Assembly: GCA_944324495.1 (NCBI GenBank)
Contig: CALUWN010000006.1
Location: forward strand, 1-64,000
Direction: 5' to 3'
Source of the DNA: an uncultured Mucispirillum sp.
GTDB lineage: Bacteria; Chrysiogenota; Deferribacteres; Deferribacterales; Mucispirillaceae
Length of the DNA stretch: 64,000 bases
Part shown: positions 1-64,000 of the stretch, piece by piece
How positions within the stretch are numbered: the first letter of the stretch is position 1
Layout: each line of letters starts with the position of its first letter
The notes under the pieces: generated by a model
Databases searched by the model: none
The model's input: only the letters and a program-made list of their open reading frames with translations
Told to the model about the DNA's origin: nothing
Translations under genes and position numbers: made by a program

Positions 1-130
1 TATTTAAAATATTATGAGTGTTTGTATTTATTATATTTAAGATTTTTTTGCCTAATGGCTCAGTATATACAGGAAAAGTGTGTCATATTGAGCGTAAGCG
101 AAATATCTTATTTAACTTTTATTAAAAAAT
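1..130 (+). repeat. Dispersed repeat, copy 1 (left flank of ATPase/nuclease pair)
   Basis: About 118 bases of this stretch (13-130) recur with about four differences at 2055-2171, and the whole stretch recurs inverted at 6721-6849. The recognisable blocks are GCCTAATGGCTCAGTAT, ACAGGAAAAGTGTGT and the imperfect palindrome around TTGAGCGTAAGCGAA. It may begin before the window. It ends 72 bases before the ATPase start. Confidence 0.85.
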
Positions 131-202
131 GGTAAATTCTAAAAACGATTGCAAAAAAATATATACTATGATAAAATACTAGCAAAAATAAGCAGGTTAG
201 TA

Positions 203-1468
203 ATGAAACTACATATAGAAAATATTGGTAAATTAAAAAGTGCAGATGTTACTCTTGATGGTATTACCGTTATTGCAGGTAAAAACAATACAGGTAAAAG
301 CACGGTAGGAAAAACTTTATACTGTATTTTTAACAGCCTGTATAATATTGATGAAAAAATAAAAAGAGATAAAAACATATATATAGGCAGAGTTATATTA
401 TCTTCATTAGATATAAATATACCGTCATTGTTTTTAATAACTTATCATGAAGATTTACTAGAGGATATTATAAATAAAATTAAACATAATCATTCAGATG
501 ATGTTGGGAAGTTACTTTGTAATATAACTTCTTTATATAGAGATAAGCCAGAAGATATGTCAGATTATGATGATGTTATAGATAGTGAAATAGTTGAAAA
601 TGTTATAAATAGAGTTAATGAAGCTCTTTCTATTTCTGACCAAGTGTTTTATACTCATATTGCAAATAATATTTTTAATAGTGAATTTTCTAATCAGATA
701 GTAAATTTTAATGCAGAAACTGGTGAGGCTGTTCTCAGTATAAAAAATAAAGATATCATTTTAAATATTGATAAAAAATCAGTTAGTTCTGATAATTTAA
801 TGAAGTTAAATGAAGATATTATTTACATAGAAAGCCCATTTATATTAGATAATATTGATACTTTTCATTATGATGAAATACTACCACATAGAAATAATAT
901 TATTAGTAAATTATATAGTGGAAACGATAATAAAACTATCACTTCTGAAATTATTATTCAAAATAAATTGGAAAATATTTTTAATTTATTATCCGATATT
1001 GGAATAGGTGAGTTATTTAAGGAATCATCAGATACTAGAAAAAATACTTTTAAATATAAAGAAGAAAATAGTGATAATAAAATAGAAATCTCAAATATAT
1101 CAGCAGGTATTAAAACATTTTTAATTTTAAAAACATTAATTTTAAACAGTCATATAGCAGAAAAAGGTTGTATTATACTTGATGAGCCAGAAGTACACCT
1201 GCACCCAGAATGGCAGCTTGTTTTTGCAAGATTAATAGTACTTTTACAAAAAACTTTTAATTTACATATATTACTAAATACCCATAGTCCGTATTTTTTA
1301 AGAGCAATACAAGTTTATTCTTCTAAATATGAAATAGCTAACAGGTGTAATTATTACCTGGCGGAAAATAATGAAGATGGCACAGCAAGCATTAGAGATG
1401 TAAAAGGTAGTATAGAAGAAATATATAAACTTTTACACCGTCCATTTCAGGATTTAGAAAATGAATAA
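203..1468 (+). CDS. AAA family ATPase (OLD/SMC-like ABC-type head), possible defence ATPase
   Basis: The 421-residue product has a Walker A motif GKNNTGKST near residues 26-34, a signature-like SAG at 300-302, a Walker B DEPEVHLHPEW beginning near 327 and a switch motif THSPYFLRA near 360. This order is typical of the AAA_15/AAA_21 group used in OLD, PARIS AriA, Septu PtuA and RloA ATPases. No TOPRIM nuclease domain follows, so catalysis other than ATP hydrolysis would need a partner. I chose the ATG at 203 because it starts the usual beta-strand MKLHIENIGKL; an upstream TTG at 149 is in frame but adds an unlikely extension. The next gene overlaps it by 8 bases, so the two are probably co-translated. 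The pair sits between two direct repeat copies, which suggests acquired DNA. Confidence 0.88.
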   Translation: MKLHIENIGKLKSADVTLDGITVIAGKNNTGKSTVGKTLYCIFNSLYNIDEKIKRDKNIYIGRVILSSLDINIPSLFLITYHEDLLEDIINKIKHNHSDDVGKLLCNITSLYRDKPEDMSDYDDVIDSEIVENVINRVNEALSISDQVFYTHIANNIFNSEFSNQIVNFNAETGEAVLSIKNKDIILNIDKKSVSSDNLMKLNEDIIYIESPFILDNIDTFHYDEILPHRNNIISKLYSGNDNKTITSEIIIQNKLENIFNLLSDIGIGELFKESSDTRKNTFKYKEENSDNKIEISNISAGIKTFLILKTLILNSHIAEKGCIILDEPEVHLHPEWQLVFARLIVLLQKTFNLHILLNTHSPYFLRAIQVYSSKYEIANRCNYYLAENNEDGTASIRDVKGSIEEIYKLLHRPFQDLENE

Positions 1469-2015
1469 TATTTTAGAAGATGAATATTTTATACAATATA
1501 TTTCTTCATTAAAAGATATTTCTTATAATAAAAGTGCAAAAACATTCCTTACAAATTCAGATTTACAAGTAATAAATTTTGATAAGGTAAAAGATAATTT
1601 TGTAAGTGATAAAAAAATATCCTCACCAAGTTCTGTAGATGCTCTCTATTATAATAATGGTATTTTATATTTTATTGAGTTTAAAGATGCAGAGTGTAAA
1701 GAACATATTTTGCATAAAAAGATATATGATAGTATAATAATACTTTCAAGCAAATTAAATATTTCAGTAAATGAAATAGTGAAAAATAGTATATATATAG
1801 TAGTATTTTCAAGTGAAAAGAATAAAGATATCGATTCAAAAACATATATAGAAACCCCCAATGTATATTATGATATAACAAATGCTTTTATTAAAAATTA
1901 TAATCAATATACTATCTTTTTTAAGTTAGAGCAGTTTAAAAACTATCTATTTAAAGATGCTTATACTATAAGTGAAAAAACATTTAATGAAAATATATCA
2001 AATTTTATTAAATAA
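1461..2015 (+). CDS. Putative PD-(D/E)XK-type nuclease partner of the ATPase
   Basis: I do not recognise a named family for this 184-residue protein. It contains a pattern expected of the PD-(D/E)XK nuclease fold: an aspartate at 60 (SSVDALYY), a hydrophobic strand, then E73-x-K75 in YFIEFKD. The strand-turn-strand spacing D-x12-E-x-K is normal for that fold, and an amphipathic helix follows. There is no signal peptide or membrane segment. The start overlaps the end of the ATPase gene by 8 bases. The arrangement is like two-gene ATPase plus effector defence systems, but the effector does not look like HNH (Septu) or TOPRIM (PARIS). Nuclease activity is inferred from three residues only; a transcription or DNA-binding role is possible. 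Confidence 0.6.
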   Translation: MNNILEDEYFIQYISSLKDISYNKSAKTFLTNSDLQVINFDKVKDNFVSDKKISSPSSVDALYYNNGILYFIEFKDAECKEHILHKKIYDSIIILSSKLNISVNEIVKNSIYIVVFSSEKNKDIDSKTYIETPNVYYDITNAFIKNYNQYTIFFKLEQFKNYLFKDAYTISEKTFNENISNFIK

Positions 2016-2036
2016 GGTTATAAGTTCTTTTATTCG

Positions 2037-2063
2037 CATTCGCTTGTAATGGCTTATGAGTGT
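2037..2063 (+). repeat. 27-base direct repeat, copy A
   Basis: CATTCGCTTGTAATGGCTTA followed by TGAGTGT matches 2351-2377 with one mismatch (G versus A at base 10). It runs into the left end of dispersed repeat copy 2, so it may be an extension of that element. Confidence 0.75.
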
Positions 2064-2190
2064 TTGTATTTATTATATTTAAGATTTTTTGCCTAATGGC
2101 TCAGTATCTACAGGAAAAGTGTGTAATATTGAGCGTAAGCGAAATATCTTGTTTAACTTTTATTAAAAAATACATACTTAGATTTTTTAA
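2055..2190 (+). repeat. Dispersed repeat, copy 2 (right flank of ATPase/nuclease pair)
   Basis: Same orientation as copy 1, with about 96% identity by eye over 117 bases (2055-2171). Differences are one base in a T run, ATATAC to ATCTAC, GTCATA to GTAATA and CTTATT to CTTGTT. The right end continues through a TACTTAGATTTTTT block (to 2190) that is also present in inverted copy 3 but missing from copy 1. Confidence 0.85.
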
Positions 2191-2233
2191 ACAATCGTTT
2201 CGGTCGCAGTGAATACTCTCTCACTCACTAAAG

Positions 2234-2250
2234 GGCTTTATCCTAAAGCC
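2234..2250. other. Small hairpin
   Basis: GGCTTTA-TCC-TAAAGCC forms a perfect 7-bp stem with a 3-base loop. No T tract follows on either strand, so it is not a clear intrinsic terminator; it may belong to the repeat island. Confidence 0.35.
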
Positions 2251-2350
2251 TAAGATAAAAAAACCTTGCGTATGAAATAAGTCGCTCAGTGATAATATAA
2301 CTTTAGCTCCTAAAAATGGATAAAAACTATTAATATTTTACTAACTTTCA

Positions 2351-2377
2351 CATTCGCTTATAATGGCTTATGAGTGT
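2351..2377 (+). repeat. 27-base direct repeat, copy B
   Basis: CATTCGCTTATAATGGCTTA followed by TGAGTGT, one mismatch from 2037-2063. The bases that follow differ from copy A, so here the block stands alone without the rest of the dispersed repeat. Confidence 0.75.
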
Positions 2378-2516
2378 GTGAATAGTTTTCTTATGACGTT
2401 TTCAATTGTATAGGGTTGTAACAATCTTAATACTAACTTACCCTACATACTTTTTTATTGATTTTATATGATAAATTATGCTTAAATCAATATATGAAGA
2501 TTTTTAGCAGGGTAAT

Positions 2517-3053
2517 ATGAAAATAAAGTATATTTTTACCATAATAACCATTTTATTTACTATATCATGTGCTGATGATGTTACAAAACAAACATTTAAG
2601 TATACAAAAGCATCAGGGAACTTGGAAAAAATCAATTCTATGCCTGCAAATGGCAGTAGTGCTGTGTGTATAGATGTTAATAATAAACATGTGCTTGATT
2701 TACAGTATAGAATGGTATCAAATGGTTTGTATGGTGATAATCCTGATGCAGATAAAAAAAACAGCTATTTAAAAGTAGTAAGTGGCAGGCTTTATGTTGA
2801 TGGAGTTGCTTTGGTTGTTGATGCTGTTGATGATAGAGTGTTATACTATAATACTACAATAGATGATATGGTGGGTATTGTTGATATAAGAGGGATAGAG
2901 CAGTTTATAAACCAAGGGGAGCATGAAGTATCATTTTATATAACAGCAATAGAATACAGTGGCAGTGGCACACCAACAGGTGATGCGGAAACATTTGGTG
3001 CAGTATTTGGCAAAGTAAAGTTTGATAGCACTGGTTCAAATTGTAATTTCTAA
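2517..3053 (+). CDS. Putative lipoprotein of unknown function
   Basis: The 178-residue product begins MKIKYIFTIITILFTISC, a short basic n-region and hydrophobic core ending in a lipobox-like TISC, so the mature protein should start at Cys18 and be lipidated. The rest is polar, with beta-strand-like segments and no membrane helix; a second cysteine lies near the C-terminus (SNCNF). I recognise no family. An AGCAGGGTAAT stretch precedes the ATG at ribosome-binding distance. A second, unrelated lipoprotein gene follows with its own promoter. Confidence 0.7.
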   Translation: MKIKYIFTIITILFTISCADDVTKQTFKYTKASGNLEKINSMPANGSSAVCIDVNNKHVLDLQYRMVSNGLYGDNPDADKKNSYLKVVSGRLYVDGVALVVDAVDDRVLYYNTTIDDMVGIVDIRGIEQFINQGEHEVSFYITAIEYSGSGTPTGDAETFGAVFGKVKFDSTGSNCNF

Positions 3054-3059
3054 AATAGA

Positions 3060-3078
3060 TATTACTTTCATAGTAATA
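3060..3078 (+). terminator. Weak terminator-like hairpin
   Basis: TATTACT-TTCAT-AGTAATA forms a short A+T-rich stem just after the lipoprotein stop. The downstream T run is poor (ACAATCTTTC). Confidence 0.3.
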
Positions 3079-3117
3079 CAATCTTTCATATAAAAAAATA
3101 TTTTATCTTTTTATATA

Positions 3118-3145
3118 TTGACAAATAATGTCGTTAGGGTATAAT
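3118..3145 (+). promoter_or_regulatory. Consensus sigma70-type promoter
   Basis: TTGACA at 3118-3123 and TATAAT at 3140-3145 are both exact consensus hexamers, separated by 16 bases. The transcript would start near 3152, about 27 bases before the lipoprotein ATG. It is the strongest promoter match I saw in the window. Confidence 0.8.
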
Positions 3146-3178
3146 ACCAACTAACAAAATTTATAAAAGGAGAAGAAA

Positions 3179-3940
3179 ATGAAAAAGTCTTTTTTATTTT
3201 TACTTATTAGCATTATGACTGTTTTCTTAATTGCAGGCTGTGCTGAAGACACTACTAAAGGAGAAGGGGAAAATGGTGAAACACCAAGTGGCACTTCATT
3301 AACTCCAGAAATGTTGGAACAATTAAAGGGTAATTATGATGTAACTTTTTTTGGTTCTCAAGTTATTAATGCAAGAGATGCGAGTAGTCCTTTCTTATTA
3401 GGTATGGCAGATTTAGCATATATTTCAAATGATTGTGCTAAGGCTGCAGAATTATATCCTGATGTTGTTAATAAACAAGAAGGAAGTACAACAAAAAATC
3501 AATGTAATTCATCAAATCAAGCACAATTACTTGATGGTAAAGTAGTTATTTCTACTGACAATAATCAAATTGGTATAACATCTAGAGTGCAATTATATAG
3601 TGGATTTATGGAACAAATGTCACCGTCTGATATGTATCAATACACTGAATATTACCCTACAGATAGAACTTCTGGCAAAGGAGTAAAGGGTTATACTTAT
3701 GATGCTGACAACAAAAAACCAACAGCAACTGCAATAGATTTCTCAGAAAGTCCATATACTGTAACAATTAATACAGATGGTACTGTTCGTATTGATATGA
3801 CATTAGTTGGTAAAACAGTTTCTACTATGGGTCAATCAATGACTGTTGATGCAAAAAATACTATTCTTCTTAAAAAAATAAGTGAAGATACAACACCTCT
3901 TGAAAATAAAGTTGTGGCTGCATTTCCTACAAAACCATAA
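3179..3940 (+). CDS. Putative lipoprotein of unknown function
   Basis: The 253-residue product starts MKKSFLFLLISIMTVFLIAGC, a clear signal peptidase II signal with lipobox IAGC and Cys at residue 21. A flexible Gly/Thr/Glu-rich linker follows (near 22-40), then a soluble, probably periplasm-facing domain without a recognisable motif. It is preceded by a strong AGGAGAAG ribosome site and a consensus promoter, and followed by a good terminator, so it is a monocistronic unit likely to be well expressed. No homologue comes to mind. Confidence 0.75.
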   Translation: MKKSFLFLLISIMTVFLIAGCAEDTTKGEGENGETPSGTSLTPEMLEQLKGNYDVTFFGSQVINARDASSPFLLGMADLAYISNDCAKAAELYPDVVNKQEGSTTKNQCNSSNQAQLLDGKVVISTDNNQIGITSRVQLYSGFMEQMSPSDMYQYTEYYPTDRTSGKGVKGYTYDADNKKPTATAIDFSESPYTVTINTDGTVRIDMTLVGKTVSTMGQSMTVDAKNTILLKKISEDTTPLENKVVAAFPTKP

Positions 3941-3965
3941 GGAACATCTAAATAACAATATATAC

Positions 3966-3990
3966 AGGTGGGTTTAATACCCACCTTATT
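3966..3990 (+). terminator. Rho-independent terminator
   Basis: AGGTGGGT-TTAAT-ACCCACCT gives a perfect 8-bp stem with a 5-base loop, followed by TATTTATTAT. It lies 26 bases after the lipoprotein stop codon. Confidence 0.75.
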
Positions 3991-4411
3991 TATTATATAA
4001 TTATACAATTAAAGTTCATAAGTAATTTTATTGAAAAATAAATACCTATTCAGTATAATCAATCAATAATTATCAGTATATTTAATATAATTTATTATTA
4101 TATTTTTTACTTTTTAAACTAATATAATTATGTATAATATAGTATGTAAAATTAGTATTTATTGATATTATCTATGATGTAAAATTATCAATTTGGCAAA
4201 ATTTGTTAGACTGTATATAGGAAATTTATTTTCTTATCTATAGTAAAGTGAATATGAATGTTAAGTATAAACTAATAAATATCTTTGTTATCTACTATCT
4301 TTTTTAATGTCACAATATATGATAGTTTTAATGGCATATAATTCATAATTTTAGATATTATTACATATATTGAGTATAAACAACATTATCTAACAATAGA
4401 GTATTGATTTA
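3991..4411. other. A+T-rich gene-free spacer between converging units
   Basis: Several hundred bases of nearly pure A/T with many stops in all frames. I see no gene, no clear repeat and no convincing promoter. It separates the plus-strand lipoprotein unit from the minus-strand lipoprotein/barrel unit. Confidence 0.6.
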
Positions 4412-4446
4412 GTATAAAAAATGGGATAGGTAATCTATCCCATTTT
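4412..4446 (-). terminator. Rho-independent terminator of the minus-strand lipoprotein gene
   Basis: A perfect 12-bp stem, AAAATGGGATAG / CTATCCCATTTT, with loop GTAAT. Read on the minus strand it ends in TTTTTT and lies 9 bases past the stop at 4456. Confidence 0.85.
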
Positions 4447-4455
4447 AATAAAATA

Positions 4456-5538
4456 TTATTTTGTAAAATAGTTTGTATTTTTAATTTGAACTACTGGTAG
4501 TAAATTTAATGAACTATTTTGAATAAATTTTAATCGCATAGTTACTTTATTACCACTATCTCCAAAAGTCATATCACTGTAATTAGTATCTTTTGGGTTA
4601 TAGTCAATTTGTGTTGTTCTAATAGTAACATCATTATCTTTTAAACCAATTAAGCCAACTTTTTCAAATGCACTATTCAAACCACCAGAATAATCATCAC
4701 CAGTTAATTTATAACTATTAGTTTTATAATACATATTGCTAGCCTGCTCATCAGTAGTTAAAAGACATTGTTTTAATGGACTATTATTTTCTACTTGAAC
4801 TTTAACTGTTATTGGTATTATAACATCAACAATATTAGATGCTAAACTAGGGTTTACTACCATTTCACCTGCAAAGTCTGTTCCACCATAGTATGGTTGA
4901 CTATTACAAGTGATACTTTCTATTCTGTAATAACCTATATATTTCATAGCACCATCAACATTTGTACAGCTGTTTGGGTCTTCATTACCACCAATTAATG
5001 GGTCACATACTGTATATGATTTTGTAACTTCTTCTTCAGTAGTACTATCAGTAACATTTGTCATAGTATCTGCAATTTTTCTAAGTGCTGAAATTTTATA
5101 TGTATTACCATTTGTATTAATAATTATTGGGTTTGTTAGAGTAATATGACTTCTATCATTTTCAGTTGTTTCATCAATTGTAACATTACCTAAAGGTGTA
5201 AGAGTAGGTTGTACAGTAAGTGAACCATTATCTTTATAGCCTTGGTTATAAACTGCATAGTTATATTCTAGTGTATTATTAGTTTTATTTGGGAAAATAT
5301 TTATTATCCCATTTAAATAATCAATATCTATTTCTGATTTTAATGGGTCAGTAACTATTACACTTGGTTTATAGTTTCCAATAAATGTATCTAAATTATT
5401 CATATCTAATGGAGTATTTTTTTCTGTTACAAAAGGTTTTGGGTCTGGTACTGGTTTATCTTCTAAAGCTGCACAGCCCATAAGCATTATAAATGATAGT
5501 AATGAAAAAGTTAAGATTTTTAAAAATGATTTATTCAT
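4456..5538 (-). CDS. Putative lipoprotein, probably partner of the upstream barrel
   Basis: The 360-residue product begins MNKSFLKILTFSLLSFIMLM followed by GC, with Cys22 as the predicted lipidated residue. A Pro-rich linker (DKPVPDPKP) follows and then a Thr/Asn-rich, beta-rich region with no recognised domain; several cysteines are scattered in the middle (CDP, SCTNV, TCNS, QCLL). It starts 21 bases after the stop of the outer-membrane barrel gene and shares its transcription unit, which ends at a strong terminator. This suggests a barrel-associated surface or periplasmic lipoprotein, but that is inferred from position only. Confidence 0.72.
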   Translation of the reverse strand: MNKSFLKILTFSLLSFIMLMGCAALEDKPVPDPKPFVTEKNTPLDMNNLDTFIGNYKPSVIVTDPLKSEIDIDYLNGIINIFPNKTNNTLEYNYAVYNQGYKDNGSLTVQPTLTPLGNVTIDETTENDRSHITLTNPIIINTNGNTYKISALRKIADTMTNVTDSTTEEEVTKSYTVCDPLIGGNEDPNSCTNVDGAMKYIGYYRIESITCNSQPYYGGTDFAGEMVVNPSLASNIVDVIIPITVKVQVENNSPLKQCLLTTDEQASNMYYKTNSYKLTGDDYSGGLNSAFEKVGLIGLKDNDVTIRTTQIDYNPKDTNYSDMTFGDSGNKVTMRLKFIQNSSLNLLPVVQIKNTNYFTK

Positions 5539-5559
5539 ATTTATTACCTCACATATACA

Positions 5560-6498
5560 CTAGAAATTAGCCTGTAATGTTACCATAGCAGTAAGACGAG
5601 TTAAAAAGCCAACTTCAGCTAATATATCAAAATACCTGTTTACAGAGTACATAACGCCTGCATTAAATGTCCAAGGGGAAGCATATTCTGCATCTGCTTT
5701 ATATTTAGATGTGATTTGTAATGGCTCATTTTGACCTATAATAGTACCTGCAGGAAGTGTAACAGTGTATGAGCCTGAAACTTGGTTACCCATTGGCATA
5801 TATGTATATTGTGTACCAAGCATAAATGCTACTTTCATATCTTTTGGAAGTGGCACGTTTACACCAACCCTAGCACCCACAATTAATGTTTGGATAATGT
5901 TATCTGTTCTATCTGTTGATGTCCAAGCGTAGTTACCATTAATAACTGCAAATGGCACAACTCTGCCTAATCTAAAACCATAAGAAAGGGCAGCACCTAT
6001 TGCACCAGTATCAGCTTTAAATGGGTTTACTTGGTCTAGTTTATAACCATTTGGCATAGCTTGGTTTCCGTCTGCCACTGCTGTAAATTTTGATTTACCC
6101 TCAGTGTGCATATATACACCAAAAATAGACATAAATGGAAGCAGGTTAATACCAGCCCTAAAACCTACAGAGTTTGTTTCCACTTTTGCATTATACATAC
6201 TAACAGGAATAGCTTGAGCTTCAGTATTAAAAGCAGGGTGGAAACCCCAGCCTCTAGCGTTAGTAATATTTTGTGGTATCTGCATATGGTAATAAATGGC
6301 AGATACAAAAAATGGTTTTGGTGGCCTCATACCTTGGGCTCTCATTTGTTTACCTAAGATTGGCAGGTAATCTTCCACAACGTGCGTCCTTTCAATAGGA
6401 GCAGGGCGTTTTTTTGTGGCATTATCTTGTGCTAATGCCACGCTGTTACTTACTATAAATGCAAGTAAAGTAAAAAATAAAACAGTAAATTTTTTCAT
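5560..6498 (-). CDS. Outer-membrane beta-barrel protein
   Basis: The 312-residue product has a Sec signal peptide ending near VALA-QD (about residue 23). Alternating amphipathic strands run to the C-terminus, which ends VTLQANF; a terminal phenylalanine after alternating hydrophobics is the usual BAM recognition signal. The mature N-terminus has a conserved-looking plug region (HVVEDYLPILGKQMRAQGM). I cannot assign a substrate; it could be a porin, a lipid-related barrel or an adhesin. It is first in a two-gene minus-strand unit with a lipoprotein, with a GAGG ribosome site and a plausible promoter at 6551-6579. Confidence 0.8.
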   Translation of the reverse strand: MKKFTVLFFTLLAFIVSNSVALAQDNATKKRPAPIERTHVVEDYLPILGKQMRAQGMRPPKPFFVSAIYYHMQIPQNITNARGWGFHPAFNTEAQAIPVSMYNAKVETNSVGFRAGINLLPFMSIFGVYMHTEGKSKFTAVADGNQAMPNGYKLDQVNPFKADTGAIGAALSYGFRLGRVVPFAVINGNYAWTSTDRTDNIIQTLIVGARVGVNVPLPKDMKVAFMLGTQYTYMPMGNQVSGSYTVTLPAGTIIGQNEPLQITSKYKADAEYASPWTFNAGVMYSVNRYFDILAEVGFLTRLTAMVTLQANF

Positions 6499-6550
6499 AA
6501 TAAATAAAACCTCATAAATAATTTATTAGATTTATATAAAAAACAAGTAA

Positions 6551-6579
6551 ATCATATATTATATTATACACAATGTAAA
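6551..6579 (-). promoter_or_regulatory. Putative promoter of the barrel/lipoprotein unit
   Basis: On the minus strand, TTTACA (6579-6574) and TATGAT (6556-6551) are separated by 17 bases and lie about 50 bases upstream of the barrel ATG. Confidence 0.5.
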
Positions 6580-6658
6580 GGAAATATTATATAATAATAC
6601 ATTTTTAAGTTAAATGTAAAATAGTTGCTGTTAGTTTGTATTTTATGGGTATATTAAC

Positions 6659-6693
6659 CGCTACGCTCAATATTACACACTTTTCCTGTAGAT
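6659..6693 (-). repeat. Dispersed repeat fragment (copy 3b)
   Basis: On the minus strand it reads ATCTACAGGAAAAGTGTGTA followed by ATATTGAGCGTAGCG, matching the centre of copy 2 exactly up to the palindromic core, where two bases are missing. It sits just outside copy 3 in the same orientation. Confidence 0.7.
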
Positions 6694-6700
6694 GTATAGA

Positions 6701-6849
6701 TTAAAAAAATCTAAGTATATATTTTTTAATAAAAGTTAAACAAGATATTTCGCTTACGCTCAATATGACATATTTTGTCAGTATATACTGAGCCATTAGG
6801 CAAAAAATCTTAAATATAATAAATACAAACACTCATAATATTTTAAATA
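6701..6849 (-). repeat. Dispersed repeat, copy 3 (inverted)
   Basis: The reverse complement matches copy 1 from its first base, and at its right end also contains the TACTTAGATTTTTT block of copy 2. The centre differs (TATATACTGACAAAATATGT in place of the ACAGGAAAAGTGTGT block), while the GAGCGTAAGCGAA core is intact. Confidence 0.8.
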
Positions 6850-6958
6850 ACTTTAGCAAAATAATATTTATAAATATTTATCCTTATTTTATGTACTAGT
6901 GTTATTTTACATATAAACGCTCTTCAAATGGTATGCGAAATTATTTTTTTGGAATGTT

Positions 6959-6997
6959 TTGCCAGCTACTTGAGAGCGAAGCGAGTTGTAGTGGCAA
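6959..6997. repeat. Imperfect palindrome with GAGCGAAGCGA core
   Basis: TTGCCAGCTAC at the left pairs with GTAGTGGCAA at the right (one unpaired base). The loop contains GAGCGAAGCGA, close to the GAGCGTAAGCGA core of the dispersed repeat. It looks like a second REP-like repeat type in the same island. Confidence 0.5.
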
Positions 6998-7182
6998 TGG
7001 AAAAACAATAATGAGTGATTATACCTTTGGAGCTTTATAGGTAAAATAACAAAACACCCGTTTCTGAGATTTTCGGCGTAAAGATATAGAAAGGTAAAAA
7101 TATGGCAGTAAGATATTAATAGATTATATTTAATTTAAATATATCTAAAACTGTTATATTTTTCAAGTTTACAATTTCATTT

Positions 7183-7235
7183 TCTTACGCTCAATATGAC
7201 ATATTTTTCCTGTAGATACTGAGCCATTAGGCAAA
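7183..7235 (-). repeat. Dispersed repeat fragment (copy 4, inverted)
   Basis: The reverse complement contains GCCTAATGGCTCAGTATCTA, CAGGAAAAATATGTCATATT and GAGCGTAAG in the same order as copies 1 and 2. The poly-A/T ends are missing. Confidence 0.7.
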
Positions 7236-7319
7236 GAACACTAAAATATTATAACTTTTAATTGCAATATCCAATTTATTATGTTAATTTCACTTGATTT
7301 TACAATTACTGGAGGTTAT

Positions 7320-7868
7320 ATGAAAAAGCTTTTATTCTTATTAGTATTAACTTCATTAGTATTATATTCTCAAAATGCTTATGCTAGAAATGGGGCATAT
7401 TATTCTTGGCTTACAGTAGGTTATGGGTATTCTCAAAGTGTTGGCGGCAGCTGGTCGTCATACGGTCCGCTTAAACTAACTATTGGTGGTCTTTTATGGA
7501 ACTATGTTGGTATGGAGCTATCAGCAGATACAAGCTGGGATGATATTGGCAATAATAATAACTCTTGGACTCTTGATTTAAAACCATATGTTTTGATACA
7601 ATCTACTCTTGGTAATAGAAGTAATGCTTTAATTCCCTATGTTGGTATTGCACCAGTATTTTCTATAGCAGGTATTGATTATGAAAATAAAGAAGATACT
7701 GCAGGGTTTGATGTTGGTGTTGCAGCAAAAGGTGGGTTAAGAGTAAGGATTATTGATGCCTTAATGTTTGGAGCTGGTATTGAATATGTATATCACCATA
7801 ATAATTTACCTGCATCAAGAAATATGTCACAATTTAATGCAGTTATTGAGGCTGGTTTTAGCTGGTAA
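7320..7868 (+). CDS. Small outer-membrane beta-barrel protein
   Basis: The 182-residue product has a signal peptide ending near NAYA-RN (about residue 22). The mature chain of alternating strands resembles small 8-strand OmpX/OmpW-like porin-fold proteins and ends AVIEAGFSW, with the terminal aromatic expected of a BAM substrate. I chose the ATG at 7320 because GGAGG lies directly upstream at 7311-7315; the in-frame ATG at 7281 would put hydrophilic residues before the signal. It is a single-gene unit in a repeat-rich region; function unknown. Confidence 0.78.
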   Translation: MKKLLFLLVLTSLVLYSQNAYARNGAYYSWLTVGYGYSQSVGGSWSSYGPLKLTIGGLLWNYVGMELSADTSWDDIGNNNNSWTLDLKPYVLIQSTLGNRSNALIPYVGIAPVFSIAGIDYENKEDTAGFDVGVAAKGGLRVRIIDALMFGAGIEYVYHHNNLPASRNMSQFNAVIEAGFSW

Positions 7869-7880
7869 AATTGTATATTT

Positions 7881-7919
7881 ATACAGTCTTTTTAGAAACC
7901 ATAAACTAAAAGACTGTAT
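7881..7919 (+). terminator. Terminator-like hairpin after barrel gene
   Basis: ATACAGTCTTTTTAG pairs with CTAAAAGACTGTAT (14 bp with one bulged T) around a 10-base loop, 12 bases after the stop. No T tract follows, so termination efficiency is uncertain. Confidence 0.45.
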
Positions 7920-8039
7920 GATTAAACTTATAATTGCAATTTCTAGCACATTAAATACTTAATTTATTTTCTAGTTATACAATTTTTTTATTGATAAATT
8001 TATAAAAATTTATTATTTTAAAGTAATTATGTTACTGTA

Positions 8040-8069
8040 TTGATATTTTTTGGCATATTTTTTGATACT
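8040..8069 (+). promoter_or_regulatory. Putative promoter of the tpsB-tpsA unit
   Basis: TTGATA at 8040-8045 and GATACT at 8064-8069 are separated by 18 bases, about 48 bases upstream of the tpsB ATG. Low-complexity surroundings limit confidence. Confidence 0.4.
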
Positions 8070-8116
8070 ATTTCGCATTATACGTAGTGAACTACTCAAT
8101 ACTTGGAGCGAATTTA

Positions 8117-9799
8117 ATGATAAAGCGGTTTTTATTGCCTATTTTAGTGTTTTTTTTAATTACTCAGTTTTGTTATGCACAATCTCAAATTGGTATTAGT
8201 GGTATTATAGATGATAGTTTTGAAAAAGATTTCAGAAATACACCATTTCCTAGAGATAGAAATGCAAAAATAATTACTGAAGAAGAATTATTAGAAAAGC
8301 TTCCTAAAGAAACTTCAGCTGAGACTGTATATGTTTCCACTTTTGATATTGCTGGTAACAGGGTAATTAATAAAAAAGAATTACAACTTCTTTTAGGTGA
8401 TTATATTGAGAGAAACCTTACTTTACAGCAGTTAAATGATGCTGCAAATGTTATTACAAAATATTATAGAAATAAAGGGTATATTATAAGCTATGCATAT
8501 ATACCACCTCAGGTTGTAAATAACAGCACTATTGTTATTGCAGTTGTTGAAGGTGAAATAGGGGATATATATGTAGAAGGGCTTTCAGATTATAAAAAAG
8601 AATTTGTTTTAAAACATCTTGCTCCACTTCAAAAAGGTCTTATTTTAGATACTAAAACTTTAGAAAGGCGATTACTTATTCTTAACAGTTATATGGATTT
8701 GAAAGTAAATGCCACATTAAAACCAGGCAAAAGAAAAGGAACTTCTGATATTATCATTTATGCTCAAGATACAAACCCATATAGAGCAAGCTTTAGTGTT
8801 GATAACTATGGTAATAAGCTTACAAATGAATACAGGCTCAATGGGGCAGCTATGATAGGAAATGTTATTAAAAGTGGTGACAGGCTTGCACTGAATTTAT
8901 CCCTTGGGCTTGATAACTTTAACCCTTGGCAGCTTTTTTTCGGTAGAATAGATTACAGACTTGCCCTTGGCAGTGAAGGTTTTAAATTGGGTTTTTCTTA
9001 TGCAAGAAGTAACTATATTGTTACTAATACTTTTGATATGCTCGGGCTTGAAGGTTATTCAAATGATTATTCTATTTATACAGAATATCCTATTATTTTA
9101 AGAAATCAAGGCACTTTAAATTTAGGTGCAGGTATATATGTAAAAGATACAGCAGATAAAATGAAACTTTTTGGAACAAATATGGGCAGCCATGATGTTC
9201 TTGCAACAGTAGGGCTTAGCCTTTTTGGTGAAGCATATCCTTGGATAGGTGCCAATATGTATTACTCCCTTGCATTTTCTCAAGGTTTAAATGGTTTCTT
9301 ATCAGCTTCTCATTACAGCCCTAATTCATCAAATCCTTTTGCTACTGGTTATTATGAAAAACTTTATTTTGATTATGAATACCATCAGTTTATTACATGG
9401 TTTTTTAGAATGAGATTATTTTTATCTGGTCAATTTGTTTCAGATACTACATTCTCTAGTGAACGTTTTTATATTGGTGGAATATATAGTGTTCGTGGTT
9501 TTACAAGTGGTTTGGAATCTGGTGATAATGGATACAGACTTAGTGTAGAAGCAGAGTTTGATTTAGGTATACCACATATAAAAGCATTAGTGTTTTATGA
9601 TAGAGGCCAAGTTTTTAATTATAATACAGATTATCATTCTTATGCAGATGCATCGCTTGATTCCGTTGGTGCAGGCCTTAGGTTTTACCCTTGGAAAGGG
9701 CTTGCCATTAAAATTGATTACGGATACCCAATAATGTCTTCAAGAAAACATAATGCAGGCTGGGGTGCAATATATGGGAGGATAAGTTATGATTTCTAA
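8117..9799 (+). CDS. TpsB outer-membrane transporter (ShlB/FhaC/HecB family)
   Basis: The 560-residue protein is the translocation pore of a two-partner (type Vb) secretion system in the outer membrane. A signal peptide (MIKRFLLPILVFFLITQFCY, to about residue 22) is followed by a POTRA-type domain (VYVSTFDIAGNRVI, then GYIISYAYIPPQVV and IVIAVVEGEIGDIYVEG) and a 16-strand-like barrel. The barrel contains GGIYSVRGF, the VRGF/Y motif of loop L6 in the TpsB/BamA superfamily, and the protein ends ISYDF with the C-terminal aromatic. Length matches the family (about 550-590). The ATG at 8117 is preserved by TGGAG upstream; the GTG at 8087 is less likely. tpsA overlaps it by 11 bases. Confidence 0.93.
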   Translation: MIKRFLLPILVFFLITQFCYAQSQIGISGIIDDSFEKDFRNTPFPRDRNAKIITEEELLEKLPKETSAETVYVSTFDIAGNRVINKKELQLLLGDYIERNLTLQQLNDAANVITKYYRNKGYIISYAYIPPQVVNNSTIVIAVVEGEIGDIYVEGLSDYKKEFVLKHLAPLQKGLILDTKTLERRLLILNSYMDLKVNATLKPGKRKGTSDIIIYAQDTNPYRASFSVDNYGNKLTNEYRLNGAAMIGNVIKSGDRLALNLSLGLDNFNPWQLFFGRIDYRLALGSEGFKLGFSYARSNYIVTNTFDMLGLEGYSNDYSIYTEYPIILRNQGTLNLGAGIYVKDTADKMKLFGTNMGSHDVLATVGLSLFGEAYPWIGANMYYSLAFSQGLNGFLSASHYSPNSSNPFATGYYEKLYFDYEYHQFITWFFRMRLFLSGQFVSDTTFSSERFYIGGIYSVRGFTSGLESGDNGYRLSVEAEFDLGIPHIKALVFYDRGQVFNYNTDYHSYADASLDSVGAGLRFYPWKGLAIKIDYGYPIMSSRKHNAGWGAIYGRISYDF

Positions 9800-12700
9800 A
9801 ATTAAATCATTTATTGCAGTATTTATTATACTTATATTTAATTCCCAATTATATGCAGCTCCAGTAGGTGGTAATGTTGTTCATGGGAATGCAAATATTA
9901 CTCAAAATGGCTCAAATACAATTATTAATCAAAGTAGTAATAGTGCTATTATAAATTGGGATTCTTTTAATATTGGTAGTGGCGAAAGTGTTCACTTTAA
10001 CCAAAACTCATCATCTAGTATTGTGCTAAATAGAGTTACTAATGGGCTTCCAACAAGTATTTTTGGTAACTTAACAGCCAATGGTAATGTATTTGTAGTA
10101 AACCAAGCTGGAGTATTAGTGGGCAATGGTGCTGTAATAAATACTCATGGGTTTCTTGCAGGTGCTGCTAATATTACAGATAATGATTTTATTGCTGGTA
10201 AATATAATTTTTATGATGCTAAAGGAAGTGTAATAAATAATGGCTCTATAAAAGTTCAAAATGGCGGCTATGCTGTTTTGTTAGGTAAAAATGTGGAAAA
10301 TAATGGGCTTATTGCTGCGAAACTAGGAAAAATATACCTTTCTTCTGGTGAAGCTTTTAGATTAGATATGAGTGGTAATGATTTAATAGGTGTATATATA
10401 GAAAAAGCAGCTAGTAATGCATCTACTAGTAATACAGGTAAGCTTCATGCAGAAGGTGGCACTATTGTAATGACAGCAAAAAATGCATCTGATGTAATAC
10501 GTCAGGCTGTCAATAATACTGGTGTTATTGATGCTTCCTCTATTTCATATCAAGGTGGTAAAGTAATTCTTGGTGCTGCAAATGAAGAAATAGTTAATAA
10601 TGGTGAAATTAATGTTTCATCACAAACAGATAGTGCAGGTTCTATTGAAATAAAATCAGATAATATAATAAATAACGGCACATTAAAGGCTAATGGTTTA
10701 AATGGTGGAAAAATTGATTTATATGCTAATAATCTATTACAAATTAATGGTAATAGCTTAATTCAAGCAAATGCATTTGGCTATGGTAATGGTGGCAATA
10801 TTTATCTTATATCTCCAAACCGTGCAGAATCTTATAAAGGTGCAGTTATTGAGGCTAATTCAGTGTATGGTAAAGGTGGTTTTATTGAGCTTAGTGGCCA
10901 TAAATCAGTTTATGCTTTTGGGGATTTTAATACAAAATCACTTTATGGTACATATGGTAAATTTTTACTAGACCCATCTGATATGTTTATTGGATACTAT
11001 GCTAATTTAGCAGATGATGAAAATAATGTGGTTTCAGGTGACGGCAATACATATATTGATATTGACTGGCTTAATACTCAGCTTACGTCAACTGATATAG
11101 AATTAAAATCATTGCCGGGAAATGGAAGCGGTAATATTACACTTAATTCTGGTGTTTCCATAAATGGTACTAACGGTCTTACATTAAATGCTTCAAACAA
11201 TATTAATTTATTAGGTGATGTAAACGTTGGCAAGCTGACATTACTTGCCAGTGGCAATATTACAGGTAATAATGCCATTAATACAACAGATGATATTAGT
11301 GTAACTTCTAATAGTGGTAATATACAGCTTACAAAACTAAATATTACTGGTAAATCTACATTTTTAGCAGAGCAGGGCAGTGTATATTTAGTTGGTGATA
11401 GTCTTGGTACAATTAGCCATATTGCAGGTAAAAGTGTGGGTATAGAAGCTACTGGCACAGGAGCAATTACTGGTGATACCACCGTTACAAACAGAGCCGT
11501 AATTATTGGTGATGAAGTTACTCTAAAAGCAGAAGGTGCAATAAATACAACAGTAGATACTAAAAGGTTATCAGCAGAAAGCCAAGGTGCCATAGATATT
11601 AACAATAAAAATATGGGTGAAACTGTACTTCTAAAATATTATGGTGGTACAGCTTCTACTTATACTCAGGATACAGGGAAAATTAATTTAAGCGATATAC
11701 CACAAAATGCTATAAGTAACGGTGGGCTTACCATAAAAAGTACTTACGGAACTATATTTGCTCAAGACAGGCTTGATGCTATTAAATCATTTACAAACCT
11801 TACTATGAATGCAAATATTATACATTTTGTAGAAACTGCTGATAAAGCACTGGTGATTGATGACAGTGCTATAAACGGCACAGCTACCAAATATATTTTT
11901 GATAATGTGGGGGATATTTCTGTAGGCACTATTGACCTTACAAAACTTGCAAATTCTGGACTTGAAGTAATATCTAGAAATGGGGCAGTAAATACTACAG
12001 CAGATATTAATGCAATGTATTTTGGAGCTGTTGCACAAAAAGATATTAATGTAACATCTGCTCTTCTTGGTGGAGCCAGCTTTGAAAGTTATACTGGAAA
12101 TATTACATATAACCATAAAGGCGGACCTATTAAAATAAGCGGTTTAAAAGCATTAAATGGCAATATTGATGTACAACTTACATTGCCTGGTAATCTTTAT
12201 ATTTCTGGGCTTGCTTCTAATAATCCTGTAAAATTAAATGTGGCTAATGCTGATACTGTATCTCTTTCTGGAAGTGGTGAAACTGCATTAAATATTGATT
12301 TAACAAATGGTAACGGAAAATATAAATTAATAGCAAGAAATGATAGAGATTTAACAATTAATAATACAGGTAATACATTTACTGATTTAAAACTGTATAG
12401 TGGTGGTAATCTAAATTTAACTGGTGCAAACGGAAGTATTACAGCAGATAATATTATTTCTTTAGAAGGAAATAATATAAATGGTAATACTGATTTGGCA
12501 CTTACTGGACCAGAAGTGTATTTAAAATTAAGAGAAGGCACACAAAATTATGAAATAAGTGCTGATAAAGTTGATTTAAATGGTAACAATTTAAATGTTA
12601 CATTATTAAAAGATACTCAACTTGCTGATGTTGATTTAGATGATAGCTCTGGAAATATATATGGTACATTAAATATTAATACAGACAAAAATGTATCATT

Positions 12701-13256
12701 AGATGGGCAAATATATGTGGAAAACCTTAACGTAAATTCTCTTGGGTTTGATTTTGGTACAAATTACAGCATTATGGATGGTAACAATATAAGCATTACA
12801 GCGGCTAATGATATAAAAGGTATAGGTAAAATTACAGCTTATAAAGTTAATATGACAGGTAATACAATTGGGGCTGCTAATCCGCTTGTTATAAATACTG
12901 ATTTTGCTAATTTCACATCAACTGCAACAAACAAAACAGCTAATGATACACTGATAAATATTAATACTAATAACTGGGTATATGGTTATAAAAACTATGT
13001 ATTTAAAACATCAGGTGAGGGTATTTCATATATTGGTGGAAGAAAAATAGATTATGCAGCTAATCAACAGATGAAAGAATCAAGAATACGCGCTAAACTC
13101 CCAATAGAAGCCACAAATATAGATATGGTGGAAGGGGATGACTTAATAAAAGGCGGAAGACTCTTAGACCCATCAGAACTTATTACTGTTGAAAAATCTA
13201 AACCAGATACAGTAAAAAGTATAAAAAAACGCAACAAAAATATAGAACTTAAATAA
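9789..13256 (+). CDS. TpsA exoprotein, filamentous haemagglutinin-type
   Basis: The 1155-residue protein is the secreted partner of the preceding TpsB. A signal peptide ending near LYA (residues 1-23) leads into a TPS secretion domain with INWDSFNIGSGESVHF (55-70) and the repeat-like VFVVNQAGVLVGNGAVINTH (102-121). The canonical NPNG motif reads NQAG here. The remainder is Asn/Gly/Thr-rich short beta-strands, as in a right-handed beta-helix, with repeated NINL/NGN-type turns. The C-terminal 90 residues change to a charged, lysine-rich tail with no CDI-type toxin domain and no cysteine pair for anchoring. It is probably released or surface-held and may act as an adhesin; target unknown. Confidence 0.9.
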   Translation: MISKIKSFIAVFIILIFNSQLYAAPVGGNVVHGNANITQNGSNTIINQSSNSAIINWDSFNIGSGESVHFNQNSSSSIVLNRVTNGLPTSIFGNLTANGNVFVVNQAGVLVGNGAVINTHGFLAGAANITDNDFIAGKYNFYDAKGSVINNGSIKVQNGGYAVLLGKNVENNGLIAAKLGKIYLSSGEAFRLDMSGNDLIGVYIEKAASNASTSNTGKLHAEGGTIVMTAKNASDVIRQAVNNTGVIDASSISYQGGKVILGAANEEIVNNGEINVSSQTDSAGSIEIKSDNIINNGTLKANGLNGGKIDLYANNLLQINGNSLIQANAFGYGNGGNIYLISPNRAESYKGAVIEANSVYGKGGFIELSGHKSVYAFGDFNTKSLYGTYGKFLLDPSDMFIGYYANLADDENNVVSGDGNTYIDIDWLNTQLTSTDIELKSLPGNGSGNITLNSGVSINGTNGLTLNASNNINLLGDVNVGKLTLLASGNITGNNAINTTDDISVTSNSGNIQLTKLNITGKSTFLAEQGSVYLVGDSLGTISHIAGKSVGIEATGTGAITGDTTVTNRAVIIGDEVTLKAEGAINTTVDTKRLSAESQGAIDINNKNMGETVLLKYYGGTASTYTQDTGKINLSDIPQNAISNGGLTIKSTYGTIFAQDRLDAIKSFTNLTMNANIIHFVETADKALVIDDSAINGTATKYIFDNVGDISVGTIDLTKLANSGLEVISRNGAVNTTADINAMYFGAVAQKDINVTSALLGGASFESYTGNITYNHKGGPIKISGLKALNGNIDVQLTLPGNLYISGLASNNPVKLNVANADTVSLSGSGETALNIDLTNGNGKYKLIARNDRDLTINNTGNTFTDLKLYSGGNLNLTGANGSITADNIISLEGNNINGNTDLALTGPEVYLKLREGTQNYEISADKVDLNGNNLNVTLLKDTQLADVDLDDSSGNIYGTLNINTDKNVSLDGQIYVENLNVNSLGFDFGTNYSIMDGNNISITAANDIKGIGKITAYKVNMTGNTIGAANPLVINTDFANFTSTATNKTANDTLININTNNWVYGYKNYVFKTSGEGISYIGGRKIDYAANQQMKESRIRAKLPIEATNIDMVEGDDLIKGGRLLDPSELITVEKSKPDTVKSIKKRNKNIELK

Positions 13257-13276
13257 TTTATAAATATAAAATTTTA

Positions 13277-13300
13277 CCCCTTGCTTTTAAAAGCAAGGGG
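13277..13300. terminator. Perfect 24-base palindrome between converging units
   Basis: CCCCTTGCTTTT / AAAAGCAAGGGG is a perfect inverted repeat located 20 bases after the tpsA stop; the central TTTTAAAA would form the loop. There is no T run on the plus side (GTAAGGGTAA follows), while the minus side has TAAAATTTTA. It is probably a terminator for tpsA or a bidirectional one. Confidence 0.6.
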
Positions 13301-13364
13301 GTAAGGGTAAACCTAATAATTAGATATCAACTATTTAATAATACTTATAATAAACTATAACTAT

Positions 13365-13394
13365 AAAAAAAGCAGTTCTTAAAAAAGAACTGCT
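13365..13394 (-). terminator. Rho-independent terminator of the pdxA-to-rubredoxin run
   Basis: AGCAGTTCTT-AAAA-AAGAACTGCT is a perfect 10-bp stem with a 4-base loop. Read on the minus strand it is followed by TTTTTT and lies 17 bases past the rubredoxin stop. Confidence 0.85.
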
Positions 13395-13410
13395 TATATA
13401 TTTAATAATA

Positions 13411-13575
13411 CTAATCTTCTAATGGTGAAAATTCATCCTTTCCGATTAAACATTGAGGGCAAACCCAGTCTTCTGGTAAATCTTCAAAGGCTGTACCTGC
13501 TGGAATACCATCTTCTGGAATACCTACAGCAGGGTCATATATCCAACCACAAACATTACAAACATATTTTTTCAT
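13411..13575 (-). CDS. Rubredoxin
   Basis: A 54-residue one-iron electron carrier. It begins [18 protein letters not shown] and has the two CxxC knuckles that bind Fe(SCys)4: C6-x2-C9 and C39-x2-C42 ([14 protein letters not shown]). Length and the aromatic core (Y13, W37) fit the family. The second knuckle is CPQCL where CPxCG is usual. AGGAGG precedes the ATG on the minus strand (13581-13586). It starts 9 bases after the DHH phosphoesterase stop, so it is the last gene of the minus-strand run. Likely partners in a microaerophile or anaerobe are superoxide reductase, rubrerythrin or a flavodiiron protein; none is encoded in this window. Confidence 0.95.
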
Positions 13576-13584
13576 AAAAACCTC

Positions 13585-14574
13585 CTATATTTGTTTTTCT
13601 TCCACATTTTTTATGCCTAATTTTTTTAAAAGGCGTGATTTTAAAAGCTCTACTATTTGTTCATATGTTTTTGATTTTATAGGTATTTGTCCGCCGGCAG
13701 ATTTCATATGCCCACCGCCATAACCTATGCCTCTAACAATTGATAATGCAATAGAGCCCACAGCTTTTTTGCTGGTTTTATTCCTAATGGAAAAATAACA
13801 CATCTGGTCTATTTTTCCTACAACAAAAGATGCTTTTATTTCACGCATCCTAAGTAAATAGTCTGATATTTCTGCAATTAAATCAGCATTTCTAACTTCT
13901 TCTAAATCACAGAAAATAAGATTATCATATATAACTGACTGGTCAACTGCTTTTCTAATAGTTTTAAAATAGTAACGCGGTAACTCAGGGGTTTCTATCT
14001 TATTTAATTTTGTAAAAGAAGCATTTGGGAATACATAGCTTATCATATCCATATCAGCTTGTGTGTTTCCTCTGCCTGCCCCAAATGTATCAGTCTTAAT
14101 GCCGTAATAAAGAGCTGTTGCAGTATTTGTATCAGGCACTATACCTAATTTTTTATAATATTCTGCAATAATTGTAGATGTAGAACCATAGTGTGTTCTA
14201 ATATCATTAAATGGTATTGTCGTAGAAACAGCCCGTAAATTATGGTGGTCAATAACTGCATCAGGCAGCCTTTGCCCAGTTTCATATGTATTACCAGCTC
14301 CGGGTTGAGTATCTACAAGTATATAATAATCATAACGTGCCATATTAAGCTTTGTAATATAGTGCATATCTATTTTACAAAGTTTTACAAACTCTTTATT
14401 TTCTGCACGGCCAATAACACCCATATATGCTATTGTCACACGTTTTTTAAGCTTTAATGTTAGCAGATTTTTCAATGCAAATGCTGCTGCAATAGTATCA
14501 GGGTCTGGGTTATTGTGTGTTTGTATTAATACTTTTCTTTTAGATTTTACTGCTTCGAGTAACTTTTCAATCAT
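13585..14574 (-). CDS. DHH-family phosphoesterase (NrnA-like)
   Basis: The 329-residue cytoplasmic protein belongs to the DHH/DHHA1 family that hydrolyses oligoribonucleotides, pAp or cyclic-dinucleotide products. Motif I reads THNNPDPDTIAAA (19-31), motif II VDTQPG, and motif III is the family signature VIDHHNLR. The C-terminal DHHA1 domain carries the glycine-rich GGGHMKSAGGQIP substrate loop. Length is typical of NrnA. It precedes rubredoxin by 9 bases and follows the FlgT_N-like gene by 14 bases. The exact substrate cannot be decided from sequence. Confidence 0.88.
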   Translation of the reverse strand: MIEKLLEAVKSKRKVLIQTHNNPDPDTIAAAFALKNLLTLKLKKRVTIAYMGVIGRAENKEFVKLCKIDMHYITKLNMARYDYYILVDTQPGAGNTYETGQRLPDAVIDHHNLRAVSTTIPFNDIRTHYGSTSTIIAEYYKKLGIVPDTNTATALYYGIKTDTFGAGRGNTQADMDMISYVFPNASFTKLNKIETPELPRYYFKTIRKAVDQSVIYDNLIFCDLEEVRNADLIAEISDYLLRMREIKASFVVGKIDQMCYFSIRNKTSKKAVGSIALSIVRGIGYGGGHMKSAGGQIPIKSKTYEQIVELLKSRLLKKLGIKNVEEKQI

Positions 14575-14588
14575 AACTTTAATACCTT

Positions 14589-15638
14589 TTATTCTGCTGC
14601 AAAATCAAGCACAAGTTCCTTTTTACCAAATTCCATTTTTGTTGGTTTCATAGGTAATTTTGAACTTTGTACTTTATTACCTAACTCTTCAGGAGAAAAG
14701 TATGATTCAACTTCAAAAACTACACTTTTTTGGTTATAAGATACAGTTTTTGATGATTTTATAAGCCCACGTTTCAATAATGTATCCATAATATTTTTTG
14801 TTATTACAAAATTATTAGCATTAACTAACTTAATTTCATATTTTTGTAATTTTGCCGCTGTTTCAGGAAGTTTTACAATATTTTCCCTTACATAAGTTAT
14901 TGTTTCTGTTGCTGCTTGTTTTACAGCATCATTATAACAGTATGCAGTATTTGTGTTATTAGAACCTGTAGTAATCTGTATAGTTTTTGCTTCATTTTTT
15001 TTATCTTTAATAGATACAGTAGTAATTATTTCACAAGTATTATTACTGTCTTTAAATTCTTCAGTAGTTGCAACAGGTTGAAAATCAAATATTAAAAGTA
15101 CATTACTATCAATATCTTTAAATGCTTTTTCTATTTGTGCATTATCTGATATATCTTTAATTTTACCTAAAAAAGCTGCTTCATTAGATGTGGCAAATTG
15201 TGTTGATGAAAGGGCAGTTGTAATAGCATTTTTAACCTGTTTATCAGGCAGGATATTTTCTTGAATTCCTCTGTATATAAATACAGCAGAATCAGAGTAT
15301 TGGTTTAAAAGCAGCCTTGCATCTTGTAATGCTACATCATCTAAATCTATTTTTACTTTTATTACAACCACATTTTCTTCTAATTTTTGTTCTAAAATAG
15401 TGTAACTTTTAATGAATTTAAGATATTCACTGGTAACTTTAACATCTTGATTATTTTCTTTATAATACCAGCGTATTGAACCATATAATGCATTATTTAA
15501 TGCAGCATAATATGCATCTCTAAGTCTGTTTTTTGAAACGGTTGCTTTGCCTGTTATTGTTACATTGTAAGCATAACTTTCAAATGCTGTAAAAATAACT
15601 AAAAAAATAGTTAAAAGTCTGATAAATTTATTAAACAT
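14589..15638 (-). CDS. Secreted protein with FlgT_N-like domain, function unknown
   Basis: The 349-residue product has a signal peptide (MFNKFIRLLTIFLVIFTAFE, cleavage near SYA-YN) and should be periplasmic. Residues 24-100 (VTITGKATVSKNRLRDAYYAALNNALY, then FIKSYTILEQKLEENVVVIKVKIDL) resemble the N-terminal domain of FlgT and related envelope proteins: an ABFP-like fold with the pattern G.A....R..A...A...A. No flagellar genes are nearby. It lies between lptD (61 bases upstream) and the DHH gene (14 bases downstream). The rest of the chain is unrecognised. The family call is from pattern memory and only moderately secure. Confidence 0.6.
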   Translation of the reverse strand: MFNKFIRLLTIFLVIFTAFESYAYNVTITGKATVSKNRLRDAYYAALNNALYGSIRWYYKENNQDVKVTSEYLKFIKSYTILEQKLEENVVVIKVKIDLDDVALQDARLLLNQYSDSAVFIYRGIQENILPDKQVKNAITTALSSTQFATSNEAAFLGKIKDISDNAQIEKAFKDIDSNVLLIFDFQPVATTEEFKDSNNTCEIITTVSIKDKKNEAKTIQITTGSNNTNTAYCYNDAVKQAATETITYVRENIVKLPETAAKLQKYEIKLVNANNFVITKNIMDTLLKRGLIKSSKTVSYNQKSVVFEVESYFSPEELGNKVQSSKLPMKPTKMEFGKKELVLDFAAE

Positions 15639-15699
15639 AACACTCCTTTCTTTTCCCGTCTGTAATTATAATATATTTTTTTATTTTTTGCAATAAATC

Positions 15700-17919
15700 T
15701 TAAATAGGATTTTCTTGAATTATTGAATAAGCATCAATATTACTGTCTCCTAAACCACGTAAACTAAATAAAATATACAACTTTATTTCGTTTCTTTTAT
15801 ACTGCCCATTAATAGAGTTTACAATAGACTGAGTTACATCACCCCTAAACCCTAAACTCCAGCATTCTGCATTGTAAAGTATTGATGCACCAAAACTTTT
15901 AGGCTGCAAATTATCAAAACTTATATTTGAATTATATCCACTCCAGTTATAATATCCTTGTGCTGCAATTCTCCATACATTTATACCCGCAGAAATACCA
16001 ACATTTGTATTAAAAATATTACTATTCTGGCTTTTATTATATACTTGACCGTTATATGTATAAGTATTTGTTAAATAAAAATATTTTAAAAACCTTAAAG
16101 TTAATGTATTAGTGAAATATTGCATCCTAGGCTCACCTTCTTCTATTTCACCAGAGTAGTTATATATCATCTCTGTTGTATTAGTAAGATAGCCTAAAGC
16201 ATTTAATGAAAATTTTGCATCAAGTGGTGTTAGCGGGTTTTTCATATTCATAAAATCAACACCTTGATTTAATGTCAATTTCATATTCCAGCCTTGACCA
16301 ACCAATGCTGTAATAAATTCATAACTTAACGTACTTTGATTTGATGTTACATCATATGGCAGCAAATCAGGATAGTATGTAGTTGTATTGGAAATAGGGT
16401 GGTTTAGTTTTGGAGAATATCCCATTTTAATATTGTTTTGTATAGAGTGGCGAAATAAGCCATAATCTTTGTATATTTCTTTTACAGACAGCATTAATTC
16501 AGCACCACCCCAGTATTTTTGAGCAGTAGAGTCATTTAGTTTATATATTCCACCAAAATCTGGGCTTATAGAATCTTCAAAATTAAATGGTTTTGTACTG
16601 TCCTGCCATCTAACATAGCCTACATATGCAGAAGGGGTTATAGTTAATACTTTTAAATCAATAGGGGTGTATAATCTTCCATATGTACTAAATCTATTCA
16701 TCACCCAATCATTATATTCATCAGCTTTATTTTGCTGATTATTGAAAAAAGTTTTTTGCCTGTATTTTAAATAATCATATGATAAATCGTACTCAAAAAA
16801 TACATAAGGTATATCTTTTATTATTTTATTTAATCTAATAGAAGGCATACGAACAAGCTGATTTTGGTTATAACCAGTATTTGTATCTCTATACAACATA
16901 TCCCTTCTGTAATGTATGTGAGAATCTATAAAATCATTGTAATATTTTAATCTTAGTTCTGCAAAATGCATATTTTGATAATTGTCTTTGTTGTAGTATG
17001 GGGAAGTATAGTCGTTATAATCTCTTATATATAAATAGTCTGATACATAATCACCATTTAAGTTTAAATATAAATTTTTAACAGGTACATATTGATTTCT
17101 TAATGTTGCTCTCCACCTTGACTTTGTATCTGCTTCAGAACCGAAGTCTTTAATATGCTCAGCTGCTACATAAAAAGAGCTTTTATCATCAAGAGCATAT
17201 CTAGCTTCTGCTTCCTCCATAACGCCTCTTTCAGAGTATAAGCCAACGCCAAATGTAAAATCATAATTTATATCTGGAGCAATGTAATATTGAATGTTAC
17301 CTATTGCTCCCATTTTTTGAGAATAACCAATCATAGGCATTAAAAAACCAGTTTTTCTATTAGAGGAAACAGGGTAGAAAAATTTTGGTATATAAATAAA
17401 TGGGCTGTCAACCACATTGACTGTGGCATGGTTCATCTGCATATAACCATCTAAATCAAGCTTGCCTTCATACATAGAAAGTGACCACTCAGGCACACTG
17501 CCAGAGCAAGCTGAAATCTTTGCATCCTTTACTGTGAAAGTTGAAGGGCCTGTTTTATTCATAGATTTCGCACACAGGTAATTAAAAGGAGCTATAAAAC
17601 CTTGAATATTTTCTGCTGTACCAGTTTGCCTATTCATATTATAGTCTATTTTATCTGCTTCCATTTTTTGCTCAGGGCTTTCAAGTATTACTCCGCCCTC
17701 TGCCTGCACTCTAGATGTTTTAGAATTATATATCATTTTTTCTGATGTTATAGTTATTCCTTTTGAAGTTAATGAAACATTTCCTTCTGCTTCATATAAA
17801 TTATCACCAATTCTTGTAACTTTATCTGCTTCTAAGATATATTCATCATCAGCATTTACTTGAGCATATGCAATATTTGAAATAAGCATAATACATAAAA
17901 TAAGTAAAACCCTATACAT
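15700..17919 (-). CDS. lptD: LPS-assembly protein LptD
   Basis: The 739-residue outer-membrane protein inserts lipopolysaccharide into the outer leaflet together with LptE. A signal peptide (ending near AYA-QV, residue 19) is followed by an OstA/LptA-like beta-jellyroll (YILEADKVTRIGDNLYEAEG, ending about residue 130) with the repeated LEAD / AEGGV pattern, then a large beta-barrel rich in Tyr and Asn. Length matches LptD of other lineages. It overlaps the end of folC by 8 bases, so the two are probably translationally coupled. Together with hldE and hldD in this window it supports LPS in the organism. Confidence 0.92.
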   Translation of the reverse strand: MYRVLLILCIMLISNIAYAQVNADDEYILEADKVTRIGDNLYEAEGNVSLTSKGITITSEKMIYNSKTSRVQAEGGVILESPEQKMEADKIDYNMNRQTGTAENIQGFIAPFNYLCAKSMNKTGPSTFTVKDAKISACSGSVPEWSLSMYEGKLDLDGYMQMNHATVNVVDSPFIYIPKFFYPVSSNRKTGFLMPMIGYSQKMGAIGNIQYYIAPDINYDFTFGVGLYSERGVMEEAEARYALDDKSSFYVAAEHIKDFGSEADTKSRWRATLRNQYVPVKNLYLNLNGDYVSDYLYIRDYNDYTSPYYNKDNYQNMHFAELRLKYYNDFIDSHIHYRRDMLYRDTNTGYNQNQLVRMPSIRLNKIIKDIPYVFFEYDLSYDYLKYRQKTFFNNQQNKADEYNDWVMNRFSTYGRLYTPIDLKVLTITPSAYVGYVRWQDSTKPFNFEDSISPDFGGIYKLNDSTAQKYWGGAELMLSVKEIYKDYGLFRHSIQNNIKMGYSPKLNHPISNTTTYYPDLLPYDVTSNQSTLSYEFITALVGQGWNMKLTLNQGVDFMNMKNPLTPLDAKFSLNALGYLTNTTEMIYNYSGEIEEGEPRMQYFTNTLTLRFLKYFYLTNTYTYNGQVYNKSQNSNIFNTNVGISAGINVWRIAAQGYYNWSGYNSNISFDNLQPKSFGASILYNAECWSLGFRGDVTQSIVNSINGQYKRNEIKLYILFSLRGLGDSNIDAYSIIQENPI

Positions 17920-19075
17920 TAGAGCACCTTTTTATGTATTCTTTAATAATGGCACATAAATAAAATGAACCAGTTACTAAAATATTGCTTTTATATTCTT
18001 TTAAAATAAAATCAAAAGCTTCTAAAGGAGATGAAATAAATTTAACACTATCATCATTAAAAGAATCAATACTTCTAATGTTTTCAGGCAGTGTGGTAAC
18101 TACAATATTGTTGCTGATAGTTTTTAATATTTCTACTGTGTTTTTTATATCTCTATCATTTGTTACAGTAGTTAATATTGCATCAAAATTATATTTTTTC
18201 CAAGTATTTCTAATCTTTAAAATACCCTGCATATTGTGAGAGCCATCAAGAACTATTCTTCCTGATTGTTCCATTCTGCAAGGTGGTAATTGTAATAATA
18301 TATTTTTATCAAATTCTTTATTTAATAATGTTTTATATATTCTATTTGCTGTTGAAAAGTTTTCACTGTAAGGGTAGGGATATGATGAGTTTTCACTTTC
18401 TGATTTATCTATAAAATCTATACTATTATTTATCTTTGATTTAATATAATTATAAACATATGGCTTATTATATGCTAAAATAATATTAGAATTTTCACGT
18501 ACTATACCTAATTTTTCATTAATAATACTATATATATTATTCCCTAGATATGCAGCATGGTCATAACCCATAGATGTAATTACACATAATTTATCATTTA
18601 TTAAAGATGTATTTGTTGCATCATACCTACCACCAAGCCCTGTTTCTAATATGGTGTAATCTGGATTATTTTGTGCAAAATATATTAAAGCAATAAAAAA
18701 TACTGCTTCAAAATAGGAAAGGTTATATTTTATGATAATATCTTTATGCTTTTCAAAAATCATATCCATATCATCATCACTTATTTCATTATTATTAAAT
18801 ACTATCCGTTCGTTAATTTTTAATATATGTGGTGAAGTGAAAAGGGCAGTTTTAAAACCTGAATTTTGCAGCATTTGATATAAAAAATATGATGTAGAAC
18901 CTTTACCATTTGTGCCTGCAATATGAATAATTTCACCTAAAGTTGACTGAGTAAACCCACTTTCATTTACAGCATCATCTATGCGGGCAAGTGTTAACTC
19001 TAAATTCTTAAATTCATGTTTTTCAGCATAATAGTTTTCAAACTTATTCAAATTGTTACATCCACCATAAAACAT
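17912..19075 (-). CDS. folC: Folylpolyglutamate / dihydrofolate synthase
   Basis: The 387-residue cytoplasmic Mur-ligase-like enzyme adds glutamate to dihydropteroate or folates. The ATP-binding loop is HIAGTNGKGSTSYFL (near 47-61), followed by TSPHILKINERI, ETGLGGRYDATN and the C-terminal VLDGSHNMQG, all classic FolC motifs. It is slightly shorter than the usual 420 residues. The annotated ATG gives a Cys/Gly-rich start; the TTG at 19051 (NKFENYYAEK), preceded by GGTGGA, is an equally good start. It is in a minus-strand run, 8 bases overlapping lptD downstream and 40 bases after the exonuclease gene. Confidence 0.92.
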   Translation of the reverse strand: MFYGGCNNLNKFENYYAEKHEFKNLELTLARIDDAVNESGFTQSTLGEIIHIAGTNGKGSTSYFLYQMLQNSGFKTALFTSPHILKINERIVFNNNEISDDDMDMIFEKHKDIIIKYNLSYFEAVFFIALIYFAQNNPDYTILETGLGGRYDATNTSLINDKLCVITSMGYDHAAYLGNNIYSIINEKLGIVRENSNIILAYNKPYVYNYIKSKINNSIDFIDKSESENSSYPYPYSENFSTANRIYKTLLNKEFDKNILLQLPPCRMEQSGRIVLDGSHNMQGILKIRNTWKKYNFDAILTTVTNDRDIKNTVEILKTISNNIVVTTLPENIRSIDSFNDDSVKFISSPLEAFDFILKEYKSNILVTGSFYLCAIIKEYIKRCSNV

Positions 19076-19115
19076 TAACCATTGACTATACTAATAATCA
19101 TAACTTTTTGCAAGC

Positions 19116-19694
19116 CTATAAATTAGAAATACTATAAATTCCCTTGTTTTGTAATATTTCCAAGCATTTTATCATTACTATTGCGGTATTTACTGCATCA
19201 AATAACGCTCTGTGCCTGTCGCTGTTATCTATGTTTAGATTAATATTGAAATAATCAATTAGATTATCAAGTTTATAGGCTTCTAAATTAGGTACTGCTT
19301 TTTTTGAAAGAGATAATGTATCTAAAACATGGTTAAAGGTTAGGGGAAGATTGCAGTTTTGAGCTTCATGTTTTATAAACCTCATATCAAAATTAACATT
19401 ATGGCCTACTATTACGCTGTCTTTTGCAAAAGATAAGAAAGAGGGCATAATATCTTGTATTAATGGTTTATCTTTCACCATATCATTTGATATATTATGA
19501 ACTTTATAAGCGTTATATGGAATACTTATTTCTGGATTAATAAGTTCAGAAAAAGTATTCTCATAATCAATTGTAAAATCAGGGTAAATTTTTACCGCTG
19601 CAATCTCTACCATTTTTGCATATTTTGGTGTATAGCCTGTTGTTTCCGTATCCACAACAGTATATGTTAGTTGATTAAAAGGTGTGTTTATCAT
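19116..19694 (-). CDS. 3'-5' exonuclease, DEDDh family (DnaQ/PolC-like)
   Basis: The 192-residue protein carries the three exonuclease motifs: Exo I TYTVVDTETTGYTPK (9-23, D-x-E), Exo II VGHNVNFDMRFIK (near 95-107), and Exo III HRALFDAVNTA (near 158-168, DEDDh type). No polymerase or GIY-YIG domain is attached, so it is a free-standing proofreading or repair exonuclease. It overlaps rsmA by 20 bases. Whether it serves as the DNA polymerase III epsilon subunit cannot be told from this window. Confidence 0.88.
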   Translation of the reverse strand: MINTPFNQLTYTVVDTETTGYTPKYAKMVEIAAVKIYPDFTIDYENTFSELINPEISIPYNAYKVHNISNDMVKDKPLIQDIMPSFLSFAKDSVIVGHNVNFDMRFIKHEAQNCNLPLTFNHVLDTLSLSKKAVPNLEAYKLDNLIDYFNINLNIDNSDRHRALFDAVNTAIVMIKCLEILQNKGIYSISNL

Positions 19695-20493
19695 ATACTA
19701 TTTCAAATAACTCCTTAAATTTTTCAAGGCTTAATTCTTCCGCCCTTGCTGTAATACTAAGCCCTGCCTGTGTCAATATCTGGCTTATATTATCTATTTC
19801 CTGCATATTATTTTTTAATGTTTTGCGTTTTTGTCTAAAGGCCATTTTTAAAAACTTAAAAAATGACTGCTCTTTTTCGCCAAAATAACATTTATTATTG
19901 TTTGGAACAAATTTTAAAACTGTACTCATAACATTAGCATTCGGCCAAAAATTTGCCCCACTAATATCTTTTATTTTAGATGTATTAAATAAGTAGCTTA
20001 TAAAAACAGAAAGTGAAGTGTATGCTTTTGAATTAGGTCTTGCAATAATCCTGTCTGCTACTTCTTTTTGAAACATAAATACCATATTTTTAATATTTTC
20101 ACGCATGGCAGCTTTTTCTAAAATTTTAACAGAAAGGTTATATGGCAGGTTACCTATAATAACTACAGGCTCACCACTAAATAAGCTGTTATAATCAACT
20201 GTAGAGGCATCTTGATTTCTTATTTCCACATTCTTATAAAAAAATAAGTACCGTTGTAAAAACTCAATAAGTTCTGAATCTATTTCTAATGCAATAGTAT
20301 TAGCTTTAGTTTCTGCTATTAGCTGAGTTAGTACTCCGCATCCCGGTCCAATCTCTATTACATTATCATTTTCAGATAATTCTGCCTCATCAACTATTTT
20401 CTCAAGCAGTGATTTATTGGTGAGAAAATGCTGGCCAAATTTCTTTTTTGTAAGCCCTTCTTCGTTTTTAAATGCTTCTAATAGATTTATCAT
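19675..20493 (-). CDS. rsmA: 16S rRNA (adenine1518/1519-N6) dimethyltransferase RsmA/KsgA
   Basis: The 272-residue cytoplasmic SAM-dependent enzyme dimethylates two adjacent adenines in helix 45 of 16S rRNA. Motifs: KKFGQHFLTNKSLLEKI (17-33), SAM-binding NVIEIGPGCGVLTQLIAE (44-61), and the catalytic NLPYN in VIGNLPYNLS (near 112). Length is normal. It overlaps pdxA upstream by 26 bases and the exonuclease gene downstream by 20. pdxA-ksgA adjacency is also known in E. coli, which supports the call. Confidence 0.95.
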   Translation of the reverse strand: MINLLEAFKNEEGLTKKKFGQHFLTNKSLLEKIVDEAELSENDNVIEIGPGCGVLTQLIAETKANTIALEIDSELIEFLQRYLFFYKNVEIRNQDASTVDYNSLFSGEPVVIIGNLPYNLSVKILEKAAMRENIKNMVFMFQKEVADRIIARPNSKAYTSLSVFISYLFNTSKIKDISGANFWPNANVMSTVLKFVPNNNKCYFGEKEQSFFKFLKMAFRQKRKTLKNNMQEIDNISQILTQAGLSITARAEELSLEKFKELFEIVYDKHTF

Positions 20494-21427
20494 ACTCTAC
20501 CATCATATGAGCCATATTTACAGCTTTATTTAAACTTGAACAAGAGCAGATTCCTTTACCTGCAATATCAAAAGCAGTGCCGTGGTCAACAGATGTCCTA
20601 ATAAACGGCAAGTTTAGTGTTACATTAACAGCCTCACCGAAAGAATCCATTTTAACAGCAATCATACCTTGGTCATGATACATTGCAATAATAAAATCCC
20701 ATTCTTTTGCCTTTGTATATATAGTATCTGCAGGGAATGCTCCAAATACATTTATACCCATAGATTGTGCTTTTTTTATGGCAGGATTAATAATTTTTAT
20801 TTCTTCATTACCTAATGCACCGTTATCCCCAGAATGAGGGTTTAAACCACATACTGCAATTTTTGGTGAAAGTTTTCCGAAATATCTGCCTGCTTTATGA
20901 GCATTATTTATGGCATTTAATACTATATCTTCATTAATATGAGAAGCTATCTCTTTTACTGGGTAATGAGTTGTGGCAAGTATAGTTTTTACATTGTTTC
21001 CTGCAAGCATCATAGATACATTATTTACTCCAGATAAATACGCTAAGTATTCAGTATGCCCCGGGAAATTATACCCTGCATCTTTTATGGATTTTTTATT
21101 AATAGGGCAGGTTATTAAAGCATCAAACTCTTTATTTAATGCACCATTAACTGCATAATCTATATAGCTTATTGCTGCTTTGCCACATTCTGCACTAATA
21201 TTACCATATTCATATGAAAATATATTGTTATCTGGCTCTAAAACTGTTAAATGCTTTGGAATATCCTGCTTTAATATATCTTTATATGTTTTTTCAACTA
21301 TCCATTTATGCCCAATAAGAGCAATATCATATTTTTTACTTTCATCTTGAAGAAAAAATTTACAGGCTGTTTCATACCCAATACCTGCAGGGTCTCCAGC
21401 TGTTATAACTAATGAAAATCTACTCAT
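20468..21427 (-). CDS. pdxA: 4-hydroxythreonine-4-phosphate dehydrogenase PdxA
   Basis: The 319-residue cytoplasmic enzyme makes 3-amino-1-hydroxyacetone 1-phosphate in DXP-independent pyridoxal phosphate biosynthesis. Visible motifs are ITAGDPAGIGYE (8-19), CPINKKSI, the metal-site FPGHTEYLA, AVCGLNPHSGDNGALG and AMYHDQGM (metal-binding histidines), then RTSVDHGTAFDIAGKG. All are PdxA hallmarks at normal spacing. It heads the minus-strand run, which ends at rubredoxin. Confidence 0.95.
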   Translation of the reverse strand: MSRFSLVITAGDPAGIGYETACKFFLQDESKKYDIALIGHKWIVEKTYKDILKQDIPKHLTVLEPDNNIFSYEYGNISAECGKAAISYIDYAVNGALNKEFDALITCPINKKSIKDAGYNFPGHTEYLAYLSGVNNVSMMLAGNNVKTILATTHYPVKEIASHINEDIVLNAINNAHKAGRYFGKLSPKIAVCGLNPHSGDNGALGNEEIKIINPAIKKAQSMGINVFGAFPADTIYTKAKEWDFIIAMYHDQGMIAVKMDSFGEAVNVTLNLPFIRTSVDHGTAFDIAGKGICSCSSLNKAVNMAHMMVEYDKSIRSI

Positions 21428-21452
21428 TTTCTGCTCACAAAAATTTTTTATA

Positions 21453-21500
21453 GTTATATTATGAAAATTCTGTATAAATCAAGTATAAAATATATGTAAA
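21453..21500 (-). promoter_or_regulatory. Putative promoter(s) of the pdxA run
   Basis: Two overlapping minus-strand candidates: TTTACA (21500-21495) with TATACA (21476-21471), and TTGATT (21482-21477) with TATAAC (21458-21453), both with 18-base spacers. The region is divergent with the oxidoreductase gene. Confidence 0.35.
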
Positions 21501-21596
21501 AAATATATTTTACAATTTAATAAAATTATACTATATATTTATAAAAAAATTTGTTACAATTAAAAAAGAGCTGTGCATTTTAAAAAAGAGGCAGAT

Positions 21597-24437
21597 ATGG
21601 GTAACTCTAACGAAAATATTTTTGATGAATTAAGTAAAAAAATAGCTGGTGATATATATACAGATAAAATTAGAAGATATATGCATTCTACAGACGGTAG
21701 TATATTCAGGGTTGAACCATCCTGTGTTGTATATCCTAAATCAAAAGATGATGTTGTAGAAATTGTTAAGTTTGCAAATAAATATCAGCTTTCTCTTCAC
21801 AGCCGTGGGGCAGGTTCTGGGCTTTGCGGTGCTGCTATTGGCAGGGGTATTATTGTAGATTTTGCAAAATATATGAATAAATTTATAAGTTATGAAAAAA
21901 TCAGTGATACAGAAGCTGTATTTACTTGTGAACCCGGATATAAATACGGCGAGCTTGAAGCATATCTTAAAGGCAGCTCTATGTGGTTTCCAGCAGCACC
22001 TTCAAGTGGTGAATATGCCTCTTTTGGTGGTATGTATGGTACTAACGCAGGGGGAGGCTATTCTGTAAAATATGGCAATGTGGCTGATTATATTGTAGAT
22101 GCTGAAGTAGTTTTTCATGACGGCACAGTTAATACTTTAAATAATATTGCTCAAACAAAAGTTGAAGATTTATCTATTGAGCTTCAAGAATTATATAATG
22201 TATTAAATAATAACCAAGATATTATATCAAATGGTTATCCACCTATTGTCTGCAACGTTTGTGGTTATGAATTAAGAAATTCTATAAAAAATAATGCACT
22301 ATATCTTCATAAAATATTAGGCGGCTCTGAGGGTACTTTAGGTATAGTTACTAAACTTACTTTTAAAGTTATTAGAAAAAAACCAGCCAGTGCCCTTGTA
22401 ATTGCATATTTTCAAGATAAAACAAGCAGTTCAAAAGCTGCTCAAGTTGGGCTAAAATATGACCCAGCAGGTATTGAGATAATGGATAAATCTCTGCTTT
22501 CTTTAGCAGTTACGCATGAACCAAGCCTTGAAGGCAAACTTCCAACAGATGTAGATAATGTATTGATGTTTGAATTTGAAGGCGAAACTCTTGATGAAGT
22601 TAGAAAATATTCTGAAGAAACAGTTGCTAAAATAAAAGCAGAAGGCTATACAGACCAAGCATTTATTGCAATCAGCGAGGAAGAAATGGCTCAGTTTTGG
22701 GCTGTAAGAAAAGCTGCTGTGCCTATACTCTATCTTTTAAGAGGTAAAAAGAAGATATTAGCTCTTGTGGAAGATGCAGCAGTTCCAACTGATAATCTTG
22801 TGGAGTATTTTAACGGGCTTTATGAAATATTTGGAAAATATAAAGTTGATTTTGTAAGCTATGGTCATATTGCAAAAGGGCTTTTACATAATAGACCGCT
22901 TCTTGATTTAAAAGACCCACATGATATTGGTTTACTTAAAACTATAGCAGATGAAGTTTTTGAACTTGTACACAGGTTAAATGGTACAATTTCTGGCGAG
23001 CATGGTGATGGCAGACTTCGTTCATGCTATATTAATAAACAATACAGCACAGAGCTTTATTCATTATTTTTAAGGGTAAAAAATATATTAGACCCTGATA
23101 ATCTTTTAAACCCGGAAATAAAAACAACAAACGATGAAATGCAGATGACAAAACATCTTCGCTATGGGGCAGATTATGGAGCAAGTGATAAAGCATTAAA
23201 TAAACAGCTTGTATGGGAAGAAGATTTTATATTAGAAGCTGAAAAATGCCACGGATGTTCTAAGTGTACAACAGTTACAACGGCTACAAGAATGTGCCCT
23301 GTATATAAAGTATTACGTGATGAAGCTGCTGCTCCAAAAGCTAAAGCTAATATATTACGTGGGCTTTTAAGTAATGTTATAGATTCTGAAGCTATGTTTC
23401 AAGAGGGCTTTCAGTATGTTATAAACCATTGTATTAACTGTGGCAGCTGCTCTATAGAATGCCCTTCAAAAGTAAATATTCCAAAACTTGCTTTAGAAGC
23501 AAAATCAAGATATGCTGAAAAATTTGGTGTATCAATGGATGCAAAACTTGCTACTAATTTTGAAACAGCAGGGCGTTTTACTCATAAATTAAGTCCATTT
23601 GTGTCAGCTGTTATGGCACCTAAAGTTATGAGGCAGATGTTAAAACTTACTACTGGTTTATCAAGCGAAAGAAAGTTTGTTAAGTTTGCTACAAAATCAT
23701 TAAATGAAAGAATAGAAAAAACTGAAGGTACTGGTGAAAAGGTTGTAATGTATTTTGCAGGCTGTTATGCGTCATATATTAAACCAGAAATAGGGGAAAG
23801 TACAATTAGAGTTTTAAATAAATTAGGTTATAAAGTTGTAACACCTAACCAGCACTGCTGCGGTATTCCTCATCTTTCTAAAGGGCTTGCAAAAGATGCA
23901 AGAGGGCAAATTAAAAAGAATTTAAAAGAGTGGGGCAATTTAATTGATAAAGTTGATTATATTGTTTCTGCCTGCTCAAGCTGCACTCTTTCATTAACTA
24001 AAGAATGGCTTTATTATCAAAATGATGAAATAACTCAAAAAATAAAAGATAAAACAATTTTTGTTATGGATTTAGTAGAAAAACATATTAATGATATGTC
24101 ATTAAAATCAAATGATATGACTTTAGCTTACCATATGCCTTGCCATAAAAGGCTTTTAAAAAATGCAAACAGTACTTTTAATGTATTAAAAGCTTTACCT
24201 GTAACAAGTGCAGAAAAATTAAATTCTGGCTGCTGTGGTATGGCAGGAAGCTGGGGTATGGCTGCTAAAAATTATGATTTATCTGTTAAAATAGGTTCTC
24301 AAATGATGGATAAATTAAATGAAAGCAAGGCTCAAATTGGTGTTACAGAATGTCCAACCTGTACAATGCAGCTTGAACATTTAGGAAATAAAAAAATTAT
24401 TCATCCAATAGAGGTTGTAGATAAATGTATAGACTAA
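21597..24437 (+). CDS. FAD-binding / 4Fe-4S / CCG-domain oxidoreductase (GlcD-GlpC fusion type)
   Basis: The 946-residue fusion oxidises a 2-hydroxyacid and passes electrons through Fe-S centres. Order: an FAD-binding PCMH domain (LHSRGAGSGLCGAAIGRG, near 65-82), a FAD-oxidase C domain with ISGEHGDGRLRS, a ferredoxin-like domain with CHGCSKCTTVTTATRMCP and CINCGSCSIECP, then two CCG domains (FAGCYASY with HCCGIPHLSKG; MPCHKRL with SGCCGMAGS). This matches YdiJ-like or D-lactate/D-2-hydroxyglutarate dehydrogenases. I chose the ATG at 21597 because AGAGG lies just upstream; the GTG at 21573 is also in frame. The following gene overlaps by 13 bases. The natural substrate is uncertain. Confidence 0.9.
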   Translation: MGNSNENIFDELSKKIAGDIYTDKIRRYMHSTDGSIFRVEPSCVVYPKSKDDVVEIVKFANKYQLSLHSRGAGSGLCGAAIGRGIIVDFAKYMNKFISYEKISDTEAVFTCEPGYKYGELEAYLKGSSMWFPAAPSSGEYASFGGMYGTNAGGGYSVKYGNVADYIVDAEVVFHDGTVNTLNNIAQTKVEDLSIELQELYNVLNNNQDIISNGYPPIVCNVCGYELRNSIKNNALYLHKILGGSEGTLGIVTKLTFKVIRKKPASALVIAYFQDKTSSSKAAQVGLKYDPAGIEIMDKSLLSLAVTHEPSLEGKLPTDVDNVLMFEFEGETLDEVRKYSEETVAKIKAEGYTDQAFIAISEEEMAQFWAVRKAAVPILYLLRGKKKILALVEDAAVPTDNLVEYFNGLYEIFGKYKVDFVSYGHIAKGLLHNRPLLDLKDPHDIGLLKTIADEVFELVHRLNGTISGEHGDGRLRSCYINKQYSTELYSLFLRVKNILDPDNLLNPEIKTTNDEMQMTKHLRYGADYGASDKALNKQLVWEEDFILEAEKCHGCSKCTTVTTATRMCPVYKVLRDEAAAPKAKANILRGLLSNVIDSEAMFQEGFQYVINHCINCGSCSIECPSKVNIPKLALEAKSRYAEKFGVSMDAKLATNFETAGRFTHKLSPFVSAVMAPKVMRQMLKLTTGLSSERKFVKFATKSLNERIEKTEGTGEKVVMYFAGCYASYIKPEIGESTIRVLNKLGYKVVTPNQHCCGIPHLSKGLAKDARGQIKKNLKEWGNLIDKVDYIVSACSSCTLSLTKEWLYYQNDEITQKIKDKTIFVMDLVEKHINDMSLKSNDMTLAYHMPCHKRLLKNANSTFNVLKALPVTSAEKLNSGCCGMAGSWGMAAKNYDLSVKIGSQMMDKLNESKAQIGVTECPTCTMQLEHLGNKKIIHPIEVVDKCID

Positions 24438-25711
24438 CTGCTTTTATTTTTTGTATTATATTATCAGCACTGCCTTTATTTGCAGCTGATAACAGTAGTA
24501 AAAATGAAACAAAACAAGTAGTACAAAAAAAACCTGATGCCTCATTTAATGATGATTATGTTGTTGGGTTAAAGGCTTTTGATGATGGGCTTAACGATGT
24601 AGCTATCGCAAGTTTTAACAGTTACCTTGCCCATGAAAAAAAATCAAAAAAAGCAGGTTTTGCAATTTATCTATTATATCAGCTATATATGTCTGAAGGT
24701 GATTTCAAATCAGCACAGTATAACCTTACTCAGCTTGCTAATTTTAATGACAGCAGGTTCAATAAACAGCAGATGCTTAAAGACCAGATGTTTATTGAAA
24801 CTAAACTTGATTGCTCTGGTGCTAAAAACCTTTTAATGTCTGCAAGAAGAAATGAATATTTAGAAGTATATGCAAAAAGTTCATGCCCTATGGATAAAGA
24901 TGTTGTCAGCTTAATTAATAAAATAGATGTTTCCACCAATGCACTATACGCAGTATTAGAAAGGGTGCAGGATAATAAAGAGCTTGTCTTTTCCACATAT
25001 GATAATTTAAAACCAGAAAAAAGAACTCCAAAACTTATGAACTTTTATGGTAAATATTTTTATGCTAATAATATGAAAACAGAGTTTATGGATTTATACA
25101 GAGTTTATAAAGACAGTGATTTAACATCACTTTTACTTGATGATATATGGAAGCAAAAAGATTATAAAAACTATATAAATACATTTAATAAAGAAGTTAA
25201 AGAAGAATATAATCTTCAAAAAACTGTATATTGCAGAATGATAGAAGCTTCTAATAAAGAAGCATTTAATTTTGACTGTAATTTAGTGGATAAATGCCTC
25301 GGAACAGACAGCCCAGATTATAATAAAACAAAACTTGCCTGCTATATGAAAAAAGAAGATAAAGAGAAAATTTCTTGGTTTATTGGTACTCTAACTAATC
25401 AGGAAACTACTAAGCTATGCGAATATGGTAAGTATATAATGGGCAAAAGGTTATATGATACTAAATTTATACATAAGTTTGAAGGCTGTAAAGATAAAGC
25501 ATCAATGTATGAATCATTATTAAAATTTAAAGATTATAATTCAATGATAAAACTAGGCGGCAGTGCATCAACAGATTTAGATGCGGCATATATGGCAATA
25601 GCTTATTATTACCTTGGAAATACAAACCAGTATAATAATTATTTATCTAAAGTAAATGATATAGATTTATCTGGTATGGTAAAAAGAACAATAAGCAGGG
25701 GTAGTTTATAA
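24425..25711 (+). CDS. Secreted protein with TPR-like helical repeats, function unknown
   Basis: The 428-residue product has a signal peptide (MYRLTAFIFCIILSALPLFA, cleavage near FAA-DN). The mature part is alpha-helical, with a repeat-like unit at about 50-100 (GLKAFDDGLNDVAIASFNSY, then YLLYQLYMSEGDFKSAQYNL) that reads like tetratricopeptide pairs. Several cysteines are spread through the C-terminal half. It overlaps the preceding oxidoreductase gene by 13 bases and the next gene by 1 base, so the three are probably one transcription unit. I cannot assign a function; a periplasmic scaffold role is an inference. Confidence 0.7.
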   Translation: MYRLTAFIFCIILSALPLFAADNSSKNETKQVVQKKPDASFNDDYVVGLKAFDDGLNDVAIASFNSYLAHEKKSKKAGFAIYLLYQLYMSEGDFKSAQYNLTQLANFNDSRFNKQQMLKDQMFIETKLDCSGAKNLLMSARRNEYLEVYAKSSCPMDKDVVSLINKIDVSTNALYAVLERVQDNKELVFSTYDNLKPEKRTPKLMNFYGKYFYANNMKTEFMDLYRVYKDSDLTSLLLDDIWKQKDYKNYINTFNKEVKEEYNLQKTVYCRMIEASNKEAFNFDCNLVDKCLGTDSPDYNKTKLACYMKKEDKEKISWFIGTLTNQETTKLCEYGKYIMGKRLYDTKFIHKFEGCKDKASMYESLLKFKDYNSMIKLGGSASTDLDAAYMAIAYYYLGNTNQYNNYLSKVNDIDLSGMVKRTISRGSL

Positions 25712-26454
25712 TGTGGAAAATTATTATTGGTGTGATTATCCTTGTGCTAGGTATCGCTTTTAGTGGATATAAATATTTTACAGGCGAAGAAAATAAGCTT
25801 TACGAACAGGCAAAACAGCTTGAAGCAGAAGGGAAAATAAAAGAGGCTCATGAAGTTATATTAAAAGCATTAGAATTAAACCCAACTAATAGAAAAGTTT
25901 TGGCGTATAAATCACAACTTTTTGCTGTGGTGGACGGTGAAAACAAGTTGCAAAATGCTGTATCCTTTAGGGATAGTGCCGTTCGTGCCATGGATAGAGG
26001 CGATTATGTAGATGCTGCTGAAAAACTTGATAAGGCTAATACATTGTTAGCTGAAATATTTCCGTCATCTCCAGCTTATGGTAAAGCAGGTGAGCTGCAG
26101 GAGCAAATAGTAAAAGATACAGAGCGTCTAAAACGAGAACTGCCTGAAAGATATTATAACAGAGCTAAAGAGCTTGCAAATAATGGGGAGTATGAAAGGG
26201 CGTACAATGCTTTATTAAATATTAAACAGCCTGATGCAAAAATTAGGGAGCTAATGGACCAGTTAGCATATCAGATAGGAAACGATAAATCAGAACAGGT
26301 TGCAAAAGACAGTAACCCAACAGCGTTTTTGATTAGAGATGCAATATATTGGTATAATTTAATAAGCAGCAGCTCACCAAACCAAGTTGATGCAAAAATA
26401 AAAATATCAAACCTTAAGAAAAAACTAGAGGAAGTAACTAAAAAGAATGAGTAA
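25711..26454 (+). CDS. Membrane-anchored TPR-like protein, function unknown
   Basis: The 247-residue product starts with an uncleaved-looking membrane helix (MWKIIIGVIILVLGIAFSGY). A helical domain follows with TPR-like units (LYEQAKQLEAEGKIKEAHEV at about 31-50, and YYNRAKELANNGEYERAYNA in the middle), so it is probably anchored in the inner membrane with its bulk outside the cytoplasm. The start shares one base with the preceding stop, and hldE overlaps its end by 8 bases. Its position between an envelope TPR protein and LPS heptose genes hints at envelope assembly, but no named family is recognised. Confidence 0.7.
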   Translation: MWKIIIGVIILVLGIAFSGYKYFTGEENKLYEQAKQLEAEGKIKEAHEVILKALELNPTNRKVLAYKSQLFAVVDGENKLQNAVSFRDSAVRAMDRGDYVDAAEKLDKANTLLAEIFPSSPAYGKAGELQEQIVKDTERLKRELPERYYNRAKELANNGEYERAYNALLNIKQPDAKIRELMDQLAYQIGNDKSEQVAKDSNPTAFLIRDAIYWYNLISSSSPNQVDAKIKISNLKKKLEEVTKKNE

Positions 26455-27874
26455 TAAATTGTTAGATTATAATTTTAATAAGTCAAATATTTTAATAGTT
26501 GGTGATATAATGCTTGATAGGTACTACTATGGCAGCGTATCAAGAATATCACCAGAAGCACCAGTTCCTGTAATAAATGTGAAATCTGAAATTTATACTA
26601 TGGGTGGAGCTGGTAATGTTGCAAATAATATTAAAGGTTTAACGGCGGATTGTACTATTATTGGGGCAGCAAAAGACGATGAAGCTGGCAGGCTTTTAAA
26701 GCAAATGTTTGAAAATATAAATGCTTCTTCATACTTTATTGATGCAGATATGCCAACCATTTCTAAATTACGTGTAATTGGTGGAAAACAGCAGATTGCA
26801 AGGCTTGATTTTGAAGAAATACGCACATTTACTGATGATATTAATAATCAAATAAAATCCATTTATTTAAAAGAAATAGAAAAACATAATGTGATTGTTA
26901 TTTCTGATTACGGTAAGGGTATGTGTTCTGAAGAATTATGCCCTTTTATTATTGAAAAAGCAAATGCTCAAAATAAAAAAGTTATTATAGACCCAAAAGG
27001 AGCTAACTGGGAAAAATATAATAATGCGTTCTTAGTAACACCAAATGTTAAAGAATTAAGTGAAGTATACGGCAAAGAAATAGCAAATGAAGATGATGAT
27101 ATTATAAAATACGGAAGTATCGTAAGGAAAAAATACAATCTTACATATTTAGTTGTTACAAGAAGCGAAAAAGGTATTACTATTATTGGCGAAAACTATG
27201 TAAAAACAATACCAACTCAAGCTATGGAAGTATTTGATGTTTCAGGTGCTGGGGATACTGTTGTTGCTTGTATTGCTGTATTTTTAGATTTGGGCTTAGA
27301 TATAGATAATGCAGTATATTATGCTAATTTAGCAGCAGGTGTAGTTGTGGGCAAGCTTGGTACTGCTCCTATTACTCTTTCAGAATTAACATATGCTTTA
27401 AATGGAATACATTCTTCAAAAGTTGTTTCAAGAAGCAGTATTTCAGATATTATAAAAAGAGAAAGGTCTTTTAATAAAAAGATAGTTTTCACAAATGGCT
27501 GTTTTGATATACTTCATAAAGGTCATGTAACTTACCTGAAAAAAGCAAAATCATTAGGTGATATATTAATTTTAGGTTTAAACAGTGATGATTCTGTTAG
27601 GCGATTAAAAGGTCCAACTCGCCCTGTTAATAGTGAAAATGACAGAGCTGTTGTATTAGAAGCATTAGAATGTATTGATTATATTGTAATTTTTGATGAA
27701 GACACACCATTAAATCTTATTAAAAACATTATGCCTGATATTTTAGTAAAAGGCGGTGATTATAAAGTTGAAGATGTTGTAGGCAGAGAATATGCAGGAA
27801 GAGTTGAAATAATTGATTTTGTACAAGGTTATTCAACAACATCAACTATAGAAAAACTTAATGGAGGAAAGTAA
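26447..27874 (+). CDS. hldE: Bifunctional heptose-7-phosphate kinase / heptose-1-phosphate adenylyltransferase
   Basis: The 475-residue cytoplasmic enzyme catalyses two steps of ADP-heptose synthesis for the LPS inner core. The N-terminal PfkB/ribokinase domain (1 to about 320) has NILIVGDIMLDRYYYGSV, GGAGNVANN and the catalytic DVSGAGDTVVA. The C-terminal nucleotidyltransferase domain starts at VFTNGCFDILHKGHVTYL with the HxGH motif and ends with GYSTTSTIEKL. Length equals E. coli HldE (477). hldD follows by 1 base. ADP-heptose is also a host ALPK1 ligand in Gram-negative bacteria generally (established knowledge, not tested here). Confidence 0.96.
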   Translation: MSNKLLDYNFNKSNILIVGDIMLDRYYYGSVSRISPEAPVPVINVKSEIYTMGGAGNVANNIKGLTADCTIIGAAKDDEAGRLLKQMFENINASSYFIDADMPTISKLRVIGGKQQIARLDFEEIRTFTDDINNQIKSIYLKEIEKHNVIVISDYGKGMCSEELCPFIIEKANAQNKKVIIDPKGANWEKYNNAFLVTPNVKELSEVYGKEIANEDDDIIKYGSIVRKKYNLTYLVVTRSEKGITIIGENYVKTIPTQAMEVFDVSGAGDTVVACIAVFLDLGLDIDNAVYYANLAAGVVVGKLGTAPITLSELTYALNGIHSSKVVSRSSISDIIKRERSFNKKIVFTNGCFDILHKGHVTYLKKAKSLGDILILGLNSDDSVRRLKGPTRPVNSENDRAVVLEALECIDYIVIFDEDTPLNLIKNIMPDILVKGGDYKVEDVVGREYAGRVEIIDFVQGYSTTSTIEKLNGGK

Positions 27875-27875
27875 T

Positions 27876-28814
27876 ATGGTAATTGTTACAGGTGGAGCTG
27901 GTTTTATTGGTTCAAATATTGTAAAAGGACTTAATGATAAAGGAATAGATAATATTTTAATAGTAGATAATCTTGAAAAAGCAGAAAAACATAAAAACTT
28001 AAATAAAATAAAATTTTATGATTATGTAGATAAAAGAGATTTTAATGTAGAAGAATTTTTACAAAATAATAAAGTAGAAGCTGTTTTTCATCAAGGAGCA
28101 TCATCTAATACTATGGAAACAGATGGCAGATATATGATGAAAAATAACTATGAATGTACAAAAGAAACTTTTTTAGCCTGCCAAAAACATAATGTAAGGC
28201 TTTTTTATGCATCTAGTGCTTCAGTTTACGGTAATGGCAATAAAGGGTTTATAGAAAAAGAAGAATGTGAGTATCCTTTAAATGTTTATGCCTTTAGTAA
28301 ATATCAGTTTGACAGGTTTTTAAACCTTAAAAAACATCTAGGCTCACAAGTGGTTGGTTTAAGGTACTTTAATGTATATGGACCACAGGAAAACCATAAA
28401 GGTAGAATGGCTTCAGTTGCGTTTCATATGTTTAACCAAATAAAAAATAATGAGCCTATGAAACTTTTTGAAGGAAGCCAGAACTTTAAAAGAGATTTTA
28501 TATATGTTGATGATGTTGTTGCTGTTAATATGTTCTTTTTTGAGCATCAATCAATTTCAGGCATATATAACTGTGGCACAGGTAATGCAGAAAGTTTTTG
28601 TGAAATAGCTAATGCATTAAAAGAAAAATATACTGAAGCAAAAATAGAATATATCCCATTTCCTGAAAGTCTAGTTGGCAAATATCAAACATTTACTCAA
28701 AGTGATATTACTTCATTAAGAAAAGCAGGGTATAATAAACCGTTTATTTCATTAAAAGAAGGCACATTAAAATATGCCGATATTTTAGAAAATAGTGGTG
28801 GTTATATAATATAA
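27876..28814 (+). CDS. hldD: ADP-L-glycero-D-manno-heptose 6-epimerase
   Basis: The 312-residue extended SDR epimerase converts ADP-D,D-heptose to ADP-L,D-heptose. MVIVTGGAGFIGSNIVKGL (1-19) is the NAD(P)-binding GxxGxxG loop; the IVDNL, HQGASSNTMETDG and YAFSKYQFD (Yxxx K catalytic pair) motifs are typical of HldD. I chose the ATG at 27876 because GGAGGA lies 7 bases upstream, at the end of hldE; the ATG at 27861 is itself part of that ribosome site. It lies 1 base after hldE and shares a base with the heptosyltransferase gene. Confidence 0.95.
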   Translation: MVIVTGGAGFIGSNIVKGLNDKGIDNILIVDNLEKAEKHKNLNKIKFYDYVDKRDFNVEEFLQNNKVEAVFHQGASSNTMETDGRYMMKNNYECTKETFLACQKHNVRLFYASSASVYGNGNKGFIEKEECEYPLNVYAFSKYQFDRFLNLKKHLGSQVVGLRYFNVYGPQENHKGRMASVAFHMFNQIKNNEPMKLFEGSQNFKRDFIYVDDVVAVNMFFFEHQSISGIYNCGTGNAESFCEIANALKEKYTEAKIEYIPFPESLVGKYQTFTQSDITSLRKAGYNKPFISLKEGTLKYADILENSGGYII

Positions 28815-29947
28815 TGAAGTTTTCTTTTGGAAAAGGTAAAATTAAAAATTTTATTAATAACTCTGTATTAAAGAAAAAAGATTCTTTAATAGGGCTTCCT
28901 GTATTATTTACACTTTCTGGGTTTTCTAGCATTCGTAATGCATTTAAACCAGAAATTATTAATAAAATTGCAGTATTAAAAATAAACTCTATCCGAGATG
29001 TGGTGTTTACTAAAAATGCTGTTAAAGCATTAAAAAAAGCATATCCTAATGCCACTATTACATATTTTGCTGGAGAAGAAAATTTTCATATGGCTTCAGA
29101 ACTGGATGGCGTATCGAATACAGTACGACTTTTTATTAATGATTTAAGCAAAAGTATAAAAATAGTAAAAAATGCAGGTCATTATGATTTATGGATAGAT
29201 TTTGGTGTATGGTCTAGGTTTGAAGCCATAATGACACAAAGTGCAAAAGCATCATATAAAATAGGTTTTAAAACAGAAGGAGAACACAGGCACTTTGCTT
29301 ATGATAAAGTTGTAGAGTATTCATTTGATAGTCACTATACTAAAAATTTAAATTTTTTACTTTTCTCAATTGGTGTGCGTACTGATGATATTAAAGAAGA
29401 GCCTCAAGAACGACTAGATATTTTAAGGCAGGTTGTTATTGATATATTTGCTGATAATGCTGACCAAAACAATAGAAAATGGAGTCATAATAACTGGAAA
29501 ACTATTGTAGATTATATTAATAAACAAGGTTATCGTGTAATTTTAATTGGTGGCAAAAAAGATATTGAAGAATCTGAAACATTTAATGAGCTTGCAGGAA
29601 GTAAAGCAGATATTGATTTTTTGGTAGGAAGGCTTGATTTTGCAGAAACTGTTAAGCTTTATAAACAATCAGCGTTGATGATTGCAGGTGATACAGCTTC
29701 TCTGCATATAGCAGCATACTATAATATGCCTGTAATTGCTTTATATGGACCAACTGAAAAATCTAAATATGGTCCAATAGGTAATAATGTATATGTGGTT
29801 TCTTCTACTGGTTGTTCTGGGTGTCAGGCTCTTTATGGTGATGAAAAATGCAGTATGGATGTTCCAGACTGTATGGAAAGTATATCACCAAATACTGTAA
29901 TTGATTGTATAAATACTGCTCTTGGAGTAAATGTTGAAGAAAAATAG
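28814..29947 (+). CDS. Glycosyltransferase family 9 (heptosyltransferase-like)
   Basis: The 377-residue cytoplasmic GT-B enzyme most likely transfers heptose to the LPS core. IAVLKINSIRDVVFTKNAVK (near 55-74) is the family N-terminal strand and acceptor loop, and the C-terminal nucleotide-sugar site reads MIAGDTASLHIAAYYNMPVIALYGPT in sequence (given here only for its GDT and LYGPT motifs). It follows hldE-hldD directly, which supplies the donor ADP-heptose. It has a 50-residue N-terminal extension compared with RfaF. Acceptor position (core I or II) is unknown. Confidence 0.88.
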   Translation: MKFSFGKGKIKNFINNSVLKKKDSLIGLPVLFTLSGFSSIRNAFKPEIINKIAVLKINSIRDVVFTKNAVKALKKAYPNATITYFAGEENFHMASELDGVSNTVRLFINDLSKSIKIVKNAGHYDLWIDFGVWSRFEAIMTQSAKASYKIGFKTEGEHRHFAYDKVVEYSFDSHYTKNLNFLLFSIGVRTDDIKEEPQERLDILRQVVIDIFADNADQNNRKWSHNNWKTIVDYINKQGYRVILIGGKKDIEESETFNELAGSKADIDFLVGRLDFAETVKLYKQSALMIAGDTASLHIAAYYNMPVIALYGPTEKSKYGPIGNNVYVVSSTGCSGCQALYGDEKCSMDVPDCMESISPNTVIDCINTALGVNVEEK

Positions 29948-31373
29948 TTATACAATAAAATTAAAATCTTTTTTTACAATACTTATTTTATTTTTAGGCG
30001 ATATATTATCATATTATCTTGGGCTTTTTTCTGCTTATTATACAAGAGATTATTTAAATGAGATACTTATATCAATTCCTTTTTATTTTTCATTAGAATA
30101 TTTGATAAAGGAGTTTTTTTGGGTTACAGGTATACTTATAATAGTAATTGCTTCACGTGGTCTTTATTCACTTCGTAAACCATTCTGGCATGAAAGCAGA
30201 AGAATTTTGGTGGCTGTATTTATTACTTTTTTGTTTGTATTTTCATTAGTATCATTAGGTAAATTAATTGAATATATTTCTAGATTGTTTTTAATACTTT
30301 TATTTACTTATACATTTATATATTTAACAATTATTAGATATATATTAAAAACAAAAATATTAAACAGGCGAGCTTTTGCAGAAAGCCTTATTGTTGTTGG
30401 AACTTCCACTCAGGTTGATAAAATATGCAGTAACATAAATAAAGAGCATGGGTTGTGTTTTTATATTAAAGGTATTGTTTTGACAGATAAAAATGAGTAT
30501 AATGGCAAATATAAAATGCTTGGTTATTTTGATGATTTAGAAGATATTATTATAAAAAATAGAATTGCTTCAGCATTTATTATGATAGATGAAACAAACA
30601 GACAAATAGACAGTATGCTTAATAGAATACAGCTTTATGTAAACAAGCTTTTAATTAAATATGATTCTCAAGGTGTAGGGTTTTCTAATACTGAGGCAGT
30701 ACAGCTTTTAAAAACTAATCTCAACTATATACAAGTTAATAATAATTTTAAATCTTTATTAAATAGTATTGTAAAAAGATTATATGATATTATATTATCT
30801 ATAATACTACTGCCTTTTTTACTAATAGTTATATGTATAATAGCTTTACTAATTAAATTAACATCAAAAGGACCAGTGTTTTATGGTCATAATCGTGTTG
30901 GGCGTTATGGTAAAACAATAAAAGTATTAAAATTTCGTTCAATGTATAAAGATGCAGATGTTAGGTTGAAAGAAATTTTAGCCCGCGATAATGAAGCTAA
31001 AAAAGAGTGGGAAACATATTATAAATTAAAAAATGACCCAAGAATTACAACTATTGGTAAATTTCTGCGTAAAACATCATTAGATGAACTGCCGCAGATA
31101 TTTAATGTAATAAAAGGAGATATGAGCTTTGTTGGGCCACGCCCAGTTATACAAGATGAAATAGATAAGTATTATAAAGAGCTTGCATCATACTACTATA
31201 TGGTTCGCCCGGGTATTACAGGTCTTTGGCAAATAAGTGGTAGAAACGATGTGGATTATGATACACGAGTTGCAAAAGATTCATGGTATGTATTAAACTG
31301 GTCTGTATGGCTTGATATTGTGATATTATTTAAAACACCAGGTGCAGTATTGCAGAAAAAAGGTGCATATTAA
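29931..31373 (+). CDS. Undecaprenyl-phosphate sugar-1-phosphate transferase (WbaP/WcaJ-type)
   Basis: The 480-residue integral membrane enzyme starts lipid-linked glycan synthesis by transferring a sugar phosphate to undecaprenyl phosphate. Four to five N-terminal helices (to about 145) and a central Rossmann-like CoA_binding_3 domain precede the C-terminal bacterial sugar transferase domain: a membrane helix ([20 protein letters not shown]), [26 protein letters not shown] and FVGPRPV, then [13 protein letters not shown]. These are catalytic motifs of the PF02397 family. It overlaps the heptosyltransferase gene by 17 bases, so O-antigen or capsule initiation is coupled to core heptose genes. 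The sugar is not predictable. Confidence 0.92.
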
Positions 31374-31392
31374 TATATAGATAAGGAAGATT

Positions 31393-32706
31393 ATGAGTTC
31401 AAAACATTACTTTATATACACATTTGGTTGTGCAATGAATGAATACGATACAGAACGTATTGCAGCTTCTTTAGAAGCAAGAGGATATATTCCATCAGAT
31501 ACTGTAGATGATTCTGATTTTATAGTGTTAAATACATGTAGTGTTAGGGAAAAACCTCAGGCAAAAATATTAAGTTATTTGGGTCAGATAAAGCTTTTAA
31601 AAGAAAAACGCCCAGATATGATAGTTGGTGTATCAGGATGTGTTGCTCAGCAGGAAGGGGATAAGTTTTTAAAAAATAATAAAGTGGTAAATTTTGTTAT
31701 GGGAACAGATGCTGTTTCTCACATTGATGATATTATTGATAGAGCTTTAAATGGTGAACGTTTTGCTGATACAGAGGTGGATAGCAGCTCATTCTCTATT
31801 TCTTCTTTTAATAGGAAGGATAAAATCGCTGCTAATGTTACTATTATGAAAGGCTGTAATAATTTTTGCAGTTACTGCATTGTGCCATATGTAAGGGGTA
31901 GAGAGGTATCAAGAACTCCGGAAGAAATTATAAATGAAGTTAAATCACTTGTTAGTAAGGGTGTTAAGGAGGTATGCCTTTTAGGGCAGAATGTAAATTC
32001 TTACGGCAGAAATTTATCTAAAAAAATAGATTTTCCAGATTTATTATCATTAGTAAATAAAGTAGAAGGTCTTGAACGAATTAGGTTTGTAACATCTCAC
32101 CCAAAAGATTTTTCAGATAAAATGATTTATGCTATGGCAGAAAATGATAAAGTATGCAGATATCTTCATTTACCTTTGCAGTCTGGCTCAAACCAAATAT
32201 TAAAGGCAATGAATAGAAGATATACATATGAAGAATATAAAGAAAAAATATTAAAAGCACGAGAGGTTATGCCTGATATTGAATTTTCATCTGATTTTAT
32301 TGTTGGCTTTCCTAATGAAACAGATGAAGATTTTAATGCTACATTAAATGCAGTTAAAGAGATTGGTTATGATAGAATATTTGCATTTAATTATTCTAAA
32401 AGACCGGGTACAAAAGCATTTGATATGGAAGATAATGTACCAGCTAAAGTAAAATCTGAACGCTTAAATTCGCTTTTTGAATTGCAGGATAGTTTGTATG
32501 ATAAAAAATTACCATCATTAACAGGTATAAAAACTGAAGTGCTGATAACAGATATAAATGAAGATAAAGAGTTTCCATATTATGGTTTAAATATGTATAA
32601 TAGAAAGGTTGCTTTTTCTTCAGATAAAAGTTTAAATTATGGTGATACGGTAAATGTATTAATACAAAATGCAAGAAGAAATTGTTTGTATGGTATAGAG
32701 GTATAG
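31393..32706 (+). CDS. miaB: tRNA-2-methylthio-N6-dimethylallyladenosine synthase MiaB
   Basis: The 437-residue radical SAM methylthiotransferase modifies position 37 of tRNAs reading UNN codons. The N-terminal UPF0004 domain has TFGCAMNEYDTERI (10-23), NTCSVREKPQ and VSGCVAQQEG, providing three cysteines for the auxiliary cluster. The radical SAM CxxxCxxC is MKGCNNFCSYCIVPYVRGRE (near 153-172), and a TRAM domain ends the protein. Length fits MiaB, and VRGREVSR favours MiaB over MtaB or RimO. AAGGAAG precedes the ATG. Confidence 0.94.
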   Translation: MSSKHYFIYTFGCAMNEYDTERIAASLEARGYIPSDTVDDSDFIVLNTCSVREKPQAKILSYLGQIKLLKEKRPDMIVGVSGCVAQQEGDKFLKNNKVVNFVMGTDAVSHIDDIIDRALNGERFADTEVDSSSFSISSFNRKDKIAANVTIMKGCNNFCSYCIVPYVRGREVSRTPEEIINEVKSLVSKGVKEVCLLGQNVNSYGRNLSKKIDFPDLLSLVNKVEGLERIRFVTSHPKDFSDKMIYAMAENDKVCRYLHLPLQSGSNQILKAMNRRYTYEEYKEKILKAREVMPDIEFSSDFIVGFPNETDEDFNATLNAVKEIGYDRIFAFNYSKRPGTKAFDMEDNVPAKVKSERLNSLFELQDSLYDKKLPSLTGIKTEVLITDINEDKEFPYYGLNMYNRKVAFSSDKSLNYGDTVNVLIQNARRNCLYGIEV

Positions 32707-32707
32707 T

Positions 32708-33118
32708 ATGTTAGTTCGTCTTTTCTTTAAACGCATTATTAAAGAACCTGTTGCATCAAGATATCTTATGCTTTTACAGGATAATATGGAAAAAGAGCGT
32801 TATCTCCAGATATATATAGGAGATAAAGAAGGTGAAACCGTTGCATCATGGGAGAGAAATATTGTTCCACCACGACCTATGACATATGATTTAATAACTG
32901 AAATATTAAATCTTTCAGATAATGTGGTTTTAGAAAAGATATTAATAGATGGCTGTAATCAGGATGTATTTTATGCTAAGATGTACTTTAATGTAAACGG
33001 ATTAGAGAAAGTGATTGACTGTAGACCGTCAGATGCTATTGCTATTGGGCTTAAAATGAATGTACCAATTTATGCTGAATCTTGTGTTTTAGAAAAGCAT
33101 GGAATTGTGATAATATAG
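32708..33118 (+). CDS. Bifunctional nuclease (BFN/DUF151) family protein
   Basis: The 136-residue protein contains the BFN core: YLQIYIGDKEGETVASW (near 32-48), RPMTYDLITEIL, YAKMYF and the conserved DCRPSDAIAIGLKMNVPIYA (near 103-122). It starts one base after miaB ends, an arrangement seen elsewhere for BFN genes. Biochemical activity of bacterial members is poorly defined (RNase/DNase activity was reported for plant and some bacterial relatives). A cytoplasmic RNA-metabolism role fits the miaB neighbour. Confidence 0.85.
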   Translation: MLVRLFFKRIIKEPVASRYLMLLQDNMEKERYLQIYIGDKEGETVASWERNIVPPRPMTYDLITEILNLSDNVVLEKILIDGCNQDVFYAKMYFNVNGLEKVIDCRPSDAIAIGLKMNVPIYAESCVLEKHGIVII

Positions 33119-33145
33119 TTGTATATTTTGATGATGAGGTAGAAT

Positions 33146-34696
33146 ATGAAATATCCTAATTTAGGCGAAATGATGACTATTCAGGCAAAAAAGTGGAAGA
33201 ATAAGCCACTGATTTACTTTAATGAGCAAGTATATACTTATATGCAGGTAGAAAAAATGGCCAATAAAGCTGCTAGGATGTTAAAAGAGCGAGGCTTAAA
33301 AAAAGGTGATAGAGTTGCTATAATAATGGAAAATTCTGCATACTATGTTATTTCATTAATAACACTATTTAAAGCTGGGGCTGTAGCTATACCTGTTAAT
33401 AATATGCTTAGAAGTGGTGAATTTGCTTATATTTTAAATGATAGTGGTGCTAAGTTTCTTTTTCTATCAGATAAATATGCTGAGCATGCTGCATATTTAC
33501 AGGAAAATGTATCATCTATACAAGATATTTTAAGCTGGGAAAAAATAATCTGTAACAGTATAAATGTACTTGAAGCATCTGCTCCATTTTCAGATGAACC
33601 ATTAGAATATAATTTTGGTTATGATGATTTAGTATTTTTTGTATATACTTCAGGTACTACAGGTCATCCAAAAGGTGCTATGCTTACCCATGGTAATATG
33701 TTAAGCGATGCAAAATCTATTGATAATACATTACAGTGGCATCCATCTAAAAAATTCCTGTTGTTTTTACCAATTTTTCATTCTTATACTTTGATGACTT
33801 CTGTTTTTTATCCAATATATTTAGGATGCAGTATTATTATATTTGGTTCTGTAATGGAGTTAAAAACTAAGAATTTTAGAAAAACTTTAATATTTAAACG
33901 TCCAAAAGTAATGGTTGGTGTGCCACAGGTTTATCAAGCATTAATTAAAGCTCCTATGCCAAAGTGGTTTATAAAACTATTTTATCCTATTGAGCTTCAT
34001 ATTTCTGGTGGTGCTGCCATATCAGCAGATACGCTGGACGCATTTGAAAAAAAATTTGGAGTGCCAATATTAGAAGGGTATGGGCTTTCAGAAGCTTCTC
34101 CTGTGGTTGCTTTTAATACTTTTAAGGAACACAGGGCAAATACAGTTGGTAAACCAATGCCCGGTATTGAAGTAAAAATTGTAGATGATGATGAAAACGA
34201 AGTACCTGTTGGTGAAGTAGGTGAATTGATTGTTAAAGGCGGTAACGTTATGAAAGGTTATTATCATATGCCAAAAGCAACAGATGATGCTATACGTAAC
34301 GGCTGGCTTTTCACTGGTGACTTTGCCAAACTTGATGAGGATGGTTATATATATATTGTTGATAGAAAAAAAGATTTAATCATATCAAAAGGTATAAATG
34401 TATATCCTAGAGAAGTGGAAGATATAATAAAACAGGTGGAAGGAGTTGATGCTGTTGCTGTTATTGGAGTACCTGCTGAAAATAAAGATGAAACAATTGT
34501 TGCATATGTAATGAAAAAGGAATCGTCTGATATTTCTGTGCAGGCAATTAAGGCTCATTTAAAAGCTAACTTGGCAAGTTTTAAAACACCTAAACATATT
34601 TTTATTGTGGATGAACTGCCATTAACAGCAACAGGAAAAGTATTAAAACGCAAACTAAAAGAACAGATTAAAAACGGTGAAATAAAAATAGATTAA
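33146..34696 (+). CDS. Long-chain fatty-acid-CoA ligase (ANL superfamily)
   Basis: The 516-residue enzyme activates a carboxylic acid with ATP and transfers it to CoA. Motifs in order: YTSGTTGHPKGAMLTHGN (P-loop, near 168-185), HISGGAAISAD, GYGLSEASPV (near 313), NGWLFTGDFAKLDEDGYIYI (near 388), VDRKKDLIISKGINVYPREV and the catalytic lysine in TATGKVLKRKL near the C-terminus. Length and motifs match FadD/LcfB-like ligases. GATGAGGTAGA precedes the ATG. Chain length specificity is not evident. Confidence 0.9.
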   Translation: MKYPNLGEMMTIQAKKWKNKPLIYFNEQVYTYMQVEKMANKAARMLKERGLKKGDRVAIIMENSAYYVISLITLFKAGAVAIPVNNMLRSGEFAYILNDSGAKFLFLSDKYAEHAAYLQENVSSIQDILSWEKIICNSINVLEASAPFSDEPLEYNFGYDDLVFFVYTSGTTGHPKGAMLTHGNMLSDAKSIDNTLQWHPSKKFLLFLPIFHSYTLMTSVFYPIYLGCSIIIFGSVMELKTKNFRKTLIFKRPKVMVGVPQVYQALIKAPMPKWFIKLFYPIELHISGGAAISADTLDAFEKKFGVPILEGYGLSEASPVVAFNTFKEHRANTVGKPMPGIEVKIVDDDENEVPVGEVGELIVKGGNVMKGYYHMPKATDDAIRNGWLFTGDFAKLDEDGYIYIVDRKKDLIISKGINVYPREVEDIIKQVEGVDAVAVIGVPAENKDETIVAYVMKKESSDISVQAIKAHLKANLASFKTPKHIFIVDELPLTATGKVLKRKLKEQIKNGEIKID

Positions 34697-34729
34697 TCTA
34701 TACTGGAGAATTTTAAAGGCAGCATATAT

Positions 34730-35182
34730 ATGAAAAAAGCTTTAATGATAACTTTATTTATTTTGATTTGTAACAATGTTTCTTATGGGCAGTTTCTTCC
34801 CATGCCAGACTGCTCAAAAGTTGCTTTTGGAGAAGATAATATTACGGTAGGCAGTTGTAAATTAAATGTATATAAAGCAGAAACCTATGAACAAAAAGTC
34901 TGTGGTATGCTTAATTTTACTGATGAAACTTTTTTAAAAGATGGTATGATTTTCATTGGTGATAATTCAAGGATAAAAAGCCATAATTTTCATACAGAAG
35001 GTATGAAGATGACTATAAGAATAATGGGGATAGTTTTGCAGAACAATAGTAATTATAAGGTATATAATAACGATGCAAAATATTCTCCACCGGGTTTGCC
35101 ATCTGTAGTAATATATGGCAATTCAGTTTTTGAAACCAGTGAAGAAAAATTTAAAAAACTTAATAAATGTATGTTTAATTAA
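34730..35182 (+). CDS. Secreted DUF192-like protein
   Basis: The 150-residue product has a signal peptide (MKKALMITLFILICNNVSYG, cleavage near SYG-QF). The mature part follows the DUF192 plan: a short strand (LNVYKAETYEQKVCGML near 44-60), GMIFIGDN, HNFHTEGMKMTIRIMGI (equivalent to the SFWMKNT..PLDI motif) and a C-terminal YGNSVFE. The match is divergent, notably HTEGM where WMKNT is usual, so the call is tentative. Four cysteines are present. It lies between the acyl-CoA ligase and yfiH genes. Confidence 0.55.
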   Translation: MKKALMITLFILICNNVSYGQFLPMPDCSKVAFGEDNITVGSCKLNVYKAETYEQKVCGMLNFTDETFLKDGMIFIGDNSRIKSHNFHTEGMKMTIRIMGIVLQNNSNYKVYNNDAKYSPPGLPSVVIYGNSVFETSEEKFKKLNKCMFN

Positions 35183-35192
35183 GGAATAAGCT

Positions 35193-35948
35193 ATGATGAA
35201 ACAGGGTAATTTAATGTATATTCAAGCTAAAAATACACCAAAAAATATAAGTATTAAAACTTCCACAAGAAATGGTGGTTTTTCTACAGCTCCTTATGAC
35301 AGCTTAAATATGGGCTATTTTACTGGTGATGATGTTACTACAGTTATTAAAAATTATTATTTATATGAAAATATCACTAATACCCATAAGATAGTAACTT
35401 TAAACCAAGTTCATGGTAATGATATTATTGAAGTTAATCATAATAATGCAGCAGAAGTACTTTTTTCAAAAGCAGATGGGCTTTTTACTGATGAATATAA
35501 TCTGCCATTAGGTGTAATTACAGCAGACTGCCTGCCTGTTATGATAGCAGGGGAGAAGTGCATTTCATCACTTCACTGTGGCTGGAGAAGTTTAAATGGT
35601 GGTATAATAGATAATGCCTTTAAACTTTTTCAAAAACATAATGATAAAGTGATATATGCCTATATTGGAGCGGGTATTTGTAATAAATGTTATGAAGTAA
35701 AAGATGATTTAATTAACCAGTTAGTTGAAAAATATAAACCTGCTGAGTGTTTAACTAAAAAAGATGATGAACACTATTTATTAGATATGAAAAAACTTGC
35801 AACTAATGCTTTAATGTTTAACGGGTTACATATTGATAATATTGAAGTTTCATCACATTCTTCATGTTGTAATAAAGAGTTATACTCATATAGATTAGAA
35901 AATGGAAAAACAGGGAGGATGGTTACAACCATTGTAAAAAATAAATAA
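35193..35948 (+). CDS. YfiH/PgeF-family purine nucleoside phosphorylase (former laccase domain)
   Basis: The 251-residue Cu-oxidase_4 family protein has TSTRNGGFSTAPYDSLNMGY (near 29-48), LNQVHGNDI, the metal-binding ITADCLPVMIAG (ADC) and SLHCGWRSLNGGI (HxGWR), then GAGICNKCYEVKDD. His-Cys-His zinc ligands are all present. Characterised relatives act as adenosine deaminases/purine nucleoside phosphorylases, or remove misincorporated serine from peptidoglycan precursors. AAGGAAT precedes the start; yggS follows 2 bases after the stop. Confidence 0.9.
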   Translation: MMKQGNLMYIQAKNTPKNISIKTSTRNGGFSTAPYDSLNMGYFTGDDVTTVIKNYYLYENITNTHKIVTLNQVHGNDIIEVNHNNAAEVLFSKADGLFTDEYNLPLGVITADCLPVMIAGEKCISSLHCGWRSLNGGIIDNAFKLFQKHNDKVIYAYIGAGICNKCYEVKDDLINQLVEKYKPAECLTKKDDEHYLLDMKKLATNALMFNGLHIDNIEVSSHSSCCNKELYSYRLENGKTGRMVTTIVKNK

Positions 35949-35950
35949 TA

Positions 35951-36622
35951 ATGAGTGTTGTAGATAATTATAAAAAAATAAAAGTGGATGTGGATAAGTG
36001 CAGCATGAAAGCAGGCCATAAAGTTGAGCTTTTGGCTGTTTCTAAAAATCAAAGTGTTTTAAAAATGGATGAACTTGCAAATAGTAATGTGTCATTATTT
36101 GGTGAAAGTAAAGTTCAGGAAGCACTTCCAAAAATTAACTATTTGTCTAACAAATACAATAACTTAGAGTTTCACTTTATAGGGAAAATTCAAACAAATA
36201 AATTAAAAAAAATAGTTGAATTTTTTCATCTTATCCACTCAGTTGATAGAGAAGATGTTTTAAGTTTAATTGATAAATATGCTTTAGACTTAAACAAAAA
36301 ACAACACATTTTAATACAACTAAATATAGCCTGTGAAAAACAAAAAAATGGAATAGCTGTAAGTGAGCTTGAAAATATTTTAAATACAGCTTCTCATTAT
36401 AAAAATATTGTGGTGAAAGGCTTAATGTTTATGCCTCCATATGAAGAAGATGTTACAAAAAATATAAAATATTTTGAAACAGCTAATAAACTTTTTTGTC
36501 AGTATAAAAGCGATGTATTTGATACATTATCTATGGGTATGAGTCATGATTTTAAAGAAGCTATAGAACACGGCTCAACTTTAGTGAGAGTGGGTACATA
36601 TATTTTTGGTGAAAGAGTTTAA
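35951..36622 (+). CDS. YggS-family PLP homeostasis protein
   Basis: The 223-residue cytoplasmic PLP-binding barrel protein resembles the alanine racemase N-terminal domain. VELLAVSKNQSVLKMDEL (near 26-43) contains the PLP lysine (K33), and LFGESKVQEALPKI, EFHFIGKIQTNKLK and SMGMSHDFKEAIEHGST are conserved YggS segments. Length is typical. It keeps pyridoxal phosphate and amino acid pools balanced. It lies between yfiH and yggT, the usual cluster order in many bacteria. Confidence 0.92.
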   Translation: MSVVDNYKKIKVDVDKCSMKAGHKVELLAVSKNQSVLKMDELANSNVSLFGESKVQEALPKINYLSNKYNNLEFHFIGKIQTNKLKKIVEFFHLIHSVDREDVLSLIDKYALDLNKKQHILIQLNIACEKQKNGIAVSELENILNTASHYKNIVVKGLMFMPPYEEDVTKNIKYFETANKLFCQYKSDVFDTLSMGMSHDFKEAIEHGSTLVRVGTYIFGERV

Positions 36623-36627
36623 ATTTA

Positions 36628-36656
36628 TTGATATTTTTTAAAATTTAGTACAATAT
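36628..36656 (+). promoter_or_regulatory. Possible promoter upstream of yggT
   Basis: TTGATA at 36628-36633, with CAATAT at 36651-36656 (17-base spacer) or TACAAT at 36649-36654 (15 bases). It lies in the 65-base gap before yggT; low-complexity sequence makes this tentative. Confidence 0.3.
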
Positions 36657-36687
36657 AGAAAGTTGTATTTTTTATATAGGAGTTTTT

Positions 36688-37491
36688 ATGTCATTTGTTA
36701 TTTTTTTAGCAAAGGTATATATTGTTATCTTACTTTTAAGGTCTGTTTGCAGCAAGCAGGAGCTTATATTTAATCCATTAGGTAAGATATTGGCAAAAGT
36801 AACCAACCCAGTATTATCTGCTAAAAATGCTAATAGGTTCATATTTTTATGGATTTTTGGTTTAGTAATAGTAACATCATTATTATCAGCCATTTCTACA
36901 AACATGAATGAGTTTATAAGTAAGTTTATTTTAACGTTTTCAGACTATATATATTTTTTCATGGTATTATATGTTGTTTTTATGATTATAGGCAGCCTTG
37001 GTAACAGACCTATTGGTGGTGGTATTACATCACTTTGTTTTCGTTTAGGGCTTCCTTGGGTAAAGCTTACTAGAATGTTTATACCAATTAGCAGTGGTAA
37101 AATTGTAATACCTGCAATTATTACAGTTTACTTATTATCATCTTTTTTACTGCTTTTAGTTAATACATTGTTTTCTCTGTTTTTATATAAAACTATTGGT
37201 AATACATTATCAGTTTATGGCAGCATATTAGCATCAGAAGCATATGCATTGTTTGATTTATTGTTTTATATGAGTGTAATTATTGCCGTTAGAGCATTAA
37301 TATCATGGGTTAGTCCAGACCCTAGAAATATGCTTGTTCAGTTTATTTATGTAATAACAGAGCCAGTTTTAGAGCCGTTACGGAAACTTATTCCACCAGT
37401 TGGATTTATTGATTTTTCAGCATTAATAGCTGTTTTAGGTTTTTATTTTGCATCAATAATTTTAAAAGGATTAGTTAGTCCATTTATGTAA
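36688..37491 (+). CDS. YggT-family integral membrane protein
   Basis: The 267-residue product has about six hydrophobic helices in two YggT repeats, each starting with a short helix and a conserved segment: FLAKVYIVILLLRSVCS with FNPLGKILAKVTNPVL (near 26-45), and IIAVRALISWVSPDP with FIYVITEPVLEPLRKLIPPV near the C-terminus. This double arrangement with the TxPxLxPxR pattern is typical of YggT. Function in the membrane is not established in general; links to cell division and osmotic stress have been proposed. It follows yggS. Confidence 0.85.
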   Translation: MSFVIFLAKVYIVILLLRSVCSKQELIFNPLGKILAKVTNPVLSAKNANRFIFLWIFGLVIVTSLLSAISTNMNEFISKFILTFSDYIYFFMVLYVVFMIIGSLGNRPIGGGITSLCFRLGLPWVKLTRMFIPISSGKIVIPAIITVYLLSSFLLLLVNTLFSLFLYKTIGNTLSVYGSILASEAYALFDLLFYMSVIIAVRALISWVSPDPRNMLVQFIYVITEPVLEPLRKLIPPVGFIDFSALIAVLGFYFASIILKGLVSPFM

Positions 37492-37515
37492 TTTATATAA
37501 TAATGAGGTTTTTTT

Positions 37516-38493
37516 ATGATTTTATTTAGAGTGGCGTATATTCTTGTTGTATTTGCCATATTTGTTATTTTTAGACAAAGTATGGATATAAGTTTATATA
37601 TGGCACTATTATACGCTTGTGTAACAGTGCTTTGTATTTTGCTTTTAGATGTTGTATTGGGTGGCATTAAAAGTTACCGTATTATTACATCTTTTTTAGT
37701 TGGTATTGCATTCTTAGTGTTAGGTTTTTTATTAATACAATCATTTCAATCTGTTTTTCAGCAAAAAGAAATTAATTTGATTGTACTTTTTATGTTTTTA
37801 TATGCAGGTATTATTATTGGTAATAAAAACCATAAATTTTTTGAATCATTAATTACTAATGTTACATTAAAGCATAATTCTACCAAGATAAAATCTAATG
37901 GTCAATCAAAAGTACTTGATACTTCTACTTTAATAGATGGCAGGATTGCAAATATTGTAGATTGTGGGTTTATAGAAGGAAGCCTTGTAATCCCAGCGTT
38001 TGTTTTAAAAGAATTACAAAATATTGCTGATTCTCATGACCATCTTCGCAGGCAAAAGGGCAGGCGAGGCTTAAACGTTTTAAAAAGATTACAGGAACAG
38101 TCTAATATTAAAGTGGAAATAGATAATACTTCATTTGATGAAATAGGCACGGTTGATGAAAAACTATTAGCATTAAGTATGAAACTAAATGCGGCTATCA
38201 TTACTACTGATTTTAATTTGATGAAGGTTGCTGAAATCCAAAATATAAAAGTTTTAAACCTTAATAACTTAGCTATAGCTTTACGTCAGACTATATTACC
38301 GGGTGAAGATTTAGTTATTACTATTGCAAAAGAGGGGAAAGACCCATCCCAAGGTGTTGGGTATTTAGATGATGGTACAATGGTTGTAGTTGAAAACGGT
38401 AAAAAACGTATAGGTGAAACTGTAAAAGTAGAAGCTACATCATTATTACAGACAGAATCTGGCAGAATAATTTTTACCAAGGTAAAAGGATGA
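37516..38493 (+). CDS. PIN-TRAM domain membrane protein (YacL-like)
   Basis: The 325-residue protein has three to four N-terminal membrane helices (to about 115). A PIN nuclease domain follows, with VLDTSTLIDGRIANIVDCGF (near 134-153; first acidic residue D136), VLKELQNIAD, DEKLLALSMKLNAAIITTDF (acidic cluster) and then a TRAM domain at the C-terminus (ARGED-like PGEDLVITIAKEGKDPSQGV). Membrane PIN-TRAM proteins of the YacL type commonly sit upstream of ispD, as here, where the genes overlap by 4 bases. A membrane-tethered RNase role is inferred. Confidence 0.88.
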   Translation: MILFRVAYILVVFAIFVIFRQSMDISLYMALLYACVTVLCILLLDVVLGGIKSYRIITSFLVGIAFLVLGFLLIQSFQSVFQQKEINLIVLFMFLYAGIIIGNKNHKFFESLITNVTLKHNSTKIKSNGQSKVLDTSTLIDGRIANIVDCGFIEGSLVIPAFVLKELQNIADSHDHLRRQKGRRGLNVLKRLQEQSNIKVEIDNTSFDEIGTVDEKLLALSMKLNAAIITTDFNLMKVAEIQNIKVLNLNNLAIALRQTILPGEDLVITIAKEGKDPSQGVGYLDDGTMVVVENGKKRIGETVKVEATSLLQTESGRIIFTKVKG

Positions 38494-39179
38494 TTAATGT
38501 TGCCTTAATAATACCTGCAGCAGGGATTGGTAAAAGATTTTCTGAAAACATTAAAAAGCAGTTCTATGAATTTGACAGTAAGCCTATTATATACTGGACT
38601 ATAAAAAGATTATTTACAGCTTATAAATTTGACGAGTTGGTTATAGGGCTTAATGATGAAGATATAAACTATATGGAAAATATTATTGAAGATTTACAAA
38701 TTAATGTACCTGTAGTTTATGCAAGTGGTGGCAAAGAAAGAATGAATACAGTTTTGAACTGTATAGAAAAATCATCATGCAGTTATGTAGCAGTTCATGA
38801 TAGTATTCGTCCTTTTGTAAGTGATGAAACTGTTAAAAATGTAATAGAAAAAGCAATATCCACTAATGCTGCAATATGTGGCATACCTGTAAGAGATACA
38901 ATGAAAAAATGTAATAATGGTAAAATATTATCAACAGTTCCAAGGGATAATATGTATTTAGCCCATACTCCACAGGTATTTAAAAAGGATATAATCTACA
39001 ATGCTTTACAAAAAGCAATAGATGATAAAGTTCTGGTTACAGATGAAGCTTCAGCATGTGAATATATGGGGATACCAGTAGATATAGTTTTATCTAATTA
39101 TGAAAATGTGAAAGTCACCTATGCTGAAGATATAGATTTAATAAATTTATTTAAAAATAAGTTTTTTGGAGTTAAATAA
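38490..39179 (+). CDS. ispD: 2-C-methyl-D-erythritol 4-phosphate cytidylyltransferase IspD
   Basis: The 229-residue cytoplasmic enzyme makes CDP-methylerythritol in the MEP isoprenoid pathway. IIPAAGIGKRFSENIKKQFY (8-27) is the CTP-binding loop; GGKERMNTVLNCI, VHDSIRPFVSDETV (VHDxxRP) and TPQVFKKDII complete the family motifs. It overlaps the PIN-TRAM gene by 4 bases. No ispF is fused or adjacent. Confidence 0.95.
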   Translation: MINVALIIPAAGIGKRFSENIKKQFYEFDSKPIIYWTIKRLFTAYKFDELVIGLNDEDINYMENIIEDLQINVPVVYASGGKERMNTVLNCIEKSSCSYVAVHDSIRPFVSDETVKNVIEKAISTNAAICGIPVRDTMKKCNNGKILSTVPRDNMYLAHTPQVFKKDIIYNALQKAIDDKVLVTDEASACEYMGIPVDIVLSNYENVKVTYAEDIDLINLFKNKFFGVK

Positions 39180-39184
39180 TAACA

Positions 39185-39832
39185 ATGGAAGGGTTTGATA
39201 TTTCTAGTACAATACGAATGATAGCATTATCTATTGTACCGTTTCTATTTGCGATTACAATACATGAATTTATGCATGGCTATGCAGCTTACAAGCTTGG
39301 TGATAATACAGCAAAAAATGCAGGCAGGCTTACATTAAACCCTATGGCACATATTGACCCTATAGGGCTTTTGGTGTTAGTTATTACGCGTATGATAGGC
39401 TGGGCAAAGCCTGTGCCTGTTAATTACTATAATATACGCCATAAATATGGGGTTGCAATAGTTTCTGCAGCAGGGCCACTTGCAAATCTTGCCACAGCAT
39501 TTTTATCTGCATTACTGTTTAAGTTATTTATCGTATATATTGCTGGTAATATTCCTGAAAATATTGCCCAACCACTTGAAGCTATGATATTTTATTCAAT
39601 ACTAATTAATGTATCACTTTTTATTTTTAATTTGCTTCCAATTATGCCAATGGATGGGGCAAGAATTATCTGGAATTTTCTTCCAAGGGAACAGGCAGAA
39701 AAATATGAAGCTACAGAAAAATACTATTTTATAATAATATTAGTGCTTATTGTTTCAGGTGTATTATCTTATATTATTACACCAATAAGAAATGTAATAT
39801 TTAGTGCATTTAGTATTATTTTTGGTATATAG
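39185..39832 (+). CDS. Site-2 protease family (M50) membrane metalloprotease
   Basis: The 215-residue integral membrane protein has about five hydrophobic segments. The zinc-binding HEFMH motif lies in ITIHEFMHGYAAYKLGD (near 24-40) and the third ligand in LLPIMPMDGARI (near 154-165; NPxDG appears as MPMDG). GRLTLNPMAHIDPIG is conserved in the compact rhomboid-like S2P group (FPr/YwhC type), which lacks PDZ domains. The gene sits 5 bases after ispD and 11 before trpS, a common order with scpAB. Substrate unknown. Confidence 0.92.
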   Translation: MEGFDISSTIRMIALSIVPFLFAITIHEFMHGYAAYKLGDNTAKNAGRLTLNPMAHIDPIGLLVLVITRMIGWAKPVPVNYYNIRHKYGVAIVSAAGPLANLATAFLSALLFKLFIVYIAGNIPENIAQPLEAMIFYSILINVSLFIFNLLPIMPMDGARIIWNFLPREQAEKYEATEKYYFIIILVLIVSGVLSYIITPIRNVIFSAFSIIFGI

Positions 39833-39843
39833 GGGTATATGGA

Positions 39844-40824
39844 ATGTTAAAAAGAGTTTATAGTGCAATGAGACCAACAGGAGAACTTCATATTGGTCAT
39901 TATTTTGGAGCAATCAAAAATTGGGTGAAAATGCAAAATGAGTATGAATGTTTTTTTGCTGTTGCTGACTGGCACGCTTTAACTACAAATTATGATAATC
40001 CAGAAAATATAAAAGAAATGCGTCGTCAAATGGCATTAACTTGGCTTGCAGCAGGGCTTGATGTGGAAAAAGCACCTATATTTATACAATCACATAACTT
40101 ATATACAGCAGAACTTTATCTGCTTTTAGGTATGGTGACACCTGTTGCATGGCTTGAAAGATGCCCAAGCTATAAAGATATGATTAATGCATTAAACCAT
40201 AAAGATTTATCTAACTATGGATTTTTAGGTTATCCTGTATTAATGACAGCAGATATTATTATGTATCTTGCAAATTTAGTTCCTGTAGGGGTAGACCAAG
40301 TGCCACACGTAGAGCTTGCAAGGGAGATAGTTAGAAGGTTTAATAATTTTTATGGTGAAATATTTGTAGAGCCTGAAGCTATGCTTACAAATGTACCAAA
40401 ACTTCCGGGCCTTGATGGCAGAAAAATGAGTAAAAGCCTTAATAATACAATTCTTTTAACAGAAGAAGCAGATGTTATAGATAAGAAAATAAAAACTATG
40501 ATAACAGATACTAAAAGGCAAAGAAAAACAGATGCAGGTGACCCAAATGTATGCCCAGTATTTGATTATCATAAAGTATTTTCATCAGATGAAGAAAGGG
40601 CAAAAGTTGTTGAAGGCTGTACTAAAGCTACTATTGGTTGTATAGAATGTAAAAAAATATTAATCAGTAATGTGGAAAATTTTATATGCCCAATTAGAGA
40701 TAAAAAGAAAAAGCTAGATAATGAAATCAAAAATATTGATGAATTTTTAGCACCATCTCAGAAAAAGGCAAATGAGATTGCTGCAAATCTTATGGAAAAG
40801 GTTAGAACTGCTATAAAAATATGA
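39844..40824 (+). CDS. trpS: Tryptophanyl-tRNA synthetase
   Basis: The 326-residue class I synthetase charges tRNA-Trp. The HIGH motif is in RPTGELHIGHYFGAIKNW (11-28), and KMSKS in DGRKMSKSLNN (near 195-205). VGVDQVPHVELAREI is the tryptophan-site segment. Length matches bacterial TrpRS. It overlaps scpA by 4 bases, an arrangement seen in many bacteria. Confidence 0.96.
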   Translation: MLKRVYSAMRPTGELHIGHYFGAIKNWVKMQNEYECFFAVADWHALTTNYDNPENIKEMRRQMALTWLAAGLDVEKAPIFIQSHNLYTAELYLLLGMVTPVAWLERCPSYKDMINALNHKDLSNYGFLGYPVLMTADIIMYLANLVPVGVDQVPHVELAREIVRRFNNFYGEIFVEPEAMLTNVPKLPGLDGRKMSKSLNNTILLTEEADVIDKKIKTMITDTKRQRKTDAGDPNVCPVFDYHKVFSSDEERAKVVEGCTKATIGCIECKKILISNVENFICPIRDKKKKLDNEIKNIDEFLAPSQKKANEIAANLMEKVRTAIKI

Positions 40825-41555
40825 GTGAACTGCTTGATGTAAAAATACTAGATTATGAAGGCCCATTAGATTTATTGATACATCTTGTTTATAAAAATGA
40901 GATGAATATTTTTAATGTGTCCATTTCTGAAATAACAAGCCAATTTATTGATGAGATTAGGAAAATGAAAGAAATGGATATAGAAGTTGCCGCAGAATTT
41001 ATTAATATGGCTTCATATCTAGTATATTTAAAATCAAGAATGCTGCTCCCGCGTGATGGCAGCAGTGAAGATGATATTGACCCAGAAGAAGCAAAATTTC
41101 GCTTTAACCAACTTTTAATAGAATATTCATTTTATAAAGATATGGCACAGAAATTAAAAGGTTATGAAATAAATTCTGGTAAGTTTTTGGCAAGAACTCA
41201 TTCCATAGTTATATTAAGAGAAGAACTTTTTACAGAAGATGCATATAAGCTGGCTTCTGCTTTTTTTAATATGGCATCAGGTAAAAAAGAAAAGAAAATG
41301 GTGGTAAAAAACTCTAAAATTGCTACAGAACAGGTGGCAAAAAGAGTAAAAGAATTTATATTATCAAGAGAGAAAACTCTCTGGAGTGAAATTGAAAAAA
41401 CCTGTAATGAAAAGATTGAAAAATGTGTATCATTTGGTTCTATATTAGAGCTAATGAAAATAAAGAAAATAAAAGCTTTTCAAGAAGGCAATTTTGAAGA
41501 AATATTATTAACACTTATTAGGGAAAATACTAGCTATGACAACGAACAACAATAA
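40821..41555 (+). CDS. scpA: Segregation and condensation protein A
   Basis: The 244-residue kleisin links SMC heads in the condensin complex. DYEGPLDLLIHLVYKNEMNI (12-31) is the kleisin N-terminal motif; FINMASYLVYLKSRMLLP (near 61-78) is conserved, and the C-terminal winged-helix region ends with FLALLELMK-like FGSILELMKIKKIKAFQEG. It overlaps trpS by 4 bases and scpB by 20 bases. Confidence 0.94.
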   Translation: MSELLDVKILDYEGPLDLLIHLVYKNEMNIFNVSISEITSQFIDEIRKMKEMDIEVAAEFINMASYLVYLKSRMLLPRDGSSEDDIDPEEAKFRFNQLLIEYSFYKDMAQKLKGYEINSGKFLARTHSIVILREELFTEDAYKLASAFFNMASGKKEKKMVVKNSKIATEQVAKRVKEFILSREKTLWSEIEKTCNEKIEKCVSFGSILELMKIKKIKAFQEGNFEEILLTLIRENTSYDNEQQ

Positions 41556-42408
41556 TGATGAAAACAACCTTAATGCTCCTCAGGAAAGTGAAGAAGATAT
41601 AAACCAATTGCAAGACAGGGATATAAAAGAATTAAGTGATGCTTTTGAAGATTATATGGATAATATAATTGATGAAGAAAAAAAATCAGAAATAAATAAA
41701 ATGGCTAAAAGCAGCCCTTTAAAAAACATTTTACCTGATTTAACATCACCTTATAATGCTGATAATATTATGGAAGACAGCAATCTTGATGAGGAAGAAC
41801 TTTCTCAAAAATTTGATGAAGGTTATTTTGAAAACAAAGAGAACGAAACAGCAGCCCATAATGTAGTAGATGATTATGAAGAACTTTCAGAAAACAGGGA
41901 AAAACGTATATTTTATGCTGCCCTTTATTTATCTGGAAAACCTGTAGAAATATCTACATTTAGTAAAATGTTAAACCCAATAAATTTAGAAAACAGGCTT
42001 ATAACATATGCTGAAGAATTTAATAATATGAATATAGGTGTGCGTATTCGTATGGTATCAGGTGGTTATCAGATTGTAGCAGATTCTGAAGTTACTATAT
42101 TTTTAGAAAAATATTTTGGTGAAAAAACAGAATCATTATCTCGTGCATCTTTAGAAACTGCTGCTATTATTGCATACCGCCAGCCTGTAACTAAAGCAGA
42201 AGTGGAAGAAATGCGTGAAGTAAATTCATCTGGTACAATGAAATATCTGCTTGATAAAAACTTAATAAAAGTAGTAGGCAGAAAGCAGGTACCGGGAAAA
42301 CCACTGTTATATGCTACTACAAAGTATTTTTTAGAATATTTTGGGCTTAATGATTTATCAGAACTACCAACTTTTAGAGAATGGCAGGAGCTAAAACAAA
42401 ACCAATGA
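41536..42408 (+). CDS. scpB: Segregation and condensation protein B
   Basis: The 290-residue product is the second SMC accessory subunit. It has a long, acidic, low-complexity N-terminal extension (about 1-115, Asp/Glu/Asn-rich) that standard ScpB (about 190 residues) lacks. The conserved double winged-helix follows: RIFYAALYLSGKPVEISTF, then GGYQIVADSEV, SLSRASLETAAIIAYRQPVT and GRKQVPGKPLLYATTKYFLE. It overlaps scpA by 20 bases and rluB by 4 to 28 bases, depending on the rluB start. Confidence 0.93.
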   Translation: MTTNNNNDENNLNAPQESEEDINQLQDRDIKELSDAFEDYMDNIIDEEKKSEINKMAKSSPLKNILPDLTSPYNADNIMEDSNLDEEELSQKFDEGYFENKENETAAHNVVDDYEELSENREKRIFYAALYLSGKPVEISTFSKMLNPINLENRLITYAEEFNNMNIGVRIRMVSGGYQIVADSEVTIFLEKYFGEKTESLSRASLETAAIIAYRQPVTKAEVEEMREVNSSGTMKYLLDKNLIKVVGRKQVPGKPLLYATTKYFLEYFGLNDLSELPTFREWQELKQNQ

Positions 42409-43133
42409 GCGAATTAGTTAGATTAAATAAGTATATTGCTTCTATGACTGGTTATTCAAGACGTGAAGCAGATAAATTAATTGAAGAAGGTAAAGTATCA
42501 GTTAATGGTAAGCGTGTTAAAGAGCAGGGCATAAAGATTAATGAAAATGAAGATGTAGTTTTTATTAATAATGAACCTATATATGAAAGTAAACCAGATG
42601 TTTTTAAATTTTATAAGCCACGCAGAGTTTTAACTGCTTATGGGGAAGGCAGAGGGAAGGATACATTAGAAAAATTCCCACTTTTTGCAGGAAGAAAGTT
42701 TCCTTATTCTGGCAGGCTTGACTATGAAAGCGAAGGGCTTTTAATATTTTCAAACGATGGAGAACTTATCCAAAGGATGCAAAAACCAGAATATAAAATG
42801 GAAAAAGAATATCTTGTAACAGTAGACAGACTTTTATCCAGTGTGGAAATGGAAGAATTTGCATCAGGGCTTGATACTCCAAAAGGAAAATACCAGCCTT
42901 GCAGTATAAAATTTGCAGGTAAATATAACTATAAAGTTATAATCAAAGAAGGTAAAAAACGCCAAATAAGAAATATGTTTGGTTATTTTGGCAGTAAAGT
43001 AAAAAGACTTGAAAGGGTAAGAATTGGGCCTATTACCATAGGGCAGTTAAAACCGGGAGAATATGAAATGCTTTCCCGTGATGAAATAAAAAAACTATAT
43101 AAAGCCACAGGCTTAAATTATAATACAAAATAA
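42381..43133 (+). CDS. Pseudouridine synthase, RluB/RsuA family
   Basis: The 250-residue protein has an N-terminal S4 RNA-binding domain (VRLNKYIASMTGYSRREADK, near 12-31, with GKVSVNGKRV) and a catalytic domain with the family signature GRLDYESEGLLIFSNDGEL (near 111-129; catalytic Asp in GRLD). KKRQIRNMFGYFG is the conserved RQIRRM-like segment. The target is probably 23S rRNA (RluB) given the scpAB neighbours. The start may instead be the ATG at 42405 (MSELVRLNKY), which would overlap scpB by 4 bases. Confidence 0.92.
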   Translation: MAGAKTKPMSELVRLNKYIASMTGYSRREADKLIEEGKVSVNGKRVKEQGIKINENEDVVFINNEPIYESKPDVFKFYKPRRVLTAYGEGRGKDTLEKFPLFAGRKFPYSGRLDYESEGLLIFSNDGELIQRMQKPEYKMEKEYLVTVDRLLSSVEMEEFASGLDTPKGKYQPCSIKFAGKYNYKVIIKEGKKRQIRNMFGYFGSKVKRLERVRIGPITIGQLKPGEYEMLSRDEIKKLYKATGLNYNTK

Positions 43134-43146
43134 AAAGAGGTACAAA

Positions 43147-43509
43147 ATGTATAGAGTTAGAATAAAAAGTCATTTTTCTTCAGCACATAATTTAAGAGAA
43201 TATCAAGGAGCTTGTGAAAGGCTTCATGGCCACAACTGGAAAGTAGAAGCATACTTAAAATCAGAAACTTTAGATAAACTTGGTATGGTGGAAGATTTTA
43301 AAATGTTTAAAAAACATTTAAATGTTATAATGGATGAATTAGACCATGAATACATTAATGAGCTTGAATACTTTAAAACAGTAAACCCAACAAGCGAAAA
43401 TATGGCAAAATATATTTTTGACAGGCTTGCAGTCCATTATGGCGAAAAAGTAGATAAAGTAATCGTATGGGAAACAGATACTTCAGCAGCAGAATACTCA
43501 AAAGATTAG
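43147..43509 (+). CDS. queD: 6-carboxy-5,6,7,8-tetrahydropterin synthase QueD
   Basis: The 120-residue T-fold enzyme acts in queuosine precursor synthesis. Zinc ligands are visible in HFSSAHNLR (His15 region) and CERLHGHNWKVEAYL (HGH, near 29-31); the catalytic Cys lies in GACERLHGH and the substrate Glu in WETDTSAAEY. NPTSENMAKYIFDRL is a conserved QueD stretch. Length is normal. AGAGGTACAAA precedes the ATG. queC and queE are not in this window. Confidence 0.93.
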   Translation: MYRVRIKSHFSSAHNLREYQGACERLHGHNWKVEAYLKSETLDKLGMVEDFKMFKKHLNVIMDELDHEYINELEYFKTVNPTSENMAKYIFDRLAVHYGEKVDKVIVWETDTSAAEYSKD

Positions 43510-43535
43510 TAAATATATAAAAAAGCAGGGAGTTT

Positions 43536-44429
43536 ATGAAAAAATTTATATTTATTTTTACAGCATTGCCATTACTTTCATTTGCTGATATTTATTCATG
43601 TGATGAATTATTAAATGATATGCATAATTCTTGTGGTGGCAGCAACTCTTGTATAGATACTTTAAATGAATATTTTGAAATTATTTCAGATACTTGTATA
43701 TATAGTGAATCAGAACGGTTTGCTTATTATAAACTATCAAAACCAATAACCATAACAGGAACTTTAAAGTATGTGATAGATTATAGTGCCAGTGCATGTA
43801 GTGCTGATGTAAAATATACAATGTTTACACCAGATGATGAAGATTTTAGTTTTTTAATTGGTCAGGAATATAATGGAGCATTAGTTAGAAAAAAATTTGA
43901 AAATGTTGAGAATATGCTTCCTAAGTGGTTTAAAGAAACTATGCTTGCAGGAAGTGTATCTTTTAATGTGGAAATAACTCTTGATAGTATTAATCAAAAA
44001 ATGACTGCATTCAATAAAAATTTAACTTATAATACTGGTTTATTGCAGAATATATCAGCTTGTAAATTTGGAGATGAACGAGAAATTTATCCAAAATCTA
44101 TTAAAGTATTAGGTAAACATTCTGAAATGAAATCAGGTCCTTCTTCATATACAGCTGTTGAAACTTCAATGACATATTATACCCTAAAGACAGAAGATGA
44201 TTATGTAAATATTAGGCAGATGCCAAACGGTACAGTATTATCTAAAATTTATAAATCAGATATTGATAAAATATTTATAGTTGATTTAGAGCAGGCACGA
44301 AGCAATATAGCTGAGAAAAAAAGTATTAATGATAAATGGGTACAGGTTATTTATTTTCCAGATAAAGAAGATGAAGCAAATTTTATAGTAGGCTATATTC
44401 ATAAAGGACAACTTCAGCAGCTGCCTTGA
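43536..44429 (+). CDS. Secreted protein with C-terminal SH3-like domain
   Basis: The 297-residue product has a signal peptide (MKKFIFIFTALPLLSFA, cleavage near FA-DI). A cysteine-containing N-terminal region (CDELLNDMHNSCGGSNSC) precedes a central part of unknown fold. The last 80 residues read like a bacterial SH3 domain: YVNIRQMPNGTVLSKIYKSD, then WVQVIYFP and FIVGYIHKGQLQ. Such domains often bind cell wall or peptides. It follows queD and precedes the radical SAM cluster promoter, so it is probably not part of that operon. Confidence 0.68.
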   Translation: MKKFIFIFTALPLLSFADIYSCDELLNDMHNSCGGSNSCIDTLNEYFEIISDTCIYSESERFAYYKLSKPITITGTLKYVIDYSASACSADVKYTMFTPDDEDFSFLIGQEYNGALVRKKFENVENMLPKWFKETMLAGSVSFNVEITLDSINQKMTAFNKNLTYNTGLLQNISACKFGDEREIYPKSIKVLGKHSEMKSGPSSYTAVETSMTYYTLKTEDDYVNIRQMPNGTVLSKIYKSDIDKIFIVDLEQARSNIAEKKSINDKWVQVIYFPDKEDEANFIVGYIHKGQLQQLP

Positions 44430-44436
44430 GAAAGTA

Positions 44437-44465
44437 TTTACTTTTAATACATAATTGTATATAAT
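44437..44465 (+). promoter_or_regulatory. Putative promoter of the radical SAM / GH3 operon
   Basis: TTTACT at 44437-44442 and an exact TATAAT at 44460-44465 with a 17-base spacer, in the only sizeable gap before the operon. The predicted start is about 35 bases ahead of the first codon. Confidence 0.6.
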
Positions 44466-44496
44466 AAATCATTGATATATATTATATAACTTTATA

Positions 44497-44509
44497 GAGG
44501 TGAGCTATC
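44497..44509 (+). promoter_or_regulatory. Strong ribosome binding site placed for an ATC start codon
   Basis: GAGGTGA (44497-44503) closely matches the anti-Shine-Dalgarno complement, but the first in-frame ATG is 30 bases away at 44534. Counting from GAGG, the ATC at 44507 has the ideal 6-base spacing, and an in-frame TGA sits at 44501. No ATG, GTG or TTG occurs in frame between them. Confidence 0.6.
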
Positions 44510-45808
44510 AAAGTTGTATTTATTAGAGTAAATATGTTTGCTGCTTATGGGAAAGATGCAATGAAGCCATTAATTTTTCCCATAATTGCTGCAGCCACTC
44601 CAGATGATATTAATATTGAATTTTATGATGACAGAATAGAGCCACTGCCTGCAAATATTGATGCTGATATAATTGCTTTTTCCACAGAAACTTTTGCAGC
44701 AAAAAGAGCATATGAATTATGCAGTAAGTATAAAAATGAAAATAATATTACTGTTATAGGTGGTTTTCACCCTACCTGCGTTCCAGATGAAGCAGAAAAA
44801 TATTGCGATGTTGTTATTATTGGTGATGCCGAAGATACTTGGGGCAGCTTTATTAATGACTACAAAAATAACTCGCTTAAAAAAAGATATATATCCAACT
44901 CCAATTTTGTTCTACAATATTTAAACTATAATCATATATGTTTTAGTAATAAAAAATATCTGCCAATAGGTACAGTATTTTTTTCTCGTGGATGTAAATT
45001 TAACTGTGATTTTTGTTCTATTAAAGCCGTATATCCAAATAAAATACTACAAAAAGATAAATATATTATTCAGCAGGAACTAAAAGAAATAAAAGAAAAA
45101 GTTATATTTTTTATAGATGATAATATATTTAGTGATAAAAACTCTCTTATGGAGTTTTTAGATATTATAAAGCCTCTTAATAAACGGTGGGCCTGCCAAA
45201 TCAGTATTGATATTGCTATGCAGGATGATTTACTTTCAATTATGAAAGAAAGTGGATGCTTTTTAGTATTAATAGGGTTTGAATCGTTAAATATTGATAA
45301 TCTAAAGGAAATGAATAAAAAAGCAAATATTAATATAGAAAATTATCATAAAGCAGTGAAAAATATCTATAAACATAAACTTATGATATATGCTACATTT
45401 ATTTTTGGTTATGATTATGATAAATTTGATGATATTGATACATTAGTAGAATTTGCTGTTAAACATAATTTTGCAGTTGCAAATTTTAACCCATTAATCC
45501 CTATGCCTAATACAAAATTATACAAACGGCTTGAAAGCCAAGGCAGGCTTCTTTATGATAAATGGTGGCTTCAAGAAGGGCTGTGTTATGGAGAAACTGT
45601 TTTTAAACCAAGTATGATGACACCAAAAGAGCTGGAGCAGGCATGCAAAAAAGCACGTTATAGTTTTTACAGTATAAAAAATATATTGAAAAGGTTTATA
45701 TTCAATACTTCTAATCATTCTATAAAAAATGCATTTGTTTATTTGGCAGCAAATATTGTTTCAAGAATAGAAATACATAAAAAACAAAACAGGGAGTTTG
45801 GTCGTTAA
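44507..45808 (+). CDS. B12-binding radical SAM protein (RS1)
   Basis: The 433-residue protein has an N-terminal cobalamin-binding Rossmann domain with the cluster-specific FYDDRIEP, TETFAAKRAYE, VIGGFHPT and IIGDAEDTW, then a radical SAM barrel with SRGCKFNCDFCSIKAVYP (C163, C167, C170), IFFIDDNIF and LVLIGFESLN. The 4Fe-4S cluster cleaves SAM; the family does methylations, ring contractions or C-C bond formation. Translation from ATC at 44507 adds IKVVFIRVN, aligning with the first strand (MKITLIKPN, MKIIFILPA) of the paralogues; the ATG at 44534 would lack it. First gene of a seven-gene operon. The substrate is unknown. Confidence 0.85.
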   Translation: MKVVFIRVNMFAAYGKDAMKPLIFPIIAAATPDDINIEFYDDRIEPLPANIDADIIAFSTETFAAKRAYELCSKYKNENNITVIGGFHPTCVPDEAEKYCDVVIIGDAEDTWGSFINDYKNNSLKKRYISNSNFVLQYLNYNHICFSNKKYLPIGTVFFSRGCKFNCDFCSIKAVYPNKILQKDKYIIQQELKEIKEKVIFFIDDNIFSDKNSLMEFLDIIKPLNKRWACQISIDIAMQDDLLSIMKESGCFLVLIGFESLNIDNLKEMNKKANINIENYHKAVKNIYKHKLMIYATFIFGYDYDKFDDIDTLVEFAVKHNFAVANFNPLIPMPNTKLYKRLESQGRLLYDKWWLQEGLCYGETVFKPSMMTPKELEQACKKARYSFYSIKNILKRFIFNTSNHSIKNAFVYLAANIVSRIEIHKKQNREFGR

Positions 45809-45810
45809 AT

Positions 45811-47166
45811 ATGAAAATAACTTTAATTAAACCAAATATCGGCAAAAAAGGTGATAATTTATATGTTGATGAATGCAGAATGGAACCTTTACAGCTTGGG
45901 ATTATTGCAGGGCTTACTCCGTCAGATATAGATGTAGTAATGTATGATGATAGAATGGAAATAATACCATATGATGAGCCAACAGATTTAGTTGCAATAA
46001 CAGTGGAAACTTTTACAGCAAAACGAGCATATGAAATAGCAAAAGAATACAGGTCACGGGGTGTAAAAGTATTAATGGGTGGAATTCATGTTACCCTTAT
46101 ACCTGAGGAAGTTGAAAAATACTGTGACAGCATAATAATAGGTGATGCAGAACCTGTGTGGCATATAATGGTTAAAGATTTGAAAAACAATAATCTTCAA
46201 AAGCGTTATCAAGGCGAGCAGCCTGATATTCCACAAAAAAATGTTATTACAAGACGCGATATTTTTGAAGGAAAAGGTTACCTGCCAATAACTCTAATGC
46301 AGTTTTCAAGGGGATGTAAATACCATTGTAACTTTTGTGCATCAAGTGCATATTTTAAAAGCCGCCATTTTTGCAGAAATGTAGAAGATGTAGTTTTAGA
46401 AATAAAAAGCCAGAAGCGTAAACTTATATTTTTTGTAGATGATAATATTGTATCTGATTTTGATAAAGCAAAAGAGCTTTTTAGAGCATTAATTCCATTG
46501 AAAATAAGGTGGGTAAGTCAAGGCTCAATGGATATGTTATATGATGATGAACTTATGGATTTAATGGTAAAAAGTGGCTGTCTAGGGCTTGTAATAGGCT
46601 TTGAATCCATATGTGAAGCAAACTTAAAAGAAATGAATAAAGGCTCTAATAGAAAACAAAAATTTACCAAGTACCAAAATGAAATACAGCTGCTTAGAAA
46701 ATGGGGGCTTCAAACTTGGGCAGCATTTACTGTGGGTCATGACAGCGATACAATAGAAAGTATTCAAGAAACCTGTAAATTTGCAATAGATAATAAGTTT
46801 TGCTTTGCTGCATTTAATATATTAATGCCATATCCTGCAACACCATTATATACAAAATTAAAAAATGAAAACAGACTGTTATATAATGGTGTATGGTGGT
46901 TAAATGATGATTACAGGTTTAATTATTCTGCAATTACTCCAAAAAATATGACAGCAGATGAGCTTACAGAAGTATCTTTTTGGTGCAGAAAAGAGTTTAA
47001 TAAACCATTATCTATTTTTAAAAGAGCTTTTGATTTTAAAACAAATATGCGTTCGTTATACAGGTTTATTACATACCTTATGTATAACCCTTTATTTAGA
47101 AAAGAAGTATATAAAAAGCAGGGTATGGAGTTTGGGCTTAAAAAAGGAGAAAAGTATGAGTCTTAA
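45811..47166 (+). CDS. B12-binding radical SAM protein (RS2)
   Basis: The 451-residue paralogue of RS1 and RS4 starts with the B12-binding domain strand MKITLIKPN, YDDRMEII, TVETFTAKRAYE, MGGIHVTLIPEEVEKY and IIIGDAEPVW. The radical SAM site is SRGCKYHCNFCASSAYF (Cys 169, 173, 176), followed by IFFVDDNIVSD and VIGFESI. The C-terminal 120 residues, including WWLNDDYRFN and the basic FKRAF stretch, form a family-specific domain. It starts 2 bases after RS1 and overlaps the next gene by 11 bases. It resembles the group that includes hopanoid methylases HpnP/HpnR, but no assignment is possible. Confidence 0.9.
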   Translation: MKITLIKPNIGKKGDNLYVDECRMEPLQLGIIAGLTPSDIDVVMYDDRMEIIPYDEPTDLVAITVETFTAKRAYEIAKEYRSRGVKVLMGGIHVTLIPEEVEKYCDSIIIGDAEPVWHIMVKDLKNNNLQKRYQGEQPDIPQKNVITRRDIFEGKGYLPITLMQFSRGCKYHCNFCASSAYFKSRHFCRNVEDVVLEIKSQKRKLIFFVDDNIVSDFDKAKELFRALIPLKIRWVSQGSMDMLYDDELMDLMVKSGCLGLVIGFESICEANLKEMNKGSNRKQKFTKYQNEIQLLRKWGLQTWAAFTVGHDSDTIESIQETCKFAIDNKFCFAAFNILMPYPATPLYTKLKNENRLLYNGVWWLNDDYRFNYSAITPKNMTADELTEVSFWCRKEFNKPLSIFKRAFDFKTNMRSLYRFITYLMYNPLFRKEVYKKQGMEFGLKKGEKYES

Positions 47167-47860
47167 AGGCAGTATTATAGAAATAAAAGATATAAATGAA
47201 GAAAGCATTAATGAAATGTATCAATTAATGGCAAATTTCTATGATAATGTAGATTATAATGTTTTTTTAAAAGATTTATATAACAAAGATTACTGTATAA
47301 TATTAAAAGAAAATGATACTATAAGAGGGTTTTCCACCCAAAAAGTTATAAATTTTACATTGAACGATAAAGTAATATACGGTATTTTTTCTGGTGATAC
47401 TATTATTCATAAAGAAAACTGGGGCAGTTTAGAACTTTTTCAAATTTTTGCAAAATTCTTTTTTGATTTAGGTATGCAGTATGATAATTTTTACTGGTTT
47501 TTAATAGTAAAAGGTTACAAAACATATAAAATACTTCCTGCGTTTTTTAATAGTTTTTATCCAACATACAGGTATGATATGCCACCAGAAATAAAACAAA
47601 TTGCAGATAGATTTGGGGAAGTTTTTTATAAAGATGAATATAATAAAACAAATGGTATTATTGAATATAAAAGCATAAAAGATAAATTAAAAAAGGGAGT
47701 TGCAGATATAACTGATGATAAGTTGCAGGATTTAGATATTAAATTTTTCAGCCAGTCAAACCCTGATTATATTAATGGTAACGATATGGTATGTATTACA
47801 GAACTGCGGCTTGAAAACTTAAAAGAAAAAGCAAAGCCTATATTGTTTGGTAAAAAATGA
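47156..47860 (+). CDS. GNAT-like acyltransferase (GNAT1)
   Basis: The 234-residue cytoplasmic protein has a likely acetyltransferase fold: a first strand/helix (IIEIKDINEESINEMYQLMA), the central strand IRGFSTQKVINFTL, and VIYGIFSGDTIIHKENWGSL at about 77-96 in place of motif A (the pyrophosphate loop is not canonical Q/RxxGxG/A). YNKTNGIIEYK is a second conserved-looking element. I chose the ATG at 47156 because GGAGA precedes it and it overlaps the RS2 stop by 11 bases; a longer in-frame reading from 46958 lies inside RS2. GH3 follows with a 4-base overlap. Donor and acceptor are unknown; the family call is moderately secure. Confidence 0.62.
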   Translation: MSLKGSIIEIKDINEESINEMYQLMANFYDNVDYNVFLKDLYNKDYCIILKENDTIRGFSTQKVINFTLNDKVIYGIFSGDTIIHKENWGSLELFQIFAKFFFDLGMQYDNFYWFLIVKGYKTYKILPAFFNSFYPTYRYDMPPEIKQIADRFGEVFYKDEYNKTNGIIEYKSIKDKLKKGVADITDDKLQDLDIKFFSQSNPDYINGNDMVCITELRLENLKEKAKPILFGKK

Positions 47861-49377
47861 TTAATTTATTATTAAATAATATCCTAATGTTGCTTTATAA
47901 AAAAGATTACTATAAATATTTAAGTGCTGGCAGTAACATATACAATGTACAACAGGGAATTCTTTTAAATATACTTAATAAAAATAAATTATGTAAATAT
48001 GGCATAGAACATAATTTTGCAAATATCTCATCACGGGAAGAGTATTCTTTATCTGTGCCACTATCAGAATATGATGATTATCTTCCATATATAGAAGAGA
48101 TGAAAAATGGCAGTAAAAACATATTAACAAGTGATGATATATTATTATTTGAACTTACAAGTGGCACAAGTGGTGGTAAAAAATTTATACCATATACAAA
48201 AGGTTTAAAGGATGAATTTTTAAAAGGCATAAAAGTATGGATTTATAGCTTATATAATAAATATCCAAAAGTAAAAAAAGGTAAAAGTTACTGGAGTATT
48301 ACACCATTAATAGATAATATTGAATATACAAAAGGTGGTATACCTGTTGGATTTGAAGAGGACAGCAGTTATTTTGGCATAATTGAAAAACATATTATAG
48401 ATAAGCTTTTTGCAGTAAAAAATAGTATTAAAAAAGAAAAGAGTATTGATAATTTTTATTTAAAAACTACAGTAGATTTATTAAATTGTAAAAATCTAAC
48501 ATTAATATCTGTATGGAGTCCTACTTTTTTGCTTGAGCTAATTGGCTATATAGAACAAAATAGTGATAGATTAATGCAGTTTATTAATAAAAAAAGAAGA
48601 ACTAAGATTTATAATTATATTAAAAACAAAGAATATAATAATATATGGCCTAATCTGGAAGTTATAAGCTGCTGGCTTGATGGTATTTCATCAAGATATA
48701 AAAATAATATACAAAATCTATTCCCAGATACGTATATAGAGGCTAAAGGGGTGCTTTCCACAGAAGCTTTTATATCATTACCATTTGGAGATATTGAAGG
48801 CAGCAGAATAAGCTATTTATCGCATTTTTATGAATTTTTAAATATTGATGATAATAAAATATATTATGCTGATAATTTATTAGAAAATAATAAATATGAG
48901 GTTATTGTTACCACAAGCGGTGGGTTATATAGATATAGAACAAATGATATTATTGAAGTGGTTTGTAAAAAACAAAATCAAGTAGTTATTCGTTTTGTAG
49001 GAAGAAAGGGGATATTTTCTGATATTACAGGGGAAAAACTAAGTATTGATTTTGTGGAAAATATTTTTAAAGATATTATACATCAATCATCATTTTTTAT
49101 GGCAGCCCCTTTAAATGACAGGTATGTAATATATATAAAAGATTATGCGTTAAACAAAATAGATGCTGATAGATTATTACGTCAAAATTTTCATTTTGAT
49201 TATGCAAGAAAACTAGGGCAGTTAAAAGAAACAGAAGTATATATATTAACTGGAAACCCAGAGAAAGAATATAATGAATACCATGTAAAAAAAGGTATCA
49301 GGCTTGGAGATATTAAATTAAAAGTATTGTCGCTTGAAGAAAACTGGTATAATATTTTTACAGGTTATTTTTTATGA
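47857..49377 (+). CDS. GH3-family acyl-adenylating / amidosynthetase-like enzyme
   Basis: The 506-residue protein belongs to the GH3 family, relatives of plant enzymes that adenylate a carboxylic acid and join it to an amino group. The ATP P-loop-like motif is FELTSGTSGGKKFIPYT (98-114), preceded by the family segment VPLSEYDDYLPYIEEM and followed by the C-terminal GGLYRYRTNDIIEVV (near 358) that corresponds to YRYRxGD, and FVGRKG. Length suits GH3 (500-600). It overlaps GNAT1 by 4 bases and lies 10 bases before RS3. It is probably the acid-activating step of the operon product. Bacterial GH3 enzymes have few defined substrates. Confidence 0.88.
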   Translation: MINLLLNNILMLLYKKDYYKYLSAGSNIYNVQQGILLNILNKNKLCKYGIEHNFANISSREEYSLSVPLSEYDDYLPYIEEMKNGSKNILTSDDILLFELTSGTSGGKKFIPYTKGLKDEFLKGIKVWIYSLYNKYPKVKKGKSYWSITPLIDNIEYTKGGIPVGFEEDSSYFGIIEKHIIDKLFAVKNSIKKEKSIDNFYLKTTVDLLNCKNLTLISVWSPTFLLELIGYIEQNSDRLMQFINKKRRTKIYNYIKNKEYNNIWPNLEVISCWLDGISSRYKNNIQNLFPDTYIEAKGVLSTEAFISLPFGDIEGSRISYLSHFYEFLNIDDNKIYYADNLLENNKYEVIVTTSGGLYRYRTNDIIEVVCKKQNQVVIRFVGRKGIFSDITGEKLSIDFVENIFKDIIHQSSFFMAAPLNDRYVIYIKDYALNKIDADRLLRQNFHFDYARKLGQLKETEVYILTGNPEKEYNEYHVKKGIRLGDIKLKVLSLEENWYNIFTGYFL

Positions 49378-49387
49378 GAGGGAGAGT

Positions 49388-50740
49388 ATGAAAATAGCAT
49401 TTTTAGCACCAGCTGGTGCTATGCACAGATTTAATGGAAACTTTGGTAAAGTACTTCACTATGCTCCATTAACATTAACAACGCTTGCAGCATTAGTGCC
49501 AGAAGAATTGAATGCTGATATGCAGATATATGATGAAACAGTTGATATTATTCCGCTTGATTTACAGGCTGATTTAATAATTATGACTTGTATTACAGGA
49601 ACCGCCCAACGCTGCTATGCATACGCTGATTATTTTAGAAGCAAGGGTATAACTGTTGGGCTTGGTGGTGTCCACCCATCATTAATGCCGCAGGAAGCAT
49701 TACAGCACGCTGATTTTATTATGACAGGTTTTGCAGAACAAACATTTCCGCAAATGATATATGACTTTGTAAATAATACCTTAAAAAAAGTATATAACCA
49801 AAATGATGATTATACCATTACAGGCAGACCTATGCCACGCAGAGATTTATTAAAACCCAAAGGATATATAACAAAAAATACGGTGGAAGCTGTGCGAGGC
49901 TGTTCTTTTCCATGCAGTTTTTGTGCTTATCCTGCTGCTTTTGGAAGAAAATTATATAAGCGTCCTGTTAATGAAGTAATTAAAGAAATAGAAACTTTTA
50001 ACTCAAAAGTAGTATTATTTCCAGACGTTAATTTAACAGCCAGTAGAGAGTATGCCATAGAGCTTTTTACAGCTATGATACCACTAAAAAAATACTGGCT
50101 TGGGCTTGTAACATCAGCAATTGGGCTTGATGATGAACTGATAAATATTTTTAGAAAAAGTGGCTGTAAAGGGTTATTAATTGGGTTTGAATCTATTAGT
50201 CAGCAGTCACAGCAGTATATAAATAAAGGTGTAAATCAAGTTGCAGGCTATAAAGAGCTAATGAAAAAACTTCATGATAATGGTATATTAGTTCAAGGTT
50301 GTTTTGCTTTTGGTGGGGATGAAGAGGATACATCTGTTTTTGAAAGAACTGTAGAAGTAATAATTGATGCAAAAATAGACCTGCCACGCTATAGTATATT
50401 AACACCATTCCCAAATACTGCATTATATAGAGAGCTTGAAAGTCAAGGAAGAATTTTTGAGCATAACTGGGCTATGTATGATGTAGAACACTGTGTATTT
50501 GTGCCAAAACAAATTACAGTAGAACAGTTAGAAGAAGGTATTACTTGGGCTTGGAAAGAAACATATAAAGTTGGTAATATTTTTAAACGACTTTCGCCAT
50601 TTCGTCACAGCCCTTGGCTTTCTATTCCTTTAAATTTTGGTTACCGCCATTATGCAGATAAGTATGAGCTTTTTACAAAAGAAGTAATGTGTGATAATTC
50701 AGATATTCCAGTGCCAGAAAATAAGGAGCAAACTAAATGA
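49388..50740 (+). CDS. B12-binding radical SAM protein (RS3, divergent paralogue)
   Basis: The 450-residue protein shares the layout of its neighbours but is the most divergent. Its B12 domain reads MKIAFLAPAG, QIYDETVDIIPLD, MTCITGTAQR (in place of TVETFTA), LGGVHPSLMPQEA and MTGFAEQT. The radical SAM site is RGCSFPCSFCAYPAAF (Cys 172, 176, 179), followed by VVLFPDVNL and LLIGFESIS. The C-terminus has WKETYKVGNIFKRLSPFRHS. I chose the ATG at 49388 because GGGAGAG precedes it; upstream in-frame sequence is inside the GH3 gene. It overlaps RS4 by 4 bases. A distinct reaction from RS1, RS2 and RS4 is likely. Confidence 0.88.
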   Translation: MKIAFLAPAGAMHRFNGNFGKVLHYAPLTLTTLAALVPEELNADMQIYDETVDIIPLDLQADLIIMTCITGTAQRCYAYADYFRSKGITVGLGGVHPSLMPQEALQHADFIMTGFAEQTFPQMIYDFVNNTLKKVYNQNDDYTITGRPMPRRDLLKPKGYITKNTVEAVRGCSFPCSFCAYPAAFGRKLYKRPVNEVIKEIETFNSKVVLFPDVNLTASREYAIELFTAMIPLKKYWLGLVTSAIGLDDELINIFRKSGCKGLLIGFESISQQSQQYINKGVNQVAGYKELMKKLHDNGILVQGCFAFGGDEEDTSVFERTVEVIIDAKIDLPRYSILTPFPNTALYRELESQGRIFEHNWAMYDVEHCVFVPKQITVEQLEEGITWAWKETYKVGNIFKRLSPFRHSPWLSIPLNFGYRHYADKYELFTKEVMCDNSDIPVPENKEQTK

Positions 50741-52068
50741 AAATAATCTTTATTCTTCCTGCTATTGGTAAAAAATCTGGAGAAAAATATATTGGCACTT
50801 GGAAAATGGAGCCTTTAACTATTGCAGTATTAAAATCACTTACTCCAGATAATATTGAAACAGTTTTGTATGATGATAGAATTGAATTAATTGATTATAA
50901 CCAAAAGGCAGATATAGTTTTTATTACTGTAGAAACATATACAGCTTTAAGAAGCTATAATATAGCAGAAAAGTTTAGACAAAATGGCTCTGTTATTATA
51001 ATGGGTGGATACCATACAACACTTATTCCTGAAGAAGTAAGCCTGTATGCAGACAGCATTATTACAGGTAATGCAGAAAATGTGTGGGAACAGGTATTAA
51101 AAGATTATGCAGAAAATAAATTACAAAAAATATATGAAGGTGGTATAGCATATACTCATAAACTGCCTGATAAATCAATATTTCAAGGTAAAAAATATTT
51201 ACCAGTATCACTTGTAGAAACAGGCAGAGGTTGTTTTAATACCTGCAATTTTTGTGCTATTGCAGGTTACTATAAACATAAATATTATATTAGAAACCAT
51301 GATGATATAATAAAAGATATAAAGATGAATAAACACAAATACTTTTTCATGGTTGATGATAATTTAGTGGCAGATAAAGAAAACGCCTTAGCACTTTTTA
51401 AAAAAATAGAGCCACTTAAAATAAAATGGGCTGGGCAGGGCACATTAAATATGGCTTATGATGAAGAACTTTTAAAAGCCATGAAAAAAAGCGGCTGTGA
51501 AATTATATTAATAGGGTTTGAAAGCTTAAATAATGATAACTTAAAACAAATGAATAAGCATATAAATATTTTAGAGCAGGAAAGGGATGAACTTGTTAGA
51601 AGAATCCATAAAGCAGGTATTGGAATATATGCTACATTTATTTTCGGCTATGATAATGATGATGAAAATACTGTAAAAGAAGCACTAGAATTTGCTAAAA
51701 AACATAATTTCTATACGGCTGCTTTTAACCATTTACTACCGTTTCCTGGCACAAAATTATATGAACAGCTCCAAAAAGAAAACAGGCTGCTTTATGATAA
51801 ATGGTGGCTTGATGAAAACTATCACTATGGAGAGCTTTCATTTAAACCAAAAAAAATAAGCCCAGAAAAACTAAGCAAAGCCTGTAGAGATGCCAGAAAA
51901 GAGTTTTCATCCTTTAAAACTGTATTAAAAAGAGGGTGGCAGGCAATGAGGCAAACAAGCCCTGCATTATGGATGCTGTTTTGGGTAATGAACTTAAATA
52001 TAGGCAGTGAAGTTGATAAAAAAATGAATGTGCCAATTGGAAAAAATTTAGATGAACTTCCAAAATAA
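50737..52068 (+). CDS. B12-binding radical SAM protein (RS4)
   Basis: The 443-residue close paralogue of RS1 and RS2 has MKIIFILPAI, LYDDRIELI, TVETYTALRSY, IIMGGYHTTLIPEEVSLY and IITGNAENVW (N replaces D of GDAE). The radical SAM site is TGRGCFNTCNFCAIAGYYKH (Cys 166, 170, 173), followed by FFMVDDNLVAD and LIGFESLNND. The C-terminus keeps WWLDENYHYGELSFKPK, as in RS1. It overlaps RS3 by 4 bases and the last gene by 17 bases. No catalytic cysteine is missing. Confidence 0.9.
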   Translation: MKIIFILPAIGKKSGEKYIGTWKMEPLTIAVLKSLTPDNIETVLYDDRIELIDYNQKADIVFITVETYTALRSYNIAEKFRQNGSVIIMGGYHTTLIPEEVSLYADSIITGNAENVWEQVLKDYAENKLQKIYEGGIAYTHKLPDKSIFQGKKYLPVSLVETGRGCFNTCNFCAIAGYYKHKYYIRNHDDIIKDIKMNKHKYFFMVDDNLVADKENALALFKKIEPLKIKWAGQGTLNMAYDEELLKAMKKSGCEIILIGFESLNNDNLKQMNKHINILEQERDELVRRIHKAGIGIYATFIFGYDNDDENTVKEALEFAKKHNFYTAAFNHLLPFPGTKLYEQLQKENRLLYDKWWLDENYHYGELSFKPKKISPEKLSKACRDARKEFSSFKTVLKRGWQAMRQTSPALWMLFWVMNLNIGSEVDKKMNVPIGKNLDELPK

Positions 52069-53092
52069 CAAATATAAACTAGAAATTGCAGATAGTGACA
52101 GTATAAAATATATACTTGAAAAAAATGCATTTTCTGGCGGTATCAGTGTATCATATCTTCGTGGTGATAATCCGTTACTATCTTTTAAAAAAGAAGGTAC
52201 ACCGCTTATGTATGTATTAAAAGATACAGGCAGTAACATGGCAGTTGGTATGGGCGGATGTATTATTAGAGATGTGGTAATAGGAAATAAAATTCTTAAA
52301 GCTGGCTATTTATCTGGATTAAAAATTATACCAGAATATAGAAATAAAGTATTATGTATTCCTGATATTTACAAGTATTTATACGAACAGAGCAGACCAT
52401 ATGTAGATTTTTATTACACATCAATATTAACAGATAACCAGTATGCTGTAAAAATGTTTGAAAAGAAAAGAAAAAATATGCCTGAATACATATTTTTAGA
52501 AAACTATAACACATATTTTATTAGAAAAAATATGTATTATTCAAACAAGTATGTTATAAAACAGGGGTTATCTCAAGATATATTAGATTTTTACAAAAAT
52601 GAAAGTTCAAAATACTCGTTTTTATTACATAATATAGATAATTATATAAATCATGGTGATTTTTACGGGCTCTATGATAATACAAACCTTATTGGGGCAG
52701 GGTATGTAACAAATCAAAGCAGCTATAAGCAATATAAAGTAGAAAATTATTCTGGTATATATAAATTAATATCAAAACTTCCTTTATATTTATTAAATTA
52801 TCCTAAGTTTCCAAAAGAAAAAGAATGTGCAAAATACTTATCATCTTCTATATTAGTAAAAAATAATGATTATAATATAGGATTACACTTTTTAAGCTTA
52901 CTTTTAAAAAATTATAAAGATTATGATTTTATAATGATAGGGTTTAGTGAATCTGATGTTTTAAATAAAATAATTGAACAAATACGCCATATTACATATA
53001 AAAGCCGTATTTACTATGTTTCTTGGGGTGATTATAATTATTATGATGAAATAAAAAAATATACTTTAAAACATGATGTTTCATTTCTTTAA
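52052..53092 (+). CDS. GNAT-family acyltransferase-like protein (GNAT2)
   Basis: The 346-residue protein has a recognisable GNAT core: KAGYLSGLKIIPEYRNKVLC (near 82-101; the PEYRNK acetyl-CoA loop), then YTSILTDNQYAVKMFEK (near 125-141; the N..A..F/Y helix). A second, less clear half (about 175-346) may be another GNAT-like fold, as in tandem GNAT or FemAB-like enzymes. It overlaps RS4 by 17 bases and ends the operon before a convergent hairpin. It could transfer an acyl or aminoacyl group to the cluster product; this is inferred. Confidence 0.68.
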   Translation: MNFQNNKYKLEIADSDSIKYILEKNAFSGGISVSYLRGDNPLLSFKKEGTPLMYVLKDTGSNMAVGMGGCIIRDVVIGNKILKAGYLSGLKIIPEYRNKVLCIPDIYKYLYEQSRPYVDFYYTSILTDNQYAVKMFEKKRKNMPEYIFLENYNTYFIRKNMYYSNKYVIKQGLSQDILDFYKNESSKYSFLLHNIDNYINHGDFYGLYDNTNLIGAGYVTNQSSYKQYKVENYSGIYKLISKLPLYLLNYPKFPKEKECAKYLSSSILVKNNDYNIGLHFLSLLLKNYKDYDFIMIGFSESDVLNKIIEQIRHITYKSRIYYVSWGDYNYYDEIKKYTLKHDVSFL

Positions 53093-53112
53093 AATAGAGA
53101 TGGATGAAATCA

Positions 53113-53130
53113 GGGAGTAACAATACTCCC
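53113..53130. terminator. Hairpin between converging genes
   Basis: GGGAGTA-ACAA-TACTCCC, a perfect 7-bp stem in the 49-base gap between the GNAT2 stop (53092) and the carbonic anhydrase stop (53142). No strong T tract on either side, so it may act weakly in both directions. Confidence 0.5.
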
Positions 53131-53141
53131 CGAAAAAGATA

Positions 53142-53663
53142 TTATTTAATTCCAAGTTTATTATATGTATTAATTAGGTTTACATATTCTTCAGCATTTT
53201 TTTGTATATGCTTTAAATCATCTTCTGTTAAATCTCTTACATATTTTGCAGGAGAGCCCATAAATAGTGTACCAGATTTTACAACTTTTCCTTGAGGGAC
53301 AATACTTCCTGCTGCTACTATGGCATTTTCTTCTACCACAGAGCCATTTAGTAATATTGCTCCCATTCCTATCAGGCAGTTATCCTGTACTATGCAGCCA
53401 TGAAGTATTACATTATGACCAATTGTTACATTTTTACCAACAATTACAGGTTCTTTATAACCAATATGTACAACAGAACCATCCTGCACATTTGAATTAT
53501 CACCAATTTCAATGTAGTTAATATCACCTCTAATGGTAACATTATACCATATACCCACATTATCGCCAAGTTTAACATTTCCCAATACTTTTGCAGTATC
53601 TGCTATAAAAGTGTTATTACCTTTAGTTACGCCTTTTTTAAGATTTTCTTCAACTATATTCAT
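53142..53663 (-). CDS. Gamma-class carbonic anhydrase-like protein
   Basis: The 173-residue left-handed beta-helix protein has hexapeptide repeats ([LIV]G-x4). Putative metal ligands are visible: a His in GSVVHIGYK (near 68) and two in TIGHNVILHGC (near 84 and 89). TIRGDINYIEIGD carries the conserved Arg-Asp pair. Length is that of YrdA/Cam-like proteins without the long acidic loop of archaeal Cam, so activity is uncertain. Its gene is convergent with the radical SAM operon. Confidence 0.88.
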   Translation of the reverse strand: MNIVEENLKKGVTKGNNTFIADTAKVLGNVKLGDNVGIWYNVTIRGDINYIEIGDNSNVQDGSVVHIGYKEPVIVGKNVTIGHNVILHGCIVQDNCLIGMGAILLNGSVVEENAIVAAGSIVPQGKVVKSGTLFMGSPAKYVRDLTEDDLKHIQKNAEEYVNLINTYNKLGIK

Positions 53664-53771
53664 TTTAACACCATAAAATATTAATTTTAAAATACTATAT
53701 ATCTTTTTTTAATATATCTTTTTTCTTAAAAAAATCTATTATTAATTTTAAAATCTACATAATATTATGGT

Positions 53772-53800
53772 TTGCATTTTCATTTATTAAGTGCTATATA
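53772..53800 (+). promoter_or_regulatory. Putative extended -10 promoter of panB-panC
   Basis: TTGCAT at 53772-53777, a 17-base spacer and TATATA at 53795-53800, preceded by TGC (an extended -10, TGnTATATA). The predicted start is about 23 bases before the panB codon. Confidence 0.55.
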
Positions 53801-53830
53801 GAACTTTATTAATATATATGAGGTATTAAA

Positions 53831-54646
53831 TTGAGTGTACAAAAAGAAGCAACACAGTCATTAAATATTAACTCTTTTCAAAAAATGAAAGAAAATAATG
53901 ATAAAATAACATGCCTTACAGCTTATGATTATACTTCTGCTAAAATAATAGATAATGCAGGAATTGATTTAATATTAGTAGGGGATTCTTTAGGAATGGT
54001 TATAAATGGTTATAATTCTACACTACCTGTAACACTTGATGAAGTAATATATCATACAAAATCAGTAAAAAGAGCAGTAGAAAGAGCATTTGTTGTAGCA
54101 GATATGCCATTTGGAACATACCAAACTAATATAGATGAAGCAGTTAATAATGCAGTTAGGTTAGTTAAAGAAACAGAAGTTGCAGCTGTAAAAATAGAAG
54201 GTGGAAAAGAAGCCGCTCCACTTGTTGAAAAATTAGTAAGTATTGGTATTGGTGTTATGGGGCATATTGGCTTAAAACCTCAAATGATTAATACTATGGG
54301 TGGCTATAAAATATTTGGTAAAGACGGTGCAGAAAGCTTAATAGAGGATGCAAAAGCTATTGAAGAAGCAGGAGCATTTTCTATTGTATTAGAAGGAATA
54401 TCAAGTAAAAGTTCCACTGAAATTACAAAAAATATTCATGTTCCAACTATAGGTATTGGGGCAGGTAATGGATGTGATGGTCAAATACTTGTATTTCATG
54501 ATGTATTTGGGTTATTCACTGATTTTAAACCAAAGTTTGTAAAACATTATGCAAATGTGGCTGAAATAATTAATACAGCAGCAAAAGAATATATTAATGA
54601 TGTGAAATCAGGTGCTTTTCCTGATGAAAATCATTCTTTTAAGTAA
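53831..54646 (+). CDS. panB: 3-methyl-2-oxobutanoate hydroxymethyltransferase
   Basis: The 271-residue cytoplasmic TIM-barrel enzyme makes ketopantoate. Motifs: CLTAYDYTSAKIIDNAGIDL (near 28-47), VGDSLGMVINGYNSTLPVT, DMPFGTYQ, KIEGGKE, GHIGLKPQ and GIGAGNGCDGQILVFHD. All metal and ketoacid-binding residues appear present. The start is TTG at 53831, supported by GAGG 6 bases upstream; the next in-frame ATG at 53885 would shorten the usual N-terminus. panC follows 10 bases after its stop. Confidence 0.95.
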   Translation: MSVQKEATQSLNINSFQKMKENNDKITCLTAYDYTSAKIIDNAGIDLILVGDSLGMVINGYNSTLPVTLDEVIYHTKSVKRAVERAFVVADMPFGTYQTNIDEAVNNAVRLVKETEVAAVKIEGGKEAAPLVEKLVSIGIGVMGHIGLKPQMINTMGGYKIFGKDGAESLIEDAKAIEEAGAFSIVLEGISSKSSTEITKNIHVPTIGIGAGNGCDGQILVFHDVFGLFTDFKPKFVKHYANVAEIINTAAKEYINDVKSGAFPDENHSFK

Positions 54647-54656
54647 GGATTATGAA

Positions 54657-55505
54657 ATGAAAATAGTTAAAACAATTAGTGAAATAAGGGACATTGTTAA
54701 AGATTGGAGAAAAGCAGGATACAGCATAGGGCTTGTGCCTACTATGGGGTATTTGCACGCAGGTCACGGCTCATTAATAGAGCAGTCTGTAAAAAATAAT
54801 GATAAAACAGTTGTAAGTGTTTTTGTAAACCCTACACAGTTTGGTCCTAATGAAGATTTAGAAAAATACCCAAGAGATATAGACAGGGACAGTCAACTTG
54901 TAGAAAGTTTAGGAGGGGATATTATATTTAACCCTGAAGCATCAGAAATGTATAATACAAAAAATTATACTTATATAACAGTGCAGGGGCTTTCTGAAAA
55001 ATTATGTGGCATTACACGCCCAACACATTTTGCAGGTGTTTGCCAGGTTGTTTCAAAACTATTTCATATAGTTATGCCAGATAATGCTTATTTTGGATTA
55101 AAAGATTTTCAGCAGTACGTAATTATTAAAACCATGGTAGAAGATTTAAACTTTCCTGTGAAAATTAATCCTGTTAATATTGTTAGGGAAGAAAGTGGTA
55201 TAGCTATGAGCTCAAGAAATGTATATCTTACTGATGATGAAAAGAAATCTGCACTTTCTTTAAGTGATACTTTAAAAAAGGCTTCCCAACTGATTAATAA
55301 TGGTGAAAAAAATAGTAAAGAATTAATAAAACAGATGCAGGAATTTATAAGCAGTCATCCTTATACTAAGATAGATTATATAAAAATAGTTGATATAAAT
55401 ACATTAGAAGATATAGCAGAAATACCAGATAATAACTATGCAGTTTTACTTGCAGTTTATGTTGGTAAAACAAGATTAATAGATAATTTTGTTCAACATT
55501 CATAA
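54657..55505 (+). CDS. panC: Pantothenate synthetase
   Basis: The 282-residue cytoplasmic enzyme joins pantoate and beta-alanine. LVPTMGYLHAGHGSLI (near 27-42) has the HxGH nucleotidyl motif; VFVNPTQFGPNEDLEKYPRD, RPTHFAGVCQVVSKLF and FGLKDFQQ, then AMSSRNVYL, are signatures of PanC. AAGGA lies 7 bases before the ATG at 54657; longer in-frame reading from 54612 runs inside panB. panD is not in this window. A clear terminator follows. Confidence 0.96.
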   Translation: MKIVKTISEIRDIVKDWRKAGYSIGLVPTMGYLHAGHGSLIEQSVKNNDKTVVSVFVNPTQFGPNEDLEKYPRDIDRDSQLVESLGGDIIFNPEASEMYNTKNYTYITVQGLSEKLCGITRPTHFAGVCQVVSKLFHIVMPDNAYFGLKDFQQYVIIKTMVEDLNFPVKINPVNIVREESGIAMSSRNVYLTDDEKKSALSLSDTLKKASQLINNGEKNSKELIKQMQEFISSHPYTKIDYIKIVDINTLEDIAEIPDNNYAVLLAVYVGKTRLIDNFVQHS

Positions 55506-55526
55506 AATAAATATTTAATTAAAATA

Positions 55527-55579
55527 AACTAATACATTAAATATTGTGTATAACATATTGATGTATTAGTTGTTTTTTT
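55527..55579 (+). terminator. Rho-independent terminator of panB-panC
   Basis: AACTAATACAT (55527-55537) pairs with ATGTATTAGTT (55561-55571), an 11-bp perfect stem with a 23-base loop that may fold further, followed by GTTTTTTTA. Confidence 0.75.
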
Positions 55580-55615
55580 ATTTCATAAAATAATCCTAAA
55601 AAGACATTATAAGTC

Positions 55616-55644
55616 TTGATTTATATTGTTTTTTCTGATAATAT
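55616..55644 (+). promoter_or_regulatory. Putative extended -10 promoter of the cbb3 operon
   Basis: TTGATT at 55616-55621, a 17-base spacer and TAATAT at 55639-55644, with TG at 55636-55637 (extended -10). The start would be near 55651, about 36 bases before ccoN. TTGAT followed by TTATATTG is only half of an FNR/ANR-like box, so oxygen-linked control is not shown. Confidence 0.55.
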
Positions 55645-55686
55645 AACAACATAGCAGTTTAATAAATCTTTTATGGGGGATGTGCA

Positions 55687-57081
55687 ATGAAAGAAATCTC
55701 AGGCGATTCTAAAATTGTCATGGGCTATATCTATTCTGCATTATTCTGGGGTGTTATAGGTCTTGTATTAGGTCTTCTCATCTCTGCTCAAATGTGGAGT
55801 GTTAGCTTTAATTTTGGAGAGTATTTTTCATTCGGCCGTCTTAGAACGGTTCACACAAATATGCTTGCTTATGGGCTTGGTATTACAGCTGAAATGGGTG
55901 CGTTTTATTACATTATAGGACGCCTTACTAAACGTAATCTTATTTTCCCAGGGCTTGCTAAGTTCCAACTTGTATTTTATAACTTGGTTGTACTTGTTGG
56001 TATGATTTCTCTTTTTATGGGTTATACTCAATCACTTGAATATGCAGAAGGCGAATGGTATTTTGACCTTGGTGTTGTAGTGTCTTGGGTATTATTTGCA
56101 ATTAACGTTGTAGGTACTATTCTTACTAGAAAAGAAAAACATATGTATGTTTCTTTATGGTATATTTTAGCAACTATCGTAGCTGTTGCTGTATTATACA
56201 TTGTTAACAACTTACATATTATTGCAGGTTTAGGTAAATCTTACCATTTATTTGCAGGCTTAAATAGTGCAAACGTTGAATGGTGGTATGGTCACAATGC
56301 AGTTGGTTTCTTATTTACTACACCAATTTTAGCTGTATTCTACTATTTCTTACCGAAATCAACAGGTATGCCTATATACAGCCACAGATTATCTATCCTT
56401 TCTTTCTGGTCATTAATTTTCATGTATTTATGGACAGGTGCTCACCACCTTGTTTACACTCCACTTCCTGACTGGTTACAAACATTAGGTATTGTATTTA
56501 CAATCCTTTTAATTGCACCATCTTGGGGTTCTGTTGTAAACGGTTACTTAACACTTGCACCAGACTGGTCTAAACTTAGAACAGCTTACTTAGCAAAATT
56601 CTTTATTGCTGGTATTACTTTCTATGGTTTACAAACATTACAAGGTCCTACACAAGGTCTTCGTGCTGTAAGTTCTCTTATTCACTATACAGACTGGGTT
56701 CCAGGACACGTTCACATGGGTACGATGGGATGGGTTGTATTAACTGTTACAGCTGCAATCTATTATATAACTTCAAAAGTGTATAAAACAGAAATATACA
56801 GTGAAAGCATTGCTAATATCCATTTCTGGCTTGTACTTATAGGTCAGATTGGTTTCTCTATTACAATGTGGATTACAGGTATCCGTCAGGGTCTTATGTG
56901 GAAAACCGCTAATGCTGATGGAACATTACAGTATTCATTCATAGAAACGGTTGTTGGTAACTATCCATATTGGATGGCTAGATCTGCATTTGGTGTAATA
57001 TTCATTGTTGGTATGCTGTTTTTCCTCTACAATTTCATTATGACAATTGTAAAAGGCAAACAAAACTTATCTAATCAATAA
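55687..57081 (+). CDS. ccoN: cbb3-type cytochrome c oxidase subunit I
   Basis: The 464-residue integral membrane catalytic subunit has about 12 helices and reduces O2 to water. Haem b ligand His56 is in RTVHTNMLAYG; CuB ligands are His203 (WWYGHNAVG) and His253/His254 (WTGAHHLVY). Tyr247, six residues before the histidine pair, is in place for the cbb3-type Tyr-His cross-link. Haem ligands His341 and His343 lie in DWVPGHVHMGT. Length matches CcoN (about 470). GGGGGA precedes the ATG, and ccoO follows 12 bases after the stop. Confidence 0.97.
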   Translation: MKEISGDSKIVMGYIYSALFWGVIGLVLGLLISAQMWSVSFNFGEYFSFGRLRTVHTNMLAYGLGITAEMGAFYYIIGRLTKRNLIFPGLAKFQLVFYNLVVLVGMISLFMGYTQSLEYAEGEWYFDLGVVVSWVLFAINVVGTILTRKEKHMYVSLWYILATIVAVAVLYIVNNLHIIAGLGKSYHLFAGLNSANVEWWYGHNAVGFLFTTPILAVFYYFLPKSTGMPIYSHRLSILSFWSLIFMYLWTGAHHLVYTPLPDWLQTLGIVFTILLIAPSWGSVVNGYLTLAPDWSKLRTAYLAKFFIAGITFYGLQTLQGPTQGLRAVSSLIHYTDWVPGHVHMGTMGWVVLTVTAAIYYITSKVYKTEIYSESIANIHFWLVLIGQIGFSITMWITGIRQGLMWKTANADGTLQYSFIETVVGNYPYWMARSAFGVIFIVGMLFFLYNFIMTIVKGKQNLSNQ

Positions 57082-57093
57082 GGAGTATGAAAT

Positions 57094-58005
57094 ATGAGCG
57101 AAAATAATAACAGTATTTACAGCAAAGGGCTTATTTTTACAGTTGTTGCATTAGTTGTTATTCTTATTGGTACAATCGTAACAGTATTTGTTCCAATGAT
57201 GACTTCAGCAATGCACCCTAAACTTTCTAATATGCAGGAAAACCCTTATACTCCATTGCAACTTGCTGGACGTGATGTATATCAAAAAGAAGGCTGTATT
57301 AACTGCCACTCTCAAACAGTACGTCCATTAAAAGCAGATGTATTAAGATATGGCGAAATTTCACAACCTGGTGAAAGTGCTTTTGAACGTCCATTTTTAT
57401 GGGGTTCTAAAAGAACTGGTCCAGATTTAGCTAGAGTTGGCGGTGTTTATTCTGACGAATGGCAAAAAGCACACATGATTAACCCACAACATTTTTTCCC
57501 AAGCTCAAATATGCCAAAATATCCATGGCTTGCTGAGAAAAAATTAGACCCAGCAACTGTTGAAAAACACGCAAAAGCATATGGGTTAAACTACAAACCA
57601 GAAGATATTACAGCACTTGAAAATGCTACAGAACTTGATGCATTAGTTGCTTATCTTCAACAATTAGGTATCTATGTGGAAAACACTCATGCAATTAAAG
57701 CTGATGAAGCTGCTTTTGAGAATGCAACAAATCCTAATTTAAATAACCCTGAAAAAATTGCAAGAGGCGAAGAAATTTATAACTTATTATGCATTGGCTG
57801 CCACGCTGAAAATGGTAAAGGTCAAGCAGAAGGTTATGACCTTACAAACTTAACATTTGCTGAAGCATTACCAGACTATACTGATGGTATGATATTTCTT
57901 ACAATTGCAAATGGTCTTGAAGGTGCTATGCCTGGGCATTTAAAAATAATGACTAAAGATGATATTTGGTCAGTTGCTGCTTATGTTAAAACATTAGCAA
58001 AATAG
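57094..58005 (+). CDS. ccoO: cbb3 oxidase subunit II (CcoO) fused to an extra cytochrome c domain
   Basis: The 303-residue membrane-anchored dihaem cytochrome feeds electrons to CcoN. One N-terminal helix (GLIFTVVALVVILIGTIVTV) is followed by the CcoO haem site CINCH (Cys68, Cys71, His72), with RPLKADVLRYGE and the distal Met140 (SSNMPKYPWL). A second cytochrome c domain of CcoP type starts at about residue 220: CIGCH (Cys233, Cys236, His237) and Met279 (EGAMPGH). Standard CcoO is about 200-230 residues with one haem. The missing CcoP domain of the following gene has evidently moved here. Confidence 0.93.
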   Translation: MSENNNSIYSKGLIFTVVALVVILIGTIVTVFVPMMTSAMHPKLSNMQENPYTPLQLAGRDVYQKEGCINCHSQTVRPLKADVLRYGEISQPGESAFERPFLWGSKRTGPDLARVGGVYSDEWQKAHMINPQHFFPSSNMPKYPWLAEKKLDPATVEKHAKAYGLNYKPEDITALENATELDALVAYLQQLGIYVENTHAIKADEAAFENATNPNLNNPEKIARGEEIYNLLCIGCHAENGKGQAEGYDLTNLTFAEALPDYTDGMIFLTIANGLEGAMPGHLKIMTKDDIWSVAAYVKTLAK

Positions 58006-58022
58006 TATAAAGGAGGAATAAT

Positions 58023-58232
58023 ATGTCTAATTTTGATGAACAAGATGATATCCCTAGCTTAAACCGCAAGGATACAGAAAACAATCTTCCTTTAGGCTGG
58101 GTAATCTTTTTTCTGGCATTAATTGTATGGGGTATTTACTACATATATGCATACACTCCAAGCTTTAGTGGTTGGACACAAAGTGGTGCATATGAAACAG
58201 AAAACCCTATCCAAGAACCAGTAAAACCATAA
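58023..58232 (+). CDS. Minimal CcoP: N-terminal membrane anchor only
   Basis: The 69-residue product matches the FixP/CcoP N-terminal domain: a short cytoplasmic part, DIPSLNRKDTENNLPLGW leading into one membrane helix (VIFFLALIVWGIYYIYAY), then TPSFSGWTQSGAYE. The DNPLP-W and Y-P-x-F/W-GW patterns are typical. No CxxCH haem site follows, whereas normal CcoP is about 300 residues and dihaem. It ends in a Pro-rich tail. AAAGGAGGA precedes the ATG by 5 bases. Confidence 0.85.
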   Translation: MSNFDEQDDIPSLNRKDTENNLPLGWVIFFLALIVWGIYYIYAYTPSFSGWTQSGAYETENPIQEPVKP

Positions 58233-58248
58233 TTTTAGGGAGCATAAA

Positions 58249-58470
58249 ATGCAAGATAACGGAAACACTATTGCTACAGAAACACTAGCACAAGAAGGTG
58301 AACAATTACAGTCTGCTGCTGCAGGTTATATTATGCTAGGATTTGAATTTCTTCTAGTACTCATCTTAATTGGAATAGCTGTTTACTTCTTTTCTTCAAA
58401 AAGAAAAGCGTCAGTTGAATCTCCAAAATATTCTATGATGGAGGATGATGACGATGATGATAGCAAATAG
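58249..58470 (+). CDS. Small CcoS-like / CcoQ-position membrane protein
   Basis: The 73-residue product has a polar Gln/Thr N-terminus, one membrane helix (GYIMLGFEFLLVLILIGIAV) and a tail FSSKRKASVESPKYSMMEDD ending in an Asp run. It occupies the usual CcoQ position, but the tail closely resembles that of CcoS downstream (FSSKKEQFDDIEGPKYRMLD, then DDD). It may be a duplicated CcoS-like assembly protein or a CcoQ that acquired such a tail. The Asp codons (GAT repeats) contain the ATG starts of ccoG in another frame. Confidence 0.75.
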   Translation: MQDNGNTIATETLAQEGEQLQSAAAGYIMLGFEFLLVLILIGIAVYFFSSKRKASVESPKYSMMEDDDDDDSK

Positions 58471-59620
58471 TGTTCTCCGTGGTAAAATATACAGGCTGCT
58501 ACAATTTATTGTAGTAGTCTGTGCTTTAATTATACCTTTTATAAAAACATCAAATGGCAATAGTCTTTTTAGGTTTGATGTATCTACACTACAGCTTTAT
58601 GCATTTAATACGGTAGTTAGTTTTGCAAGTTTCTTTTCTGCTTTTATTGCAATTTTATTATTTACATTTCTGTTTGTATTTACTACACAACTTTTAGGCA
58701 GGGTTTGGTGTGGCTGGCTTTGTCCGCAATCATTTTTTTCTATAAGAATTGAATCATATTCAAAAAAAATTAAAAATAAGACTATGAGAAAAGTAGCAGC
58801 TGTTTTGCTTGCTTTTGTATTTGCTTTAGTTTTAACTTTAAACTGGATGATGTATTTTGTATCACCATATGATTTTATATCATCACTTAAAAGCAGCAGT
58901 ACAATGGTTACTATTGGTGTAGTATTATTTTTATTTATTTTTGTAGATTTTGTACTTGTAAGGTTTAAATGGTGTAAATATGTTTGCCCATATTCCAAAT
59001 TTCAAGTTGTAATGACTGATGATGATACTCTATATGTTGGTATGATACCGGGGAAAGAAAAAGAATGTATAGATTGTAAAGCCTGCATAAGAGTGTGTCC
59101 TACTCATATTGACCCAAGGAAAAACCCTGATGCAGATTGTATATATTGCGAAACTTGCGTTACAGCATGTAATCAAGTATTCCAAAAGAAAGACCATCAT
59201 GAAGGTATCTTAGGTTATGTGTGGGGTAAAGGCAATAAATTTAATTTTAAACGTCCAAATCTAATTGTTACTTTTAGTGTTTCTATAGTACTTTTTATTA
59301 TACTTATATACAGTATTATTTCTACAAGTGAACCTTTTATAATAAAAGTTGATGATAATGTTAAATCTTTAGGTAATGGAGTTTATACTGTTAAAGTAGA
59401 GATGAAAAGTAATTTAGAAAAAGCTGTTAGAGTACATTTTTCAAACCCTGATAATGTGGCAGAGGTTTCTCCTGCAGGTGTAAGGGTATTTATTAAAGAA
59501 AAAGTGGAAAGTACTTTAACCATTAATACGTTAAAAGAAATACCTAATGGAAAAGTTAAAATACAAGCTGTATATGACAGGAAAAAAGACCCAATAGTAT
59601 TTGAAGTTAATTTAAAATAA
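58454..59620 (+). CDS. ccoG: cbb3 oxidase accessory protein CcoG (FixG-like)
   Basis: The 388-residue membrane protein has five hydrophobic segments and two 4Fe-4S sites: ECIDCKACIRVCPTHIDP (near 198-215) and DCIYCETCVTACNQVF (near 222). RVWCGWLCPQSFF and WCKYVCPYSKFQ carry further conserved cysteines. CcoG reduces Cu(II) for cbb3 assembly. The start lies in the Asp-run of the previous gene; ATG codons occur at 58445, 58448, 58454 and 58457, and GGAGG at 58440-58444 best fits 58454 (overlap 17 bases). The C-terminal soluble domain is FixG_C-like. Confidence 0.94.
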   Translation: MMIANSVLRGKIYRLLQFIVVVCALIIPFIKTSNGNSLFRFDVSTLQLYAFNTVVSFASFFSAFIAILLFTFLFVFTTQLLGRVWCGWLCPQSFFSIRIESYSKKIKNKTMRKVAAVLLAFVFALVLTLNWMMYFVSPYDFISSLKSSSTMVTIGVVLFLFIFVDFVLVRFKWCKYVCPYSKFQVVMTDDDTLYVGMIPGKEKECIDCKACIRVCPTHIDPRKNPDADCIYCETCVTACNQVFQKKDHHEGILGYVWGKGNKFNFKRPNLIVTFSVSIVLFIILIYSIISTSEPFIIKVDDNVKSLGNGVYTVKVEMKSNLEKAVRVHFSNPDNVAEVSPAGVRVFIKEKVESTLTINTLKEIPNGKVKIQAVYDRKKDPIVFEVNLK

Positions 59621-59636
59621 ATGAGGACTATATAAT

Positions 59637-60074
59637 ATGAAACCTATGATTGCATTAATAGCAACAGGTGTTGTGTTGCTTTTAGTTATGTTATATTTCG
59701 GGAATAAAAGCTTTGAAGGTACATTTGAAACAAATGTGTACCAAAATTCTACTAAGTATGATAAAACTGCACCTATTATAAAAGATATGGAAAAATTGAT
59801 TACTAATGTTTCTCTTGATAATGTTGGTGATACAAAAACACAAATTACTTATAATAATGATATTCAATCTAAATATGCTGATGCAGTAATTACAGGTATT
59901 GAAGTGACACAACCAAATAAAAATGGTAGTATAATGGCAGTATTAGATAATGGTAATAAGGTTTATAGTATAAACCAAAACTTATCTGCTGGTTTATATA
60001 CTGTTATATTTTTTATATCGATTGCTGATAGTAAAAACTATTTAAAAATTCTAAAATCTGTATATGTTGAGTAA
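59637..60074 (+). CDS. FixH/CcoH-like membrane protein
   Basis: The 145-residue protein has one N-terminal membrane helix (IALIATGVVLLLVMLYFG), then KSFEGTFETNVYQNSTKYDK and a periplasmic beta-rich domain ending VYVE. Position between ccoG and ccoS and the overall plan match FixH/CcoH, an assembly factor of cbb3 oxidase, but sequence similarity is weak to my eye. A ribosome-binding GAGGAC lies upstream. ccoS starts 6 bases after its stop. Confidence 0.72.
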   Translation: MKPMIALIATGVVLLLVMLYFGNKSFEGTFETNVYQNSTKYDKTAPIIKDMEKLITNVSLDNVGDTKTQITYNNDIQSKYADAVITGIEVTQPNKNGSIMAVLDNGNKVYSINQNLSAGLYTVIFFISIADSKNYLKILKSVYVE

Positions 60075-60080
60075 TATCTG

Positions 60081-60236
60081 ATGAAGTCATTGTTTGTGCT
60101 TATTCTTTTAAGTTTAGTTGTTGGAATTAGTGCTTTTTTTTGGTTTATATTTTCCAGTAAAAAAGAACAGTTTGATGATATAGAAGGGCCAAAATATAGA
60201 ATGTTGGATGATGATGACACAGATGAACCAAAATAA
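60081..60236 (+). CDS. ccoS: cbb3 oxidase assembly protein CcoS
   Basis: A 51-residue protein with an N-terminal membrane helix (MKSLFVLILLSLVVGISAFF), FIFSSKKEQFDDIEGPKYRM and the acidic end LDDDDTDEPK. The F.WA..SGQFDDLEGPA.R.L.DD pattern is the CcoS hallmark. CcoS is needed for cofactor insertion into cbb3 oxidase. It starts 6 bases after the FixH-like gene and overlaps ccoI: the GATGATGATG run of its tail supplies the ATG codons of the next frame. Confidence 0.93.
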   Translation: MKSLFVLILLSLVVGISAFFWFIFSSKKEQFDDIEGPKYRMLDDDDTDEPK

Positions 60237-62640
60237 AAAGGATACAGAAAAAGCCGTATGTGCTCACTGTTCTTCAGAAGTTAATCCAAAACGAGCAATA
60301 AAGGAAGATGATAAATACTTTTGCTGCGAAGGTTGCAGGTCTGTTTATCATTTAATTAATGATGAAGGCTTTGGCTCATTTTATACAAAAAGGACAGACT
60401 GGGAAGATGCCCCACCAGCAGAGCAGGTGGAAGCTGATGAAGAATATTTTGAAACATCAATAAAACCTTTAAAAAATGGTGATTTAGAGTTATCTATAGT
60501 AATTTCAGGGATTCGTTGTGCAGCCTGTGTTTGGCTTATTGAGTCATCTGCTCAAAAAGATGAACGCATTAAGATGTTCCGCATTAACTATGCAAACCAT
60601 AAAGCAAAAATTATCTTTAATCCACAGGACATATCAGTTAAAGAGGTTTTACAAAAAATTACACGCCTTGGATACTGCCCATTACCGTCAACCAATATAG
60701 AATCAATCCACGATAAAGAGCGTAAGGATTATTTTTACAGGTTTGGAGTAGCTGCGTTTTTTACTATGCAGGTAATGATGTATTCTATCGCTAATTATAC
60801 AGGCTACTTTAAAGGAATGGATGAAAATTTATATTTTCTTTTTAAACTTTTATCATGGGCTCTGGCTACTCCAGTACTTTTATATTCAGCAGCTCCATTT
60901 TTTCAAAAAAGCTTTGCTGCTATAAAGCATTTTCATTTTACTATGGATACATTGGTAGCCTTAGGAGCAGGAACTTCATATTTATATAGTGTGGCAGCAA
61001 TATTTTTAGGTTATGAAACATACTTTGATACATCTGTAATGATAATAACATTAATATTATTAGGCAGATTTATTGAAGCTGGAGCAAAACAAAAGGGTAG
61101 TAATGCAGTTGCTAAACTATTATCATTAAAACCAAAAAATGTTAAAAAAGTATTAAAAGATGAAAATGGAGAATATTCTTTTGTAACAATACCAATAGAG
61201 CAGCTTAACAAAGACGAACTCTTTGAAATATCTGCAGGAAATAATGTGGCAGCAGATGGCAAAATTATTTCAGGATTTTGTGAAATAGATGAATCTATGC
61301 TTACAGGTGAGCCTATGCCTGTTGAAAAACAGGAGGGAGCAGAAGTATATGCGGGTACAAAAGTAATTAATGGTACATGTATTGTAATGGCAGAAAGAGT
61401 AGGGCAGGATAGCTTTCTTTCAAAAATTGCAGCATCAGTTGATGATGCTCAAAGCTCTAAAGCACCGATACAAGATGTGGCAGATAATTTTATTGGTAAA
61501 TTTGTACCATTTGTATTGATTGTTGCATTATCAACTTTTCTGTACTGGTATTTATTTGCTTCAAATGGAGCAGAATTATCTATTATGCGTGCTGTATCTG
61601 TGCTTGTAATAGCCTGCCCATGTGCTATGGGGCTTGCAACTCCACTTGCCATTATTTCATCATCTACTAAACTTTCAGAAACTGGTATAATTTTTAAAAA
61701 TGGTGAAGCAATAGAACGATTTGCATATGTAAATGACTTTTATTTTGATAAAACAGGAACTATTACAAAAGGTGATATGAGTGTTAGTGAATACAAGCTT
61801 ATTACTAACTGTTCATCAATTATTAACTTAATAACTTCTGCTGCATTTTATTCAAAACACCCAGCATCAAAAGCAATATCACTCTTAAATAATGAACTAT
61901 TTACATATGAAACTTTTGAAGAAAAAGCGGGTGAGGGTATAGATGCTAGAATAAAAGGTAACCATGTATTAATCGGTTCAAGAAAATTTTTAACTAAAAA
62001 TAATATATTAATTTCTAAAGAATATGAAGAAGTTGTAAATGATTATTTAGAAAAAGGTTTAACTTTAGTATTTGTTTCAGTTAACAGTATTTTTGTTGGT
62101 ATATATGGTATTTCTGATACAATAAGGCAGGAAGCAGCAGATACTATAGCAGAACTTCAAAAATCAGGAAATACAATATCTATTATAACTGGTGATAATG
62201 AAAAATCTGCTGGTATTATATTAGGTAAAGCAGGAATTAATGCAAATATTATCGCAAATGTTTCTCCATTTGATAAAGGCAAAATTTTACAGAGTGCAGT
62301 AGATACTAAAAAAACTGTTATGATAGGTGATGGTATTAATGATGCAATTGCTCTAACTTCTGCAAGTGTGGGAATATCTATGAGAAATTCTACTGATATT
62401 TCTATGGAAAGTGCATCTGCAGTTTTGCTTCGTAATGATTTATCAATAATCAGTAAATCTCATAAAATATGTAAAAAAACACTCAAGATTATAAAAGAGA
62501 ATTTGTTTTGGGCTTTTTCATATAATATTATTGCAATACCTTTGGCTGTTTCTGGGTTAATACATCCTGTAATGAGTGCAGCATTTATGAGTTTTAGTTC
62601 ATTATTTGTTGTAACAAATTCAATGCGTATTAGAAAATGA
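60223..62640 (+). CDS. ccoI: Copper-exporting P1B-type ATPase CcoI (FixI-like)
   Basis: The 805-residue membrane ATPase moves Cu(I) for cbb3 oxidase assembly. An N-terminal zinc-ribbon-like part (CAHCSSEVNPKRAI, FCCEGCRSVYHL) and a heavy-metal domain with GIRCAACVWLI (near 100) are followed by eight helices. VIACPCAMGLATPLA contains the CPC metal site, DKTGTITKGD the phosphorylated Asp, SKHPASKAI the HP motif, and MIGDGINDAIAL the hinge motif. Starts at 60208, 60211, 60214 and 60223 are all in frame; I prefer 60223 (MNQNKKD), overlapping ccoS by 14 bases. It ends 4 bases from a convergent gene. Confidence 0.93.
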   Translation: MNQNKKDTEKAVCAHCSSEVNPKRAIKEDDKYFCCEGCRSVYHLINDEGFGSFYTKRTDWEDAPPAEQVEADEEYFETSIKPLKNGDLELSIVISGIRCAACVWLIESSAQKDERIKMFRINYANHKAKIIFNPQDISVKEVLQKITRLGYCPLPSTNIESIHDKERKDYFYRFGVAAFFTMQVMMYSIANYTGYFKGMDENLYFLFKLLSWALATPVLLYSAAPFFQKSFAAIKHFHFTMDTLVALGAGTSYLYSVAAIFLGYETYFDTSVMIITLILLGRFIEAGAKQKGSNAVAKLLSLKPKNVKKVLKDENGEYSFVTIPIEQLNKDELFEISAGNNVAADGKIISGFCEIDESMLTGEPMPVEKQEGAEVYAGTKVINGTCIVMAERVGQDSFLSKIAASVDDAQSSKAPIQDVADNFIGKFVPFVLIVALSTFLYWYLFASNGAELSIMRAVSVLVIACPCAMGLATPLAIISSSTKLSETGIIFKNGEAIERFAYVNDFYFDKTGTITKGDMSVSEYKLITNCSSIINLITSAAFYSKHPASKAISLLNNELFTYETFEEKAGEGIDARIKGNHVLIGSRKFLTKNNILISKEYEEVVNDYLEKGLTLVFVSVNSIFVGIYGISDTIRQEAADTIAELQKSGNTISIITGDNEKSAGIILGKAGINANIIANVSPFDKGKILQSAVDTKKTVMIGDGINDAIALTSASVGISMRNSTDISMESASAVLLRNDLSIISKSHKICKKTLKIIKENLFWAFSYNIIAIPLAVSGLIHPVMSAAFMSFSSLFVVTNSMRIRK

Positions 62641-62644
62641 AATA

Positions 62645-63580
62645 TTAAAACTCTAAAAATTTAGAACATAAGATTCCATATTCTCTATTTAGTACAGGTA
62701 TATTATTAATAACAGGATATATCAATAAACAATTGTGACAGTAAAATTGGTTATTATGATATTTAAGAGTCTTTTTACAAATAGGGCAGGCGTAAACAGA
62801 TTGATTTTCTGTTGTTTCTGTGTTTTTCTCAATAATTATTATTTCACTCATATTTTTATCCATAGATATATCAAACAGTTCATACCTAATAACTTTATAC
62901 CCTAATGCTATAGCTGTACTATGTAATTTTGTGATATATTTATGTTTTAAAATATTTTCTTTTGTAGCATCACTACCAAGATTGTAAGAAGGCTCTATCA
63001 TTAATAAATATTTTTTTGTAACTCTGTATAATTCTTGCAATATATCTTTTTCTTTATTAGTATTAGGTTCTATAGCATGGCAAGTAAACACCAAATCTAT
63101 GGATGAATCTGCAAATGGTAAATCAAATATATTACCAGTTACAAAACTGCTGTTATGTTGTGAGAATTCTTTTGAATAAAAATTTGAAGCATACAACACT
63201 CTAGAAAGTGATATATCAACCCCATAAATTTGTTGTGGTATTTTTTTTGAATTTTTCATTATGCCATGAAGCGTCGTAGCTTCCCCAGTACCAGCATCAA
63301 GTATAGAATTATAATCTAACGAATCAAAAATATTTGCTGCTGCTTCATACCATAAATTGTGGTATTCTACATTATCAATTTCCTCAAGAGCATAATCATT
63401 TGTTTTCCTTCTTACTAAAACAGGAACATGAGAAAGGTTTTTATAACCTTTAATATAACTACCAGCCTGCATATCATATGAACATTTAATAATATCTTTA
63501 TCATTAAAATCAATATTATGATTATCCCTAAGATATTCCATTATATTTATTTTTTTATCATATAATTCTTTTAATGTCAT
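62645..63580 (-). CDS. SAM-dependent methyltransferase with C-terminal zinc-ribbon (Trm112-like) tail
   Basis: The 311-residue cytoplasmic protein has a class I methyltransferase core: NSILDAGTGEATTLHGIM (near 91-108; the SAM loop DAGTG), IYGVDISLSRVLYA (motif II) and NIFDLPFADSSIDLVFTCHA (motif III/IV). A C-terminal zinc-binding segment contains CPICKKTLKYHNNQFYCHNC and then YPVINNIPVL, typical of Trm112p-like tails. I chose the ATG at 63580 because GGAGG lies just upstream; an ATG at 63595 overlaps that ribosome site. Target unknown. Convergent with ccoI. Confidence 0.82.
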   Translation of the reverse strand: MTLKELYDKKINIMEYLRDNHNIDFNDKDIIKCSYDMQAGSYIKGYKNLSHVPVLVRRKTNDYALEEIDNVEYHNLWYEAAANIFDSLDYNSILDAGTGEATTLHGIMKNSKKIPQQIYGVDISLSRVLYASNFYSKEFSQHNSSFVTGNIFDLPFADSSIDLVFTCHAIEPNTNKEKDILQELYRVTKKYLLMIEPSYNLGSDATKENILKHKYITKLHSTAIALGYKVIRYELFDISMDKNMSEIIIIEKNTETTENQSVYACPICKKTLKYHNNQFYCHNCLLIYPVINNIPVLNREYGILCSKFLEF

Positions 63581-63604
63581 ATTACAAGCCTCCATATAAT
63601 ATAT

Positions 63605-64000
63605 TTAGTAGCTAAAGTTATATCCCAAATATATAATATATATACCCATAAAAAATAGCAATAGGGAAGTAATATGTTTAAAGTATTTGACATATCTCAT
63701 AATATATGAGCCTAGTACAGCCAATGTCATCATGGCAAAAGTAGTTCCAATACCAAATGATGCCATCATTGAAGCTCCTGTATACCAAGAACCAGAGGAC
63801 ATAGCACCTATTAAAGCACTAACTGTTAACCCACATGGTAGAAAACCTAAAATTATACCATATACAAAAGGGTTTTTTGGTGTATACTTTTTTAAGGTAT
63901 TCATAATAGGTAGTTTTGCAAGAAAATTTAAAGAACTTATATTTAGGAAATACATTAAAGCAAAAACTATTAAAATAGAGCCACCAATATATGCAGTGAA
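63605..64000 (-). CDS. TauE/SafE-like (DsbD_2) membrane protein, C-terminal part
   Basis: The reading frame stays open to the window edge, so the gene is cut; 131 residues are visible. Five hydrophobic segments are seen, including GIILGFLPCGLTVSALIGAM, with the PCGL motif characteristic of the sulfite exporter TauE/SafE and DsbD transmembrane family, and MASFGIGTTFAMM. Members of this family lie close to ccoGHIS in many bacteria and act in copper handling or thiol/sulfite transport. An internal ATG at 63955 is not the real start because a hydrophobic helix precedes it. It ends 24 bases before the methyltransferase. Confidence 0.82.
   Translation of the reverse strand, partial: FTAYIGGSILIVFALMYFLNISSLNFLAKLPIMNTLKKYTPKNPFVYGIILGFLPCGLTVSALIGAMSSGSWYTGASMMASFGIGTTFAMMTLAVLGSYIMRYVKYFKHITSLLLFFMGIYIIYLGYNFSY

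Follow-up and report, generated by a model that had tools for sequence, protein, structure and literature searches.

Organization of the cbb3 oxidase operon

The window, by which we mean the whole 64,000-nucleotide stretch of DNA analysed here (G+C 29.9%), carries the gene order ccoN-ccoO-ccoP-ccoQ-ccoG-ccoH-ccoS-ccoI on its forward strand, from 55687 to 62640 (Table 1). The product of ccoN scores 338.5 bits against Pfam COX1 and 495 bits against the TIGR00780 ccoN model, under the latter's cut-off of 583, and its residues 5–457 align to the cbb3 CcoN 9g6b_A (5.7e-129) with the haem and CuB histidine motifs in place. A CcoN with C-family motifs and a FixO-type cytochrome are what identifies a cbb3-type (C-family) haem-copper oxidase, and the operon has both; the canonical CcoNOQP layout was not found, CcoO having two CxxCH motifs and CcoP none. 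The class stays cbb3 because of the catalytic subunit and the assembly genes. With the canonical enzymes (Pseudomonas stutzeri 3MK7/5DJQ, Rhodobacter capsulatus 6XKW) the operon shares CcoN, the N-terminal domain of CcoO, a CcoQ-like protein, CcoG/H/S/I and the CcoP anchor, but it places its c haems differently, with two on CcoO and none on CcoP where the canonical form has one on CcoO and two on CcoP. Layouts are written below as c haems on CcoO plus c haems on CcoP, so that the operon is 2+0 and the canonical form 1+2.

Table 1. Genes and haem c sites of the oxidase operon (positions in the window)
Feature	Coordinates	Strand	Basis
ccoN, catalytic subunit, 464 aa, haem b and b3-CuB	55687..57081	+	COX1, TIGR00780, 9g6b_A alignment
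ccoO, dihaem subunit, 303 aa	57094..58005	+	FixO, Cytochrom_C/Cytochrome_CBB3, NF011054, PDB profile and structure matches
First haem c site of CcoO, CINCH, residues 68–72, candidate distal Met140	57295..57309	+	Invariant in alignment
Second haem c site of CcoO, CIGCH, residues 233–237, candidate distal Met279	57790..57804	+	Invariant in alignment
ccoP, membrane anchor only, 69 aa, one TM	58023..58232	+	FixP_N over cut-off, alignment, purifying selection, present in 33 Deferribacterota loci
Probable ccoQ, 73 aa, one TM, acidic tail	58249..58470	+	Weak FixQ match, position, KYxMxxDDD tail
ccoG, assembly ferredoxin-type protein	58445..59620	+	TIGR02745, 161 bits, under cut-off, covers 17–368
ccoH	59637..60074	+	Pfam FixH, 22.6 bits against cut-off 23, plus position
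ccoS	60081..60236	+	TIGR00847 and FixS, both over cut-off
ccoI, copper P-type ATPase	60208..62640	+	E1-E2 ATPase, HMA and ATPase-cat_bd domains

A CcoO subunit with a second cytochrome c domain

CcoO comprises an N-terminal transmembrane segment and CcoO domain (residues 1–196), a linker (about 197–208) and a C-terminal cytochrome c domain (about 209–303), here called the fused domain. The initial annotation had read the protein as 303 residues long with two CxxCH sites and two candidate distal methionines, and each of these readings held. When the residues were shuffled 20,000 times, two CxxCH motifs never came up; every cysteine and histidine of the motifs is invariant across the aligned CcoO of 22 relatives, and so are the candidate distal ligands Met140 (in an NMP motif) and Met279 (in an MP motif). 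Pfam FixO matches residues 10–172 at 219.8 bits, and a profile search of the PDB matched residues 5–196 to the solved CcoO subunits 9g6b_B and 3mk7_B at about 1e-75; on sequence, residues 1–196 read as an ordinary CcoO. Cytochrom_C/Cytochrome_CBB3 matches follow at 221–301, and for residues 209–292 the best PDB profile match was the CcoP of 3mk7 (3mk7_C, 1.7e-18), ahead of other cytochromes c. An AlphaFold2 model gave the same picture for each domain taken singly: the C-terminal domain was best matched by 3mk7_C (Z 13.1, rmsd 1.8, 89 residues aligned) and the N-terminal part by the CcoO 9g6b_B (Z 10.9, rmsd 3.5, 131 residues), the placement of the domains relative to each other not being firm in a model of middling confidence built from a 14-sequence input (pLDDT 74, pTM 0.61). 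The fused domain is a cytochrome c domain, with CcoP as the closest match of known structure, and its dN/dS of about 0.12–0.22 within the genus indicates purifying selection.

The fused subunit is already catalogued, since the NCBI model NF011054/PRK14486 ('subunit II/cytochrome c') likewise describes a single chain of about 294 residues in which a cytochrome c domain comes after the CcoO domain. The CcoO of the window aligns with it over its full length (2–289 of 294) at 340.7 bits, under the curated equivalog cut-off of 447, and for this reason we speak of the same architecture and do not call the protein a member; the cut-off is passed in 5 of 51 genomes of the phylum. The model is silent on a haem-free CcoP such as the window operon has.

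The CcoP stub and the probable CcoQ

The description of CcoP as a 69-residue anchor without haem was borne out. Its whole translation contains no cysteine, no histidine and no CxxCH, and it scores 28.4 bits against FixP_N (PF14715), over the gathering cut-off of 24.9; it fails TIGR00782, in which two cytochrome c domains follow the anchor, with only residues 17–49 matching the N-terminus of that model. Aligned to one-haem CcoP proteins, the stub follows their anchors up to and slightly beyond the conserved YTPxxxGWxQ (here YTPxxxGWTQ), after which the haem domain starts in haem-bearing CcoP, and it stops soon after this motif. A Shine-Dalgarno-like sequence lies upstream of both this ORF and ccoO. 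Within the genus, the dN/dS of the stub is roughly 0.15–0.5, and purifying selection on both stub and fused domain means that neither comes from a frameshift or is in decay; a frameshift or split-gene artefact was rejected on these grounds and because the same layout and reading frames recur in 30 members of the order. The best rows of a phmmer search of the PDB with the stub were photosystem II W helices (E 0.004), which most likely match by chance as transmembrane segments and were not retained, and CcoP 9g83_v ranked third (0.013); the identity of the stub as a CcoP anchor was decided by the Pfam match and the alignment, not by these rows.

In the genome from which the window comes, a draft of 62 contigs that is 98% complete, the COX1 gene is single-copy and a domain search found no second cbb3-type cytochrome subunit. 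A separate full-length ccoP, which the initial annotation named as counter-evidence, was looked for in the same assembly, and no second or full-length copy was found. That one nevertheless lies elsewhere or was lost in assembly, leaving the stub as its remnant, is extremely improbable: the genome is indeed a draft, but its lone FixP_N match over the cut-off is the stub itself, selection maintains that stub, and a one-contig relative in the genus (G007, 2.3 Mb) and many near-complete genomes carry it too. On gene content, the total of two c haems given in the initial annotation is supported.

The ORF at 58249–58470, previously left unnamed, is probably ccoQ, a name drawn only from its position and its tail, both of which its relatives share. 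Its FixQ (PF05545) match falls under the gathering cut-off (20.2 bits against 29, E 5.5e-4).

Distribution of the 2+0 layout

Full-length dihaem CcoO was found in 36 of 51 Deferribacterota genomes, counted as rows matching the NF011054 profile, and a haem-free CcoP stub lies next to it in 33 of the 34 loci read among these 36 genomes (L002–L031, L049, L050 and L051). The exception, G048 (L048:3267-4817), combines a dihaem CcoO with a one-haem CcoP. Comparing gene structures in related genomes, as the initial annotation had proposed, returned the same dihaem CcoO and stub in 30 members of the order; the 2+0 layout is old and is the rule in the whole order. As to whether it was already known as standard for the lineage, the genome counts show it to be standard and the fused subunit has its NCBI model, but no paper describing the layout was found in the open-access literature, to which our search was confined, and an earlier description is possible.

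Outside the phylum, the same 2+0 layout occurs in Nitrospirota (L056, L057) and Anaeromyxobacter (L059, L068). Two other arrangements each share part of it. In the 2+1 forms (L048, L060, L061, L062, L063 and L082) CcoO is dihaem as in the window, but CcoP keeps one haem, for a total of three. The one-haem CcoP forms of Chlorobiaceae (L072, L089) and Nitrospirota (L087) have two c haems in all, as the window does, but split them between one on CcoO and one on CcoP.

Several genomes of the phylum depart from the rule in other ways. In the f9 genomes G047 and G046 (L046:2642-3787 and L047:3489-4484), a mono-haem CcoO accompanies a haem-free CcoP, giving 1+0; the DNA between ccoO and ccoP, which is repeat-rich in L046, holds no remnant of a fused domain, and neither genome has a Cytochrome_CBB3 match over the cut-off. 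In a 76%-complete genome of family f4 (G037, L055:234-2051), a 444-aa ORF takes the place of CcoN and is followed by a highly divergent mono-haem CcoO of 160 aa; no CcoP stub comes after that CcoO, and the oxidase is possibly degenerate. The phylum survey gave no cbb3 CcoO match in all three f3 genomes (G016, G023, G030) or in G012, G028, G036 and G050; the oxidase is thus unevenly spread across the phylum. In G033 (L029:1498-2447), ccoO appears to change frame near its end, the cytochrome domain being completed in another frame, which may be an assembly error or a real frameshift.

Origin of the arrangement

In a tree of the CcoO domain, the 2+0 rows share one branch with the 1+0 rows at modest support (84/80), and the 2+1 rows sit in two separate places. 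In a tree of the cytochrome domain, a short domain with few columns and weak deep branches, the canonical CcoP domains 1 and 2 are sisters (100/98), as if by tandem duplication, and the fused domains fall outside both. This tree and the 2+1 genomes together argue for separate gain and loss, and they also mean that a total of two haems did not necessarily come about by reduction from three. The initial annotation had the c haems falling from three to two; the end point stands, but the fall assumes that the proteobacterial layout is ancestral, and 1+1 and 2+1 lineages exist. Going by the sequences, the 2+0 arrangement probably came about by CcoO gaining a cytochrome c domain at its end and CcoP losing its haem domain.

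A different history, possible but rather doubtful in our estimation, is that 2+0 represents an old, separate branch of cbb3 enzymes whose CcoP haems were never present or were lost early, with the three-haem proteobacterial form derived and the f9 genomes having gone further, to one c haem. The initial annotation instead had the haem c domain moving from CcoP to CcoO, and we regard this literal relocation, in which a single event excised the CcoP haem domain and attached it to CcoO, as quite improbable. CcoP is the best solved match of the fused domain in both profile search and model, and the stub stops just where the CcoP haem domain would start, as a relocation would have it, but the 2+1 genomes keep both domains, the domain tree holds the fused domains apart from canonical CcoP domains 1 and 2, and the event would need a one-haem CcoP donor nesting with the fused domain, whereas the CcoO and CcoP domains of L060 and L061 are on separate starred branches. 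Gain plus loss forms part of a broader reading that we hold with good confidence, namely that the operon encodes a complete cbb3 (C-family) cytochrome c oxidase of 2+0 architecture, which electrons would enter by way of the fused domain. Judged from its genes, the 2+0 enzyme is most likely a working cbb3 oxidase.

Earlier reports and annotation of related operons

The available portions of papers on the lineage mention only a cbb3-type oxidase (PMC5285517, PMC12887300, PMC6896113), and those of reports on other groups list ccoN/O/P with no domain layout noted there (PMC8862662 and PMC13253579, anammox; PMC8235581, Desulfuromonas; PMC10278575, Nitrospirota). A 2026 paper on Deferribacter describes the oxidase as 'only partially encoded', stating that CcoO is mono-haem and that ccoP/ccoQ are 'not evidenced' (PMC13186404). 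Given the order-wide pattern, the mono-haem CcoO and missing ccoP would appear to be a misreading; if Deferribacter shares the layout of its order, those anaerobes have a whole high-affinity oxidase. Annotation pipelines that require ccoP call such operons incomplete. The number and place of the c haems (1+2, 2+1, 1+1, 2+0, 1+0) vary in evolution, and this variation can show which haem electron entry requires.

Proposed electron path and other cytochromes of the genome

In Rhodobacter, electrons pass from cytochrome c2 to CcoP cp2, cp1, CcoO co, haem b and b3-CuB (PMC7876108). Because the only c haems of the window enzyme are those of CcoO, it is reasonable to suppose, with the initial annotation, that electrons would enter through the fused domain; the change of donor that it also suggested is a conjecture. 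A periplasmic or bc-complex cytochrome c would reduce the C-terminal CcoO haem (233–237/Met279), which would pass electrons to the N-terminal haem (68–72/Met140), an order suggested by the homology of the N-terminal haem to co, and from there they would travel by way of haem b to the b3-CuB centre of CcoN, at which O2 would be converted to water. Peters et al. 2008 reportedly found that CcoQ-CcoP contacts are needed for stability, which suggests that the stub, with its helix only, would probably serve CcoN and CcoQ as a partner in structure or assembly.

The fused domain might instead be no fixed relay but a mobile cytochrome on its linker, fetching electrons from the bc complex, which we think unlikely. 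The linker of about a dozen residues between two compact domains is variable, and membrane-anchored carriers such as cytochrome cy serve cbb3 in Rhodobacter, but the linker here is short against the 69-residue linker of cytochrome cy (PMC7876108).

The genome has other cytochrome c matches: contig 1 carries a bc-type cluster, contig 6 an FccA-like dihaem protein and contig 39 a 429-aa protein. The cluster (L044:12419-14590, about 80.4–82.6 kb of contig 1) comprises a Rieske protein, a b6-like cytochrome b, a subunit-IV-like protein and a cytochrome c subunit with four CxxCH motifs, not one, the Rieske and subunit-IV-like calls being a reading of the DNA. From its gene content, it is a likely, or at the least plausible, quinol-oxidising partner and electron source of the cbb3 enzyme. 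The gene of the FccA-like cytochrome adjoins that of a flavocytochrome c flavoprotein.
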